The notes: generated by a model not told the origin, from the sequence alone. Positions 1 to 58,342 are shown, numbered from the stretch's first letter. The stretch: 58,342 bases of DNA from Halanaerobiales bacterium (GCA_025451675.1 JANWJZ010000056.1:1-58342), one strand, 5' to 3'. Translations and numbers: made by a program.

Positions 1-2
1 AG

Positions 3-2378
3 AACATTGGTATTAATGACGTAGCAGCAGGAACCAGTGATATCTTCTATTATGGCGTTGAAGGTAACATCATTAGTGGTCTCAGTCCAGACATTTTAAG
101 CAAACTGGAGATTTATGATGTACCATCCGGAAGCTGGAGCCTGCAGATTAACCCTTACCCAAATGTAGCACCATATACCTTTGAGAAGGATGGAAAAACT
201 ATCTTTAATCCCTTCGCCATCAGGGATGTAAGATTTGCCATGAACTTTTTAATTAACAGGCAATATATAGTTGACGAAATCCTTGGTGGTGCTGGCGGAG
301 TAATGTATTCCATGGCTACACCGGGTCAGCCAGGAACATATAGGTATAACCTTGTTGCAGCCAAATTTGGTTTTACTCCAGAAGGTGACGAAGAAAGAGC
401 TCTTGCAGATATAAATGCTGCGATGGAAAAAGCAGCTGAACTGCCAGAGAACAAAGGAAGGCTGAAAAAAGACGGTCAATGGTGGACCTATGATGGCGAA
501 CCCGTTACAATAAAATTCTACATCAGGGTTGACGATCCAAATGGTAGATTAAGAGCAGGAGAGTACATTGCCCAGCAGATTGAAAAAGCAGGAATCAAAG
601 TAGAAAGATTACTCTGGGACCGTACCAAGAGTACTCCTGTAGTATATGGTGGAAGGCCAGAGGATTGGGAATATACTATTTATACTGAAGGCTGGGGTGC
701 AGGAGCAACCAGACGTTTCTGGGAACATATCGTCGCCCAGATGTATGCTCCATGGTATGGATATATGCCAGGCGGATTCTCTGATGGCTGGAAATACGAA
801 AATGAAGAAATCGATAGATTAACTCAGAATGCCTATAATGGCCAGTTCCTGACAGAGGAAGAGTACTGGGATTTAGCACTAAGTGCTCTTGAACTTGGCC
901 TGGAAGATGCAGTACGTATCTACCTCTGCTATCAGAACCAGTACTTTGTTGCCAATAAAGACAGATTCAATGGACGCTTTGCTTATGGACTAGGTGATGG
1001 TTTGTCCAAGTATACATTGGTTACTGCCGATACTAAGGACAAAATTGTCAGGGCAACTCAATATTCATCTCAGGGAAGTCTCTTCATGAGTGCCTGGGAC
1101 CCAGTTGGCCCCGACGGATTTAATGATACTTATTCCCGTTATATAGCTGAGCCATTATATGATGCTCCGGCTTTTGAAAGCCCTGCATCCGGTATGTTTG
1201 AGTTTGCTACTGTTTATCCAATTGATATACAGAGCAGTGTATCCAGGGATGAAGAAGGCAATCTGGTCGGTCATATCGAAGTACCGGCAAATGCCCTGCA
1301 GTATGATTCAGGCAGCAGGAAGTGGGTGGAAGTTGGCCCAGGCGTAAAAGCCTTCTCTAAAGGTAGCTATGGTCTGCGTCCGCATAAGTTCCACCACGGT
1401 GTACCGGTGACAATGGTTGACTACCTCTATGCTGCAGCTTTCTCTAAGGACTGGAGTAGAGAGGATTATGAAGGAGATCCCTATTATTCTGCAGCTTATG
1501 CTTCCTATGTTGGCGGTGCAGATGTGGGAGTAGGTACAGTATACGACTTTGAAAATAATCAGATTACAAATTACTTTGACTTCCAGTTCCCCGCTGATGA
1601 AAATAGGGTTGCTGGAAGAGGTGCTCCAAGCTGGTCTACCAGTGCCAACGCAGGTATTGGTGTAAGCTGGGAAGTAGTTGAGGCATTAGCCAGAATGGTA
1701 ATTAATGGCGGTGCTTCAGGTGAAAAATATGCCTTTGATGCCTCTACACAGGGTGCTGTACAAGTAGACGTTATCAGGCCTACCTGTGTGGCTGATATCA
1801 AGGCTGAATTACAGAAGATGATTGCCGAGAAACACGTACCAGAATATATTGAAGACTTTATTACAGCAGAAGAAGCAGTTGCCCGTTATCAGGCTGCTAT
1901 AGACTTCATTGACAAGTACGGTCATGCCTATATCAGTAATGGCCCATTCATCATGACCAGTCTGGACTTTACAGCTAACTTTGTTGAATTAACTGCCAAT
2001 AGAGATGAAAGCTATCCATTTGAACCAGATTACTGGATGAATGAGTTCCGTACCTCCAGGTTACAGATTGATGAACTGGATATGCCTGCTATAGCCGGCA
2101 GAGGTGAAGACGTAGTAGTAGATATCCATGTATCAACAGTAGAATATCCAGAAAAAGAAGGAGAACCTGCTTTAGATGGTAATGTCCAGCTGTTCCTGTT
2201 AACAGATGAAGAAGAAATCGAATTTGAAGTATATCCAATGAGAGCCGGAAGATTTGTTTCCGAGATTTCAGGAGAAGTTACAAAGAACCTGGCACCTGGT
2301 TCCTATACAGTTATGGCTATAGCATCTGCTGAAGGGGCTACACCTTCTACCGTTACAGTAACAATCTTGCTTTACTAG
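3..2378 (+). CDS. ABC transporter substrate-binding protein, family 5 (peptide/oligosaccharide type), 5'-truncated
   Basis: The frame is open from base 3, so the N-terminus, including any lipoprotein signal, lies outside the window. The visible roughly 790 residues look like a large family 5 extracytoplasmic solute-binding protein: an early RDVRFAMN segment typical of the family, many aromatic residues suited to ligand binding, and a long two-lobed body. The last about 100 residues, after the LQIDELDMP segment, are rich in alternating beta-type sequence and look like an added beta-sandwich domain. It is followed by a strong terminator and then two permeases and two ATPases of the same importer class, so it is the binding protein of that system. 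Ligand (peptide or oligosaccharide) cannot be read from sequence. Confidence 0.88.
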   Translation, partial: NIGINDVAAGTSDIFYYGVEGNIISGLSPDILSKLEIYDVPSGSWSLQINPYPNVAPYTFEKDGKTIFNPFAIRDVRFAMNFLINRQYIVDEILGGAGGVMYSMATPGQPGTYRYNLVAAKFGFTPEGDEERALADINAAMEKAAELPENKGRLKKDGQWWTYDGEPVTIKFYIRVDDPNGRLRAGEYIAQQIEKAGIKVERLLWDRTKSTPVVYGGRPEDWEYTIYTEGWGAGATRRFWEHIVAQMYAPWYGYMPGGFSDGWKYENEEIDRLTQNAYNGQFLTEEEYWDLALSALELGLEDAVRIYLCYQNQYFVANKDRFNGRFAYGLGDGLSKYTLVTADTKDKIVRATQYSSQGSLFMSAWDPVGPDGFNDTYSRYIAEPLYDAPAFESPASGMFEFATVYPIDIQSSVSRDEEGNLVGHIEVPANALQYDSGSRKWVEVGPGVKAFSKGSYGLRPHKFHHGVPVTMVDYLYAAAFSKDWSREDYEGDPYYSAAYASYVGGADVGVGTVYDFENNQITNYFDFQFPADENRVAGRGAPSWSTSANAGIGVSWEVVEALARMVINGGASGEKYAFDASTQGAVQVDVIRPTCVADIKAELQKMIAEKHVPEYIEDFITAEEAVARYQAAIDFIDKYGHAYISNGPFIMTSLDFTANFVELTANRDESYPFEPDYWMNEFRTSRLQIDELDMPAIAGRGEDVVVDIHVSTVEYPEKEGEPALDGNVQLFLLTDEEEIEFEVYPMRAGRFVSEISGEVTKNLAPGSYTVMAIASAEGATPSTVTVTILLY

Positions 2379-2392
2379 GTAGATTAAAAGAT

Positions 2393-2430
2393 AAATATGC
2401 CCCCGGTGTTCGGGGGCATATTTCTTCTTT
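2393..2430 (+). terminator. Intrinsic terminator/attenuator between binding protein and permease genes
   Basis: A 13-bp perfect stem (2393-2405 with 2411-2423), GC-rich at its apex, with a 5-nt loop and followed by a T-rich tract. It sits between the binding-protein gene and the permease genes of one transporter, so it probably lets only part of transcription through and keeps the binding protein in excess. Confidence 0.88.
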
Positions 2431-2489
2431 TAAATATATTACCGGATTTACCAGGACAGTTGAGAACTTGATAAACAGAGGTGATATTT

Positions 2490-3536
2490 TTGTACGGCCA
2501 GTACGCAATTAAACGGATTATTTATGCAATTATAAATTATGCTATTATAATTTTTATATTATCGGCCTTATTCAATGCCTCCATGGAGGCAACATTGAGA
2601 TCCCAGATTGAAGAAATGATCCAGGGAGAGTTTCTGGCCAGAGACTTAACCGGTTACACAGTAGAAGAAATTAATGAATTGAAAGCTCTCCGTAGGGACG
2701 AGCTTTATAGAAGATATCATTTATACGATCCTATGATAGTGAGAGTCTTCTGGCGTACCTATGATACATTAACCTTTAATCTGGGCAAATCAACCAGTGT
2801 GACTTCCTCAGCTGGTGAACGAAATGTTAGTATAATTGTTGGTGAAGCCATTCCCAAAACGGCATTACTGTTTACAGTATCAGCCTTTTTTAATATTTTA
2901 ATAGGTATCTTTTTAGGTATCAAAAAGGCCCAGAAACCAGGTGGATTGCTGGACCAATCTACTTCCATATTAACCATGATAGTGTATGGTATGCCTTCCT
3001 GGTGGTTAGGAATGATGCTGATCATGTTCTTTGTTTATAAGTTGAATTTATTCCCTTCAGGAGGTATTCTTTCTACACCACCGCCAACCGGTTTTATGTA
3101 TTATCTGGATATTCTCTATCATATGGCTTTACCTGTGTTAACCATGATCCTTTTAAGGGCCTGGGGAGGGGCCTATCTGATCAGGAATATTGTTCTGGGT
3201 ACCTTACAGGAGGATTATATCATGTCTGCCCGGGCCAGGGGTATTCCGGAAAATAGAGTCTTATATGGCCATACCTTAAGGTCAGCAGCACCACCAATTG
3301 TAACCATGTCTGTAATGAGCCTGCTCACATCTTTTGGTGGAGCGATTATCTTTGAAGGTATTTTCAGCTGGCCTGGAATGGGTAATCTCTACTGGATTGC
3401 TCTACAACAGAATGATATACCTGTTTTATTGGGTAATTTATCAGTAACTATTCTTTTATATATGGCAGGCCTTGTATTACTGGATCTTATCTATGGATTC
3501 CTGGATCCCAGGATTAAGGTGGGTGGTAAAAAATGA
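2490..3536 (+). CDS. ABC transporter permease, DppB/OppB type
   Basis: Inner-membrane permease of a dipeptide/oligopeptide-type ABC importer. There is an N-terminal membrane segment, an extracytoplasmic stretch of about 90 residues, then five further membrane segments of the BPD_transp_1 class. The EAA loop that contacts the ATPase is visible as DYIMSARARGIPENRVLYGH. TTG at 2490 is chosen as start because GAGGTGAT at 2478-2485 lies at proper spacing; GTG at 2481 lies inside that Shine-Dalgarno sequence. It overlaps the next gene by 4 bp (ATGA), indicating translational coupling with the second permease. Confidence 0.9.
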   Translation: MYGQYAIKRIIYAIINYAIIIFILSALFNASMEATLRSQIEEMIQGEFLARDLTGYTVEEINELKALRRDELYRRYHLYDPMIVRVFWRTYDTLTFNLGKSTSVTSSAGERNVSIIVGEAIPKTALLFTVSAFFNILIGIFLGIKKAQKPGGLLDQSTSILTMIVYGMPSWWLGMMLIMFFVYKLNLFPSGGILSTPPPTGFMYYLDILYHMALPVLTMILLRAWGGAYLIRNIVLGTLQEDYIMSARARGIPENRVLYGHTLRSAAPPIVTMSVMSLLTSFGGAIIFEGIFSWPGMGNLYWIALQQNDIPVLLGNLSVTILLYMAGLVLLDLIYGFLDPRIKVGGKK

Positions 3537-4987
3537 GAAATGATGGAAATAAAGCTAAGAAAAAAACCTCTATTAGCAGAGAAACCAGGATAAAAGAATT
3601 CAAGGAATCCCTTAAAGAATTCTGGTCTGACTTTAAACAGGTTAAATATGGAATTGTCGGTTTAGTACTACTCATTGTCTTTATATTGATGATGGTTCTG
3701 GAACCATTTATAATCCCGTTTCCAGAGGCTGGAGAACGGTGGAGTGATATTACCTACTGGATAGATAATCCACGGAGTGCTGCGCCAGCCTGGGTAAACT
3801 GGTTTTCCGGCAAGAAGAATACAGTCCACGAATTTTTAACAGAACCGGAACTGCAGGTTACAGACACACCCCAGTTTCAGGTTGTTGAGGCGGAATTTAA
3901 CTATAATTATAAATACGATATTCCTCCTGGAGAGCTTACTTTAAAGGCGCTGGGTAAAGGTAATGTTGTAGTAGAGGCTGAAATAATCAGACCTGACGGT
4001 GAGACTATCAATCTGGTGAGGAAAAATTTTAATACCAGGAATGAGACGGAGATTAGAATTCCCCTTGGCAATGAGGCTGCAACAAGGATTATTAACTTTG
4101 GCCGGGAATTTGAATCAACTGAAAACAGCAGAAATGTTCAGAGACATCTCCTTAAGCCGATGGAAATCCTTTTCTCCAAAGCCCAGGAAGGTATCCTGGT
4201 TAAACCTGAACCATTAAAAGGTGATTACCGGATAAATGTAAAGGCAATAATCGTTGGCAAGGATTCATACATTAAGGATCCGGAGGTTGTTGTTTCCGGA
4301 AAAGTCTTTGGTTTTCTGGGAACAGATGACGCCAGACGTGATATCTGGAGTGGTATTGTTGTCGGAACAAAATGGGCTATATTTATTGGATTATTAACTG
4401 CATTTGTTTCAATTGCTGTTGGTATAATGTATGGTGTAACAATGGCATATTTTGGCGGCTGGGTTGACAGCCTGATGATGAGAATCTATGAAATCTTTGT
4501 AAGTATTCCCATGTTACCCGTTCTGGTTGTATTTAGTGCCGTATTTTCACCCAGTCTCTGGACCTTAATCCTGTTTATGTGTGTATTCTATTGGACCGGC
4601 CCTGTTTTGACTGTTAGAAGTATGGCTCTGCAGATTAAAGAAGAGACTTATATAGAAGCGGCTCATGCTCTAAATGCATCGACCGGCCGGATTATATTTA
4701 AGCATATGATTCCGCAATTGATTCCCTATGCTTTTGCCAATATGGCTCTTTCTGTACCGGGAGCGATAGTTGCCGAGGCTTCTATCAGTTTACTGGGACT
4801 GGGTGATGCTTCAGTGGTTACCTGGGGACAGATCCTACATGGAGCAATGAAGAGCAGTGCTGTGTTAAAAGGTTTATGGTGGTGGATTGTACCACCAGGA
4901 TTAATGATCGCATTACTGGGTATGACTTTTGCTTTCTTAGGATTTTCCATGGATAAAATCTTAAATCCAAAATTAAAGACGAGGTAG
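3533..4987 (+). CDS. ABC transporter permease, DppC/OppC type, with large extracytoplasmic insertion
   Basis: Partner permease of the importer. The usual DppC length is about 280-300 residues; this one has 484. The extra is a region of about 180 residues between the first membrane segment (about residues 41-63) and the conserved GTDDARRDIWSG segment that precedes the transport core. The insertion is predicted to be outside the cell and has beta-rich sequence (repeated VVEAE-type strands). The C-terminal core has five membrane segments and an EAA loop (EAAHALNASTGRIIFKH). Related permeases with such an insertion are known in thermophiles and anaerobes, so it is probably a real domain and not a fusion artefact. 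It may contact the extended binding protein encoded upstream. Confidence 0.88.
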   Translation: MRNDGNKAKKKTSISRETRIKEFKESLKEFWSDFKQVKYGIVGLVLLIVFILMMVLEPFIIPFPEAGERWSDITYWIDNPRSAAPAWVNWFSGKKNTVHEFLTEPELQVTDTPQFQVVEAEFNYNYKYDIPPGELTLKALGKGNVVVEAEIIRPDGETINLVRKNFNTRNETEIRIPLGNEAATRIINFGREFESTENSRNVQRHLLKPMEILFSKAQEGILVKPEPLKGDYRINVKAIIVGKDSYIKDPEVVVSGKVFGFLGTDDARRDIWSGIVVGTKWAIFIGLLTAFVSIAVGIMYGVTMAYFGGWVDSLMMRIYEIFVSIPMLPVLVVFSAVFSPSLWTLILFMCVFYWTGPVLTVRSMALQIKEETYIEAAHALNASTGRIIFKHMIPQLIPYAFANMALSVPGAIVAEASISLLGLGDASVVTWGQILHGAMKSSAVLKGLWWWIVPPGLMIALLGMTFAFLGFSMDKILNPKLKTR

Positions 4988-4992
4988 ATAAA

Positions 4993-5967
4993 ATGGAGAG
5001 AGTATTAGATGTCAGGAACTTAAAGGTTTATTATTTTACCAGTAAAGGACCAGTACGTGCTGTTGATGATATCTCCTTTTATATAAATAAAGGAGAGACT
5101 CTGGGTGTAGTAGGTGAATCAGGTTGTGGAAAAACAACATTAGGAACAGCCCTGTTAAATATGCCAACACCACCAGGTAAAGTAGTTGGTGGGGAGATTA
5201 TAATAGATGGGACAAATATCCTTGAACTTAATGAAAACCAGCTGCGTAAAAATGTACGCTGGGAGAAGATTTCCATGGTATTCCAGGGAGCAATGAATTC
5301 CCTTACTCCTGCCTATACAATTGAGAAACAGATGTTGGAGACCCTGAGATACCACCGGGAACTTGATGAACAGGAAGCCAGAGAGAGGATAAAGAAATAT
5401 GTCAACTTAGTTGGTCTCTCAGATGATGTTTTGAAACGTTATCCTCATGAACTATCCGGAGGTATGAAGCAGAGGATAGTTATAGCCATGGCTTTATTCC
5501 TGGAACCGGAACTTGTTATCTGTGATGAACCTACTACTGCCCTGGATGTAGTAGTACAGGCCCAGATAATTAATCTATTAAAGGAGTTAAAGCAAAAACT
5601 GAATCTTTCCTTTATCTTTGTAACCCATGACCTGGCTACAGAGGCAGAAGTTGCTGACCGTATCATGGTTATGTATGCAGGAAAGATTGCTGAAATCGGT
5701 ACAAATGATCAAATTTATGGTGAACAGGGCCCCATGCATCCATATACCAGTAATTTGCTGGCTGCTACTCCCCGTCTGCACAAAAAGGTAGAAAAACTAA
5801 ACTTTATCCCGGGTTCACCTCCTGATTTATTGAATCCACCAGCAGGCTGCCGTTTCCATCTCAGATGTCCTGTTGTTATGGAAAAATGCCGCACAGAAGA
5901 ACCACCTCTAAAAGAGGTAGAAAAAGACCATTATGTTGCCTGTTGGAGGTGTTATGAGAATGAGTGA
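4993..5967 (+). CDS. ABC transporter ATP-binding protein, DppD/OppD type
   Basis: Cytoplasmic ATPase of the importer, 324 residues, a normal family length. It shows Walker A (GESGCGKTT), the Q-loop (VFQGAMNSL), the ABC signature (LSGGMKQR), Walker B (LVICDEP) and the H-loop (VTHDLA). The C-terminal oligopeptide-HPY extension ends in a cysteine-rich segment (GCRFHLRCP...KC), which in relatives binds an Fe-S cluster. Start ATG is preceded by GAGGT. It follows the permease gene by 5 bp and overlaps the second ATPase gene; the two ATPases are expected to form a heterodimer. Confidence 0.93.
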   Translation: MERVLDVRNLKVYYFTSKGPVRAVDDISFYINKGETLGVVGESGCGKTTLGTALLNMPTPPGKVVGGEIIIDGTNILELNENQLRKNVRWEKISMVFQGAMNSLTPAYTIEKQMLETLRYHRELDEQEARERIKKYVNLVGLSDDVLKRYPHELSGGMKQRIVIAMALFLEPELVICDEPTTALDVVVQAQIINLLKELKQKLNLSFIFVTHDLATEAEVADRIMVMYAGKIAEIGTNDQIYGEQGPMHPYTSNLLAATPRLHKKVEKLNFIPGSPPDLLNPPAGCRFHLRCPVVMEKCRTEEPPLKEVEKDHYVACWRCYENE

Positions 5968-6985
5968 TGTAATTTTTGAACTTAAGAATGTGAAAAAATG
6001 GTTTCCAGCCCGGCGGAACCTGGGACAGTTATTGAGTGGAGAAAGAAAATGGATAAAGGCTGTTGACGGGGTTTCTTTAAAGATAAAACGGGGCGAGATC
6101 TTTGGCTTAATCGGAGAATCCGGTTGTGGAAAGACTACTACCGGTAAATTGATCATGAAATTAATGGAGCCCAGTGACGGGCAGATAATCTTTAATGGTG
6201 AGGATGTTACCCACCTGGATAAAGAGAGGCTCGGCCAGTACAAGAGAAATGTGCAAATGATCTTCCAGGATCCCTATGCTTCCATGAACCCCCGCTTCAG
6301 GGCTGTAGATGTATTAACTGAACCACTGGAGATACACGGAATAGGAAAAAGCAAAGCGGAGAGGGAAGAACTTGCTGCTAAAGCTCTTGAGGCAGTTAAG
6401 TTAACTCCACCGGAAGATTTTCTGGGCAGATATGCCCATATGCTCAGTGGCGGCCAGCGCCAGAGACTGGCAACTGCCCGTACCCTAATTCTTTCTCCTG
6501 ATTTTATAGTTGCCGATGAGCCTGTTTCCATGATTGACCTTTCTACCAGAGCAGAGATTCTGCACATGATGAAAGAAGTTCAACAGAGTATGGGTTTGAC
6601 TTATCTCTATATAACCCATGACCTTTCTACTGCCCGTTATTTTACAGACCGGATTGCGGTTATGTATCTGGGTAAAATTGTTGAAATGGGATATGCAGAT
6701 GACCTGATAGATAAGGCAAAGCATCCATATACAAAGGCCCTTATTTCAGCTGTCTGTGAACCGGTTTCCGGTAAGGTAAATCAGTCAAAGGAAGTACCAA
6801 TTAAGGGAGAAATACCATCTGCAGCAAATATACCAGAAGGCTGCCGTTTCCACCCCCGCTGTCTTTATGCAAAACCGGAATGTATGCAGGGTGAAGACCC
6901 GGAACTCCAGGAGGTAGAAAACGGTCATTATGTAGCCTGCATAAGGTATAAAGAGATAGAAGAGATGGGAACATCCTGGCGATAA
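5960..6985 (+). CDS. ABC transporter ATP-binding protein, DppF/OppF type
   Basis: Second ATPase of the importer. Walker A (GESGCGKTT), Q-loop (IFQDPYASMNP), signature (LSGGQRQR), Walker B (FIVADEP) and H-loop (ITHDL) are intact, and the C-terminal HPY extension carries the GCRFHPRC...C motif. Several in-frame starts exist: 5933, 5954 and 5960. ATG 5960 is preferred from spacing to GGAGG at 5945-5949, giving MSDVIFELKNV, which matches usual family N-termini; 5954 is possible. The gene overlaps the end of the first ATPase gene and is closed by a terminator. Confidence 0.92.
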   Translation: MSDVIFELKNVKKWFPARRNLGQLLSGERKWIKAVDGVSLKIKRGEIFGLIGESGCGKTTTGKLIMKLMEPSDGQIIFNGEDVTHLDKERLGQYKRNVQMIFQDPYASMNPRFRAVDVLTEPLEIHGIGKSKAEREELAAKALEAVKLTPPEDFLGRYAHMLSGGQRQRLATARTLILSPDFIVADEPVSMIDLSTRAEILHMMKEVQQSMGLTYLYITHDLSTARYFTDRIAVMYLGKIVEMGYADDLIDKAKHPYTKALISAVCEPVSGKVNQSKEVPIKGEIPSAANIPEGCRFHPRCLYAKPECMQGEDPELQEVENGHYVACIRYKEIEEMGTSWR

Positions 6986-6994
6986 GCCAGTTAT

Positions 6995-7027
6995 AAACCA
7001 GCCCAAATAAAGGCTGGTTTATTATAT
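6995..7027 (+). terminator. Terminator of the dpp-type operon
   Basis: A 9-bp perfect stem (6995-7003 with 7012-7020), loop of 8, followed by an AT-rich tail. It sits just after the last ATPase gene and between convergent genes. Confidence 0.8.
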
Positions 7028-7423
7028 TGATAATTTAATTAATAAGTCATGTAATTTTTCAAATAATAAACCAGCTATAAACCAGGCAGGCCCATAATCC
7101 AGCCTGATAAAGCCATTGATAGAATAAGTAGCTTTGCTATAATCCCAGGGGCAGACCTTGACAGTATTTTTCAAAATAAAACCTGTAAAGTATTCAATGC
7201 TCCAGATAAAGATAACATAAATAATACCTCTCAAGAAGAAAGGCCAGTCTCTGATAAAGTTATGGATAGGTTCCAGAAAAACAGCCAGGCCGTAGATGGG
7301 AAACATCCAGAGATATGTCCAACCTCTCAGTTTGCGGTCGCCTCTGATGAGGGAGCCTAATCCTGTCCAGAAAATTTCAATACACCAGCCAGTAAAGCCA
7401 TAGATTATGAATCTTGTCAGCAT
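7022..7423 (-). CDS. Small membrane protein of the putative ABC-transporter type IV (CmpB-like) family
   Basis: A 133-residue protein with three to four hydrophobic segments. It carries features of the PF06541-type family: a GWCIE motif near the N-terminus, a basic loop (RGDRKLRGWTYLWMF), and a central CPWDYS motif. Family members are annotated as putative ABC transporter permeases, but biochemical proof is thin, so the function is unknown. It is convergent with the peptide-importer operon and monocistronic. There is no strong Shine-Dalgarno before the ATG, so the exact start is less secure. Nothing in the sequence links it to the importer. Confidence 0.75.
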   Translation of the reverse strand: MLTRFIIYGFTGWCIEIFWTGLGSLIRGDRKLRGWTYLWMFPIYGLAVFLEPIHNFIRDWPFFLRGIIYVIFIWSIEYFTGFILKNTVKVCPWDYSKATYSINGFIRLDYGPAWFIAGLLFEKLHDLLIKLSI

Positions 7424-7479
7424 ATTAATATTATCTGCTTATAAAGAAAAGCTTATTCTAAAATAATTTATTATTTAAG

Positions 7480-7507
7480 GCAGGAAACAGGGAGAATATA
7501 GGGAACT
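7480..7507 (+). promoter_or_regulatory. SigH-type promoter match upstream of the PII-like/antiporter operon
   Basis: GCAGGAAAC at 7480-7488, then 14 nt, then GAAC from 7503. This fits the B. subtilis SigH consensus RNAGGAWWW-N11-RNNGAAT with two mismatches. The same arrangement recurs three more times in the window. It lies about 60 bp before the first PII-like gene. Confidence 0.45.
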
Positions 7508-7563
7508 ATTATTAAGATGCTGAATAATTAATTCCATGTATTTAGAAAGGGGGATAATGGGAT

Positions 7564-7902
7564 ATGAAACTTCTGGTAATCGTTTTGAATAACACCCAGA
7601 AATTTGAAGATTTGTTGCTGGAATTGACCAATAATGGTATCAGGGGCGGAACCATTATAGATACTTCTGGAATGGCCGGAAGTTTAGCCAGTGTTTATAA
7701 TGAATTACCATTGTTCGGTACATTAAAGAATATATTGAATGAAAATAAGCCTATAAACAAAACATTATTTATGGTTTTGCCGGAGGAAAAGCTAGCTATA
7801 GCTATGGATTGTGTGAGGAAGGTGGTTCCCAATCTGGAGGACGAAAATACGGGTATTATGTTTACTTTGCCTGTAGATCAGGTTGAGGGCTTTCCCAAAT
7901 AA
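7564..7902 (+). CDS. PII-like signalling protein (first of a tandem pair)
   Basis: A 112-residue soluble protein. Its pattern of beta strand (MKLLVIVLN), helix (FEDLLLELTNNGIRGGTII), a glycine-rich loop region and a second beta-alpha-beta half ending in GIMFTLPVDQVEG resembles the ferredoxin-like fold of the PII superfamily, though the T-loop is not that of GlnB/GlnK. About 70% of residues are shared with the next gene. Both precede a CPA2 antiporter gene, and PII-like proteins often sit beside the transporter they regulate, so a regulatory role on ion exchange is inferred. The ligand is unknown. The start ATG follows an AAAGGGGGAT Shine-Dalgarno. Confidence 0.65.
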   Translation: MKLLVIVLNNTQKFEDLLLELTNNGIRGGTIIDTSGMAGSLASVYNELPLFGTLKNILNENKPINKTLFMVLPEEKLAIAMDCVRKVVPNLEDENTGIMFTLPVDQVEGFPK

Positions 7903-8011
7903 ATAGATTAACCTTTCTTGAAAAAATTTACTTATTTGCTTTTATGTCATTAATTAATTATAATATTAAATGGAATATTATAGGGAGTTGGGGTGGAAGG
8001 GGGGGTGGGTG

Positions 8012-8350
8012 GTGAAGATATTGGTTGTGGTTTTAAATGAAACCGAAAAAATGGAGGATTTACTACTGGAGTTAAATGATAAAGGTATACATGGCGGGAC
8101 TATTATAGATAGTATGGGAATGGCTAAAACCCTATTTGATAAAAATGCGGGGTTACCGCTTTTTGGCTCCTTGAAGCATATCTTGAATGAAAACAAGCCG
8201 GTTAATAAAACCTTATTTATGGTCCTGACTGAGGACAAGGTAACTACAGCAATGGATTGTGTCCGGAAAGTAATTCCCAATTTGAATGACGAAAATGTCG
8301 GAATCATGTTCACGCTACCGGTTGACCAGGCAGAGGGTTTGACTAAATAA
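8012..8350 (+). CDS. PII-like signalling protein (second of a tandem pair)
   Basis: Paralogue of the preceding gene, same length (112 residues) when started at GTG 8012, which aligns MKILVVVLN with MKLLVIVLN. An upstream in-frame ATG at 7970 would add a 14-residue extension that includes the G-rich ribosome-binding region (7996-8005), so it is rejected. The conserved core includes GGTIIDSMGMA, PLFGSLKHILNENKP and GIMFTLPVDQ. The differences cluster around residues 37-47, where PII proteins have their variable T-loop. The antiporter gene starts 33 bp downstream. Two subunits could form mixed trimers; this is inference. Confidence 0.65.
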   Translation: MKILVVVLNETEKMEDLLLELNDKGIHGGTIIDSMGMAKTLFDKNAGLPLFGSLKHILNENKPVNKTLFMVLTEDKVTTAMDCVRKVIPNLNDENVGIMFTLPVDQAEGLTK

Positions 8351-8383
8351 GTAAAATAAGTAAAGGAGATGAAGTCATAGGAT

Positions 8384-9589
8384 ATGAATTTTTTATTTTA
8401 TATATCTATAATAGTCTTTACGGGAATTATAGCCGCAAAAATCTTTTCCAGGTTTAGATTACCGAATGTTACAGGTTATCTGATTGGTGGTCTGATTATT
8501 GGGCCTTCCCTTTTAGGGATTATACCACAGGAGGCCATGGGAGACCTTAAGATCGTATCAGAAATGGCGCTGGCCTTTATTGCTTATGGTATTGGAAGCG
8601 AATTTAATCTGAGCCAGCTTAAAAAAATGGGAAAAAATATAATTACGATAACCCTTTTTCAGACCATTGCTACTATGCTTTTTGTAACTGCTGCCATAGC
8701 TTTCATCAGTGGGCAATCTCTCTCCTTTAGCCTCGTTTTGGGAGCTATCAGTGCCGCAACTGCCCCGGCTGCTACAGTGATGGTAATTAAACAGTACAGG
8801 GCCAGAGGGGAAGTAGTAAACACATTATTACCCGTAGTCGCCCTGGATGATGCTATCTGTATCATCGCCTTTGGGATAGCTACTTCCGTAGCACGGGCTT
8901 TTGTAGGCCAGACTGGCACAATTTCAGTATTTAATATGCTTGTAATTCCTATGTTAGAAGTTATTGCCGCTCTGGCATTGGGGCTTATAATGGGAGTATT
9001 TCTTATCCTATTGATCAAAAAAATCGATGGTGAAACAGAACTGATGTCATTGATCATTGCCATTGTGTTTGCCACAGCAGCTATTTCCCTCAGGTTTAAC
9101 TTATCATCACTTCTCTCCTGTATGATGTTAGGTGCCACTATTGTAAATGTGATTCCAAACTTTAAAAAGGCCTTTACTATAGCAGATAGATTTACTCCAG
9201 CCTTATATGTGGCCTTTTTCACTGCTTCAGGCGCAGAGTTAAATCTTTCTGTCTTAAGATCTGTGGGTTTAATAGGGATTGTATATATAGTATTTAGAAT
9301 TATCGGTAAGCTGGCTGGTTCATATCTGGGAGCAAGGGTTTCCAATGCCTCAGAAAATGTCAGGAAATACTTAGGTTTTACCTTATTACCACAAGCCGGA
9401 GTGGCCATCGGATTATCCATGGTAGCGAAAAGTATTTTACCACATCCCTACGGAGACCAGGTAAGGACTATAGTACTTGCAGGCACGATAGTATTTGAAC
9501 TATTAGGCCCGGTAATAACAAAAAATGCATTAATTAAGGCCGGGGAAATAAAATTGAGAGATATGGATAAAGTAGCTGAAGAAGTTTAA
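8384..9589 (+). CDS. Cation:proton antiporter, CPA2 family (Kef/NapA-like)
   Basis: Integral membrane exchanger of 401 residues with about 12 hydrophobic segments. The N-terminus has the family's glycine-rich entry (NVTGYLIGGLIIGPSLLGI), and the ion-binding region appears as VVALDDAICIIAFGIATS, with paired aspartates as expected for electrogenic CPA2 exchangers. There is no RCK/TrkA-N domain: the protein ends soon after the last membrane segment. Regulation that other Kef systems get from a fused nucleotide domain may here be supplied by the two PII-like proteins upstream. Ion specificity (Na+ or K+) cannot be assigned. Confidence 0.88.
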   Translation: MNFLFYISIIVFTGIIAAKIFSRFRLPNVTGYLIGGLIIGPSLLGIIPQEAMGDLKIVSEMALAFIAYGIGSEFNLSQLKKMGKNIITITLFQTIATMLFVTAAIAFISGQSLSFSLVLGAISAATAPAATVMVIKQYRARGEVVNTLLPVVALDDAICIIAFGIATSVARAFVGQTGTISVFNMLVIPMLEVIAALALGLIMGVFLILLIKKIDGETELMSLIIAIVFATAAISLRFNLSSLLSCMMLGATIVNVIPNFKKAFTIADRFTPALYVAFFTASGAELNLSVLRSVGLIGIVYIVFRIIGKLAGSYLGARVSNASENVRKYLGFTLLPQAGVAIGLSMVAKSILPHPYGDQVRTIVLAGTIVFELLGPVITKNALIKAGEIKLRDMDKVAEEV

Positions 9590-9623
9590 ATATATTCAAA
9601 TTGAAGATATAGTTATAAAGAGG

Positions 9624-9660
9624 AAATAGAGGCCCCAAAACCTGAGCCTCTATTTTTATT
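9624..9660. terminator. Bidirectional terminator between antiporter and AraC-type genes
   Basis: A 10-bp stem (9624-9633 with 9646-9655) with T-rich sequence on the plus-strand exit. It lies between convergent genes and touches the stop region of the AraC-type gene, so it can serve both. Confidence 0.75.
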
Positions 9661-10513
9661 TGGAAACAATAATTTCACTTCTCATATTTAATTTTCTATA
9701 TTTACTGGGGCTTAAACCTTTTTCTTTTTTAAATAATTTAGAAAAATACAGGGGATCCTGGTATCCTACAGAACGTGAAATTTCAGCAATTGAAAGTTCT
9801 GTATTTTTCATCAGTTTACAGGCCTGGTTTAAGCGGAAATTAATCAGGTATTTTTGAGGTGATATTCCCATTTCTTTTTTAAATATTGTAAAAAAATATG
9901 TCCTATCCAGGCCTATATATTCAGATATTTCTTCAATACTTATTTGCCGGGAGTAGTTATAGGTAATATAATCAAGAGCCAGCTTAATATATTTATTTTT
10001 ACTGATATGCTTTGCTTTATCCTGTTCTTGTACTTTGCTGATATAGGCCAGAAAATGATACAGATATCCTGTTAACAACATTTGATTGGTGCTGTTAATC
10101 TCTTTAAGGGAAATCATTTTTCTGATTATTTCTTCCAATTCATTTCCTGCATAAGAAAAAACAGGATTATTTATACTTAAACCGCTTCTTTTTAAATATG
10201 TTTCTGCCATCAGGCCGTTAAAACCAAGCCAGATATAAAACCATGGTTCATCATTATCGGCCTGGTAAAAGGAGATGGTGTCAGGAACGATTAAAAAACC
10301 CTGTTTAGCATTGATCAGGTATTCCTGTTTATTGATTATAAATTTTCCCTTTCCATTGATAACATAATGAATTAAATAATGATCACGGATTCCCGGTCCC
10401 CATGAATGACCGGGTTTACACTTTTCTATACCGCATATGTACATATTTAAATCTCTATTTTTATCTTTATCCTGATGGTTTGTTAATTGAATAAAGTCCG
10501 TTATTTTATGCAT
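9656..10513 (-). CDS. AraC-family transcriptional regulator
   Basis: 285-residue DNA-binding regulator. The N-terminal half is a cupin-like sugar-sensing domain (HYLIHYVINGKGKFIINKQ), and the C-terminal 100 residues hold two helix-turn-helix motifs (SIEEISEYIGLDRTYFFTIFKKEMG and SIAEISRSVGYQDPLYFSKLFKKEKG). ATG at 10513 is preferred because AGGTG lies 9 nt upstream; a GTG at 10525 overlaps that site. It is divergent from the GH27-GH4 operon across about 136 bp that contain two near-identical direct repeats, so it is very likely the local activator responding to an alpha-galactoside. Confidence 0.9.
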   Translation of the reverse strand: MHKITDFIQLTNHQDKDKNRDLNMYICGIEKCKPGHSWGPGIRDHYLIHYVINGKGKFIINKQEYLINAKQGFLIVPDTISFYQADNDEPWFYIWLGFNGLMAETYLKRSGLSINNPVFSYAGNELEEIIRKMISLKEINSTNQMLLTGYLYHFLAYISKVQEQDKAKHISKNKYIKLALDYITYNYSRQISIEEISEYIGLDRTYFFTIFKKEMGISPQKYLINFRLNQACKLMKNTELSIAEISRSVGYQDPLYFSKLFKKEKGLSPSKYRKLNMRSEIIVSK

Positions 10514-10537
10514 TAAACTATACACCTGCCTATTATA

Positions 10538-10569
10538 TTAAACAACATTATAACATAGTTAGACAACAT
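10538..10569 (+). promoter_or_regulatory. Probable AraC-type operator: two direct half-sites 21 bp apart
   Basis: TTAAACAACAT at 10538-10548 and TTAGACAACAT at 10559-10569 match at 10 of 11 positions, and their starts are 21 bp apart, two helical turns. This is the geometry expected for tandem binding of an AraC-family dimer. A TATAAA-like -10 element at 10598-10603 lies downstream, placing the inner half-site just upstream of the -35 region of the galactosidase operon. Confidence 0.6.
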
Positions 10570-10649
10570 CAGTCCATGGTTTTAAGGGAAAAGAGAATAT
10601 AAAATATAAGCAATGGATTATTTTGATTTATAAAAAAGGAGGATGGAGA

Positions 10650-11918
10650 ATGTCCAGAAAGCTTGCTCAAACCCCGCCAATGGGATGGAATAGCTGGGAT
10701 TGCTATGGTGCCAGTGTGCGGGAAGATGAAGTCCGGGCCAATGCCGAATATATGGCGAAGAATCTTAAACAATTCGGCTGGGAATATGTAGTGGTGGATA
10801 TCCAATGGTATGAACCCAATGCCAAAAGCGACCAGTATAATCCCCATGCTCCACTGGTGATGGATGAATACTCCAGGTTGCTGCCGGCAATAAACCGCTT
10901 CCCCAGTGCAGCTGGCGGTAAGGGCTTTAAACCACTGGGTGATTATATCCATAGCCTGGGGCTTAAATTTGGAATCCATATATTGCGGGGTATCCCCCGG
11001 CAGGCTGTTGCCCAAAATACAGCGATTCTGGGGACAAATTATACTGCAGCAGATATTGCTGATACAGATAGTACTTGCGACTGGAACACGGATATGTATG
11101 GAGTTGATCCTACTAGACCGGGTGCCCAGGAATATTATAATTCTATCTTTCAACTTTATGCTGAGTGGGGCGTCGACTATGTCAAGGTTGATGATATTAC
11201 CCGTCCTTACCGCCGGGGCGAGATTGAGTTGATCCACAATGCAATCAAAAATTCCGGCAGGGAAATGGTACTCAGTCTTTCACCAGGACCAACTCCTGTA
11301 TCTGAAGGGGATCATGTGTCAAAATACGCTAATCTCTGGCGGATGACCGATGACTTCTGGGATCGCTGGGATTATCTGTATGCAATGTTTGAGAGGGCGG
11401 ATGCCTGGAGTGATTATATTGGACCGGGGCACTGGCCTGACGCTGATATGCTTCCTCTTGGCAGGATAGGAATCAGAAGTGCCGGGGGTGACCGGTATAC
11501 ACGTTTTACCAAAGATGAACAGATTACCTTGATGACCCTTTGGGCGATGATGCGTTCTCCATTGATGTTTGGCGGGGATTTGCGTTATAATGACGAGTGG
11601 ACCACATCCTTGCTTACCAATGAGGAAGTACTGAGGATTACGAAATCCAGCCATTCCAACCGTCAATTGTATCGTGAGGGTGATATAATTGCCTGGACTG
11701 CGGTGGGAGAGGATGATTCCGTTTATCTGGCTCATTTTAATTTAGGGAAGGAAGCAGTTGATATTTCTACAGAACTGTCTCAGTTAGGTTTATCCGGTAT
11801 TTATCTGGTGCGTGATCTGTGGGCGAAAGAAGATATGGAAACAACTAACACTGGTATACTTACCAATGTGCCTGCACATGGGGCGGTTCTAATGAAATTA
11901 ACCAGACAGGAGGGATAA
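10650..11918 (+). CDS. Glycoside hydrolase family 27 protein, probable alpha-galactosidase
   Basis: Intracellular (no signal peptide) GH27 enzyme of 422 residues, retaining mechanism. The family opening PPMGWNSWDCYG is intact. The nucleophile aspartate is in DYVKVDD, the proposed acid/base aspartate in WRMTDDFWDRW, and GPGHWPDADML matches the conserved loop. The region after strand 2 is longer than in classical enzymes: the DAG-type motif is replaced by a longer stretch with RGIPRQAV, so specificity could differ (for example beta-L-arabinopyranoside). Start ATG follows AAAGGAGGA; an upstream ATG at 10623 precedes that site and is rejected. One base separates it from the GH4 gene. Confidence 0.85.
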   Translation: MSRKLAQTPPMGWNSWDCYGASVREDEVRANAEYMAKNLKQFGWEYVVVDIQWYEPNAKSDQYNPHAPLVMDEYSRLLPAINRFPSAAGGKGFKPLGDYIHSLGLKFGIHILRGIPRQAVAQNTAILGTNYTAADIADTDSTCDWNTDMYGVDPTRPGAQEYYNSIFQLYAEWGVDYVKVDDITRPYRRGEIELIHNAIKNSGREMVLSLSPGPTPVSEGDHVSKYANLWRMTDDFWDRWDYLYAMFERADAWSDYIGPGHWPDADMLPLGRIGIRSAGGDRYTRFTKDEQITLMTLWAMMRSPLMFGGDLRYNDEWTTSLLTNEEVLRITKSSHSNRQLYREGDIIAWTAVGEDDSVYLAHFNLGKEAVDISTELSQLGLSGIYLVRDLWAKEDMETTNTGILTNVPAHGAVLMKLTRQEG

Positions 11919-11919
11919 A

Positions 11920-13218
11920 ATGCCTAAAATAACTTTTCTGGGGGCCGGAAGCACAGTTTTTGCTAAAAATGTATTAGGTGATTGTCTTTTATCACCTGCT
12001 TTAAATTCTTCAGAAATTGCCCTTTATGATATTGATGAACAACGCCTGAAAGAATCTGAAATGATGCTTAAAAATTTAAATAAAAATTGTAACCAGAACA
12101 GAGCAAAAATTATAGCCTATACCGACCGTTTAGAAGCTTTACGGGGTGCTGATTATGTTATCAATGCTGTCCAGATTGGTGGATATGAACCCTGTACGGT
12201 TATTGATTTTGAAGTTCCTAAAAAATATGGCTTAAGGCAAACAATTGGAGATACAACGGGTATTGGGGGTATTTTCCGGGCTCTCAGAACAATACCGGTG
12301 ATGCTTGATTTTGCCAGAGACATGGAAAAGGTTTGTCCAGATGCATGGTTTTTAAATTATACCAATCCCATGTCTATAGTAACGGGTGCTATGCTGAGGG
12401 CAACCAATATTAAGACCGTTGGCCTTTGCCATAGTGTTCAGGTATGTGCATCAGGACTGCTGGAAGGCCTGGGTATGAGTACGGAAAATATACAGTGGAA
12501 AATAGCCGGTATAAATCACATGGCCTGGCTTCTTGAAATTAAAAGGGATGGCAAAGACCTTTATCCTGAAATAAAAAGACGGGCAGAAGAAAGAAAAACT
12601 CCGCACAATGATATGGTTAGATATGAAATAATGAAGCGTTTTGGTTATTATGTGACTGAATCCAGTGAACATCTTGCAGAGTATTTGCCATATTTCATTA
12701 AGAGTAAATATCCTGAATTAATCGAAAGGTTTAATATACCCCTTGATGAATATCCGCGCCGTTGTGAAGCTCAAATTAAAGGCTGGGAAACTATGAGGGA
12801 GGAATTGGTTAATAATAAGGAGTTGACTCATAGCAGGACCAATGAATATGCCTCCTATATTATGGAAGCTATGGAGACTGACCAGCCTTATAAGATTGTA
12901 GCTAATGTATTGAATACGGGTTTAATAACTAATTTACCGGAAAAAGCCGTTGTAGAAGTACCCTGCCTCGTGGACAGAAGTGGGATTAGCCCCTGTTATG
13001 TTGGAGAACTTCCTGAACAGCTGGCTGCCTTAAATAGGACTAATATCAATGTACATTTATTGACAATTGAAGCTGCCCTTACCCGTAAAAAAGAATATAT
13101 ATATCAGGCAGCTTTACTGGATCCCCATACATCTGCAGAATTATCTATAGATGAAATAATATCCCTGTGTGATGATTTAATTGAAGCACATGGAGATTGG
13201 TTGCCAGAATTTAATTAA
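11920..13218 (+). CDS. melA: Alpha-galactosidase MelA, glycoside hydrolase family 4
   Basis: 432-residue NAD- and Mn-dependent enzyme that uses a redox-elimination mechanism. The Rossmann motif FLGAGSTVFAKN begins at residue 5, followed by the MelA-type segments QIGGYEPCTVIDFEVP, LNYTNPM and the metal-binding GLCHSVQ, and GINHMAW. Segment-by-segment similarity to E. coli MelA is high, so melibiose/raffinose-type alpha-galactosides are the likely substrates. It is co-transcribed with the GH27 gene under the divergent AraC regulator. No transporter is in the operon, so substrate uptake must be encoded elsewhere. Confidence 0.9.
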   Translation: MPKITFLGAGSTVFAKNVLGDCLLSPALNSSEIALYDIDEQRLKESEMMLKNLNKNCNQNRAKIIAYTDRLEALRGADYVINAVQIGGYEPCTVIDFEVPKKYGLRQTIGDTTGIGGIFRALRTIPVMLDFARDMEKVCPDAWFLNYTNPMSIVTGAMLRATNIKTVGLCHSVQVCASGLLEGLGMSTENIQWKIAGINHMAWLLEIKRDGKDLYPEIKRRAEERKTPHNDMVRYEIMKRFGYYVTESSEHLAEYLPYFIKSKYPELIERFNIPLDEYPRRCEAQIKGWETMREELVNNKELTHSRTNEYASYIMEAMETDQPYKIVANVLNTGLITNLPEKAVVEVPCLVDRSGISPCYVGELPEQLAALNRTNINVHLLTIEAALTRKKEYIYQAALLDPHTSAELSIDEIISLCDDLIEAHGDWLPEFN

Positions 13219-13232
13219 GGATGAAATTTTGC

Positions 13233-13261
13233 TTGACAATTTATCTGTTTAATGATATTCT
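13233..13261 (+). promoter_or_regulatory. Promoter of the metNIQ transcript
   Basis: TTGACA at 13233-13238, 17-bp spacer, TATTCT at 13256-13261. It is a consensus SigA -35 with a near-consensus -10, and places the transcript start about 45 bp before the SAM riboswitch core. Confidence 0.8.
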
Positions 13262-13307
13262 TAATTAAAATATCTATCGTATAATTTTCTGGACAATTAT
13301 ATAAATC

Positions 13308-13450
13308 AGAATCATCAAGAGTGGTGGAGGGACTGGCCCGATGAAACCCGGCAACCTACCCCGTTGAGGGAAAGGTGCTAAATCCTGCATTCCCACTTCA
13401 GGGAATGAGAGATGAGAGGACTTACATAACCCTCTCTGAGGGTTTTTTTC
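13308..13450 (+). ncRNA. SAM-I (S-box) riboswitch controlling metNIQ
   Basis: Carries the hallmark S-box core: AGAGTGGTGGAGGGA near 13319, then GATGAAACCCGGCAACC at about 13340-13356, a GGTGCTAAATCC element at 13374-13385 and a 3' P1 strand GATGAG near 13411. A short GC hairpin at 13430-13442 followed by seven T is the terminator. High SAM should terminate transcription before metNIQ. Confidence 0.95.
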
Positions 13451-13541
13451 ATATCTACGGCACGCTGGTTAATTATTGTGCAGGAGTTATATTTTTAAAA
13501 AATTTAAAAAGAAGTAGAGGAGGAAAGGTGGTTTTAAATCG

Positions 13542-14555
13542 GTGATAGAGATAAAAGGACTGGTGAAAAATTATAGTACCGGACAGGGAGTTTTACATGC
13601 CCTTAATGGTGTTGATTTAAAGGTAAATGAAGGAGAAATATTTGGGATTATAGGGCCCAGTGGTGCCGGAAAGAGTACCCTGATCAGGTCACTGAATTTA
13701 CTGGAGATACCTGATGCAGGCAGTATAAAAATTAATGGGAAAGAAGTAAGAAGCCTGAAGGGTAAAGAGTTGAGGGATTTCCGCAGGAAGATTGGAATGA
13801 TATTTCAGCATTTTAATCTCCTCTCTTCCCGCACAGTCAGGGAGAATATAGCTTTTCCCCTGGAGATAGCCGGTGTGCCTGCCGGAGAGAGAAACAGGAA
13901 AGTAGACCGCTTAATGGAATTGGTGGGCCTGAGTGCCCATGCAGATCATTATCCTTCCGAACTCAGTGGTGGGCAGAAGCAGAGAGTGGGGATTGCCAGA
14001 GCCCTGGCCAACGATCCCCAAATACTTCTCTCCGATGAAGCTACTTCCTCGCTGGATCCGGAGAGCACTGAAGCAATACTGGATTTATTAAAAAGGATCC
14101 GGGATGAGCTGAATCTTACCATTGTGCTGATTACCCATGAGATGGAGGTCATCAAAAAGATCTGTGACCGGGTGGCAGTACTTGAAAACGGGAGGGTTAT
14201 AGAGGAAGGGGAGGTCATAGATGTTTTTCTTAACCCACAGCAGGAGTTAACCAGGCGTTTTATAAGAACTGTAATTGATTATACCCTTCCTGAAGGTCTG
14301 GAAGAAATGGTGATTAAAGGTACTCTGGTCCGGGTTACCTTCAAAGGAGAATCTACTCATCAGCCATTGATGTCCTTGCTGGTGAAAAAGTATCAGATTG
14401 ATGCCAATATCCTCTATGGCAGAATCGATGATATTCAGGGCACCCCCTTTGGAACTTTAATTCTGGAAATGATCCCTAATGGCGGTTCAATAGATCAGGC
14501 TTTGAATTTTTTAAAAGAACAGGGACTGGTAGTCGAGGTGTTGAAAAATGGGTGA
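13542..14555 (+). CDS. metN: Methionine ABC transporter ATP-binding protein MetN
   Basis: 337-residue ATPase of the methionine importer. Walker A (GPSGAGKST), Q-loop (IFQHFNLL), signature (LSGGQKQR), Walker B (ILLSDEATSSLD) and H-loop (ITHEM) are all present. The C-terminal about 90 residues form the NIL domain that in E. coli MetN binds methionine and inhibits transport. The start is GTG 13542; an in-frame ATG is not available nearby. It is preceded by a SAM riboswitch and overlaps metI by 8 bp, so it belongs to a methionine-repressed metNIQ operon. Confidence 0.95.
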   Translation: MIEIKGLVKNYSTGQGVLHALNGVDLKVNEGEIFGIIGPSGAGKSTLIRSLNLLEIPDAGSIKINGKEVRSLKGKELRDFRRKIGMIFQHFNLLSSRTVRENIAFPLEIAGVPAGERNRKVDRLMELVGLSAHADHYPSELSGGQKQRVGIARALANDPQILLSDEATSSLDPESTEAILDLLKRIRDELNLTIVLITHEMEVIKKICDRVAVLENGRVIEEGEVIDVFLNPQQELTRRFIRTVIDYTLPEGLEEMVIKGTLVRVTFKGESTHQPLMSLLVKKYQIDANILYGRIDDIQGTPFGTLILEMIPNGGSIDQALNFLKEQGLVVEVLKNG

Positions 14556-15219
14556 GTTGTTAGCAATCTTGGAAAAATATAATCATTTATTATTGAATGG
14601 TACGCTGGAGACCCTGTATATGGTAAGTGTCTCCCTTGTAATTGCTGTTATTTTTGGAATACCTTTAGGTGTTTTAACTACCATCACGAGAAAAGGCCAT
14701 ATTCTGACTAATAATGTCTTAAATAAGATACTTGATGGGATTATTAATATTGGCCGTTCTATACCCTTTATCATACTGATGGTAGCAATTATTCCTTTAA
14801 CCAGAGCCCTAGTAGGTACTTCTATCGGGACTACTGCGGCTATTGTTCCCCTGGCGGTAGCAGCAATACCCTTTGTGGCCAGGGTTGTAGATAATGCTTT
14901 GTTAGAGATTGATCCAGGAATAATAGAGGCAGCCCGTTCCATGGGTGCTACCCCCTTACAGATTATTGTAAAGGTTTTGCTTCCCGAAGCCCTGCCAGGC
15001 TTAATTCTGGGGGTTACCTTAACTGCAATAAACCTGATTGGCTATTCTGCAATGGCCGGAGCTATAGGAGGAGGTGGTCTGGGGGATATTGCTGTCCGTT
15101 ATGGTTATCAGCGTTTCCGAATTGAAGTAATGGTGCAGACAGTAATTATTTTAGTATTATTGGTCCAGTTAATTCAATGGGCAGGCAATAAAATAGCCAG
15201 CCATTTTGACCACAGGTAA
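14548..15219 (+). CDS. metI: Methionine ABC transporter permease MetI
   Basis: 223-residue integral membrane protein with about five membrane segments, a normal MetI length. The N-terminus LLLNGTLETLYMVSVSL and the core GRSIPFIILMVAIIPLTR are typical of the family, and the EAA loop reads EAARSMGATPLQIIVKVLLPEALPG. It overlaps metN by 8 bp, so the two are translationally coupled, and it is followed by the binding-protein gene. Confidence 0.94.
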   Translation: MGELLAILEKYNHLLLNGTLETLYMVSVSLVIAVIFGIPLGVLTTITRKGHILTNNVLNKILDGIINIGRSIPFIILMVAIIPLTRALVGTSIGTTAAIVPLAVAAIPFVARVVDNALLEIDPGIIEAARSMGATPLQIIVKVLLPEALPGLILGVTLTAINLIGYSAMAGAIGGGGLGDIAVRYGYQRFRIEVMVQTVIILVLLVQLIQWAGNKIASHFDHR

Positions 15220-15256
15220 GCTGTGAAGATAAAAAAAGAGTAGGGAGTTGATAGTA

Positions 15257-16066
15257 ATGAGAAATAAAAACCTTTTGTTCATATTGTTAATTTTAGTATT
15301 GGTAGTAGCTGCTGTCCTTATCCTTAATCTGGATAAGGATTCAGAAGAGACTGTACTTAAAGTAGGGGCAACCCCTGTTCCTCATGCAGAGATACTGGAG
15401 TTTGTAAAGCCATTATTGGCTGAGAAGGGTATTGTACTGGAGATTGTAGAATTTACTGATTATGTAACACCAAACCTGGCCCTCAATGATGGCAGCATTG
15501 ACGCAAACTTCTTCCAACACCAGCCTTATCTGGATAACTTTAATAAAGAACATAATCTTGATCTGGTTACAGCTGCTAAAATTCATGTAGAGCCCTTTGG
15601 ACTCTATTCTGAAAAAATAACATCCATCGATGAATTGCCTGATGGTGCCCTGATTGCTCTCCCCAATGACCCGACCAATGAAGGCCGCTCACTTCTATTG
15701 CTGGCCAATAAAGGTTATATTAGCCTGGAAGCAGAGAATGAATTAGAGGCTACTCCATATGATATAGTTGAAAATCCTAAAAGTCTGGTATTCAGAGAGC
15801 TGGAAGCTGCCCAGTTACCCAGGGTATTACCTGATGTTACAGCAGCCTTTATCAATACAAATTATGCGCTGGAAGCAGGCCTGAATCCCCTGGAAGATGC
15901 ACTGATCATTGAAGGCAGCGAGTCACCTTATGCCAACGTTCTGGCTGTTAAAAGGGAAAATGTTGAAAAGGAAGAAATAAAGATTCTGGTTGAAGTATTG
16001 ACTTCTGATTCAGTACGGGAGTTTATTCTGGATAAGTATCAGGGGGCTGTTGTTCCTGTATTTTAA
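15257..16066 (+). CDS. metQ: Methionine-binding protein MetQ (NlpA family), lacking a lipobox cysteine
   Basis: 269-residue substrate-binding protein of the methionine importer. The family core is clear: VGATPVPHAEILEFV, NLALNDGSIDANFFQHQPYLD and AALPRVL-type lobes with INTNYALEAGL. Relatives are normally lipoproteins, but here the hydrophobic N-terminus (residues 5-25) has no cysteine, so anchoring must be through an uncleaved membrane helix or the protein is released. ATG 15257 is chosen since TAGGGAG lies 9 nt upstream; TTG 15248 is too close. A terminator follows. Confidence 0.93.
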   Translation: MRNKNLLFILLILVLVVAAVLILNLDKDSEETVLKVGATPVPHAEILEFVKPLLAEKGIVLEIVEFTDYVTPNLALNDGSIDANFFQHQPYLDNFNKEHNLDLVTAAKIHVEPFGLYSEKITSIDELPDGALIALPNDPTNEGRSLLLLANKGYISLEAENELEATPYDIVENPKSLVFRELEAAQLPRVLPDVTAAFINTNYALEAGLNPLEDALIIEGSESPYANVLAVKRENVEKEEIKILVEVLTSDSVREFILDKYQGAVVPVF

Positions 16067-16081
16067 TATTATTTATTATTT

Positions 16082-16114
16082 GAAAGCACCTTTTTATAAG
16101 GTGCTTTCTTTTAT
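16082..16114 (+). terminator. Terminator of metNIQ
   Basis: An 11-bp perfect stem (16082-16092 with 16098-16108) with a short loop and a T-rich run after it. It separates metNIQ from the next operon. Confidence 0.88.
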
Positions 16115-16127
16115 TATCATAAATTTT

Positions 16128-16154
16128 GCAGGAATTAACAAATTTGTGTAGAAG
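16128..16154 (+). promoter_or_regulatory. SigH-type promoter match upstream of the activase-like trio
   Basis: GCAGGAATT at 16128-16136, 14 nt, then GAAG from 16151, with GTA just before it. This matches RNAGGAWWW-N11-RNNGAAT except for the last base. It is the only recognisable promoter between the metQ terminator and the trio, about 85 bp upstream of the first start codon. Confidence 0.5.
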
Positions 16155-16237
16155 AAACATATTATTGGGATTTATGGTTCGCAAACCGGGCTAATGTATA
16201 AAATTAAAAGTATATAAGACAAAGAGGGATGGATTAC

Positions 16238-17203
16238 ATGAAGATAGGAATACCCAGATCATTATTGTATTATTATTACTATCCGTTCTGGCAGACCCTT
16301 TTTGCAGAATTGGGTAACGAAGTTGTTGTATCAGACCCGACTTCCGGGGATCAGTTAAATGAAGGTGTGAAGGAGTCCGTTTCAGAGATATGTGTCCCCA
16401 TGAAGGTTCACATTGGGCAGGTCCTCAATCTTCTGGAGAAGGGAGTTGATCTGATCTATATCCCCCGCTTTGTGAGTATCAGAAGGGGTATAACTTTCTG
16501 TCCAAAATTTCTCGGCCTGCCGGATATGATAAAGAATTCCATAGCAGCAGTGAGGGGAAAGATTTTGACACATGAAATCAGGGCTAAAACAGATGATATC
16601 TCCGCTTATAAAAATTATACAATTTTTAGAGATATCTTCAGGGTCAGTAAAGGGGAATTAAAAAAGGCCCTGGAAGCTGCCAGGCAGAACTGGCTTAAAT
16701 TCAGAGCTTTACAGCAGGAGGGCTATAAAACCGAAAAACTCTTATTGGGGGAAAAGGAAAAGCGGGAAGAGGGTTTGTTAAAGATAGGGGTATTGGGTTA
16801 TGTCTATAATCTCTATGACCGCTTCATTAATATGGATTTTCTGGACCGCCTGGAGGAACTGGGTGCAAAGATTGTTACCTTTGAGATGCTGGATGGAGAC
16901 ATAGTCGATAGATTTATCAAAAATTTGCGGAAACCCATGTTCTGGGAGTTTACGAACAGGTTAATGGCCGCAGGCTATCATTTTATCAATTCAGCAGATA
17001 TAGACGGTATCATACATATTACTGCCTTTGGCTGCGGGCCTGATTCCATACTGGGCCCCTTTCTGGAGATAGATGCGGGGCAAAAGAATAAACCCTTTAT
17101 GACCTTAAGGATCGATGAACAGACCGGCGAAAGCCATCTTATAACCAGGATAGAGGCTTTTCTTGATTTACTGAAATTAAAGAAAAGAAGTGATATAGCA
17201 TGA
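16238..17203 (+). CDS. DUF2229/HgdB-like protein, probable Fe-S subunit of a dehydratase-like system
   Basis: 321 residues, soluble. The opening IGIPRSLLYYYYYPFWQTLF and VVSDPTSG match the DUF2229 module of large CoA-enzyme activases, related to the D-component of 2-hydroxyglutaryl-CoA dehydratase. It has exactly three cysteines, each in a conserved-looking context: C52 (SEICVPMK), C88 (GITFCPKF) and C266 (FGCGPDS). Three cysteines per subunit is the number that holds a [4Fe-4S] cluster in 2-hydroxyacyl-CoA dehydratases. ATG 16238 is chosen because AGAGGG lies about 9 nt upstream. It overlaps the next gene by 4 bp. The substrate is unknown. Confidence 0.75.
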   Translation: MKIGIPRSLLYYYYYPFWQTLFAELGNEVVVSDPTSGDQLNEGVKESVSEICVPMKVHIGQVLNLLEKGVDLIYIPRFVSIRRGITFCPKFLGLPDMIKNSIAAVRGKILTHEIRAKTDDISAYKNYTIFRDIFRVSKGELKKALEAARQNWLKFRALQQEGYKTEKLLLGEKEKREEGLLKIGVLGYVYNLYDRFINMDFLDRLEELGAKIVTFEMLDGDIVDRFIKNLRKPMFWEFTNRLMAAGYHFINSADIDGIIHITAFGCGPDSILGPFLEIDAGQKNKPFMTLRIDEQTGESHLITRIEAFLDLLKLKKRSDIA

Positions 17204-18306
17204 GGGTATCTTTTCCCTATATGGGTTCAACTATCGTCTACGGAAAACTCCTTGAATTATTGGGGCATCAGGTAGTCATGCCTGAACCGCCAACCCGGAA
17301 AACAGTAGATTTGGGGGTTAAATATAGTCCAGAATTTGCCTGTTTCCCTTTCAAGGTAATCATGGGCACCTATCTGGAGACCCTGGAAAGAGGGGTTGAA
17401 CTCTTTGTAACTACTGGAGGGCAGGGCCCCTGCCGGGCAGGGTTTTATGGAGAGTTACATAAAAAAATCATCCAGAATATGGGCTATGATGTAGATTTTA
17501 TAGTACTGGATCCCCCCTGGCGGGACTATGAAAAATTCTTCAGGCAGATATTGACTCTGAAAGGAGATAATTCCTGGTTTAAGGTGGCTGAGGTAATCCA
17601 CACTGTCTATAAAATGTGCAAATCAGTGGACATAATTGAGAAATTAATCACTACTGTCCGGGCTTATGCCGGTGACCGGGCCGCCTTAAATAGGAGCTGG
17701 CGGGATATCCTTACTGCCTATTCCCAAATAGAAACGGCCAGAGATGTGGCCCGGGTGGAGGAAGAAGCCTTAAGGGTGATAGAGAAATATGATATTAAAC
17801 TACCACCACAGGAAAAACGCATCAGAATCGGTATCGTAGGCGAGATTTATGTAGTGATGGAACCATCCATTAATGGTAATATTGAAGAAATCTTGAATTC
17901 ACTTGGCGCTGAGACTGAACGTTCCCTCTATCTATCAACCTATATCGATGAAACCATCTTTCCCTGGATCGGCAGAAAGGAGAAGAAAAAACTTATTAAA
18001 AAGGCCAGCGGATATATAGATCTTAACATTGGCGGCCATGCCAGGTTATCTGTGGGCCAGATAGTTGATTTTAAAGACAGGGGTTTTGATGGGGTTATTC
18101 ATCTGAAGCCCTTTGCCTGTTTGCCGGAGCTGATTAGCGAGAGTATGCTGGAGAAATTGTCGGCGGATCTGGATATGCCGATTTTATCCCTGTCTATCGA
18201 TGAACAGACAGCAGAGGCAAATATAATGACCAGGCTGGATGCTTTTGTTGATTTTATCAAATATGGCAAAGCATACAGTAAAGAAAGGGTGTCGCTAAGT
18301 GTCTAG
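17200..18306 (+). CDS. HgdB-like protein, second probable Fe-S subunit of the trio
   Basis: 368-residue soluble protein, distantly similar to the preceding gene product and to 2-hydroxyacyl-CoA dehydratase D-components. Three cysteines occupy positions equivalent to those of its partner: C48 (EFACFPFK), C78 (GQGPCRAGFYGE) and C307 (KPFACLPE); a fourth, C140, lies in a variable helix. Both proteins end in a matching DEQT-rich segment (SIDEQTAEAN here, RIDEQTGESH in the partner) followed by a RIEAF/RLDAF-like helix. The paired architecture suggests a heterodimer. It is flanked by overlaps on both sides (4 bp and 8 bp), so the three proteins are made together. Confidence 0.75.
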   Translation: MRVSFPYMGSTIVYGKLLELLGHQVVMPEPPTRKTVDLGVKYSPEFACFPFKVIMGTYLETLERGVELFVTTGGQGPCRAGFYGELHKKIIQNMGYDVDFIVLDPPWRDYEKFFRQILTLKGDNSWFKVAEVIHTVYKMCKSVDIIEKLITTVRAYAGDRAALNRSWRDILTAYSQIETARDVARVEEEALRVIEKYDIKLPPQEKRIRIGIVGEIYVVMEPSINGNIEEILNSLGAETERSLYLSTYIDETIFPWIGRKEKKKLIKKASGYIDLNIGGHARLSVGQIVDFKDRGFDGVIHLKPFACLPELISESMLEKLSADLDMPILSLSIDEQTAEANIMTRLDAFVDFIKYGKAYSKERVSLSV

Positions 18307-19294
18307 GGTGTATATTGGTGTTGATATTGGCTCAGTCAGTATTAATATAGTAGCCATTGGTGAAGATTGTGAATTGCTCTTTAGATTATACAAAAGGAAT
18401 ACCGGGCAGCCGGTGGAACTGGTTAAAGAAGGTTTCAAAGAACTACAAAAGGAATTAGGGGCGAAGAAGGAAATAGCCGGTGTCGGTGTAACCGGCAGCG
18501 GCCGCCAGCTGATAGGATACGTATTAGGTGCTGATATTGTCAAGAATGAAATTACTGCCCATGCTGCTGCAACAACCTTTTATTATCCAGAGGTAGGCAC
18601 TATCTTTGAGATAGGCGGCCAGGACTCAAAACTGATCATCATAAAAAATGGTATTCCCGTTGATTTTGCCATGAATACTGTCTGTGCTGCCGGGACCGGT
18701 TCCTTCCTGGATCACCAGGCAATACGCCTTGGTATCAGGATAGAGGAATTTGGCAAACTTGCCCTACAGGCCAAAAGGGATGTCCGGATTGCAGGCAGGT
18801 GTACTGTTTTTGCTGAATCAGATATGATTTCGAAACAACAGTATGGTTTCACCAAACCGGAGATTATTAAAGGACTCTGCCGGGCCCTGGTCAGGAATTA
18901 CATGAATAACCTGGTCAGGGGTAAACAACTTGAACCCCAATATATATTTCAGGGCGGGGTAGCTGCCAATGAGGGGATCAAAGCTGCTTTTGAGGAGGAA
19001 TTGAACCATGAGGTTATTGTACCGGAACACCATGATGTAATGGGGGCCATCGGGATTGCTATCCTTGTAAAAGAAGAGATGGAAAGGACCGGTAGGGGGA
19101 CCAGTTTTCGCGGCCTGGATTTTACCCGGGATGATTTTTACACAGATAGCTTTAATTGTGCAGGTTGTGCCAATGAATGTGAAATAATCAGGGTTAAGGC
19201 CAATGAAGAGGTTATTGCCATGACCGGAGACCGTTGCGGCAAATGGTCAGGCAGCATTTTAAATGTAAGGGACAGTGAGGAGAAACATGCTTAA
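18299..19294 (+). CDS. ATP-dependent activase of the HgdC/BadF type (ASKHA fold)
   Basis: 331 residues. The N-terminal YIGVDIGSVSINIVAI is an ASKHA phosphate-binding motif, followed by GVGVTGSGR, EIGGQDSKLI and FQGGVAANEG. The two cysteines that hold the interface [4Fe-4S] cluster in HgdC are present: C129 (NTVCAAGTGSF) and C168 (AGRCTVFAESDM), close to the HgdC positions. Such proteins hydrolyse ATP to push one electron into a partner enzyme. An extra C-terminal segment has C287, C290, C294 and C313, possibly another metal site. The GTG start gives an 8-bp overlap with the upstream gene. Confidence 0.88.
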   Translation: MSRVYIGVDIGSVSINIVAIGEDCELLFRLYKRNTGQPVELVKEGFKELQKELGAKKEIAGVGVTGSGRQLIGYVLGADIVKNEITAHAAATTFYYPEVGTIFEIGGQDSKLIIIKNGIPVDFAMNTVCAAGTGSFLDHQAIRLGIRIEEFGKLALQAKRDVRIAGRCTVFAESDMISKQQYGFTKPEIIKGLCRALVRNYMNNLVRGKQLEPQYIFQGGVAANEGIKAAFEEELNHEVIVPEHHDVMGAIGIAILVKEEMERTGRGTSFRGLDFTRDDFYTDSFNCAGCANECEIIRVKANEEVIAMTGDRCGKWSGSILNVRDSEEKHA

Positions 19295-19334
19295 ATAATA
19301 TACAAAAAAATTTAATAAATATTCATTTTTGGTA

Positions 19335-19363
19335 TTGACAGTAAAAATATATTATGTTATCCT
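19335..19363 (+). promoter_or_regulatory. Promoter of the metY-metA transcript
   Basis: TTGACA at 19335-19340, 17-bp spacer, TATCCT at 19358-19363. It lies about 55 bp upstream of the second SAM riboswitch core, the same arrangement as for metNIQ. Confidence 0.78.
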
Positions 19364-19413
19364 TAATGGAAATAGCAAACTGGTTTTCTGAATCAGGATT
19401 TAAAATTGAATAA

Positions 19414-20941
<1,528 letters not shown>

Positions 20942-20997
20942 TAATAATTTCAGGATATTGAGAGTATAAAATATTAAGAGTAGGGAGGAGGAAGTGC

Positions 20998-21924
20998 ATG
21001 CCTATCAAGATACCGGATAAATTACCTGCTGCAGAAATATTAAGGAAAGAGAATATCTTTGTCATGGAAGAGGAAAGGGCCCTCCATCAGGATATCCGTC
21101 CTCTCAGGATAGCTATTTTAAACCTAATGCCTACCAAGATAGAGACAGAAACCCAAATTTTGCGTTTGCTGAGTAACAATCCCCTGCAGATAGATATCGT
21201 CCTACTGCATCCTGAGAGCCATCAGCCTAAAAATACCCCTGTTGAATACTTAAAAACCTTTTATAATACTTTCAGTGAAGTAAAGGATGAGAAGTTTGAT
21301 GGGCTGATCATCACCGGTGCCCCGGTGGAGCTGCTGGATTTTTCGGAGGTAGATTACTGGGAAGAATTAAAGGAGATTATGGAGTGGAGCAAGAGCAATG
21401 TCTTCTCAACCCTGCACATCTGCTGGGGTGCCCAGGCCGGCTTATATTATCATTACGGAATTGATAAAGTGCTCCTGGAAAAGAAGCTCTCGGGTGTTTT
21501 TAAACATTATGTCACCAATAAAAATGCCAGGCTGGTGAGGGGATTTGATGATGTCTTTTATGCACCCCACTCCCGTTATACGGGAGTGAACAGGGAGGAC
21601 ATAGAAAGAAATCCCTCTCTGGAAATTCTGGCAGAGTCAAAGGAAGCCGGTGTCTTTATCGTGGTGAGTAAAAATGACCGTCAGGTATTTATTACCGGCC
21701 ATCCTGAATATGACCGTTTGACACTACAGAAGGAGTATGAACGGGATATAAATAAAGGCCTGGATATAGAGATACCCTATAATTACTTCCCTGGAAACGA
21801 TCCGGAAAAAACACCGGCCCTGAACTGGAGAAGCCATGCCAGTCTCCTCTATATAAACTGGTTGAACTATTATGTTTACCAGTCCACTCCCTATGATTTA
21901 AATCAGATCAGCAGGCTTGAATAA
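20998..21924 (+). CDS. metA: Homoserine O-acetyltransferase, MetA family
   Basis: 308-residue acyltransferase that activates homoserine. Catalytic residues are in place: Cys142 (HICWGAQ), His235 and Glu237 (TGHPEYD). Residue 111 is glutamate (TGAPVE), the residue reported to select acetyl-CoA, while E. coli MetA has glycine and uses succinyl-CoA. Acetyl transfer is therefore predicted, in keeping with the MetY-type enzyme encoded just upstream. Start is ATG 20998 after AGGGAGGAGG. It is the last gene of the riboswitch-controlled transcript and is followed by a strong terminator. Confidence 0.95.
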
Positions 21925-21930
21925 AGGGAA

Positions 21931-21965
21931 AAAAACGGAAGCAGTGAAGACTGCTTCCGTTTTTC
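21931..21965 (+). terminator. Terminator of metY-metA
   Basis: A long perfect stem (21931-21945 with 21950-21964), GC-rich in the middle, with A-tract and T-tract flanks. It is one of the strongest terminators in the window. Confidence 0.92.
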
Positions 21966-22060
21966 AGGGGCGTTACTTAGTGGGTAACTCAATGTATATA
22001 TATGTCATATTCTTTATTTTTGTGACGAAAAATTGCCTGAACAATGAATAAATAATTTAA

Positions 22061-22088
22061 GCAGGAAAGAGCAAGTCTTTGTAGAATT
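22061..22088 (+). promoter_or_regulatory. SigH-type promoter match upstream of thrC
   Basis: GCAGGAAAG at 22061-22069, 14 nt, then GAATT from 22084, preceded by GTA. It is the best -10 match (GAAT) of the four sites in the window, and lies about 65 bp before the thrC start. Confidence 0.5.
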
Positions 22089-22150
22089 CTATTTTTAGTA
22101 AATTAAATCTATATTTGAGAGAGAAACTGAGAAGGAGAGGATTATAGAAG

Positions 22151-23656
22151 ATGAAATATATCAGCACCAGAGGAAATTTTCGGGCAGTAGAGGCAGCAGA
22201 GGCAATCCGGACGGGGATGGTTCCTACCGGAGGCCTGTTTGTGCCGGAGGAGATACCTGTTTTATCCCTGACCGGGATCAGGGAGATGGCAGATAAAAAA
22301 TACCAGGAGGTTGCCTTACAGGTCCTGGAGAAATTTCTGACTGATTATAGCAGGGAGGAATTGATTGATTCAATCCAGGCAGCTTATGATAGCAGAAAAT
22401 TTCCTGTTGAGGACGTGGTCCCTGTAGTGGGTTTAACAGAAAATTTATATTTAATGGAGTTATGGCATGGGCCTACAGCAGCCTTTAAGGATATGGCCTT
22501 ACAGTTGATGCCCCGCTTAATGATGAGAGCAATTAAAAAAGCAGAGCTGAGAAAAGACATTGTAATACTGGTGGCAACATCGGGAGATACGGGCTCAGCT
22601 GCTCTGGAGGGCTTTAAAAATCTGGAGGGGGTAAAGATAATCGTCTTTTATCCCGCTGAAGGAGTAAGCAAGATACAGGAATTGCAGATGACTACTATTG
22701 ATGGTGATAATACCTATGTAGTGGGAGTAAAGGGTAATTTTGATGATTGCCAGTCCGCTGTCAAGGCTATCTTTGCTGATCAGGATGTAAAGGACTTACT
22801 GGCTGCCAATGGTTTTCAGTTTTCTTCAGCCAACTCCATTAACTGGGGAAGGCTGGTGCCCCAGATCGTATATTACTTCAGTTCCTATGCCAACCTGTTG
22901 AAAAAGGATGTCCTGACAGAGGGTGAAAAAATCAACATAGTAGTGCCGACAGGGAATTTTGGTAATATTCTTGCCGCCTATTATGCCTATAAAATGGGGC
23001 TGCCAGTGAATAGGTTTATCTGTGCGTCCAATGATAACAATGTTCTGGCTGACTTTCTGAGTACCGGAACCTATGATATAAGGCGGGATTTCAAGAGGAC
23101 AATCAGCCCTTCCATGGATATACTGATTTCCTCCAACCTGGAACGTTTCCTATTTGAGATAACAGGCCGGGATGCTGATAAGATAAATAAATGGTATCAG
23201 GAATTAAAGGAGGAAGGCGTCTTTGAAATTGATGCCAGAACCCTGGCGGATATACATGCTATTTTTACAGGGGGCTTTGCCACAGAAGAGGAAACCTTAA
23301 AAACTATCAGGGAAAGCTTTGATAAATATCAGTATACCCTTGATCCCCATACAGCTGTTGCCGTAAATGTTTATGAGAAATACAGAGAGGAAAGCAATGA
23401 TGATACAGTTACCCTGCTTGCTTCAACTGCCAGCCCCTTTAAATTTGCTGAAACTGTCCTGCAGGCACTGGGACAGATAAGTGCTGGAAAGAATGGAGAG
23501 GAATCCTTGCAGGAACTGAAAAAAATAAGCGGCCAGGAAATACATCCTGCTTTAAGGGATCTGGGAGATAAAGAACCTGTCCACAAAAGGGTAGCCAGCC
23601 ATGACCGGCTAGCAGATGAGATACTGGATATATTGCAGATAAGATACACTCTATAA
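22151..23656 (+). CDS. thrC: Threonine synthase
   Basis: 501-residue PLP enzyme converting O-phosphohomoserine to threonine. The opening MKYISTRG is typical, the PLP lysine lies in HGPTAAFKDMALQ, and the phosphate-binding loop is ATSGDTGSAAL. Length corresponds to the longer (class II-like, E. coli/yeast type) branch. It follows the methionine genes, so both homoserine-derived pathways are neighbours, but it has its own upstream region with a SigH-like element and no riboswitch. The uracil-DNA glycosylase gene starts 33 bp later with no terminator between, so the two are probably co-transcribed. Confidence 0.95.
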   Translation: MKYISTRGNFRAVEAAEAIRTGMVPTGGLFVPEEIPVLSLTGIREMADKKYQEVALQVLEKFLTDYSREELIDSIQAAYDSRKFPVEDVVPVVGLTENLYLMELWHGPTAAFKDMALQLMPRLMMRAIKKAELRKDIVILVATSGDTGSAALEGFKNLEGVKIIVFYPAEGVSKIQELQMTTIDGDNTYVVGVKGNFDDCQSAVKAIFADQDVKDLLAANGFQFSSANSINWGRLVPQIVYYFSSYANLLKKDVLTEGEKINIVVPTGNFGNILAAYYAYKMGLPVNRFICASNDNNVLADFLSTGTYDIRRDFKRTISPSMDILISSNLERFLFEITGRDADKINKWYQELKEEGVFEIDARTLADIHAIFTGGFATEEETLKTIRESFDKYQYTLDPHTAVAVNVYEKYREESNDDTVTLLASTASPFKFAETVLQALGQISAGKNGEESLQELKKISGQEIHPALRDLGDKEPVHKRVASHDRLADEILDILQIRYTL

Positions 23657-23689
23657 ATATAAATTCTATAAAAGGTGGTGTAACTAGTT

Positions 23690-24250
23690 ATGCTCGGCTG
23701 GGAGGAGCTGGAAAGACTCTGCCAGCGGTGCCGGAGATGTTCCCTGTATAAAAGCAGAACAAACCTGGTCTTCGGTACAGGTAATAAAGAAGCTGATTTG
23801 ATGTTTATAGGAGAAGGGCCGGGACGGGAGGAGGATGAGACTGGAATCCCCTTTGTAGGCAGGTCCGGCCGTTTGCTGAATAAAATTCTTGAAGCAGTGG
23901 AGATTAAAAGAGAAGATGTTTATATTGCCAATATAGTAAAATGCCGGCCTCCCGGTAACCGGAACCCAATGGAGGAAGAAAAGGAAGCCTGTCTTCCTTT
24001 TCTGCGGAACCAGGTAGCCCTGATCCGGCCCAGGATTATTGTCTGCCTGGGCAGTATAGCAGCCCGGGCAATTATTGATAAAGATTACCGGATAACAGTA
24101 GATCACGGCAAATGGGTAGAGCGGAAGGGTTATTATTTGACTGCCACTTATCATCCTTCTGCTCTTTTAAGGGTACCGGCCCGGAAAAAAGAGGCCTGGG
24201 AGGATTTTAAAGAAATAAAGAAAAAGTTAATGGAGCTGGGTTTAGGTTAA
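23690..24250 (+). CDS. Uracil-DNA glycosylase, family 4 (Fe-S type)
   Basis: 186-residue DNA repair enzyme that removes uracil from DNA. Motif 1 is GEGPGREED (residues 41-49) and motif 2 is HPSALLR (155-161). Four cysteines fit the [4Fe-4S] cluster of this family: C14 and C17 near the N-terminus, C85 (VKCRPP) and C101 (EACLPF). The family is common in anaerobes and thermophiles. Start ATG follows AAAGGTGG. It is downstream of thrC with no terminator; there is no functional link obvious from context. Confidence 0.92.
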   Translation: MLGWEELERLCQRCRRCSLYKSRTNLVFGTGNKEADLMFIGEGPGREEDETGIPFVGRSGRLLNKILEAVEIKREDVYIANIVKCRPPGNRNPMEEEKEACLPFLRNQVALIRPRIIVCLGSIAARAIIDKDYRITVDHGKWVERKGYYLTATYHPSALLRVPARKKEAWEDFKEIKKKLMELGLG

Positions 24251-24279
24251 TTGACATTGCTACAGTTCAGTGTTAAAAT
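24251..24279 (+). promoter_or_regulatory. SigA-type promoter for the ABC exporter genes
   Basis: TTGACA at 24251-24256, 17-bp spacer, TAAAAT at 24274-24279. It starts right after the stop codon of the uracil-DNA glycosylase gene. Confidence 0.75.
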
Positions 24280-24355
24280 GGTATTAGATAATTAGACAAA
24301 TATCTAATTATATACTTTCTGTAAAAAGCAGTAAACCTGACTAAATACGAAGGGT

Positions 24356-25084
24356 GTGGTTAAAATTATCCAGATCAAGGGTGTTACCAAAATCTATGAT
24401 GACGGCAAAAAAGCAGTAGATAATTTAAATATGGAAATCAAAAAGGGTGAAATCTTTGGCTTTCTGGGCCCGAATGGTGCCGGGAAGACTACAACCCTGA
24501 GAATGATCACCGGGATTCTTGCCCCGACAGAGGGAGAGATTTATGTTAATGGTTATAATATCAGTAGAGAACCGTTGGAAGCGAAAAGGAGCTTTACCTA
24601 TGTTCCGGATCATCCCGATATTTTCAGTGCCATAAGCGGAATAGACTATCTCAATTTTATCGCTGATATCTATGGGGTTCCTCTAAAGGAAAGGAAGGAA
24701 AAGATTGAAAAATACGCAAGAGACTTTGAAATCTATGCTGCCCTGCCCAAAATGATCAGTTCCTATTCCCATGGAATGAAGCAAAAGCTATTGATTTCTG
24801 CTGCCCTATTGCCGGAACCAGAGATTTTCATTCTGGATGAACCCCTTAGCGGCCTTGATCCTAAATCCTCCCGCATCCTGAAAGAGTTCATGAAGGAACA
24901 CAGTAAAAAAGGAGGCACTGTCCTTTTTTCTTCACATATTCTGGAAGTGGTGGAAAATCTCTGCGACCGGATAGGTATTATAAAGGATGGTGTCCTGATT
25001 GCCTGTGATTCACTGGAAAACCTGAAAAAACATTCAGACAGCAGTCTTGAGGATATCTTTATGGAGTTGACGGAAGATGAATAA
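24356..25084 (+). CDS. ABC transporter ATP-binding protein (ABC-2 exporter type)
   Basis: 242-residue ATPase. Walker A (GPNGAGKTT), a signature of the form YSHGMKQKL, Walker B (IFILDEPLSGLD) and H-loop (SSHILEV) are present. The C-terminal GVLIACDSLENLKKH segment is typical of DrrA/CcmA-like exporter ATPases. The GTG start at 24356 lies very close to AAGGG, so the exact start is uncertain; no better ATG is near. It overlaps the permease gene by 8 bp. The substrate is unknown. Confidence 0.88.
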   Translation: MVKIIQIKGVTKIYDDGKKAVDNLNMEIKKGEIFGFLGPNGAGKTTTLRMITGILAPTEGEIYVNGYNISREPLEAKRSFTYVPDHPDIFSAISGIDYLNFIADIYGVPLKERKEKIEKYARDFEIYAALPKMISSYSHGMKQKLLISAALLPEPEIFILDEPLSGLDPKSSRILKEFMKEHSKKGGTVLFSSHILEVVENLCDRIGIIKDGVLIACDSLENLKKHSDSSLEDIFMELTEDE

Positions 25085-26678
25085 ATTTATCGCCCTTACC
25101 AGGATACAGTTAAAGGATTTTATCGGCAGGTACAGTGAGGGTTTAGGGGTAAAGAATAAAAAGCTGGCCAGTATTTTAATCCTCTTTTTGGTAGCCTTGA
25201 TAATTATACCCAATATTAATCTGTCTTTTTTAATTTACAGGGCGCTGGCCCGGATAGGCCAGGGGCATCTCCTGATAACCAATTCATATATTAATTCTAT
25301 CCTATTAAATTTCTTTTTTGGTATACCCTTCATTGTTTCTGTTTTCTTTTTTTCCCGGGATGCCAGGTTTTTAGCGGCATTACCGGTGCGGGAAGATAGC
25401 CTGGTACTGGCAAAACTGGTTGCTGTTTATCTATATTTATTGTTTTTAAGTTTTCTGCTCATGTTCCCGGGCCTGGCTGTATATTTATATAATACCGGGA
25501 TGGGTGTTTATACTGTTATTATGGCGGTTCTCGTTTTATTGCTGACTCCATTACTGCCAATGTTTATAGTAACCATTCTTATCCTGCCTTTTGCCAATAT
25601 ATTCAGTAATAGCCGCCATAAAAGGACCCTGATTCTAATATTCAACTTTTTAATGATCTTTGCCATTATCGGAATCCAACTGTTCACCGGCAATCTGGTT
25701 GAAAATCCAGCCAGGATGGAGGAGGTACTGGTAAGCGGTTCTTTTCTTGAGCTCATCGGAAGGGGATTTCCGCCAGGTATCTGGGTAACAAGAATCTTCC
25801 TTGGTTCATATAGGGACCTTTTCTTATTCCTGGCTTTAAATATTCTTCTCTTTTTTATATTGAAAGGCCTGGCCGGTATCTTTTTCCGGAAAGCATTACT
25901 ATCGTTTTCCGAAGATAGGGGCAACAGCAGAGGAGAGATTTATTATAAAGAAAAGAGCCTGGCCTATCATCTCCTCCGGAGAAATATCTTGATTATTATC
26001 AGGGAACCCATGTTTTTTCTCAATACAGTTTTATCAATGCTGGCTCCATTATTAGTGGTAATAATAATGCTTTTTACCGGGGAATTATCCCTGAACCTAT
26101 TACAATCACCCCGGTTAGAACCCTATCTACTTCTGATTGTCAGCATTATAATGATCTCCCCGGCGGTCACCGGGAATATTTCTGCCACTGCCATCACCAG
26201 AGAAGGGAAGGCCTTCTGGGAGACCAGAGTATTGCCCATCAAGGCAGTAGATAATATCAGGTACCGGATTCTGACCACCATAATCTTTTGCCTTACTGGC
26301 TCCCTGATATTGTTGCTAATTACACTAGTCGTTTTACCTTTAACATTGAAGATGATAATAATTGCTGCCACCTTTTGCCTTACAGTTACCTTATTCCTTG
26401 CTACCATTGATATATTGATTGATATTTACCGGCCTATATTAAACTGGACCAATCCTACGGCAGCAGTGAAAAACAATCTGAATGTAACCTTTTCCTTATT
26501 AATCAGGGGAGTAATAGCATTGATTATCTATTTACTCTACAAAATATGGCCGGGGATTTTTGCTAACATTCAATGGCTGATGGTGCTTGGCAGTATTATA
26601 TTTTTGCTTCTATATCTTCTCCTTCGTTCCTATCTATATACAAATGGTGTGAAAAGGTTTAACCGTATAACTATATAA
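25077..26678 (+). CDS. ABC-2 type exporter membrane subunit
   Basis: 533-residue polytopic membrane protein with about 12 hydrophobic segments, no signal peptide and few charged loops. It contains FFSRDARFLAALPVREDSLVLAK, a pattern common in large ABC exporter permeases of Firmicutes. It is translationally coupled to the ATPase gene upstream, and the pair should form an exporter of unknown substrate. It ends at a strong terminator, convergent with a small gene. Confidence 0.82.
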   Translation: MNKFIALTRIQLKDFIGRYSEGLGVKNKKLASILILFLVALIIIPNINLSFLIYRALARIGQGHLLITNSYINSILLNFFFGIPFIVSVFFFSRDARFLAALPVREDSLVLAKLVAVYLYLLFLSFLLMFPGLAVYLYNTGMGVYTVIMAVLVLLLTPLLPMFIVTILILPFANIFSNSRHKRTLILIFNFLMIFAIIGIQLFTGNLVENPARMEEVLVSGSFLELIGRGFPPGIWVTRIFLGSYRDLFLFLALNILLFFILKGLAGIFFRKALLSFSEDRGNSRGEIYYKEKSLAYHLLRRNILIIIREPMFFLNTVLSMLAPLLVVIIMLFTGELSLNLLQSPRLEPYLLLIVSIIMISPAVTGNISATAITREGKAFWETRVLPIKAVDNIRYRILTTIIFCLTGSLILLLITLVVLPLTLKMIIIAATFCLTVTLFLATIDILIDIYRPILNWTNPTAAVKNNLNVTFSLLIRGVIALIIYLLYKIWPGIFANIQWLMVLGSIIFLLLYLLLRSYLYTNGVKRFNRITI

Positions 26679-26712
26679 AAGAGTTCAGAAGTTTCTTCTG
26701 AACTCTTTTTTA
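26677..26712. terminator. Terminator between the ABC exporter and a convergent small gene
   Basis: A 15-bp perfect stem (26677-26691 with 26695-26709) flanked by A and T tracts on both sides, so it can act in both directions. Confidence 0.88.
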
Positions 26713-26751
26713 CTGGCTATAATTTTATTGTCTATAAAATGATGGTTCGCT

Positions 26752-26937
26752 TTATCTTGCCGTATTTACATAGATGTAAATCTCATCATTTTCCGGATCT
26801 TTTTTTACCTCAGTCACTTCATATCTTTTATTTTCTTCCAGGGTAATTTTTTCCCCTATTCCCGGTAGTCTTTCCAATTCTGGCAATTCAGCTATTTCGG
26901 GAAAACCGATTTTATTCAAATAAACCTTAATAGTCAT
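26752..26937 (-). CDS. Small hypothetical protein, 61 residues
   Basis: Not recognised. It is accepted as a real gene because the ATG is preceded by a strong AAGGTGGTGA ribosome-binding site at good spacing and the composition is that of a soluble protein, with no low-complexity stretches. The sequence is acidic with a beta-rich second half (ITLEENKRYEVTEVKKD and EIYIYVNTAR), which suggests a small beta-barrel. It is convergent with the exporter permease, and its upstream side faces the AT-rich region that also precedes the LysM genes. Confidence 0.6.
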   Translation of the reverse strand: MTIKVYLNKIGFPEIAELPELERLPGIGEKITLEENKRYEVTEVKKDPENDEIYIYVNTAR

Positions 26938-27249
26938 CAGAATGAGTTCACCACCTTTTTAGTTTTTGTACAGGCTAAATACTTATCTTTAGTATGTACT
27001 AAAAGCCAGGGTAATATTAAATGGAATAAATTATGCAAAAAGTAATCGAAAACCTACACAGCAAGAAAATGACAGAACTTTCTTTTGCACAGGGGAATGA
27101 GTTTCTATATAATTATATTCGTAATCATATATTTACTATAATACTAATATATTACTTTTATAATTTATACCAATTTTTATTCTCTTTTATCTTTTATATT
27201 TATATCTTTGTCTCAATATTATTTTTATAATCTAAGGGAGGTCTATATA
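26938..27249. other. AT-rich intergenic region with a 16-bp palindrome
   Basis: A 312-bp stretch between a divergent small gene and the LysM-SleB gene. It contains a perfect palindrome, TTTAGTATGTACTAAA, at 26988-27003, which could be a regulator site. The rest is very AT-rich. An open frame at 27033-27230 has no ribosome-binding site and encodes an aromatic-rich low-complexity stretch; it is not taken as a gene. No clear SigA promoter was seen. Confidence 0.5.
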
Positions 27250-28302
27250 GTGTCAAAAAAGTATTCATTTTTATTACTTATCTTAGTAATGCTCTTATCT
27301 GTGGTTGTATCTGGACAAACAGTAGATAGAGAACTTTCTCTGGAAGAAGCCAGCAGGATATTGTCTGATTTTCTGGCTGGCAGGAATAATTCTGAAACAA
27401 TTGAGCCTCAGACAGTTGATTCGCTGATTGAAATTGTAGGTTTTGTTAGTCCGGCCAATACAACCTTGTATTATGTACAGCCTGGAGATACCCTATATAA
27501 GATAGCCAGGAACTATAATACAACAGTTGATCAGATTAAAAGGGATAATAATCTCTATTCTGATTACCTTTATGTCGGCCAGAGGCTCCATATCAATAAT
27601 AATACCAGCAATGTAATCTATTATGTAAAGGCAGGAGATACACTCTATAAATTGGCCGAAAGGTATGGTACTACTGTAAGAGAGATAAGGCAATTAAATA
27701 ATCTATATTCTGATTATCTGTATATAGGACAAAGTTTAATAATCCCTGTAAAAAATGTGCAAAGGCAATTTACTTATTATGTACAGCCTGGCGATACCCT
27801 CTATAAGATTGCCAGCCGTTATGGAACCACTGTGCAGAGTATCCGGGCCAGTAATAATTTATACACAGATTACCTATATGTAGGGCAGAGGCTTTTCATT
27901 AACCTGGATGCCCGGAGTGAAGGTTATCAGGGTAAAAGGTTAAGTGTCACTGAGGAGGAATTGGAACTCCTGGCCAGGGCAGTATATTCAGAAGCCAGGG
28001 GAGAGATCTATGAGGGACAGGTAGCAGTAGCTGCTGTTATCATCAACAGGGTTTTGCATCCCCTTTTTCCGAACACTATTAGGGAAGTAATCTTCCAACC
28101 TTGGCAGTTTACAGCAGTCCACGATGGGCAGTTCTGGCTCCAGCCAAATCAGAGGGCTTACCAGGCGGCAAAGGATGCCCTGGACGGATGGGATCCTACC
28201 TATGGTGCCATCTACTACTATAACCCCAGGACTGCCACTTCCAGCTGGGTCTTTTACCGCCAGGTAGTCGTGAAAATCGGCCAGCATTATTTTGCAATTT
28301 AG
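27250..28302 (+). CDS. Secreted LysM-repeat cell wall hydrolase (SleB-type)
   Basis: 350 residues: a signal peptide (residues 1-22, cleavage after VSG), a short linker, three LysM peptidoglycan-binding repeats (about 74-116, 124-166, 176-218; each with PGDTLYK or AGDTLYK and a YVGQ/YIGQ motif), and a C-terminal SleB/hydrolase_2 domain (about 240-350) with the catalytic-region ARAVYSEARGE and typical INRVLHP. SleB-type enzymes are lytic transglycosylases of spore cortex; this one uses LysM in place of the usual PG_binding_1 domain. Start GTG 27250 follows GGGAGG. It lies 25 bp before a LysM-subtilase gene. Confidence 0.88.
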   Translation: MSKKYSFLLLILVMLLSVVVSGQTVDRELSLEEASRILSDFLAGRNNSETIEPQTVDSLIEIVGFVSPANTTLYYVQPGDTLYKIARNYNTTVDQIKRDNNLYSDYLYVGQRLHINNNTSNVIYYVKAGDTLYKLAERYGTTVREIRQLNNLYSDYLYIGQSLIIPVKNVQRQFTYYVQPGDTLYKIASRYGTTVQSIRASNNLYTDYLYVGQRLFINLDARSEGYQGKRLSVTEEELELLARAVYSEARGEIYEGQVAVAAVIINRVLHPLFPNTIREVIFQPWQFTAVHDGQFWLQPNQRAYQAAKDALDGWDPTYGAIYYYNPRTATSSWVFYRQVVVKIGQHYFAI

Positions 28303-28327
28303 CTTAAGCTTATAGGAGGCAAACAAA

Positions 28328-30376
28328 TTGAAAAATAAATTTCTCTTTTGTTTATCATGTCTATTAATATTAATGTCATTAATAAACCCGGTGATCAAGG
28401 CAGATAGCGGAAGGGTCATTATTGACCTTTCCGGGAATAATGAATTCAAATTGAAAGCCTATCATTATATCAATTATACTATCCAGTCAGGGGATACCCT
28501 GTATAAATTGGCGTTGAAATATGGGACCAGTATTGAGGCTCTCATGACTTTGAACAATATTAAATCCCATTTAATATATCCCGGACAGCAGATAAAAATA
28601 CCCTCTTCCGGTAATGACAGAATCATCTATACTGTAAAAGCAGGAGACAGCCTGTACTTTATCTCTTTAAGATATAATGTAAGCATTGACAGTATAAAAA
28701 AGGCCAATAACTTAAAATCAGATCTTATTTATGTAGGGCAGCAGTTAATCATACCCCTGCCAGGTGATTTTTCAGAGGAAAATAATGGCCGAGAGGAAGG
28801 CTCCTATAGAACCATCCAGGGCAAAGTCAGCTTTAACAATAAAAGCTGGAATACCGCTATTTCTTCCCAGGAAACGGAACTGGAAGAGCTGATTTTCCCC
28901 CTTTCTGAACCTGTGAATAAAAGGGATTTTGTGGAGAATGAAATTATTGTCAAATATAAAGCAATAATTAATAGTCAGGCTCTGGATGAATTTGAAGAGG
29001 AAGAAAAGCTGTTGAGCATCAGTTCAGTGAGTGGGCCGGCAGGTAAGATTGTAAAATATCAGATACCGGAGGGAGTAGACCCACAGGAGCTGGCAGCAGA
29101 ATATAGGGAGAAGGAAGAAGTCCTCTGGGCAGAACCAAATTATATATACTATCCCACTGCAATACCCCAGGACCAGTATTACAACAGTTACCAGTGGGGA
29201 ATGGTCAATATAAACATGGAGGCAGCATGGGATATCAGTAAGGGTGATGATTCTGTTATTGTAGCTGTGCTGGATACAGGTATCATCCCAAATCATCCGG
29301 ATTTAAAGGCCCGGCTTCTGCCAGGAGTTGACTTTGTCGGGGGAAGGAAATCCTCTTCCACAAAGTCATATATAATTACTGATAATGACCCGACTGATGA
29401 AACCCCTTATGAACAGGGGGGCAGCCATGGAACCCATGTAGCGGGAATTATTGGTGCTGTTACAAATAATCAAATAGGTGTGGCCGGGATAAACTGGCAG
29501 GTTAAAATCCTGCCTATAAGGGCCCTTACCCGTTCAGGAGGAACCAGCTGGGATATCGCCGAAGGTATATATTATGCCATTGACCAGGATGCTGATATAA
29601 TCAATATGAGTTTTGGCAGCAACTATGATAGTTATTATCAGCGGGAGGCCATCAGGGATGCTGTAGCCAGTGGTATAACCATTATTGCTGCTACCGGGAA
29701 TGAAAACTCCACTGTCTATTATCCTGCAGCCTATCCGGAGACCATTGCAGTAGGATCTGTGGGAAGAGATAATAAAAAAGCAGCTTATTCCAATTATGGC
29801 CCGGAGGTTGATATAGTGGCTCCGGGAGGAGGATATGGTGAGGCTATTATGAGTACATGGGGTTATTATGATAAAGGAAATCTAATCGCCAATTATGCCG
29901 GGATGATAGGCACATCCATGGCTACACCCCATGTCAGCGGGGTGGCAGCACTATTGAAAGCCAGCGGTGTAAATGATCCGGAAGAGATCAGGAGCCGCCT
30001 CATCAATACTGCCAGGGACCTGGGGACAGGGGGTAAGGACGATTTTTATGGTTTTGGCCTCCTGGATGCCTATGGAGCATTATTGAATAGGAAGATCGAA
30101 AGACCCTATGTTTTTGCAGCAGTAAAAACGGCTAATGTAATCAGGGCAAAGAGCGGGATTTCATTAGCAGCAACGGACCATACTTTTCGTTTAAATGAAG
30201 TAGCTGAAGGTGCAGAATATATTATTGCCTGGTTTGATAGTAACAACAATCAAATGATTGATGGTGGAGATTATTATGGTGAATTAAAATATGATAATAG
30301 TTTAGATAATATTACTATTACGCTTTCCTATCTACCCATGAATTCCCTTTCGCCCTCATATCAGGTAATAAAATAG
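28328..30376 (+). CDS. Secreted LysM-repeat subtilisin-like serine protease (S8)
   Basis: 682 residues: signal peptide (about 1-25), two LysM repeats (about 48-92 and 99-143), a linker, a propeptide-like region (about 200-270, with NEIIVKYKA) and a subtilase domain. The catalytic triad is Asp316 (VAVLDTG), His367 (HGTHVAG) and Ser530 (GTSMATPHVSG), with oxyanion Asn458 (AATGNEN). A C-terminal tail of about 100 residues has a DSNNNQMIDGGDYYG segment like a calcium-binding loop. TTG start after GGAGG. It shares an operon with the LysM-SleB protein, so a wall- or spore-surface-bound protease is inferred. Confidence 0.88.
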   Translation: MKNKFLFCLSCLLILMSLINPVIKADSGRVIIDLSGNNEFKLKAYHYINYTIQSGDTLYKLALKYGTSIEALMTLNNIKSHLIYPGQQIKIPSSGNDRIIYTVKAGDSLYFISLRYNVSIDSIKKANNLKSDLIYVGQQLIIPLPGDFSEENNGREEGSYRTIQGKVSFNNKSWNTAISSQETELEELIFPLSEPVNKRDFVENEIIVKYKAIINSQALDEFEEEEKLLSISSVSGPAGKIVKYQIPEGVDPQELAAEYREKEEVLWAEPNYIYYPTAIPQDQYYNSYQWGMVNINMEAAWDISKGDDSVIVAVLDTGIIPNHPDLKARLLPGVDFVGGRKSSSTKSYIITDNDPTDETPYEQGGSHGTHVAGIIGAVTNNQIGVAGINWQVKILPIRALTRSGGTSWDIAEGIYYAIDQDADIINMSFGSNYDSYYQREAIRDAVASGITIIAATGNENSTVYYPAAYPETIAVGSVGRDNKKAAYSNYGPEVDIVAPGGGYGEAIMSTWGYYDKGNLIANYAGMIGTSMATPHVSGVAALLKASGVNDPEEIRSRLINTARDLGTGGKDDFYGFGLLDAYGALLNRKIERPYVFAAVKTANVIRAKSGISLAATDHTFRLNEVAEGAEYIIAWFDSNNNQMIDGGDYYGELKYDNSLDNITITLSYLPMNSLSPSYQVIK

Positions 30377-30409
30377 ATTAATAAAAAGTTAATTTTTGCA
30401 TTGCTGGAC

Positions 30410-30438
30410 TTGATTTTACTCTGGCGTTGTACTATAAT
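30410..30438 (+). promoter_or_regulatory. SigA-type promoter for the ParB-like gene
   Basis: TTGATT at 30410-30415, 17-bp spacer, TATAAT at 30433-30438. The transcript would carry a leader of about 80 nt with a direct repeat AGAAGGGATC at about 30453-30475. Confidence 0.75.
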
Positions 30439-30524
30439 GAAAGTGGGTAATAAGAAGGGATCCAGAGAAGGGATCTATTATAAGCCACCTATAAGAATAT
30501 AAGCATGAATAAGGGGTGATAAGG

Positions 30525-30881
30525 TTGTTAAGTGTATTGCCATTTTTCAGGAAACCCAGGTATAAGAGTTTCGCTGAGCAGGTAAATGGCCGTAAGCTTA
30601 TCTCCAGAAGCTATAAGGGAACCAGACCTATCGATGTCAACAAGATAGTTGGTAGTGTAGGCCGCTGCCATAGCGGACAGAGCGAATGTATCGATAAGAG
30701 TTCCCAGAGATATAAGAATATCAAAAAAGCTCTGGAGAACCTACAGGTTTTACCTGCCATTAAGGTCTATGTCGTTGACAATGAATACTATATTGTCGAT
30801 GGACATCACCGGGTAGAAGCAAGTAAAGAACTTGGTATGGAATTCCTTGATGCAGAAATAATTGAATTCAAATATCACTAA
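30525..30881 (+). CDS. Small ParB/sulfiredoxin-fold protein
   Basis: 118 residues. The C-terminal two-thirds match a ParB N-terminal-like domain: a VLPAIKVYVVDNEYYIVDGHHRVEASKELG segment, where the xGHHRxEAxK box is the family nucleotide-binding motif. There is no helix-turn-helix or dimer domain, so it is not a chromosome-partition ParB. Function is unknown; stand-alone members can be nucleases or nucleotide-binding proteins. TTG 30525 is preferred since AGGGGTGAT at 30512-30520 gives good spacing; GTG 30516 lies within that site. It is monocistronic with its own promoter and terminator. Confidence 0.72.
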   Translation: MLSVLPFFRKPRYKSFAEQVNGRKLISRSYKGTRPIDVNKIVGSVGRCHSGQSECIDKSSQRYKNIKKALENLQVLPAIKVYVVDNEYYIVDGHHRVEASKELGMEFLDAEIIEFKYH

Positions 30882-30896
30882 AAAATAAGCATTTAC

Positions 30897-30928
30897 AAAA
30901 AACTGTCTCTTTTTGAGACAGTTTTTTA
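30897..30928 (+). terminator. Terminator of the ParB-like gene
   Basis: A stem of 12 bp (about 30897-30909 with 30915-30927), loop of T residues, and a six-T run. Confidence 0.88.
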
Positions 30929-31053
30929 TTTTACCGGTAATATTTTAATAAATTTAAAAAAATATAGATAAAAAATTTAGTATTAAAGGAAGGAATTGTT
31001 AAATATACAAAGAATAAATAGTAATTAAAAGAATTATATGGTAAGGTGATATT

Positions 31054-32661
31054 ATGAATTACAGGACACTAATGGATAATATTAATGTATTATTCTGGAA
31101 CCTTAAGGATGAATTTACAGTAACAATGGCGAACAGGACATTGGCCAATTTTTTTGGCAGGGAACAGCAGTTTTACAACATGAAAAATATGGACTGTAAT
31201 CATCTTACTTCCGGGGAAATAGAGCTTATATTTGCGGATAATCAGGCAGTTTTTCGCGAAAAGAAGAAGGTTTCTCTTGAAAAATGGATTAGTGACAGTA
31301 CCGGGAAACTGAAATTACTCTCCATTACCAAGACGCCTAAACTTAATAAAAATGGTGAGGTTGCAAGTGTTTTCTGTACTGCCATAGATATTACAGAAAA
31401 GGCCAGCCTTAAAAAGGCACTGGATATCACGATAGATAATCTCAGTGCCAGTGAGAAGTTTTTTAACTTAAATTTTCAGGAAGCCAGTAATGGTATCCTT
31501 TTGTCTGATAAAAATGGACGTATGATTCTTTTTAATGAGGCTCTCTGTGAAATACTACAATATCCAATGGAGGAATTAATTAAAATCAATTTATTTGACA
31601 TTACTCACCAGGAAGATTTACCTAAAAGCAAATATTTGAGGAATATGCTTGTTAACAACCGGATTAAAAAATTTAAAATGGAACAAAGGTTATTGACTGG
31701 AAATGGCAATTATATCTGGGTAAATATGTCCAGCAGGTTGGCCAATGGAGGGCATGCTGAATTTATTATTTCCTATATTGAAGACATTGGAGAGAGGAAA
31801 AGTGCGGAGGAGACTATAAAGGAGCAGCAGGCAGAGATTGAGAGTAAGAGGGTGGAACTGGAGTTTAACAAATTAAAAAACAAATTTTTTGCCAACCTGT
31901 CCCATGAATTCAGGACCCCTTTAAATTTGATTTTTGCCACATTACATTTGATGGAATCAAATCTGGACAGAAACAAAGAGCATGTTCCTTATGAAAAGAT
32001 GAAGTCATATATTAATATAATCAGGCAGAACAGTTACCGTTTATTGAGGTTGGTCCATAATCTGATAGATCTTACCAAGATGGATATAAATGACTATCAT
32101 CTAAACTTAAAGAAATGTGATATAGTAAGCCTGGTAAAGCAGATTATTGAACCAGTGAAATCTTATATGGAGGAAAACAATAGAGAGTTTATATACAATA
32201 ATCAGTTGGAAAAGAGGGAAATCATCTGTGACCCCGTTAATATAGAGAGGATAATCTTAAATCTCCTCTCCAATGCCATCAAATTCACCCGGGTAGGTGA
32301 CCAGATTATTTTGAGCCTCAGGGAAGAAAAGGAAGAGATTATTATTTCAGTAAGGGATACAGGGATTGGAATTAAAAAGGACAAGCTGGACCTGATTTTT
32401 GAGGAGTTCCGCCAGGTAGATGAATCTTTTTCAAGGGGGAGTGAGGGTACAGGCCTGGGCTTGCCCATAACAAAATATCTGGTTGAGCTGCATGGTGGAA
32501 CAATTACCGTAGAGAGCAAATACGGGGAAGGCAGTGAGTTTATAGTGAGGCTGCCGATAAAAAGGGATGATTCTGTTTTTACAGAAGAATCGCCTGCCGG
32601 GAAGATAGAAGATCTGACCAATAAGGTGGATATGGAGTTTTCTGATATTTATTGTGGTTAA
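31054..32661 (+). CDS. Cytoplasmic PAS-domain sensor histidine kinase, orphan
   Basis: 535 residues without membrane segments. Two PAS-like domains (about 1-115 and 130-250, the second with NGILLSDKNGRMILFNEALCEIL) are followed by a short coiled linker, a HisKA domain with the phospho-accepting His284 (LSHEFRTPL) and a HATPase domain with N (NLLSNAIKFT), G1 (DTGIGI) and G2 (GTGLGLP) boxes. No response regulator gene is adjacent. In spore formers, orphan soluble PAS kinases often feed the Spo0A phosphorelay; that role is possible here but is not shown by the sequence. Confidence 0.88.
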   Translation: MNYRTLMDNINVLFWNLKDEFTVTMANRTLANFFGREQQFYNMKNMDCNHLTSGEIELIFADNQAVFREKKKVSLEKWISDSTGKLKLLSITKTPKLNKNGEVASVFCTAIDITEKASLKKALDITIDNLSASEKFFNLNFQEASNGILLSDKNGRMILFNEALCEILQYPMEELIKINLFDITHQEDLPKSKYLRNMLVNNRIKKFKMEQRLLTGNGNYIWVNMSSRLANGGHAEFIISYIEDIGERKSAEETIKEQQAEIESKRVELEFNKLKNKFFANLSHEFRTPLNLIFATLHLMESNLDRNKEHVPYEKMKSYINIIRQNSYRLLRLVHNLIDLTKMDINDYHLNLKKCDIVSLVKQIIEPVKSYMEENNREFIYNNQLEKREIICDPVNIERIILNLLSNAIKFTRVGDQIILSLREEKEEIIISVRDTGIGIKKDKLDLIFEEFRQVDESFSRGSEGTGLGLPITKYLVELHGGTITVESKYGEGSEFIVRLPIKRDDSVFTEESPAGKIEDLTNKVDMEFSDIYCG

Positions 32662-32700
32662 TTGTTTGTTTAATATTTTAATATAATAGCGCTGCTTAAA

Positions 32701-32738
32701 ATACACTTATCCTCCGTGAAAGTGTATCTTTTTTTTTT
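32701..32738 (+). terminator. Terminator of the histidine kinase gene
   Basis: An 8-bp stem (32701-32708 with 32720-32727) followed by a ten-T run interrupted only by one C. Confidence 0.82.
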
Positions 32739-32796
32739 AATAGATAAAACTATAAATGGATAAGGATTTATTATAATAGCTTAAGGAATGTATGCT

Positions 32797-34671
32797 ATGG
32801 CGGAACCTGAATATCCGTATTATGACGGTGAACTGGGTATAATTTATTCCAGGGAAAAATGCAGTTTCAGGATCTGGGCTCCTACAGCCAGTGCTATAAA
32901 GCTGCTTCTATATGAGAGGGAAATGGATCAAAAGCCTGCCCACATACAGGAATTACAAAAAGATATAAAGGGTACCTGGTACACAGAAATTACCGGAGAT
33001 CTGGCCGGAATCTACCATATCTATCAGATACATATAGGAGATGAAATAAATCATGTAATTGATCCCTATACAAGGGCGGTAGGGACAAATAGCAAACTGG
33101 GCCTCATCGTCGATCTGGCCAGGACCAATCCTCCTGGCTGGGAGGAGGATCAGCGGGTGAAGCTGGCCAGGCCGCAGGATGCTATTATCTATGAGACCCA
33201 TATCCGGGATTTTACCTCTTCGGCTGATTCCGGTATCTTTTATAAAAACAAATACCTGGCCTTTACAGAAAGGGGAACCGTGAATAAGGATGGTTTAAAA
33301 ACCGGTATAGATCATCTGAAGGAACTGGGCATAACCCATATTCACCTGTTGCCGGTTTTCGATTTTGCTACAGTGGATGACCTGGCAGAAGGTGATTACA
33401 ATTGGGGCTATGATCCTTATTACTACAATGTGCCGGAAGGCTCCTATGCAACCAATCCCGCAGATGAGAGCAGAATACGGGAATTCAAGGAAATGGTTAT
33501 GAGCCTCCATGATAAAGGGATAGGGATAATCATGGATGTTGTCTATAACCACACCTATTATACAGAGGATTCGCCCTTTAATAAAATAGTGCCCGGTTAT
33601 TATTATCGAAAGGACCGCTATGGAAACTTTTCCAATGGGTCCGGAACCGGTAATGAAATAGCTTCGGAAAGGCCAATGGTCAGGAAATTCATTCTTGATT
33701 CTGTACGTTACTGGGCAGAGGAATATCATATCGATGGTTTCAGATTTGATTTAATGGCTTTACTTGACCGGAAGACTATGGCCGAAGTGGAAAGGGTCCT
33801 GCATGGGCTGGATTCCTCCATATTGATCTATGGTGAACCCTGGACTGGCGGTATATCCCCGCTGGATCCCCGGGAACAGATGCTGAAAGGCAGGCAGAGA
33901 GGGATGCGGATAGCAGTTTTTAATGATCATTTCAGGAATGCCATCAAGGGGGATAATGATGGCAGCGGAAGGGGATTTGTCTCCGGGGCTGCCGGCCAGG
34001 TTCTCAATATAAAGAGAGGGATAGTGGGGGGAATAGATTATAGTGAGGAGATTAGGGATTTTGCCTCTGAACCCTGGGAAACGATTAATTATGTCTCCTC
34101 CCATGATAACTTAACCCTCTGGGATAAATTGATCAGGTCTAACCCTGAAGATAGTGAAAAGGCGAGAGTAAAGATGGACCGGTTGGCCCATGGTATCATA
34201 CTTACAGCCCAGGGTATCCCTTTTATCCACGGCGGAGAAGAATTGCTGAGAAGTAAATACGGTAACCATAATAGTTATAATGCCGGTGATGAGGTCAATC
34301 AGTACAAATGGGAAAGGAAAACTATTTATTATAGTACCTTTGCCTATTATAGGGGTTTGATTAAGCTCAGAAAGGAACATCCGGCTTTCAGGCTTAAAAA
34401 TGCAGAGGAAATCAGGAGACACCTGAAATTTCTGGCTGCTCCTGAAAATACAGTGGGTTTTTACCTGGGAGAACACGCCAATGATGATCCCTGGAGGTGG
34501 ATTGTGGTCTTATTTAACCCGGAACGGAAGAAACAGATATTTAAACTCCCCTTTTCCGGTTCATGGCGGGTAGTTGTGGACGAGAATAAGGCCGGTACTG
34601 ATACCTTATATTTTATTAATCAAGAGTACGTAGAACTGGCACCTATCAGCATGATGGTATTATACCAGTAA
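32797..34671 (+). CDS. pulA: Type I pullulanase (GH13), intracellular
   Basis: 624 residues without signal peptide. An N-terminal CBM48-like domain (FRIWAPTASAIKLLLY) precedes the GH13 barrel. The type I pullulanase signature YNWGYDP is at residues 201-207. Catalytic residues: nucleophile Asp318 (DGFRFDLM), acid/base Glu347 (IYGEPWTGG) and Asp437 (SSHDNLT). It cleaves alpha-1,6 branch links of pullulan, glycogen or imported limit dextrins. ATG 32797 is chosen since AAGGA lies about 9 nt upstream; ATG 32788 is too near that site. No terminator follows before the next gene, so read-through into the coiled-coil gene is likely. Confidence 0.93.
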   Translation: MAEPEYPYYDGELGIIYSREKCSFRIWAPTASAIKLLLYEREMDQKPAHIQELQKDIKGTWYTEITGDLAGIYHIYQIHIGDEINHVIDPYTRAVGTNSKLGLIVDLARTNPPGWEEDQRVKLARPQDAIIYETHIRDFTSSADSGIFYKNKYLAFTERGTVNKDGLKTGIDHLKELGITHIHLLPVFDFATVDDLAEGDYNWGYDPYYYNVPEGSYATNPADESRIREFKEMVMSLHDKGIGIIMDVVYNHTYYTEDSPFNKIVPGYYYRKDRYGNFSNGSGTGNEIASERPMVRKFILDSVRYWAEEYHIDGFRFDLMALLDRKTMAEVERVLHGLDSSILIYGEPWTGGISPLDPREQMLKGRQRGMRIAVFNDHFRNAIKGDNDGSGRGFVSGAAGQVLNIKRGIVGGIDYSEEIRDFASEPWETINYVSSHDNLTLWDKLIRSNPEDSEKARVKMDRLAHGIILTAQGIPFIHGGEELLRSKYGNHNSYNAGDEVNQYKWERKTIYYSTFAYYRGLIKLRKEHPAFRLKNAEEIRRHLKFLAAPENTVGFYLGEHANDDPWRWIVVLFNPERKKQIFKLPFSGSWRVVVDENKAGTDTLYFINQEYVELAPISMMVLYQ

Positions 34672-34686
34672 TATACGCATATACAG

Positions 34687-34755
34687 CCTCCTTTCAGTCA
34701 ACATCTATATAATATTTGCATAAGATGATATATACTGACTGGAACTGAAAGGAGG
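34687..34755 (+). repeat. 12-bp perfect inverted repeat covering the ribosome-binding site of the next gene
   Basis: CCTCCTTTCAGT at 34687-34698 is the exact reverse complement of ACTGAAAGGAGG at 34744-34755. The right arm is the Shine-Dalgarno of the gene that starts at 34759. If transcribed from upstream, the RNA could fold so that the ribosome-binding site is fully paired. There is no T tract, so it does not look like a terminator. Confidence 0.8.
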
Positions 34756-34758
34756 AAA

Positions 34759-35349
34759 ATGGTGACCTTATTTCAATATATTATCAGGATATTAATGAGT
34801 AATTCTGACACGGTATTTGCCGCACTGGTAATGAGTGTCTTTGGATATATAGGCTGGCTTCTATGGAAATTAAATAATAATTTTAAGGACTTTCTTGATA
34901 TATGGGAGAAACATCAGGAAAATCTGGAGTCAATCAGGACAAAGATGGAAAAGATAGATGAAGAAGTGCATAAAAAATTAATAAATCAGGTGGATTCAAA
35001 TACCAGGGAACTGGATAAACTTTTACTGGTACTGAATGATAGCAATAATGAGATAGAAAGAATGCGTAGTGAAATAATTGCAGAATTAAAAGAATCCAGT
35101 AACGAACTGAAAGATATAATCATGATTATATTGAATAAGCGGGACAGAAGTATCAGGGAAAAAGAAGCAGAAAGAGTTCAGGAAGATAAAGGAACCATGG
35201 ATACTATAGAATCTATAGAAACTGAATGGAACAAAGACTTACTGCCTGAAGCGAGTAAAACAGCATTGCAAAGGGATAAGGGGCAAAAGATAGAAACAAA
35301 TTATCAGGAGGTCTTATTAATTGACGAAAAAGAGGAAGAAAACAGATGA
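34759..35349 (+). CDS. Hypothetical membrane-anchored coiled-coil protein
   Basis: 196 residues, not recognised. There is one N-terminal membrane segment (about residues 20-37, FAALVMSVFGYIGWLLW) followed by a long charged region with heptad-like spacing (about 38-135) predicted as coiled coil, then an acidic, glutamate-rich tail. The topology suggests a cytoplasmic coiled coil tethered to the membrane, similar in outline to DUF-type scaffolding or division proteins, but no family can be named. Its Shine-Dalgarno lies inside a 12-bp inverted repeat. The 3' end overlaps the following SASP gene by 29 bp, so the two are translationally linked. Confidence 0.65.
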   Translation: MVTLFQYIIRILMSNSDTVFAALVMSVFGYIGWLLWKLNNNFKDFLDIWEKHQENLESIRTKMEKIDEEVHKKLINQVDSNTRELDKLLLVLNDSNNEIERMRSEIIAELKESSNELKDIIMIILNKRDRSIREKEAERVQEDKGTMDTIESIETEWNKDLLPEASKTALQRDKGQKIETNYQEVLLIDEKEEENR

Positions 35350-35509
35350 TTTCACCCTTTTAAAGTTAAAACTGGAGGTAGTAGAAGAATTAGGCCTTGT
35401 AGAAAAGATTAAAAAGGTAGGCTGGGGTGGTTTAACTGCAGAAGAGACAGGTAAAATGGGAGGCCATATAACCCGTAAAATCCGGGCTATGGAGAAAGAA
35501 GAAGCTTGA
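35321..35509 (+). CDS. Divergent alpha/beta-type small acid-soluble spore protein
   Basis: 62 residues. It retains the SASP core: LEVVEELGL (protease-recognition-like segment) followed by the W-G-x-L-T motif (GWGGLTAEETGKMGGHITRKI). These proteins coat and protect spore DNA and are later cut by Gpr. It lacks the NPLA-type N-terminus seen in the two other SASPs of this window and begins with a lysine-rich stretch, so it is a divergent member. TTG start with CAGGAGG 9-10 nt upstream. It starts inside the upstream coiled-coil gene. Confidence 0.8.
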   Translation: MTKKRKKTDDFTLLKLKLEVVEELGLVEKIKKVGWGGLTAEETGKMGGHITRKIRAMEKEEA

Positions 35510-35534
35510 ATCTGGACATTTAATGAATTATAAT
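35506..35534 (+). promoter_or_regulatory. SigA-type promoter for the nadD operon
   Basis: TTGAAT at 35506-35511, 17-bp spacer, TATAAT at 35529-35534. The -35 element overlaps the SASP stop codon. The operon nadD-yqeK-LCP-rsfS follows. Confidence 0.75.
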
Positions 35535-35569
35535 AAAATATATGCATGTATTTCCTGGAGGATAAAGAT

Positions 35570-36178
35570 ATGTATCAATACAAAAATCTGGCAGTTTATG
35601 GCGGCACTTTTGATCCAATTCATTATGGCCATCTTTTAGTTGCAGAACAGGTTTATGATAATTTTTCTGTCGAAAAAATTCTCTTTATGCCTGCAGGGGA
35701 TCCACCCCATAAGATTAATAGAGAAATAACAGATGCCAGACACCGTTACAGGATGATTCAACTGGCTATAGAGGGAAATGAAAACTTTCTTATTTCCGAT
35801 TATGAATTAAAAAAAGGGGGAAAGTCCTATACTGCAGATACTTTAAGGTACTTTAAAGAAAATAGAATAGCGGAGAATTTATATTTTATAATCGGAGCAG
35901 ATTCCCTGCTGGATATCTTTGACTGGCGCGAACCAGAATTTCTGCTACAGAACGCCTATTTTATTGTAGCCGGCAGGCCTGGCTATCAGCTTAAAGAAGT
36001 TATGCTGGAAGAAAAGTATAAACCTTATTTAAAACAGATTTCTTTCCTTGATACTATAGAGGTAGGATATTCTTCCAGCCGGATCAGGGAACTCTTGAAA
36101 GAGGGCAAATCCATAAAGTATCAGACCCCTGATCTGGTCATTGAATATATAGAGGAACATCATTTATATCGGAGATGA
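35570..36178 (+). CDS. nadD: Nicotinate-nucleotide adenylyltransferase
   Basis: 202-residue enzyme of NAD synthesis that joins nicotinate mononucleotide and ATP. The nucleotidyltransferase signature GGTFDPIHYGHLLVAEQ starts near residue 12, with FMPAGDPPHK as the family phosphate loop and SSSRIRELL as the ISSTxIR-type motif. ATG 35570 is preferred since TGGAGG lies about 10 nt upstream; ATG 35546 precedes that site. It heads an operon (nadD, yqeK, LCP, rsfS) whose order is conserved in Firmicutes. Confidence 0.95.
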   Translation: MYQYKNLAVYGGTFDPIHYGHLLVAEQVYDNFSVEKILFMPAGDPPHKINREITDARHRYRMIQLAIEGNENFLISDYELKKGGKSYTADTLRYFKENRIAENLYFIIGADSLLDIFDWREPEFLLQNAYFIVAGRPGYQLKEVMLEEKYKPYLKQISFLDTIEVGYSSSRIRELLKEGKSIKYQTPDLVIEYIEEHHLYRR

Positions 36179-36184
36179 TTTCCT

Positions 36185-36808
36185 GTGGAGAAACAGCTCT
36201 TAAATATGCTAAGAACAAGACTGGATGCAGAACGGTACAGGCATACTATAGCTGTAGCAGATACCGGGGAACTGATTGCCAGGAGGCTTTATGCTGAGAA
36301 CAAATTAACAAAGCCTTCTGATGAGGATTTATTTATTTATAGAGTCCGGCAGGCTGCCTTGCTTCATGATTATGCCAAAAATATGGAGCTGGCTGAGTTA
36401 AGGGAGCTTGCCGAGGAAGCAAAGGATTGCTGGCAGATAGATAATGAAGAGATGGAGATGCCGGTGGTGCTACATGCACCGGTTTCCGCCTATCTGGCCA
36501 GGAGGGATTTAGGCATAGAGGACCGGGAAGTTCTTGAAGCCATACGTTACCATACAATTGGCAGCCCGGAGATGGGAATCATCGCCCGGATTATATTTGT
36601 AGCTGATTATATCGAACCAAACAGGACGTTTAGCGCTGTGGAACAGATCAGGGATGAACTAAATAATAAAGGCCTGGAAAGTGCCATCATTAAAACATGT
36701 GAATTAACCATTAAATATCATCTTGAGAAAGGAAATCTGGTTCATTCCAATACACTGCGTTTACGTAATGCCTGTTTAAGGAGGCAACAGATGTGGAGAA
36801 AAAGGTAA
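36185..36808 (+). CDS. yqeK: HD-domain hydrolase YqeK (diadenosine tetraphosphatase family)
   Basis: 207 residues. The HD motif appears as AALLHDYAKNM, with the upstream H in RYRHTIAVADT and a downstream HAPVSAYLARRDLG plus RYHTIG and VADYIEPNR. YqeK-family proteins split Ap4A to two ADP; the usual neighbour is nadD, as here. The start is GTG 36185 after GGAGATGAT. It overlaps the LCP gene by 16 bp. Confidence 0.92.
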   Translation: MEKQLLNMLRTRLDAERYRHTIAVADTGELIARRLYAENKLTKPSDEDLFIYRVRQAALLHDYAKNMELAELRELAEEAKDCWQIDNEEMEMPVVLHAPVSAYLARRDLGIEDREVLEAIRYHTIGSPEMGIIARIIFVADYIEPNRTFSAVEQIRDELNNKGLESAIIKTCELTIKYHLEKGNLVHSNTLRLRNACLRRQQMWRKR

Positions 36809-37962
36809 GAAATCGTTTTTTTATAGTTGGACTTATATTATTAATTGTTATCTCAATGCTTTTGATCTATTTTTTTAAAAGTGATTTCTGGGCTTTAAGG
36901 AATAATCCTTTTGGCAGTTCAAAGTTAAATATACTGGTGATTGGTTATGACTCTTCAATAAACGGCCCTCCAAGGGCAGATACCATTATTCTGGCCAGTA
37001 TCGATCTGGAGAGAAAAGAGATCGGATTGCTCTCAATACCCAGAGATACCAGGGTTAAAATCCCCGGCCATGGGATGAATAGGGTTAATGCTTCCCTGGC
37101 CTTTGGCGGGATTGACTTGACATTAGCGACCCTGGAAGATTTTCTGGCTGTCCCTATAGATTATTATGTACAGACAGATTTTCAGGGTTTTGCCAGAATT
37201 ATTGATGCTATCGGTGGTGTAGAGTTAGATATAAAGGAACCACTTAAATATGTGGACAGGGCCGGTGGAGTCTATATTGATTTACCGGCAGGCCGGAGAG
37301 TCCTGAATGGTAAAGAGTCTCTGGATTATGTCAGATACCGGGAACCGGTTAAGGGAGATATAGGCCGGGTTGAAAGGCAGCAAAAATTTATCAAGGCCAT
37401 GGTAAAAAGAGTCCTTAGCCCGGATATTATAGTTAAGTTACCGGCCATCTATAATGAGATCAGGCAGGCTGTTGATACCAATATTCCTGTTCAGGATATA
37501 ACACCCTTTATGCGTTTGATTACTGAGATGGATTTAAGAAGGATGGAAACAGTCACCTTACCGGGAGAACCCCAATATATCAATGGGGCCAGTTACTGGG
37601 TTCCTGATAATGAAGAAACAAAAATACTGGTGAATAATCTTATCCGTAGTAAAGAATATATAAAGAATGGTCAATATAATTTAAGGATTGTCAACGGCAA
37701 CGGAGTACCGGGACAGGCTGCCAAATTTGCCAGCAAGATGGAGAAATATGGCTTTAATATTCATTCCCTGGCCAATGCCAGTAGATACGATTATTTGACG
37801 ACAGAGATCCACTATTATGATGAGGCCAATGAAGAGATTGCCATGAAGATAAAGGAATTGATTGGCGGCAAGCTTTGTTTTGTTGAAACAACTGAAGCTG
37901 AACCTGTGGGTAGAGGAGAAGATATCCAGATAATTCTTGGTGCAGATAATATTATTGAATAA
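36793..37962 (+). CDS. LytR-CpsA-Psr (LCP) family glycopolymer ligase
   Basis: 389 residues. An N-terminal membrane anchor (about 8-27) precedes the LCP domain (about 40-230), which contains LNILVIGYD, RADTIILASID, LLSIPRDTRVKIP, AIGGVELDI and YVRYREP...GRVERQQ with the arginines that bind the pyrophosphate lipid. The C-terminal 110 residues (starting near YNLRIVNGNGVPGQA) match the LytR_C domain. LCP enzymes attach wall teichoic acids or other polymers to peptidoglycan. The start is GTG 36793, which overlaps yqeK. Confidence 0.92.
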   Translation: MEKKVRNRFFIVGLILLIVISMLLIYFFKSDFWALRNNPFGSSKLNILVIGYDSSINGPPRADTIILASIDLERKEIGLLSIPRDTRVKIPGHGMNRVNASLAFGGIDLTLATLEDFLAVPIDYYVQTDFQGFARIIDAIGGVELDIKEPLKYVDRAGGVYIDLPAGRRVLNGKESLDYVRYREPVKGDIGRVERQQKFIKAMVKRVLSPDIIVKLPAIYNEIRQAVDTNIPVQDITPFMRLITEMDLRRMETVTLPGEPQYINGASYWVPDNEETKILVNNLIRSKEYIKNGQYNLRIVNGNGVPGQAAKFASKMEKYGFNIHSLANASRYDYLTTEIHYYDEANEEIAMKIKELIGGKLCFVETTEAEPVGRGEDIQIILGADNIIE

Positions 37963-37982
37963 TAAGGAGTTGGTAGATTTTC

Positions 37983-38336
37983 ATGGAAGATAGAAGAATA
38001 AAAGAAATGGCAATAATGGCTGCTGAGGCAGCAGATGATAAGAAAGCAACAGATATAGTAATACTGGATGTAAGATCCCTGACAACTATAGCGGACTATT
38101 TCGTTTTCTGTAATGGTAATTCGGAATTACAGGTCAAGGCCATTGCCGAGTCCATTGAAGAAAAGCTGGCGGAGAAAGGTATTTTCCCGCAAAATATAGC
38201 GGGTAAAGGAGAAAACCGCTGGGTATTAATGGATTATGCCGATGTAATTGTACACGTTTTTCATAAAGAGGATAGGGAATATTATGAACTGGACCGCCTC
38301 TGGGGAGATGCGGAAAAGATTCTGGTCAATTCTTGA
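37983..38336 (+). CDS. rsfS: Ribosomal silencing factor RsfS
   Basis: 117 residues, full family length. It shows KATDIVILDVRSLTTIADYFVFCNG, the WVLMDYADVIVHVFH signature and the C-terminal YYELDRLWGDA. RsfS binds uL14 on the large subunit and blocks subunit joining in starvation. The start ATG follows AAGGAGTTGG. It is the last gene of the nadD operon; its stop overlaps the -35 box of the leuS promoter. Confidence 0.95.
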   Translation: MEDRRIKEMAIMAAEAADDKKATDIVILDVRSLTTIADYFVFCNGNSELQVKAIAESIEEKLAEKGIFPQNIAGKGENRWVLMDYADVIVHVFHKEDREYYELDRLWGDAEKILVNS

Positions 38337-38361
38337 CAATATATTTATTTGTGATTATAAT
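38333..38361 (+). promoter_or_regulatory. Consensus SigA promoter for leuS
   Basis: Perfect TTGACA (38333-38338), 17-bp spacer, perfect TATAAT (38356-38361). The -35 element overlaps the stop codon of rsfS. Confidence 0.92.
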
Positions 38362-38369
38362 TAATTGTA

Positions 38370-38628
38370 AATATTGTTAAAGGCTGTGAAGGGAAGTAGT
38401 AGATATTGTACTGGCTGGCAGAGAGCTGGTGGTTGGTGCAAACCAGTAGCCGGTTAATATCGAACTCGTTCCGGAGCCTGAACGGTGAAGTATAGTAGCC
38501 GTTTACGTCTGGCCTGCGTTAATTGGCCTGCAATGAGCCGGAATATAATCCAGGTGGATTGTATTCAAACAGGGTGGTACCGCGGGTAAACCTCGTCCCT
38601 ATTACAGGAACGGGGATTTTTTATTATA
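38370..38628 (+). ncRNA. T-box leader controlling leuS, specifier codon CUC (Leu)
   Basis: The leader has the long T-box stem I with an AGAGAG/GCTGGTGG region near 38420-38430, a specifier-loop segment GAACTC (38463-38468... codon CTC at 38465-38467) and the conserved T-box AGGGTGGTACCGCG at 38571-38584, which binds the free tRNA end. A 10-position stem (about 38591-38600 with 38606-38615) plus a T run forms the terminator. It should let transcription through when uncharged tRNA-Leu (GAG) accumulates. Confidence 0.93.
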
Positions 38629-38658
38629 GAGAGTGTAGTTGATGAAGGAGGGTCTTAG

Positions 38659-41151
38659 ATGAAAGATTTTTATGAATTCAAGGAAGTAGAGAAAAAATGG
38701 CAGCAAAGATGGGAAGCAGAAGATGTTTTTAAAACAAAGGAAGATCCAGATAAGAAAAAGTACTATGTACTGGAGATGTTTCCTTATCCTTCCGGTAATC
38801 TCCATATGGGCCATGTGCGGGTATACTCCATTGGCGATGTTATTGCCCGCTATAAAAAGATGCAGGGTTTTAATGTACTCCATCCCATGGGTTGGGATGC
38901 CTTTGGCCTTCCTGCAGAGAATGCTGCCAATCAACATGGTATACATCCAGCTGAATGGACCTGGTCCAATATTGATACAATGCGGAAGCAGTTGAAGAGA
39001 CTGGGTATAAGCTACGACTGGGACCGGGAGGTAAATACTGCTGCGCCGGATTATTATAAATGGACCCAGTGGTTCTTCCTGCAGATGTATAAAAAGGGAC
39101 TGGCCTATAAGAAGAAAGCTGCTGTTAACTGGTGCCCGGATTGTGAGACAGTTCTGGCCAATGAACAGGTAATCAATAATAGGTGTGAGCGTTGTGACAG
39201 TGAGGTTGAGGAGAAAGAACTGGAACAGTGGTTTTTCAGGATAACAGATTATGCTGAACGCCTGTTGGAGGACCATCAATTACTGGAGAACTGGCCGGAA
39301 AAGGTTAAAATAATGCAGAGGAACTGGATTGGCCGTAGTGAAGGACTGCGGATTAAGTTTCCGGTCAAGGATTCTGAGCATGTGATCGAGGTATTTACTA
39401 CCAGGCCGGATACCATCTATGGTGCAACCTATATGGTCCTGGCTCCGGAACATCCTCTGGTGGAGGAATTTATTAAAGGTACTGAAAAAGAGGAAGAGGT
39501 TAAAAACTTTATAAGAGAAGTTAAGAAACAGAAAGAAATGGAGAGGACCTCTCCCGAGTCAGAGAAGAAGGGTCTTTTCACTGGTGCCTATGCCATCAAC
39601 CCCATGACGGGAGAAGAGATACCCATTATGATTGCCAATTATGTCCTGATGGGTTATGGAACAGGGGCCATCATGGCTGTACCTGCCCATGACCAGAGGG
39701 ATATGGATTTTGCCATAGAATATGAACTGCCGATCAAAGTGGTTATTCAGCCAGCCGAGCGGGAGGATACTTTAACTGTGGAGGAACTTAAGGGAGAAGC
39801 CTATACTGGTGATGGAGTCCTGATTAATTCCGCTGATTATAACGGCCTGACCGTTGCTGAAGCCTTCCAAAAGATGGCAGAAGATATGGAGGAAAAGGGT
39901 ATCGGCAGGAGAGAGGTCAACTACCGCCTGCGGGACTGGTTGATTTCCCGCCAACGTTACTGGGGTACACCAATACCTATAATTTATTGCGATCATTGTG
40001 GTATTGTTCCGGTTCCGGAAGAGGATTTACCGGTTATCCTGCCTGAGAATCTGGAATTACGTCCCGGCGGGAAACTATCCCTGGCCCAGGTAGAGGAATT
40101 TGTCAATACAGAATGCCCGGTCTGTGGTGCTAAGGCCAGGAGAGAAGTGGATACTATGGATACCTTTGTGGATTCATCCTGGTATTTCCTGCGTTATGTT
40201 GATCCACATAATGAAGAATTGCCTTTTGCTAAAGAGGCAGCTGATAAATGGTTCCCGGTTGACCAGTATATCGGCGGTATAGAACATGCCATCCTGCATC
40301 TCCTTTATGCCCGCTTCTTTACAAAGGTTATTGCCGATCTGGGTTTAACAGATGCAGTGGAGCCATTCCGTAACTGGTTGGCTCAGGGTATGGTGCTGAA
40401 AGATGGAGCCAAAATGTCCAAATCAAAGGGCAATGTAGTTGACCCCAATGAGATATTAGACAAGTATGGTGCTGATACAGCCAGGCTCTTTATACTCTTT
40501 GCTGCCCCGCCGGAGAAGGACCTGGAGTGGAGTGACGCTGGAGTAGAAGGGGCAGAAAGATTTTTAAACAGGATCTGGCGCCTGGTGGCAGAAAATATTG
40601 ATGAATTGAAGGAAAAGAAAGTAAAGACAATAGACATGGCTGTCCTTGGTAAGAAAGAGAAGGAACTATACCAGCAGTTGAATATCTGTATCAAGAGGGT
40701 TACCGGGGATCTGGAAACCAGGATGAATTTCAATACGGCCATCAGTGCCATCATGGAGTTAAGCAATGCCATATATCATTACCTGAATGATACAGAAGAG
40801 GCAGATTACGAACTTCTGAAAGTGGTAATAGATAAGATGTTGCTCCTCTTATCACCCTTTGCCCCCCATATGACGGCAGAATTATGGGAGCAATTGGGTA
40901 ATGACGGTTCTATCCATGAACAGGCCTGGCCAGGATATGATGAGGCAGCACTGGTAAAAGATGAAGTAACTATTGTAGTACAGATTAATGGAAAGGTAAG
41001 GGATAGGGTAGAGGTCAGTGCTGATATAGATGAAAATGAATTAAGGGAAGTAGTCCTGGCCCGGGAAAAGGTCCAGGAATATATAGGAGAAAAAGAGATA
41101 GTCAAATTTATTGTAATTCCCAAAAAACTGGTGAATATTGTTATTAAATAA
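38659..41151 (+). CDS. leuS: Leucyl-tRNA synthetase
   Basis: 830-residue class I synthetase. The HIGH signature occurs in [11 protein letters not shown] (about residues 41-51) and KMSKS in KMSKSKGN. A zinc-type knuckle (CPDCETVL and CERCD) sits in the N-terminal third, and the editing CP1 domain with TTRPDTIYG and a [11 protein letters not shown] segment follow. Length and order are normal for the bacterial type. Expression is controlled by the T-box leader. Confidence 0.97.
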
Positions 41152-41162
41152 AAACTGATGTT

Positions 41163-41200
41163 AAAAAAATAAACCCTCGCTAATGAGGGTTTATTTTTTA
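41163..41200. terminator. Bidirectional terminator between leuS and the RseC-like gene
   Basis: A 12-bp perfect stem (41167-41178 with 41185-41196) flanked by A and T tracts. It serves leuS and the convergent minus-strand gene. Confidence 0.88.
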
Positions 41201-41206
41201 TACTGA

Positions 41207-41632
41207 CTATTCTTTAACTATCGCCTTAATAACAGGCTGATATTTCTGTTTTTTGCCCAAAAGTTTATCAATCCTGTTCACCAGGAAAAAGGAGAGGGCC
41301 AGAAACAATAGTGCAGCAACTATCCCTGCTACTTCACCAGCAGCGGGAAATAGGTTGATACCGGCAAAGTATCCGGCTATTAAGCCAATTAATGGTATCA
41401 GGTAAATGATCAATGAAGCTATTACCAGTGATTGTTCACCCATTTCTATCCTGACCCTGTCGCCTTTACCGGCTCCGATGGGGTTCTTTACGCTGATTTG
41501 CATTTCTGTAGATTCATGGGTATTGCCAGCCAGTTGACATCTGTTGCTGCATCTGCTGCAGAGAGAATGACGGGTTATCCTGACCAACGCTTCTTCCCCT
41601 TTATTTTCCAGTACTATTCCTATCTCTTCCAC
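41207..41632 (-). CDS. SoxR-reducing system protein RseC/MucC family
   Basis: 141-residue membrane protein. It has an N-terminal soluble part with a cysteine motif (SLCSRCSNRCQL, residues 23-34) and two membrane segments separated by a short turn. This is the standard RseC layout; relatives help keep SoxR reduced together with the Rnf complex. In Firmicutes the exact partner is unclear. It is monocistronic and divergent from acnB. Confidence 0.87.
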   Translation of the reverse strand: MEEIGIVLENKGEEALVRITRHSLCSRCSNRCQLAGNTHESTEMQISVKNPIGAGKGDRVRIEMGEQSLVIASLIIYLIPLIGLIAGYFAGINLFPAAGEVAGIVAALLFLALSFFLVNRIDKLLGKKQKYQPVIKAIVKE

Positions 41633-41743
41633 GTTATAACCTCCCTGTAAATATTATATCTTTCCTATAATTATTAATCAAGCTGGATGGAAAAATAGAT
41701 TGGGATATTGTAAAATAAAGAGGAAAATTATATTTTAAGCTGT

Positions 41744-41772
41744 TTGTAAAAATAATCATTTTGTTGTATAAT
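41744..41772 (+). promoter_or_regulatory. SigA-type promoter for acnB
   Basis: TTGTAA at 41744-41749, 17-bp spacer, TATAAT at 41767-41772. It lies 28 bp before the acnB start, so the leader is short. Confidence 0.78.
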
Positions 41773-41799
41773 CTTACTTAAAGTAAAGGAGGAGTGAGT

Positions 41800-44319
41800 A
41801 TGAAGGAAAGACTGACGGAAGTACTTAATAGTTATAAAGCGCGGGCTCTGGCAAGAAAAGAGAGCTATAATTTATTACCCAGGCCTTTAAGTGAGGAAGA
41901 GGTCAGGGTAATACTTGATGGATTGTGTTTAGAAGGCCTGGAAAAAGAAAGTTTTACCATATTTGAAGAGGAAAGCCTGGAGAAATTATTATTGAGGCTT
42001 TTGCGGAATGAGGTAAAGAGGGGTACCTTCCCTTCATCATATGTAAAGGCGGCCGGGCTGGCTGATTTTGTCAGGGGGGTGCGGAAATCTCCCTATCTCA
42101 ATGCCAGTGAAGCCCTGGAAATGCTGAAGGAGATGAAGGGCGGGGCTGCTTCTGTAGAACTGGTCAAATTACTGGAAGAAGGCTTTTTTATCGAAGAGAT
42201 AATTGAGATACTGGAAGATACTGTGCTGATAAATAAAGAAGAGTTCGATAAACTCAGTGTACTGGCCTCCAGGATAGAAGAGATTAATGGGCTCATGGTC
42301 AGCTGGGCAGAGAAGAGGTTTGCAGATAGCTGGGAAATACCTGAAAGCTATCAGGGAATCAGCATCAAAGTTGGCGATAACATTACTACTGACCATCTCA
42401 GCCCGTCCAAATATGCCCACACCAGGACTGATCAGCCCTTACATGCTTTGTTTATCATGGAAGGCCGGGAGGATGAGGCAGACTTTCTGGAGAGACTGGC
42501 AAAACTGAGGGAAAAGTATGAGCAGGTTATCTTGGTGGCCGGGGAGGCCTTTGGCGAGGGTTCTTCCAGGAAATCTGCCACCTATACCATCCTGCAGGTA
42601 CTGGGGACACCGGTAGAGGGAGAGCCGGAGAAGAAACAGGGCGGGGTTGTGCTGGCCAAAAGTATTGCCCCCATCTACAGGAATTCCCTGATGGCCTCTG
42701 GAGTTCTGCCTTTGACGGCCAATACTGATGAGATTAATGAAGGGGACCAGTTACTGGTTGATTTGAAAAACAGGAAAGTAGTGGTCAATGGGGAAAAAGA
42801 GCTGGGGATCCAGTTGCCCAATCAGTTCCAGCTGGAGCAGATTGCTGCCGGCGGTATCAACTATTTTACTGCCGGTAATGAGTTGCAGAAATGGGCCGCT
42901 GCTTATTGTAGGGAGAAAGGTCTTGCCTTCAGAACATCTGTTGTAGAAAATGAGGCTTCTGTCGGCAGGGTAGAGAAACGGATACCGCAAACCCTGGCCC
43001 AGAAGATAGTGGCCTTAAACCGGCTGGATGGCAAGGGGACCATTATACCGGGAGAGACAGCAGAAATCAAAATCAGAGGCGTTTTCTCGCAGGATACTAC
43101 GGGGCCCATGACCATAGAGGAATATCAGGCCATGTCCGGCGGGCAGTTTGGGGCAGAATTTGTCGTCCAGTCCCTGTGCCATACCGGGGAATGCCCCTCC
43201 ACTGAGGACAGGGCCAGACATGCCTTCCTGGATAAGTTTATCACTGAACGGGGAGGAGTATGCCTGAAACCCGGTGAGGGGATCATTCATACCATTGGTA
43301 ACCGTTTTGTCATACCGACTGATGTAATTATCGGCGGTGATTCCCATACCAGGGTACCCCATGGCATTTCTTTCCCGGCCGGTTCTGATATTGTCGCCGG
43401 TGCCATGAAATATGGTAAACAGGACCTGACCATGGACGAATCAGTGCGGGTAATCTTCAGGGGAAGGCCAAATCATGGGATAACTGCCAGGGATCTGGTT
43501 TCCACCCTGGTAATCTATGCGGAAAAAACCGTAGGTAAGGAGATCTATAACGGCAGGATTATTGAGATGGAGGGTGTTGAATTCCTCACTGCTGATGAGC
43601 GTTATATGCTTACAAATGCTGTTGCTGAGCGTTCTGCCTCCGCCGGTACAATACCATCTGATGAGGTGACTATTGCGGAAATCAAGAAGAACCTGGCCTA
43701 TTTGAAAGCCAGGTATGATGCTGAAACATCACCTTCTGTGCTCAATACCATCAGGGCCATGGAAGAATATTTAAAGGATCCTGTCTTATTGAGGGCTGAT
43801 GAGGATGCAGAGTATGTTGCTACAATAGAGATACCACTGGAAGAGATTAAAGAACCCATTATCGCCAAACCACATCATCCGGACAATGTGGCCTTCCTAT
43901 CAGAGGTGGCCAATGTAGAGGTAAATGAAGTATATATAGGCAGCTGTGTCGGAGGGGACCTGGAAGGTATCAGGGCTGCTGCCCGTATAGTCGAAGGACA
44001 CCGGATTCCACACCACGTAAACTTTGTGGTCTGTCCTGCTTCCCTGGATATCTATACAGAACTGGCTGCAGATGGCAGCCTTGCCAAAATAACAGCAGCC
44101 GGCGGAACTGTGATTTTACCGGGTTGCGGTCTCTGTATGGGCAATAAGCGGAGGCTGGGACCCGGGGCTGTAGCCTTTACCACTACAACCCGGAACTTCC
44201 AGTCCAGGATCGGGCCGGCAGATTCCCAGACCTATCTGGGTAGTGCCCAGGTGGCAGCCTGTACTGCAGTGCTGGGAAGGATCCCGACTGTTGAAGAATA
44301 TTTCAGCATGTATAAGTAA
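41800..44319 (+). CDS. acnB: Aconitate hydratase B
   Basis: 839-residue citrate-isocitrate isomerase with AcnB domain order: an N-terminal HEAT-like helical domain, the swivel domain (GDNITTDHLSPSKYAHTR with GEAFGEGSSRKSA), then the cluster-binding core. The three cysteine ligands of the [4Fe-4S] cluster are visible in SCVGGD and PGCGLCMGN. GGDSHTRVPHG and DLTMDESVRVIF are also typical. ATG 41800 is preferred because AAAGGAGG is at 41786-41793. In an anaerobe it probably serves glutamate synthesis; other TCA genes are not in the window. Confidence 0.94.
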   Translation: MKERLTEVLNSYKARALARKESYNLLPRPLSEEEVRVILDGLCLEGLEKESFTIFEEESLEKLLLRLLRNEVKRGTFPSSYVKAAGLADFVRGVRKSPYLNASEALEMLKEMKGGAASVELVKLLEEGFFIEEIIEILEDTVLINKEEFDKLSVLASRIEEINGLMVSWAEKRFADSWEIPESYQGISIKVGDNITTDHLSPSKYAHTRTDQPLHALFIMEGREDEADFLERLAKLREKYEQVILVAGEAFGEGSSRKSATYTILQVLGTPVEGEPEKKQGGVVLAKSIAPIYRNSLMASGVLPLTANTDEINEGDQLLVDLKNRKVVVNGEKELGIQLPNQFQLEQIAAGGINYFTAGNELQKWAAAYCREKGLAFRTSVVENEASVGRVEKRIPQTLAQKIVALNRLDGKGTIIPGETAEIKIRGVFSQDTTGPMTIEEYQAMSGGQFGAEFVVQSLCHTGECPSTEDRARHAFLDKFITERGGVCLKPGEGIIHTIGNRFVIPTDVIIGGDSHTRVPHGISFPAGSDIVAGAMKYGKQDLTMDESVRVIFRGRPNHGITARDLVSTLVIYAEKTVGKEIYNGRIIEMEGVEFLTADERYMLTNAVAERSASAGTIPSDEVTIAEIKKNLAYLKARYDAETSPSVLNTIRAMEEYLKDPVLLRADEDAEYVATIEIPLEEIKEPIIAKPHHPDNVAFLSEVANVEVNEVYIGSCVGGDLEGIRAAARIVEGHRIPHHVNFVVCPASLDIYTELAADGSLAKITAAGGTVILPGCGLCMGNKRRLGPGAVAFTTTTRNFQSRIGPADSQTYLGSAQVAACTAVLGRIPTVEEYFSMYK

Positions 44320-44367
44320 TTCCAGCATATATAAGTGTATAAATAAAATGATATGGGAAGAATTGAA

Positions 44368-44400
44368 AAGCCCCTGGTTTCCAGTGTAAACCAGGGGCTT
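44368..44400. terminator. Probable bidirectional terminator between acnB and the sigma/anti-sigma operon
   Basis: A 13-bp perfect GC-rich stem (44368-44380 with 44388-44400). The plus-strand exit is not T-rich, but the minus-strand exit is (TTTTC), so it may act better for the minus-strand genes. Confidence 0.68.
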
Positions 44401-44467
44401 GATCTATATTATTTCTTTTAAATTTTTGTTTTCATTTCTATATTACTTATCTGTTATATTTCCTCTA

Positions 44468-45646
44468 TTACTCTACTCTGCGCCTGCGGCTCCGATATAA
44501 GAGGTAAAGTATCAGGATTATGAGGAGATATGGTATCAAAGTGCCGATGAAGATGATTATCCTGTAGAACTGTTCGATCATCTGGCTGATGGCATTCCTG
44601 AAGGCCTTGATAATACCGGGGCTGCCGGAACTGATCGGTTCTGGCTGGCGGAATTCCACAGTAATGGTGCTGTAGGAGATCTGGTTATCCAGGTAGTTTT
44701 TCCTGCCCTGTAATATCTCCACTTCGGTCCTGATCCGGTTAAGTTCATTTTCGATTTTCAGTATTTCTTCAACCTCAGTAGCCATATCCAGCAGGTTTCT
44801 GTATCTTTCTTCCTGGGCCAGGAGGTTTTTTAGCCTTGTCTCCAGGTCCATATATTCTTCGGTGACATCCTGGCTGGAGATGCTGCTGGAGATGACCTGG
44901 CCGAATTCCTTGCTGGAAAGCCTTTCAAAAAGCAGTTCAAAGTTTTCTGCTGGCACCCTTATTTCAAACCAGAAATGCTTCTGTTTATTACTGTTAAGCC
45001 AGTTTCTGGAATTGGAGATATAGCCGTTATGGCTTTCCACCAGATTAATGAGTACTTCGTCAAGCACATCGATATCACTTTTTTCGATAACCAGGTTGGC
45101 CCTTTTTATTATTTTCTGTTCAATGACAGCTGCACTTTCTTTGCTGGCCAGGCTGGCCATTCTCATGTTGCTTTCAGGTGCACTATAGTTTAAATCAGAG
45201 GCACCATAACTGAAATATTGAACCTGGTTACTTAAATTATCACTCTTTAATAAATTGTTTTCAGCTATATTATGGCCAGTATTGATCAGGCCAGGTATTG
45301 CTGAGATAAATACTATTAAGACTATAGCGGCAAGACCGAGGACACCGGCAGGAATTCTCACCGGTAGAGCAAAGGAGCTCTTAATTTTTTCGAAAAGCGA
45401 GGCCTGCCTTTTTTCTTTTTCTTTCATCCCTTCACCTACTTTCTTTAAGATAGATTCTTTAAAACCTTCCGGTACTTTTAGTTCTGCCAGATTTGATATA
45501 AAATCATAGTTTTTCTGATATTCCTGCAATTCTTTTTGACATTCTCTGCAGTCACTTAAATGATTTTCCACTGTTTCTTTTTCTTCTTTGGTGAGACCGC
45601 CATCTATATATAGAGGAAGCAAATCCTTTATTTTTTCGTGCTTCAT
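44468..45646 (-). CDS. Anti-sigma factor with zinc-binding and DUF4349 domains
   Basis: 392 residues. The N-terminal zinc-type anti-sigma domain has HLSDCREC (H-x3-C-x2-C). A membrane segment (about 97-118) leads to an extracytoplasmic DUF4349 domain with NLVIEKSDIDVL, RVPAENFELLFERL and a coiled-coil stretch (EEYMDLETRLKNLLAQEERY), then a second membrane segment and a basic tail (RSRRRR). It likely holds the sigma factor at the membrane and releases it on an envelope signal. The start overlaps the end of the sigma gene by 4 bp. Confidence 0.85.
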   Translation of the reverse strand: MKHEKIKDLLPLYIDGGLTKEEKETVENHLSDCRECQKELQEYQKNYDFISNLAELKVPEGFKESILKKVGEGMKEKEKRQASLFEKIKSSFALPVRIPAGVLGLAAIVLIVFISAIPGLINTGHNIAENNLLKSDNLSNQVQYFSYGASDLNYSAPESNMRMASLASKESAAVIEQKIIKRANLVIEKSDIDVLDEVLINLVESHNGYISNSRNWLNSNKQKHFWFEIRVPAENFELLFERLSSKEFGQVISSSISSQDVTEEYMDLETRLKNLLAQEERYRNLLDMATEVEEILKIENELNRIRTEVEILQGRKNYLDNQISYSTITVEFRQPEPISSGSPGIIKAFRNAISQMIEQFYRIIIFIGTLIPYLLIILILYLLYRSRRRRVE

Positions 45647-46203
45647 TCCAATCCTCCTTTACTGATAATTTTGTTTAAATCTTCCCGTAAACTCTGCCGG
45701 GCTCTACTGAGCCTGGATTTAACGGTTCCCATAGAAAGCCCGGTAATTTCAGCAATCTCCTGATAGCTTAAGCCCTGAAACTCCCTAAGAGTGAAGACTA
45801 TTTTTTGCTCCGGAGCCAGTGCATCAATTTTTTCCTGGATAAGCTGGTTAAGTTCCCGGGAGAGAGAAATGCTTTCCGGATTATCTTCTTCCTTATATAT
45901 GTTTTGAAAATTTTCCTCCTGAATTTCAGGTTTTCTTTTTCTCTTTCTCAGTTCATCCAGGCAGAGATTCGTAGTAATTCTATATATCCAGGTGGAAAAG
46001 CTGGATTTACCCTGAAAGTTTTTAAGATTTTTATAGATCTTTATAAAAGACTCCTGGGCCAGATCAAGGGCATCTTCGTGGTTTCCCAGAATCCGGAAAG
46101 CAGTGTTATATACTCTGTTTTGATAGCGTTCAATGAGGTCATTAAAGGCTTTTTCATCTCCATTATTTATCCGGTAGATTAATTCACTATCAGATAATGC
46201 CAT
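45643..46203 (-). CDS. ECF-type RNA polymerase sigma factor
   Basis: 186 residues. Region 2 (FNDLIERYQNRVYNTAFRILGNHEDALDLAQESFIKIY) and region 4 (LREFQGLSYQEIAEITGLSMGTVKSRLSRARQSLRE) are both intact with a short linker, as in SigW-like factors. ATG 46203 follows AGGGAGTG. It is co-transcribed with the zinc-type anti-sigma gene. The upstream region contains an ECF-type promoter that the factor probably recognises itself. Confidence 0.92.
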   Translation of the reverse strand: MALSDSELIYRINNGDEKAFNDLIERYQNRVYNTAFRILGNHEDALDLAQESFIKIYKNLKNFQGKSSFSTWIYRITTNLCLDELRKRKRKPEIQEENFQNIYKEEDNPESISLSRELNQLIQEKIDALAPEQKIVFTLREFQGLSYQEIAEITGLSMGTVKSRLSRARQSLREDLNKIISKGGLE

Positions 46204-46231
46204 CCATTAAGTCACTCCCTTCACTTATTTA

Positions 46232-46256
46232 GACGAAAACCCTTAGATTATGTTCC
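46232..46256 (-). promoter_or_regulatory. ECF-type autoregulatory promoter
   Basis: On the minus strand: GGAAC (46256-46252), 16-bp spacer, CGTC (46235-46232). GGAAC/CGTC with 16-17 bp is the hallmark of SigW-like ECF promoters. It lies just 28 bp upstream of the sigma gene start, which argues for autoregulation. Confidence 0.72.
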
Positions 46257-46419
46257 CACTAATTTATTAATTAAAATTCGCCAATTTAGCCGGGAATACC
46301 TTTTTATCTGTAATTACAGCCGTTAGATTTAGCTGTTTGACTTTATTCATTTATTTTGGTAAATTAGTAGTGTTAGCGTATTACATATTATTGTTATGTT
46401 GATAATGGGAGGGTGTCTT

Positions 46420-47427
46420 GTGATTACTATAAAGGATATTGCCAGGCTTGCAGGTGTATCTATAACTACAGTGTCCAAAGTTATAAACAATTATCCTGAT
46501 ATCGGGCAGGAGACAAGGGAAAAAGTTATCAAGATTATGAAAAAATATAATTATTCCCCTAATGCCATTGCCCGCAGTTTATCTACCAGTAAATCCAATT
46601 CCATAGGAGTATTTATCCACTATCATCCCAGTAGAGGTCTCCACCAGTTCTTCTTCCATGAAATATTATTTGCCATGGAGACTAACCTGGGTAAGCAGGG
46701 CTATGACTTTGTCTATTTTTCTGATCTAAAATGGAAAAGGAGCTGCAATTATCTGGCCAAATGTTTAAATAGACATATAGATGGTGCTATATTGATGGGA
46801 ATTTCTGTGGATGAGAATCTTTATGAATTATTACAGTCAGATATACCTGTAGTTCTTCTGGATTTAAATCTAACCGGGCCGAATGCTACTTATATTACAT
46901 CAGATAACTTATTTGGCGCAAAACAGGCAGTAAATTATTTTAAGGAATTAGGGCATCAGAATATCGGTATGATCGGAGGCCTGAAGGATACTTTTCCCAC
47001 TAAAACCAGAACAGAGGGTTTTTTAGAAGAAATCAAAAATAATGGCATGACTACCAGGGATGAATGGATAATCTATACCTCATATAATGAAGAAGGAGGA
47101 TATCGGGCAATGACCAGGATGTTAAAGTCCAGGGAATTGCCAACAGCAATATTCTGCCACAGTGATATGATTGCTATCGGTGCAATTAAAGCTATAAAGG
47201 ATGCCGGTTATTCAGTCCCCGATGATTTTTCCGTCATTGGTTTTGACGATGTTGAGATCAGTACCTATATTAATCCGGGTTTAACAACGGTAAGGCAGGA
47301 TTCATATTCCATGGGAAATCAGGCAGCCAATCTCTTAAAAACCATGATGGATAATCCTGCTGCGAAGGTAGAACCCATTGTTTTGCCTGTTGAACTGGTT
47401 ATAAGAGAATCATGTAAAAAATTATAA
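46420..47427 (+). CDS. LacI-family transcriptional regulator
   Basis: 335 residues. The N-terminal helix-turn-helix (TIKDIARLAGVSITTVSKVIN) and hinge (NAIARSLSTSKSNSIGV) are followed by a periplasmic-binding-like sugar domain with typical VIGFDDVEISTYINPGLTTVRQD. GTG 46420 is preferred because GGGAGGGTG lies just upstream; ATG 46396 precedes that site. It sits before the cellobiose phosphorylase gene in the same direction, so it is probably its regulator with a beta-glucoside as effector. No clear palindromic operator was found. Confidence 0.9.
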   Translation: MITIKDIARLAGVSITTVSKVINNYPDIGQETREKVIKIMKKYNYSPNAIARSLSTSKSNSIGVFIHYHPSRGLHQFFFHEILFAMETNLGKQGYDFVYFSDLKWKRSCNYLAKCLNRHIDGAILMGISVDENLYELLQSDIPVVLLDLNLTGPNATYITSDNLFGAKQAVNYFKELGHQNIGMIGGLKDTFPTKTRTEGFLEEIKNNGMTTRDEWIIYTSYNEEGGYRAMTRMLKSRELPTAIFCHSDMIAIGAIKAIKDAGYSVPDDFSVIGFDDVEISTYINPGLTTVRQDSYSMGNQAANLLKTMMDNPAAKVEPIVLPVELVIRESCKKL

Positions 47428-47515
47428 TAATTTTTTTTTAAAAAAGCAGGAATTATTAATTTTTTCTGGTAATTATATATTATAAACTAAACCGATTTCG
47501 TAAGGAGAAATATAA

Positions 47516-47554
47516 GTGTTTCTAATAAGCGGAATCAAATACAGAATGAAATAA
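47516..47554 (+). CDS. Possible 12-codon upstream leader peptide
   Basis: A GTG at 47516, preceded by AAGGAG at 47502-47507 at ideal spacing, opens a 12-residue frame (MFLISGIKYRMK) that ends at TAA 47554, 42 bp before the phosphorylase start. A strong ribosome-binding site this close to the main gene may mark a regulatory leader peptide. It may also be chance; there is no attenuator hairpin. Confidence 0.3.
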   Translation: MFLISGIKYRMK

Positions 47555-47596
47555 AATCAAAATGATATTAAATACAATATGAAAGGAGTTAATGTG

Positions 47597-50026
47597 ATGA
47601 AATTTGGCTATTTTGATGATAGCAGAAAGGAATACGTAATAACCGAACCCCAAACCCCCTATCCCTGGATTAACTATCTTGGGTCAGAGGAATATTTTGT
47701 TCTTCTGTCAAATACAGCCGGAGGATATAGTTTCTATAAGGATGCCAGTAAACGGAGGATAACCCGCTATCGCTACAACAATGTACCTACAGATGCAGGA
47801 GGAAAGTATTATTATATTTACGAGGATGGTCATTACTGGTCTCCCACCTGGGCCCCGGTAAAGAGTGAGCTGGACGAATACCAGTGTAGACATGGAATGG
47901 GCTACAGTATTATCAGAGGGAAGAGAAACCAGCTGGATACAGAGATACTCTTTTTTGTACCACTGGGTGCCAACTGTGAGATTCACCGGGTTAAGATAAA
48001 AAATGAAAGTAATGAGAAAAGGAGTTTAAAGCTCTTTTCCTTCATCGAATGGGCCCTCTGGGATGCCTTCGATGATATGAGTAATTTTCAGAGGAATTTT
48101 AGCACTGGAGAAGTAGAGATAGAGGGCTCCACTATCTATCATAAAACAGAATACAGGGAACGGAGAAAACATTATGCTTTCTTTACCATAAATACAGAAA
48201 TAGCCGGATTTGATACGGATAGGGAAAGTTTTCTGGGCCTTTATAATGGTTTTCATGAACCACAGGTTGTGATAAAAGGCCAATCCAATAATTCTGTAGC
48301 CAGCGGCTGGGCTCCAATTGCTTCCCATTGTGTGGAGATTGAACTGGCTCCAGGAGAAGAAAGGACCTATATATTCCAACTGGGTTATGTAGAAAATCCT
48401 GCTGATGAAAAGTGGGAAAGACCAGGTGTTATAAATAAAAAAAGGGCCTATGAGCTCATTGAAAGATTTAATACAGAAGAGAAGGTAAACAGGGCCTTCG
48501 CAGAGTTAAATAGTTATTGGGATAGATTATTATCCAGCTATACTCTTGATTTTACCGATGATAGACTGATGCGTATGGTCAATATCTGGAACCAGTATCA
48601 GTGTATGGTAACCTTTAATATGGCCAGAAGTGCTTCCTATTTTGAGTCCGGTATCAGCAGGGGAATCGGTTTCCGTGACTCCAACCAGGATCTCCTGGGT
48701 GTAGTACATATGATACCGGAACGGGCTAAAGAAAGAATCCTGGATCTGGCTGCCACCCAGTTTGAGGATGGCAGTGCCTATCATCAGTATCAGCCTTTGA
48801 CCAAAAAAGGCAATGATGCTATCGGCAGCGGTTTTAATGATGATCCCCTCTGGTTGATAATGAGTACTGCTGCCTATATCAAGGAAACCGGTGATTATAG
48901 TATCCTGAATGAACCTGTGCCCTTTAATTCCGGTAAGGAAGCCGTCCTCTTTGACCACCTGGAGGCATCTTTCAGGCATGTCATCAATAACCGGGGGCCT
49001 CATGGCCTGCCCCTGATCGGCCAGGCGGATTGGAATGACTGCCTGAATTTGAACTGTTTTTCTGATGAACCAGGCCAGTCCTTCCAGACCTTACGGGCTA
49101 AATCCGACAGCCAGGCTGAATCCGTTATGATAGCCGGATTATTTATCACTGTTGGCCCTGATTTTGTGGAATTATGCCGGTATTTGGGTAAGGAGGAGCT
49201 GGCCCGGGAGGCAGAACAGGAGATTGAGAATATGAAAAAAGCTATCATGGAGCATGGCAGGGATGAAGAATGGTTCCTGCGGGCCTATGATTATTTTGGC
49301 AATAAAATAGGCAGCCGGGAGAATGAAGAAGGCCAGATTTACATTGAACCACAGGGCTTCTGTATCATGGGCGGACTTGGCCTGGATGATGGATTTGCCA
49401 GGAAGGCCCTGGATTCTGTAAAGAGAATGTTGGATACCAAATACGGCCTGGTGCTGCTGGAACCAACCTATAAATCCTATCACCTGGAATTGGGAGAGAT
49501 CTCTTCTTATCCTCCAGGTTATAAAGAAAATGGCGGCATTTTCTGTCATAATAATCCCTGGATAATGATCGCGGAGACCATTATTGGCAATGGCGAAAGG
49601 GCTTTCGAATACTATCAGAAAATTGCTCCAGCCTATCTGGAGGAGATCAGCGATATCCACCGTACAGAACCCTATGTCTATGCACAAATGATTGCCGGAA
49701 AGGATGCTCCCAATCATGGTGAAGCCAAAAACTCCTGGCTGACCGGAACAGCAGCCTGGAATTATGTTGCCATTACTCAGTGGATATTGGGAATCAGACC
49801 TGATTTTGCTGGTTTACGTATAGATCCCTGTATACCTGCTGACTGGGATGAATTTGAGGTTAGCAGGAAATTCAGGGGAGATACCTATAGGATAAAGATT
49901 TCTAATCCTGACCGGGTATCAAAGGGTGTTAAAATGATTATATTGGATGGAAAAGAACTTGCTGATAATCTGATTAAACCTCTTAATGACGGAAAGCTTC
50001 ATCTTGTTGAGGTAATCATGGGATAA
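47597..50026 (+). CDS. Cellobiose phosphorylase (GH94)
   Basis: 809 residues. It splits cellobiose with phosphate into glucose-1-phosphate and glucose. The N-terminus [28 protein letters not shown] and RYRYNNVP are close to clostridial cellobiose phosphorylases. The core holds [21 protein letters not shown], and the catalytic acid is in [12 protein letters not shown]. No signal peptide, so it is cytoplasmic. ATG 47597 is preferred because AAAGGAG is about 10 nt upstream; ATG 47579 precedes that site. Specificity for a related disaccharide cannot be excluded. Confidence 0.92.
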
Positions 50027-50116
50027 AAAGCTCATTTTCTTCCTTCCTGGCCTCTTCCATAACTGAGGTGGAGGAGGTCCTGTCTTTATTATATAAACCC
50101 TCCTAATTTATTCTTT

Positions 50117-50148
50117 TAAAATCTATCACCTGGTGATAGATTTTTTTT
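50117..50148 (+). terminator. Terminator of the cellobiose phosphorylase transcript
   Basis: A palindrome (50121-50129 with 50133-50141) extended by A and T tracts and followed by eight T. About 90 bp downstream of the stop codon. Another hairpin (50051-50059 with 50069-50077) lies in between without a T tract. Confidence 0.85.
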
Positions 50149-50241
50149 GCTATATAATAAGAAAAAACTGTAAAAATAAAGGAAAAATAAAAATGTTGGA
50201 GAATAAAACAATAAATACCAGAAAATAGAAAGGAGATCATT

Positions 50242-50895
50242 GTGCAAATGAATAAAGATCAATTAATTTTGCTGCTCTTTGCAACTATTATAATCATTAT
50301 GGGAGCCGGTATTTTTTTCTGGCAGAATATGAAGAACTCTCAGCTTATCAGCAGTATGACTGTCTCTGCTTCTTTAAATCAAACTGATCTATTTTCTGGC
50401 CACCATGGAAGCAATCCATTGTCTGAGGAAAGTGTAAAGGAAATAAAAAATGAGAAAATCCTGGTTCATGTTGCCGGAGAAGTCCTCAATAGCGGAGTAT
50501 ATGAACTGGAGAGTGGTGCCAGGGTTATTGATGCCCTAATGGCAGCCGGAGGGGCTACGTCCTTAGCCAATCTCGACATAATAAACCTGGCTGCCCCCAT
50601 ATCCGATGGGGAGAAGATCTATATACCTTCTGTAATAGAAAAAATTAATCAGTTTAACCAGAATAGCAGCTTTACTTCATATAGTTCTGGAGGGAGTTCC
50701 GGAAAGATTAATATTAATACTGCTGATGCCTCAGAACTACAGAAATTAACCGGAATCGGGCCCGGCAAGGCAAAAAGTATAATAGATTACCGCAATAAAA
50801 ACGGCCCGTTTAAGAGTGTTGATGATTTATTAAATGTCTCCGGTATAGGGGAGAAGACTCTGGAGAAGATCAGGGATGAGATTGTGGTCCGTTGA
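50242..50895 (+). CDS. comEA: Competence protein ComEA
   Basis: 217 residues: an N-terminal membrane anchor (about 7-25), an SLBB-type domain (VHVAGEVLNSGVYELESGARVIDALMAAGG), a serine/glycine-rich linker and a C-terminal helix-hairpin-helix DNA-binding domain with INTADASELQKLTGIGPGKAKSIIDYR and VSGIGEKTLEKI. ComEA binds incoming DNA outside the cell and hands it to ComEC. GTG 50242 has AAGGAG 5 nt upstream; ATG 50248 is an alternative. It overlaps comEC by 20 bp. Confidence 0.93.
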   Translation: MQMNKDQLILLLFATIIIIMGAGIFFWQNMKNSQLISSMTVSASLNQTDLFSGHHGSNPLSEESVKEIKNEKILVHVAGEVLNSGVYELESGARVIDALMAAGGATSLANLDIINLAAPISDGEKIYIPSVIEKINQFNQNSSFTSYSSGGSSGKININTADASELQKLTGIGPGKAKSIIDYRNKNGPFKSVDDLLNVSGIGEKTLEKIRDEIVVR

Positions 50896-53218
50896 GAGGA
50901 TTAAAGACAGGCCATTATTGAGTACAGCCCTCTTTTTTGCCCTGGGAATTTCCTTCGCCTATTATCTGCCAGTAAGCTCTTTATTGTCATTTCTCGCCTT
51001 TATTCTGCTGGTTGCTGGTATTTTTACCTTTCAGGCTGTTTTTATAAAGGAAAGAAAACTTTTATTTATATGTTTTCTGATCTTTCTGGCCGGTTTTGCC
51101 CGGATGAGCTGGCAGGAATACAAATATTACAGTCCTTATTCTATAGCCAATTATAATTCTGCTGGCCCTTTCCTCATCAGGGGAATAATCAGAGAGGATT
51201 TAAGCTCCCTACAGGGGAACAAATTATTATTAAAACCCTTATATGTTGAGGATAAAGTAGTAAAATACGGCTATATACAACTGGATAAGAGATACCTACC
51301 TGTCCAATTATCCAATGGTGATTTAGTTGAAATAAAACTAAATTTAAATGAACCGGCCAGAGCACTGAATCCCGGGGCTTTTTCCAATTACAATTATTTG
51401 AAAAGGAAGGGTATTTATAGCCAGGGCTATTATGCAGGCGGGTTACAGGTCAAGGGAAAGATGAAAAATTTTGTACTGGATTCAATTATTAAACTAAAAT
51501 ATCATTTGATTGCCTTAATTGATAGAACAGGTGAGGACCCCTATAATGAATTATTAAAGGCCCTGCTGTTGGGTGAACGCACTGCTTTACCGGAGGAGTG
51601 GGAAGATAGTTTTACCAACGCCGGGACTAACCACCTCCTCTCTATTTCCGGCCTTCATGTCGGATTCGTAGTGGGGATTTTTTATTCCCTGCTTAATCTA
51701 CTAAGATTTTCTCCAGGAATTAGAAATTTACTATTAAGCCTGCTGGTAGTCTCTTATATTATCCTGACAGGTTTCCGCCCCTCCATCTTCAGGGCCGGTT
51801 TATTATCTATATTTATGCTCTGGGACCAATATCTTAAACGACGGGGAGACCAGTTAAATATCCTTGGCTTAACAGCCTTGCTTAATTTTTTAATCAATCC
51901 CTATCAATTATTTGAAATAGGTTTTCAACTATCATATTTTGTACTATTGATGCTCATCCTCTGGCATGATCTACTGAAACAGTTTATACGGCCTGCCTTT
52001 TCGGTCTCTGTTGCTGCCCTGTTGGGCTCTTCACCCTTGACAGCCTATTACTTTAATCTGCTTACCCCCATAGGCTTAATCACCAATCTCTGGGCTGTTC
52101 CCCTGGCGGGCTTTATTGTTTCCCTGGCCCTGGTGGGCCTATTGGCTGGTCTGCTGCATCCTGTTTTTTCTTCACTTGTTTTTAAACTGCTGCTTTATCC
52201 GATAAGATTACTGATCTTCAGTAATGGCCTGATGGCTTCCGTGCCTTTTGGCCATATTGAAGTGGCCACCCCTTCAGTAGCCCTTTTGAGCTTTTGCCTT
52301 ATTTCCCTGGTTATACTACCTTTCTTATTAAAGAAGAGAATCATACCCCTGAATGAAAGGAAAAGGAAAAAAAGGTTATTTTATTTCACTATCTTTTCGC
52401 TCCTGTTTATTTTTTTCATCTTTGTTTTCTCAGTCCTGGACAGGCAACTGGAGCTCTGTTTTATTGCCGTAGGCCAGGGGGATAGTATCTTTCTGCGTAC
52501 CCCCGGAAAGAAGTGCCTCCTCATTGATGGGGGCGGTTTCCTGGGTGAAAACTTTACCCACGGGGAATATACCGTATTACCCTATTTAAAATATAAGGGG
52601 ATCAGGAAACTGGATATAGTCTTTATCACCCACTTTGACGCAGACCATGCCCTGGGCATAATAGATATCCTGAGAAATAGAAAGATAGGGTTGCTGGTTT
52701 TTCCGGTAAATTACGACAGGAATGAGATAGCAGAAAGGGTCATTGCGGAGGCCAGGCGAAATGATGTACCAATAGCCCTCGCCCAAAGGGGGGATTATTT
52801 TCTGTTAGATGGAGTCACTATAAGGATATTAAATCCCGTTCCCGGACAAAGAACCACCCGCAACGATAACTCCCTGGTCATAAAAGTGGAATATGGTAAT
52901 TTTTCTGCCCTCCTGACCGGGGATCTGGAGGGAGCAGGAGAGAGGAGGCTGCTTGCTGAGGAAGCTTCTATAAAGGCCAATATCCTGAAATTGGGCCACC
53001 ATGGCAGTAATAGTTCCAGCACAGAGGATTTTCTCCAGCAGGTGGCCCCTGAGCACGGCATCATATCTGTAGGCAGGAACAACTATGGCCACCCTGCAGA
53101 GGAAGTATTATCCCGCTGCGCCATACAGGGTATCACTTTATGGCGGACAGATGAACAGGGGGCAATCAGGGTGAGGAGTAATGGGATAGCCTATTCGATA
53201 GAAGCCTATTTAAAATAA
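50876..53218 (+). CDS. comEC: DNA internalization protein ComEC/Rec2
   Basis: 780 residues, full length. An N-terminal DUF4131-like region is followed by the competence domain with many membrane segments (LLSISGLHVGFVVGIFYSLL, TGFRPSIFRAG), and a C-terminal metallo-beta-lactamase domain with LLIDGGG, ITHFDADHALG and LGHHGSNSS. It forms the DNA channel. Start overlaps comEA, so translation is coupled. Together with comEA this suggests natural transformation, although pilus genes are not in the window. Confidence 0.94.
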   Translation: MRLWSVERIKDRPLLSTALFFALGISFAYYLPVSSLLSFLAFILLVAGIFTFQAVFIKERKLLFICFLIFLAGFARMSWQEYKYYSPYSIANYNSAGPFLIRGIIREDLSSLQGNKLLLKPLYVEDKVVKYGYIQLDKRYLPVQLSNGDLVEIKLNLNEPARALNPGAFSNYNYLKRKGIYSQGYYAGGLQVKGKMKNFVLDSIIKLKYHLIALIDRTGEDPYNELLKALLLGERTALPEEWEDSFTNAGTNHLLSISGLHVGFVVGIFYSLLNLLRFSPGIRNLLLSLLVVSYIILTGFRPSIFRAGLLSIFMLWDQYLKRRGDQLNILGLTALLNFLINPYQLFEIGFQLSYFVLLMLILWHDLLKQFIRPAFSVSVAALLGSSPLTAYYFNLLTPIGLITNLWAVPLAGFIVSLALVGLLAGLLHPVFSSLVFKLLLYPIRLLIFSNGLMASVPFGHIEVATPSVALLSFCLISLVILPFLLKKRIIPLNERKRKKRLFYFTIFSLLFIFFIFVFSVLDRQLELCFIAVGQGDSIFLRTPGKKCLLIDGGGFLGENFTHGEYTVLPYLKYKGIRKLDIVFITHFDADHALGIIDILRNRKIGLLVFPVNYDRNEIAERVIAEARRNDVPIALAQRGDYFLLDGVTIRILNPVPGQRTTRNDNSLVIKVEYGNFSALLTGDLEGAGERRLLAEEASIKANILKLGHHGSNSSSTEDFLQQVAPEHGIISVGRNNYGHPAEEVLSRCAIQGITLWRTDEQGAIRVRSNGIAYSIEAYLK

Positions 53219-53253
53219 CAATAATGAGCAGGGTTAAACTGCTCATTATTGTT
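53217..53253. terminator. Bidirectional hairpin between comEC and the SASP gene
   Basis: A 15-bp perfect stem (53217-53231 with 53239-53253). The downstream T run is short on both strands, so termination may be partial. Confidence 0.72.
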
Positions 53254-53302
53254 TGGCCTTTATTCCGCTCTTATGAAGAAAATAAAATTATATCAGGACT
53301 TA

Positions 53303-53548
53303 TTAGAACTGTTGGTTATTGGTCTGTTGAGGATTTACCTGGCCGGCCAGGGAGTTTTCATAGGCTTCCACCATCTTTCTCACCATGTGGCCGCCTATGG
53401 ATCCGGTATCCCTGGTGGTGTAGTTTCCCCAATACCCATCCTGTGGTATTGAAAGCCCCAGTTCCTGGGCAACTTCATATTTAAATTTTTCCATGGCCTG
53501 GGCAGCCAGAGGATTTACCAGGGTATTTCTTTTTTGACCGGTTCCCAT
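53303..53548 (-). CDS. Alpha/beta-type small acid-soluble spore protein
   Basis: 81 residues. NPLAAQAMEKFKYEVAQELGL holds the Gpr recognition-like region, and the second conserved block is YWGNYTTRDTGSIGGHMVRKMVE, the DNA-binding segment of the family. A glutamine/asparagine-rich tail follows. The ATG is preceded by AAAGGAGGTG. It is one of three SASP genes here and should be expressed in the forespore; a convincing SigG promoter was not found upstream. Confidence 0.94.
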   Translation of the reverse strand: MGTGQKRNTLVNPLAAQAMEKFKYEVAQELGLSIPQDGYWGNYTTRDTGSIGGHMVRKMVEAYENSLAGQVNPQQTNNQQF

Positions 53549-53619
53549 GAATTTACACCTCCTTTTATAGCTGTGTACTAATATTTTTTTCAGCTTTTGT
53601 CAGGCCTATGCTGGTAGTA

Positions 53620-53652
53620 TATAGAAAGAGAGGACGGGATTATTTCCCGTCC
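53620..53652 (-). terminator. Terminator of the second minus-strand SASP gene
   Basis: On the minus strand an 8-bp GC-rich stem (53652-53645 with 53639-53632) is followed by a TCTCTTTC tract. Confidence 0.75.
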
Positions 53653-53668
53653 CCGGATCTATAATCAT

Positions 53669-53878
53669 CTACCTGTCAGGACGTGCCATTTCATCCTCTA
53701 CCTTTTCAATCATTTTCTTAACCATGGTCCCACCAATCTTTCCTACCTCTCGGGTAGTTAATTCGCCCCATCCACGTGTATTAATCTTATCCATTAGACC
53801 TAATTCACCGGCAACCTCATATTTAAAACGGTCCAGGGCTTGTCTGGCAAGAGGATTGACTATCCGGTTTTTACCGAT
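53669..53878 (-). CDS. Alpha/beta-type small acid-soluble spore protein with non-standard start codon
   Basis: 69 residues if initiated at ATC (53878-53876). The product is a clear SASP: NRIVNPLARQALDRFKYEVAGELGL and GWGELTTREVGKIGGTMVKKMIE. No ATG, GTG or TTG is available: upstream of the conserved start the frame is ATA-TTA-ATC and then a TGA stop. A perfect AGGAGGTGA lies 6 nt before the ATC, the right distance for initiation there, and the N-terminus would then read MGKNRIVNPLA, as in other SASPs. ATA at 53884 is too near. A sequence error is an alternative explanation. Confidence 0.82.
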   Translation of the reverse strand: MGKNRIVNPLARQALDRFKYEVAGELGLMDKINTRGWGELTTREVGKIGGTMVKKMIEKVEDEMARPDR

Positions 53879-53992
53879 TAATATTCACCTCCTGACAAGT
53901 AGTTCACTAATATAATTTGCAGTTTTCAATTATTTTATGTTACTATGAATATGGTAATTGTTAAAAGACATATAAAAAAGGTGGGTATAACT

Positions 53993-54997
53993 ATGGATGC
54001 ATTGGCAGATATATTAAAAAAACCGCTAAAAGAATTAAACCCTTTATATATTATCGCCAGTGAAGACAGGTATATTCTCAGTGATTTTAAAGATAAATTT
54101 GTGGAGAAATTTGTAGATGAAGCCAGCAGGGATTTTAATTTAAGCTATCTGGAAGAAGAGGAAGCTGAAGAATTTGCAGTTCTCCTGAAAAATCAGGCTA
54201 ATACACCGCCCATTTTTGCCGAAAGGAGATTCATTATTGCCAGAACGGCTAATTATTTTACCGGAAAAGAGAAGAAAGAAGAATTGCTTATTTCCTTATT
54301 CAGTAATTTTCCGGAAACAACAATAATGCTAATCCTCGTGGAAGGCAAAATTAAAAATGGGTTAAAAATAGTTGAAGCGGCTAAAAAAATTGGTGAAGTT
54401 TTGACAGTATCAGCACCCAGATTTGCAGAACTGGATAAATGGATTTTTAATGAATTTAAGAAAAGAGGTAAAGAAATAGATTTTGAAGGAGTAAAATTTT
54501 TAGAGCAAATTTTCAGTAATAACCTGCAGAGGCTGGAAAGCGAGATCGAGAAGATTGTTTTATACAAGGTTGAAAAGCAAAAAATCTCCCTGGATGATCT
54601 CCTGGAGATTATCAGTAAAGATAAATTACTTGAAGATAGTTTAGTTTTTAATTTAACGGATGCCCTTTTACAGGGAAAAAAAGCACAGGCCATCAGAGAA
54701 CTGAAGCAGATGCTGGATGGAGGTGCCATTCCACTGGCCATTCTCAGTACCCTGAACTGGCAGTTGAGATTGCTTTTATCTGTTAAGGTTTTGAAAAAAC
54801 AGGGGAAAACAGTAGCAGAGATTGCCAGGATTTTGAATAGCCATCAGTATCCAGTTAAGAAGTGTTACCAGTACAGTGATAAGTTTAGCGAAGATAAATT
54901 GCTGGGATTACTGGAAAACTTGCTTGAAGCCAATTACAATATCGTTACTGGACGTTATAATCCGGAATTAGCCCTGGAGATGGCAATTATAGGTTAA
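53993..54997 (+). CDS. holA: DNA polymerase III subunit delta
   Basis: 334 residues. The clamp-loader delta subunit begins PLYIIASEDRYILSDFKDKFVEKF and holds RRFIIARTANYF, a helical middle region (LDKWIFNEFKKRGKEIDFEG) and a C-terminal domain (PLAILSTLNWQLRLLLSVKVL) as in the family. Start ATG 53993 follows AAAGGTGGG; an upstream ATG at 53945 has no such site and adds a non-family N-terminus. It is divergent from the SASP genes and convergent with rpsT, the usual holA-rpsT arrangement of Firmicutes. Confidence 0.93.
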   Translation: MDALADILKKPLKELNPLYIIASEDRYILSDFKDKFVEKFVDEASRDFNLSYLEEEEAEEFAVLLKNQANTPPIFAERRFIIARTANYFTGKEKKEELLISLFSNFPETTIMLILVEGKIKNGLKIVEAAKKIGEVLTVSAPRFAELDKWIFNEFKKRGKEIDFEGVKFLEQIFSNNLQRLESEIEKIVLYKVEKQKISLDDLLEIISKDKLLEDSLVFNLTDALLQGKKAQAIRELKQMLDGGAIPLAILSTLNWQLRLLLSVKVLKKQGKTVAEIARILNSHQYPVKKCYQYSDKFSEDKLLGLLENLLEANYNIVTGRYNPELALEMAIIG

Positions 54998-55000
54998 AAA

Positions 55001-55036
55001 TCAAAAATCCCTAATGCTATGTATTAGCAGAAGGGA
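55001..55036 (-). terminator. Terminator of rpsT
   Basis: On the minus strand TCCCT...AGGGA with an inner TGCT...AGCA pair is followed by T-rich sequence (TTTTTGATTTTT). It may also slow holA transcription from the other side. Confidence 0.72.
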
Positions 55037-55049
55037 CTATTTCTGGTAT

Positions 55050-55313
55050 TTATGCAATATTATTTAACATCCTGGTTAAACGGGATTTTTTACGGGCAGC
55101 ATTGTTTTTATGGATGATGCCCTTGCCAGCTGCGGTATCAATTACTTTAATGGTTTCTTTCAGTTGGTTTTCTGCTTCGGCTGCTTTGCCTTCCGCAACT
55201 AATCTTTCGAAAGCCTTGATGGAACCTTTTAATTTAGCCTTCCACTCCCTGTTTCTTGCGTTTCTCTTCAAAGAGGTTTTTACTCTTTTTTTGGCAGATT
55301 TAATTACTGGCAT
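55050..55313 (-). CDS. rpsT: 30S ribosomal protein S20
   Basis: 87 residues, the usual length. The sequence MPVIKSAKKRVKTSLKRNARNREWK and the basic C-terminal segment NNAARKKSRLTRML are typical. The start is ATG 55313 with AAGGGGGTGA just upstream; a longer frame to 55406 has no ribosomal protein sequence. S20 binds 16S rRNA in the small subunit. It is monocistronic and divergent from the gpr operon. Confidence 0.97.
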   Translation of the reverse strand: MPVIKSAKKRVKTSLKRNARNREWKAKLKGSIKAFERLVAEGKAAEAENQLKETIKVIDTAAGKGIIHKNNAARKKSRLTRMLNNIA

Positions 55314-55545
55314 TCTGAATTCACCCCCTTTAACAACCTGTATAGATATTACGTATAACAGAATCTGGGATACCAGATCCATTTTGTTTTGCAGCACATA
55401 AAACATAGCTGAGTGAGACCAATCTTTTTACAGCATTTTAATTTTAACATGAGTATTTAAAAAATGCAAGTTCTGTATAGAAAAAAGCTGGACTGGATAG
55501 AATACTAAAAGATAATTTACACAATATATCAGGAGGTGAGTTCAA

Positions 55546-55881
55546 GTGAGCGGCTTGGTGGGAGCGATAGTTAGATTTATTGTTTCTGCTTTAGTATTAA
55601 TCGGGGTTGGTTATATAGTCCCGGGATTTAGCATGGAGGGGTTTGGCAATGCCCTTATTGCAGCAATTGTTATTGCTGTACTGGGCTATGTCATTGAGTC
55701 TATCTTCGGTGAGAGAATTTCACCCCAGAGCCGTGGACTGGTTGGTTTTATCACTTCAGCAGTGGTAATTTATTTGACACAATTTGTAGTGGAAGGATTA
55801 TCAGTAACAATAATTGGAGCTTTATTGGCCGCCTTTGTTATTGGCCTGGTTGATGCCTTTGTACCAACTGAATTAAGATAA
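55546..55881 (+). CDS. Phage holin superfamily IV-like (DUF360) small membrane protein
   Basis: 111 residues with three to four membrane segments and few charges. GYIVPGFSMEGFGNALIAAIVIAVLGYVIE is a typical segment of the PF04020-type family (named mycobacterial 4-TMS holin) that is widely found as a chromosomal membrane protein such as B. subtilis YvlD. A phage origin is not implied. GTG start after AGGAGGTGAG. It lies only 13 bp before gpr, so the two are co-transcribed and forespore expression is plausible. Confidence 0.8.
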   Translation: MSGLVGAIVRFIVSALVLIGVGYIVPGFSMEGFGNALIAAIVIAVLGYVIESIFGERISPQSRGLVGFITSAVVIYLTQFVVEGLSVTIIGALLAAFVIGLVDAFVPTELR

Positions 55882-55894
55882 AAGGAGTTCAAGG

Positions 55895-56911
55895 ATGGGT
55901 TATAGAGAAGATTTGCTACAGGAAGTTCCCTTTCCCCTGGAGACACATGATCTGGCCATTGACGCCCACGAATTGGCTGTACAGCGGACCGGTGGTGAAA
56001 TCCAGGGTGTAAGTGTTGTGGAAGAAAGAAAAGAAGTTGCTAAAATTACCAGAATCCATGTTATGAATGAACACGGGGCCCAGGCTATTGGCAAGCCAAT
56101 AGGAAAGTATACCACAATAGAGTCTGAAGGACTGAAAGGGCAGAACCGGCTGGTCCATGATCAGCTCAGTGAGATTTTCTCTGAAGAGCTGGCTATGATG
56201 ATTGACTTTGACCAGATCAGGCCCCATCCCAATATGGAACCGACCATATTTGTTGTGGGGCTGGGGAACTGGAATGCGACTCCGGATGCCCTTGGGCCAC
56301 AGGTATTAAATCATCTTATGGTTACCAGACATCTCTATATGGAAGCCCCTCCCGAATTGAGAAAAGGGTTACGACCGGTCTGTGCTTTAGCTCCAGGAGT
56401 CCTGGGCCTGACAGGGGTACAGACAGCTGAGATTATTAAGGGTGTTGTGGAGATGGTCAAGCCCAATTTAATTATTGCCATCGATTCACTGGCTGCACAC
56501 CATACCAGCAGATTGGCAAATACTATCCAGATCAGTAATACGGGAATAGCCCCTGGCTCCGGTATAGGTAAAGTACGGCCGGCAATAAATCAGGAGACCA
56601 TGAATATCCCGGTAATCGCTGTCGGGGTACCGACAGTAGTCCATGCCATTACCATTGTAAATGATGCCATGGAAGAGATGTTAAGGGGCGAGATCTTTTC
56701 AAAAGTAGAAAGAGAAAGATTCCGCCATGTGGAGGAAAGTGAAAAGAAAAGGATGATGGTAAATATCCTGGGTCCTTTTATGGGTGGGTTAGTGGTCTCT
56801 CCCAAAGGGGTTGATGAATTGATACAGGATGTAAGCAGGATAATTGCCGGTGGAATCAATATTGCTTTGCATCCCGATATAACACCGGAAAATATTTCTT
56901 TATATCTATAG
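55895..56911 (+). CDS. gpr: Spore germination protease Gpr
   Basis: 338 residues. Gpr is an unusual aspartic-type protease that degrades SASPs during germination, made as a zymogen in the forespore. TDLAIDAHEL-like TSD motif (THDLAIDAHELA), the IRPHPNMEPTIFVVGLGNWNATPDALGP core and IAIDSLAAHHTSRL are characteristic. Both key aspartates are visible in these segments. ATG start after AAAGGAGTT. Its SASP substrates are encoded at 35321, 53303 and 53669. Confidence 0.95.
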   Translation: MGYREDLLQEVPFPLETHDLAIDAHELAVQRTGGEIQGVSVVEERKEVAKITRIHVMNEHGAQAIGKPIGKYTTIESEGLKGQNRLVHDQLSEIFSEELAMMIDFDQIRPHPNMEPTIFVVGLGNWNATPDALGPQVLNHLMVTRHLYMEAPPELRKGLRPVCALAPGVLGLTGVQTAEIIKGVVEMVKPNLIIAIDSLAAHHTSRLANTIQISNTGIAPGSGIGKVRPAINQETMNIPVIAVGVPTVVHAITIVNDAMEEMLRGEIFSKVERERFRHVEESEKKRMMVNILGPFMGGLVVSPKGVDELIQDVSRIIAGGINIALHPDITPENISLYL

Positions 56912-56934
56912 AAAAATTCTATAGAAAAAGAAAT

Positions 56935-56973
56935 TTGAGGCAGAAGAACAGTTCTTTCTGTCTCATTTTTTTT
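56935..56973 (+). terminator. Terminator of the gpr operon
   Basis: A stem with G-U pairs formed by GAGGCAGAAG and CTTTCTGTCTC (about 56937-56964) followed by eight T. A short tandem repeat (TCTATAGAAAAA twice) lies just before. Confidence 0.8.
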
Positions 56974-57067
56974 GCAGCCAGGCTGGCTAACATTACGCAT
57001 GCTTTACGCAATATACCTGTTCTAAGTTTGCGGCGACTCTCATAACTATTTTATGGGAGGAGTGGCC

Positions 57068-58168
57068 ATGTCCAGTAAATTAGCAAAAATCATGGTAGCA
57101 GTAATTATTGTTTTGTTATTGGTATTAAATATAAAAAAATACCGGGATTTAAAAGATGAAGTAGTTCCAGTTTGGTCAAGCTATGATGAAGAATATTATT
57201 ATAGTTATAATAAAACCTCTTTCTATGATAGGATTAAGAGCAAGCTCAGTTTAGAGGGTTTTTTATATAGTGTAAGTAAGGTTAGATTACAGGTACCTAT
57301 AACATATTTGAAGAGGGAGATACTCCTTTTGGGTTATTATACACCTGAAGAATTAAAAAGCCAGACAGAGACCATTTACACACCTGTTTCCGGTAGCCAG
57401 AATGTTATTAAATTGAAGTTTAATCTGGCTGATAATACGAGGAGTAGTCCTGTCGAGGAAGATAGCAGGGAAGGTGAGTTAATAGATATCCCGGGGAACA
57501 GAATTATTCCGGCAAAAGAGGCCCCTCTCATTGCCATATATCATACCCATACGTCTGAAACCTATATGGATGATCCCAGGAAACAGGACAGTAATGGCCA
57601 TGTTTTACCGGGTAATATCGGGAATGTGGGGAAAGTGGGGATGGAGCTGGCCCGGGTTTTATCGGAAAAATACGGTTTCAGGGTTATACATACTACTAAA
57701 GTACATGATGAGATCTATAACAGATCCTATTATAATTCCCGGAATACTGTTAAACAACTGCTACAGGAGAATCCGGATATAGATTTAATCCTGGATATTC
57801 ACCGGGATGGTATCAAGGCTGCCCTTACTAAAGAACAGTTAACTGCTGTATTTGGTAATGAGCGGGCAGCCAATATAATGATTGTTGTGGCTAATGGTAA
57901 GTATAGCTTTGGAGAGGCAGAGAGCAGGAATGACTGGCAGAAAAACCTGGCCCTGGCCAGAGAGTTAGCTGATTGGCTGGACCGTCTCTATCCCGGCCTA
58001 CTGCGGAGGATTGAGGAGAGGGATACCACCACCAATAGATATAACCAGGATCTCAGCCCGGTTTCTTTACTGATTGAGATAGGTGACTACCGTAATACTA
58101 CCCAGGAAGCTATCAATGCAGCCCATTACCTGGCTGATGCCATAGCAGCCATGTTCGGGAGGAGGTAA
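57068..58168 (+). CDS. spoIIP: Stage II sporulation protein P
   Basis: 366 residues. An N-terminal membrane anchor (about 8-23) is followed by a variable region and the SpoIIP amidase domain with IYHTHTSETY, LARVLSEKYGFRVIHT, LILDIHRDG and SLLIEIGDYRNT. With SpoIID and SpoIIM it removes peptidoglycan during forespore engulfment. ATG 57068 is preferred since GGGAGGAG lies just upstream and covers ATG 57053. It follows gpr, the usual order in spore formers. Confidence 0.94.
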   Translation: MSSKLAKIMVAVIIVLLLVLNIKKYRDLKDEVVPVWSSYDEEYYYSYNKTSFYDRIKSKLSLEGFLYSVSKVRLQVPITYLKREILLLGYYTPEELKSQTETIYTPVSGSQNVIKLKFNLADNTRSSPVEEDSREGELIDIPGNRIIPAKEAPLIAIYHTHTSETYMDDPRKQDSNGHVLPGNIGNVGKVGMELARVLSEKYGFRVIHTTKVHDEIYNRSYYNSRNTVKQLLQENPDIDLILDIHRDGIKAALTKEQLTAVFGNERAANIMIVVANGKYSFGEAESRNDWQKNLALARELADWLDRLYPGLLRRIEERDTTTNRYNQDLSPVSLLIEIGDYRNTTQEAINAAHYLADAIAAMFGRR

Positions 58169-58208
58169 TTTTTGAATTAAAATAAAAAGAATACTTTTAA
58201 ATTTGCTT

Positions 58209-58236
58209 TTCCTGGAGTAATTCCAGGAATTTTTCA
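58209..58236 (+). terminator. Terminator of spoIIP
   Basis: An 8-bp stem (58209-58216 with 58222-58229) followed by TTTTTC. Confidence 0.8.
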
Positions 58237-58264
58237 TTTGAGAATGGGAAAATATACATTTTAT

Positions 58265-58291
58265 GCAGGAATTTTTGCATTTATAGAGAAC
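58265..58291 (+). promoter_or_regulatory. SigH-type promoter match near the right edge
   Basis: GCAGGAATT at 58265-58273, 14 nt, then GAAC from 58288. Same spacing as the other three sites. The gene it would drive lies beyond the window. Confidence 0.45.
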
Positions 58292-58342
58292 TAAATACTA
58301 GTAAATGGGAAAAAAGGTTATAAAAGCAAAATATGACAATAT

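Follow-up and report, generated by a model that had tools for sequence, protein, structure and literature searches.

The (R)-2-hydroxyisocaproyl-CoA dehydratase HadBC, together with its activator HadI (3O3M/3O3N, 4EHT), consists of two related subunits that each hold a cluster through three cysteines, and is served by a separate dimeric ASKHA activase. The double-cubane cluster protein (DCCP) and its reductase DCCP-R (6ENO, 7YYL) likewise depend on an ATP-driven activase, DCCP itself being a homodimer with six cluster cysteines per subunit. In the class I benzoyl-CoA reductases (BCR) BzdNO/PQ and MbdONPQ (8S02, 9GAI), which work with a related ATPase, the open [4Fe-4S]-OH2 cluster of BzdO is held by Cys95, Cys128 and Cys380, and six cysteines bind the double cubane of BzdN (PMC11971306). 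For DUF2229, COG3580 and COG3581, no work on function was found in the open-access literature.

Results

The window, a stretch of 58,342 nucleotides from a Halanaerobiales bacterium (GCA_025451675.1), encodes three overlapping genes on its plus strand: gene A (16238..17203), a DUF2229 (PF09989) protein with a predicted BCR/HAD-like fold; gene B (17200..18306), a second DUF2229/HGD-D-like subunit carrying a GGxGPC motif; and gene C (18299..19294), an ASKHA activase of the HgdC/HadI/DCCP-R type. A and B overlap by the sequence ATGA, and B and C by 8 nt. An alternative, longer frame of A begins at 16229, and the ATG at 16238 is preferred as the start on account of a Shine-Dalgarno-like GAGGG and of the homologues; the cysteines C52, C88 and C266 counted from this start become C55, C91 and C269 when numbered from 16229. 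Re-derivation of the open reading frames upheld the coordinates, start codon, gene overlaps and cysteine list of the first-pass annotation. In the compared loci, where open reading frames were called mechanically, A, B and C are consecutive with both gaps below 150 nt in 67 of the 74 single-copy trios examined, and the median gap is -4 nt for A-B as well as for B-C. This tight recurrence indicates that the trio is more than a chance arrangement and forms a real, co-inherited unit.

Conservation of cysteines was counted over 76 complete trios. The three cysteines of A (C52, C88 and C266, codons at 16391, 16499 and 17033), the three of B (C48, C78 and C307, codons at 17341, 17431 and 18118) and the two interface cysteines of C (C129 at 18683 and C168 at 18800) are retained in 76/76 trios, as expected of homologues if the triads bind clusters in the way proposed at first pass. 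The four cysteines in the tail of C (C287, C290, C294 and C313) are kept in 74-75 of 76, the exceptions being gaps in truncated reading frames. No further invariant cysteine was found in A, B or C among the 76 trios; the next most conserved is C194 of C, at 71-85%.

Both A and B belong to DUF2229 (175.1 and 52.1 bits, respectively, against a gathering cut-off of 29.4), so that the earlier description of two related cluster-type proteins stands, with the correction that B as well as A is a DUF2229 protein. The profile searches suggested at that stage were positive for DUF2229 only: with HGD-D (PF06050), A and B score 26.0 and 25.6 bits, just below the gathering cut-off of 28.4, a threshold that a paralogous trio of the same genome exceeds (34.3 and 30.1 bits). 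AlphaFold models of A and B are confident (pLDDT 92 and 90) and fold like the BCR/HAD family in Foldseek comparisons with the PDB, A matching HadC, DCCP and BzdN and B matching DCCP and HadC. The matches of A open with 15 HAD/DCCP/BCR chains (E<=2e-5), after which come a NifEN (2e-4) and a sugar isomerase (6e-4); for B, all 18 matches at E<=0.001 are HAD/DCCP/BCR chains. TM-scores for both proteins are just 0.5-0.6, which places them at a distance from solved structures, and the rmsd of 7-9 A indicates that domain orientation differs or is uncertain.

At the level of sequence, the best PDB match is DCCP, and in sequence profiles the third cysteine of both A and B aligns with the C-terminal FeS-ligand cysteine of DCCP and HadC. 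Alignment to genuine HGD-D proteins places C55 of A (16229 numbering) and the third cysteine of both subunits well, and the second cysteine is judged by spacing only, since the HGD-D profile alignment misplaces the N-terminal half of B. The resulting pattern is BzdO-like, with two cysteines in the first half, 30-36 residues apart, and one near the C terminus; A and B lack the other three positions needed for the six-cysteine set of a double cubane. From this pattern, A and B are each predicted to carry one site-differentiated [4Fe-4S] cluster, and the best reading of the models and profiles is that the trio belongs to the BCR/HAD superfamily.

Gene C passes the acyl-CoA dehydratase activase model TIGR00241 with 188.5 bits (cut-off 125.4). 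Its closest activators in the PDB are HadI and HgdC (E about 1e-36 to 1e-35), and profile comparison with PDB activators reaches E 1e-50. By these sequence comparisons, C is an HgdC-type acyl-CoA dehydratase activase equipped with both cluster cysteines, C129 and C168, as first annotated. It falls below the cut-offs of the benzoyl-CoA reductase ATPase models (104.6 against 578, 78.6 against 312.85 and 71.4 against 380.2) and of the methanogenesis marker 15 model (132.2 against 455.75). Beyond the region in common with known activators, whose PDB alignments end near profile position 267, C extends into a tail of about 60 residues. The near-invariant four-cysteine motif in this tail, C-x2-C-x3-C-x18-C (19157..19237, plus strand), had also been noticed at first pass; it may form an extra FeS (or other metal) site.

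Long fused proteins with the parts of the trio, which the first-pass annotation mentioned for many genomes, do exist: they are about 1450 residues long and combine ATPase, ATPase, tail, A and B in this order, with cysteines at matching positions. Six of the nine fused proteins contain the four-cysteine motif between the ATPase and the A domain. Fusion of these parts is good evidence that the products of A, B and C act together, and in the fused order the tail follows the ATPase and precedes the A subunit, a position fitting an electron relay. Two fused proteins, L038 and L040, have a variant tail spacing and, within their degenerate first ATPase domain, an extra N-terminal cysteine group (Cys 5, 9, 13 and 31 of the truncated frame). 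In the 90%-complete assembly of the genome, no HGD-D protein was found beyond the two trios, and full-length BadF/HgdC ATPases number two, one per trio, making it most likely that C serves A-B. Activation of some other dehydratase by C was considered, and no such enzyme was found in that assembly.

The trio lies between two methionine units. Upstream are MetN, MetI and MetQ, encoded in a metNIQ unit with a SAM riboswitch (13309..13418, plus strand; Rfam RF00162, 85.5 bits). Downstream are a homocysteine synthase, MetA and a threonine synthase, the homocysteine synthase-metA unit being preceded by a promoter-like site (19335-19363) and a SAM riboswitch of its own (19418..19524, plus strand; RF00162, 78.5 bits). 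The window also contains a T-box leader at 38377-38603. Between metQ and gene A, a strong intrinsic-terminator-like hairpin with an 11-bp stem and a T run (16082..16108, plus strand) sets the trio apart from the S-box unit before it, in agreement with the transcriptional independence assumed earlier for this side of the locus. The first-pass annotation had seen a hint of a sulfur-linked role in this location and had proposed a search of related neighbourhoods. No conserved sulfur or CoA gene was found near related trios in 46 loci and in second copies in other genomes; methionine neighbours are limited to the window, L007 and L008, which represent one genus, and related trios adjoin fumarase, ZIP, copper ATPase, TetR, IclR, Ku, SelB and other genes. 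Given these variable neighbours and the hairpin, position does not tie the role of the trio to sulfur, and we have dropped the suggestion.

Several non-spore trios have neighbourhoods of their own. In three loci of one family (L067, L069 and L071) the trio includes a second B gene (A-B-C-B') and is flanked by a glutamine synthetase-like gene on one side and the argS-pyrG region on the other. In L112 (7301-9196), SelB is encoded 48 nt 5' of the trio, and a similarly sized gene occupies the same place in L111. In L106 (4583-5977), a GltD/NfnB-like flavoprotein (Fer4_20 and Pyr_redox_2 domains) is encoded directly 5' of the trio and is a possible electron donor for it.

The same genome encodes a second trio on another contig (C38; L006:8193-11183), with three genes in identical order, 39%, 37% and 57% identity to A, B and C of the window, respectively, and every cysteine retained. 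This sister trio is located directly 3' of a sigF-spoVAC/AD/AE-spoVAF-like cluster, in which SpoVAD and SigF were identified and the SpoVAF-like protein is a match to the family of GerA-type germination proteins. The order sigF-spoVA-spoVAF-trio is common to about 20 genomes of the class, with 0-20 nt between spoVAF and A in many loci, pointing to likely co-transcription of the sister trio with spoVA; in other parts of the phylum the genes are arranged as spoIIAA-spoIIAB-sigF-spoVA(C,D,E)-[AF]-A-B-C. The frequency of the link was estimated from 71 genomes sampled separately and evenly across the phylum. Of these, 53 contain SpoVAD together with a trio-type A gene; in 34 of the 53 the A gene follows spoVAD on the same strand at a distance of 0.4-4.4 kb, where about 0.08 would be expected. 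Within the class, a spore-type A gene (defined by E<=1e-123) is encoded by 25 of the 27 genomes that have SpoVAD and by none of the 32 that lack it (Fisher p about 1e-14, shared ancestry being ignored), the latter being spread over several families. The spore-type clade of trios appears to belong to the genes for sporulation in anaerobic spore-formers. No published account of a link between the trio and spoVA was found in the open-access literature.

A tree of concatenated A-B-C sequences resolves two fully supported clades (100%) of 41 and 35 loci. Because loci were partly picked by their closeness to spoVAD, the tree informs on the separation of the clades and not on frequency. In the first clade 37 of 41 loci were scored as linked to sporulation genes, and in the second 0 of 35; L097 is a 38th linked locus, where the trio is 2 kb from a spoVAD gene that the ORF caller missed. 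The linkage label requires 4 changes on the tree, compared with 25.6 for shuffled labels. The trio of the window falls in the second, non-spore clade and has no sporulation neighbours. Trios of this second type persist in Halanaerobium-like genomes of the order that have no SpoVAD, so the window type does not need sporulation, and its placement suggests a vegetative, non-spore paralogue of the spoVA-linked trio. More broadly, 58 of the 59 class genomes contain DUF2229, and about three quarters of the genomes sampled from the phylum carry related A genes. The control genomes of Thermus composti, Deinobacterium chartae, Thermotoga maritima and Lactococcus lactis likewise encode DUF2229, which shows that the family extends beyond strict anaerobes.

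Discussion

We consider it probable that the products of the three genes make up a single archerase-type enzyme for ATP-driven low-potential electron transfer, of which the window carries a vegetative copy. Two C subunits would form an ASKHA ATPase dimer sharing a [4Fe-4S] cluster through C129 and C168, and the four-cysteine tail would hold an additional metal centre, probably FeS, at which electrons enter from ferredoxin or flavodoxin. ATP hydrolysis would then drive one electron onto an A-B heterodimer, in which each subunit would hold one [4Fe-4S] cluster by three cysteine ligands, leaving one iron site open; once reduced, the open cluster could carry out one-electron chemistry that activates or reduces a substrate. 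The sister trio would presumably perform the same chemistry in the forespore. This reading draws support from the invariant cysteine sets, the fold matches of A and B, a clear activase, the fused forms, a genome that has one ATPase per trio and lacks other HGD-D proteins, and the sister-clade data. Against it count the HGD-D scores just under the cut-off, the modest TM-scores and the matching of the second cysteine by spacing alone. The occurrence of DUF2229 in Thermus and Deinobacterium, largely aerobic groups, is a further point against, as an oxygen-labile low-potential enzyme is not obviously expected there.

A more specific proposal, to which we give about even chances, is that anaerobic endospore-formers possess a hitherto unrecognised ATP-driven low-potential (radical-type) enzyme whose genes close the spoVA operon and that is needed in the forespore, in the dormant spore or during germination, the trio of the window being a vegetative paralogue with the same chemistry. 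Attachment of the sister set to the spoVA operon in many anaerobic spore-formers points to a role in the spore. An energy-costly low-potential reductase in this operon would be unexpected from the Bacillus model, and the link raises a testable question, namely which substrate is reduced by anaerobic spores. If this reading is correct, DUF2229 proteins would represent a large group among the ATP-driven FeS enzymes, equipped with an electron-entry tail of its own, and one ancient clade of them would belong to the sporulation programme.

It is also possible, although we think it rather unlikely, that the trio is a protein reductant instead of a substrate enzyme, with A-B as a conduit that hands low-potential electrons to another protein. 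Reductive activators of this kind include the RACE proteins for corrinoid enzymes and the Mmp complex for methyl-CoM reductase. Such a role would be consistent with the lack of a conserved substrate-pathway gene near the trios of any clade, with the resemblance of the ATPase tail to an extra relay and with the flavoprotein gene just 5' of the trio in one lineage (L106). However, A and B retain the three-cysteine open site of a catalytic type and not a full set of relay ligands, and no client protein is conserved beside the trio.

The fold of A and B and the presence of activase C would suit a true (R)-2-hydroxyacyl-CoA dehydratase or a CoA-ester reductase of the known kinds, but we regard this as improbable: the NCBIfam HadC model gives 11.9 and 12.2 against a cut-off of 700, which led us to reject membership of the classical HadBC/HgdAB dehydratases, the benzoyl-CoA reductase models stay far under their cut-offs, CoA-transferase and acyl-CoA genes are absent nearby, and what the sister clade has long kept as its partner is a sporulation operon and not amino-acid fermentation. 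Still less probable is a regulatory function of the proteins, with the conserved cysteines serving as zinc ligands or redox switches. The CxxCx3C...C arrangement in the tail of C could equally well form a zinc site, whereas the fold of A and B and the interface cysteines of C are those of FeS radical enzymes. A double-cubane protein that reduces small molecules with its reductase is a shade more doubtful again, although DCCP is the best PDB match by sequence and one of the best by structure; A and B each conserve three cysteines, not six, and score 12 and 11.3 with the double_cubane model against a cut-off of 350, and membership of this group was rejected on both grounds. A bridging cluster formed from the 3+3 cysteines of A and B is conceivable, though we know of no precedent for one. 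The least probable reading is a sulfur- or methionine-linked redox system, which the location between two S-box units would favour, but this location is peculiar to one genus, the hairpin cuts the trio off from metNIQ and orthologues elsewhere have unrelated neighbours such as fumarase, ZIP, Cu-ATPase and TetR.

The reading of the trio as an ATP-driven enzyme with two cluster subunits can finally be set against the systems it most resembles. HadBC with HadI shares the two related subunits with three cysteines each and the separate dimeric activase, and is among the best fold matches; it differs in sequence (14-17% identity, with scores under the curated model) and in context, since no CoA genes lie near the trio, and the trio has an extra four-cysteine tail on its activase and a shorter A subunit. 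DCCP and DCCP-R have the fold and an ATP-driven activase in common with the trio, which instead of a homodimer with six cluster cysteines per subunit has two different subunits with three each. The class I BCRs resemble it in fold, in the three-cysteine set of BzdO and in their related ATPase, and differ in the double cubane of BzdN and in that the trio remains under the equivalog cut-offs. The fused proteins of about 1450 residues contain the A, B and C parts with matching cysteine positions and, in most cases, the four-cysteine tail, but unite them in a single chain (ASKHA-ASKHA-DUF2229-B) with two ATPase domains. The spoVA-linked trio of the same genome has the three genes, their order and their cysteines in common with the trio of the window, but is attached to the sigF-spoVA-spoVAF cluster and belongs to a separate, fully supported clade.
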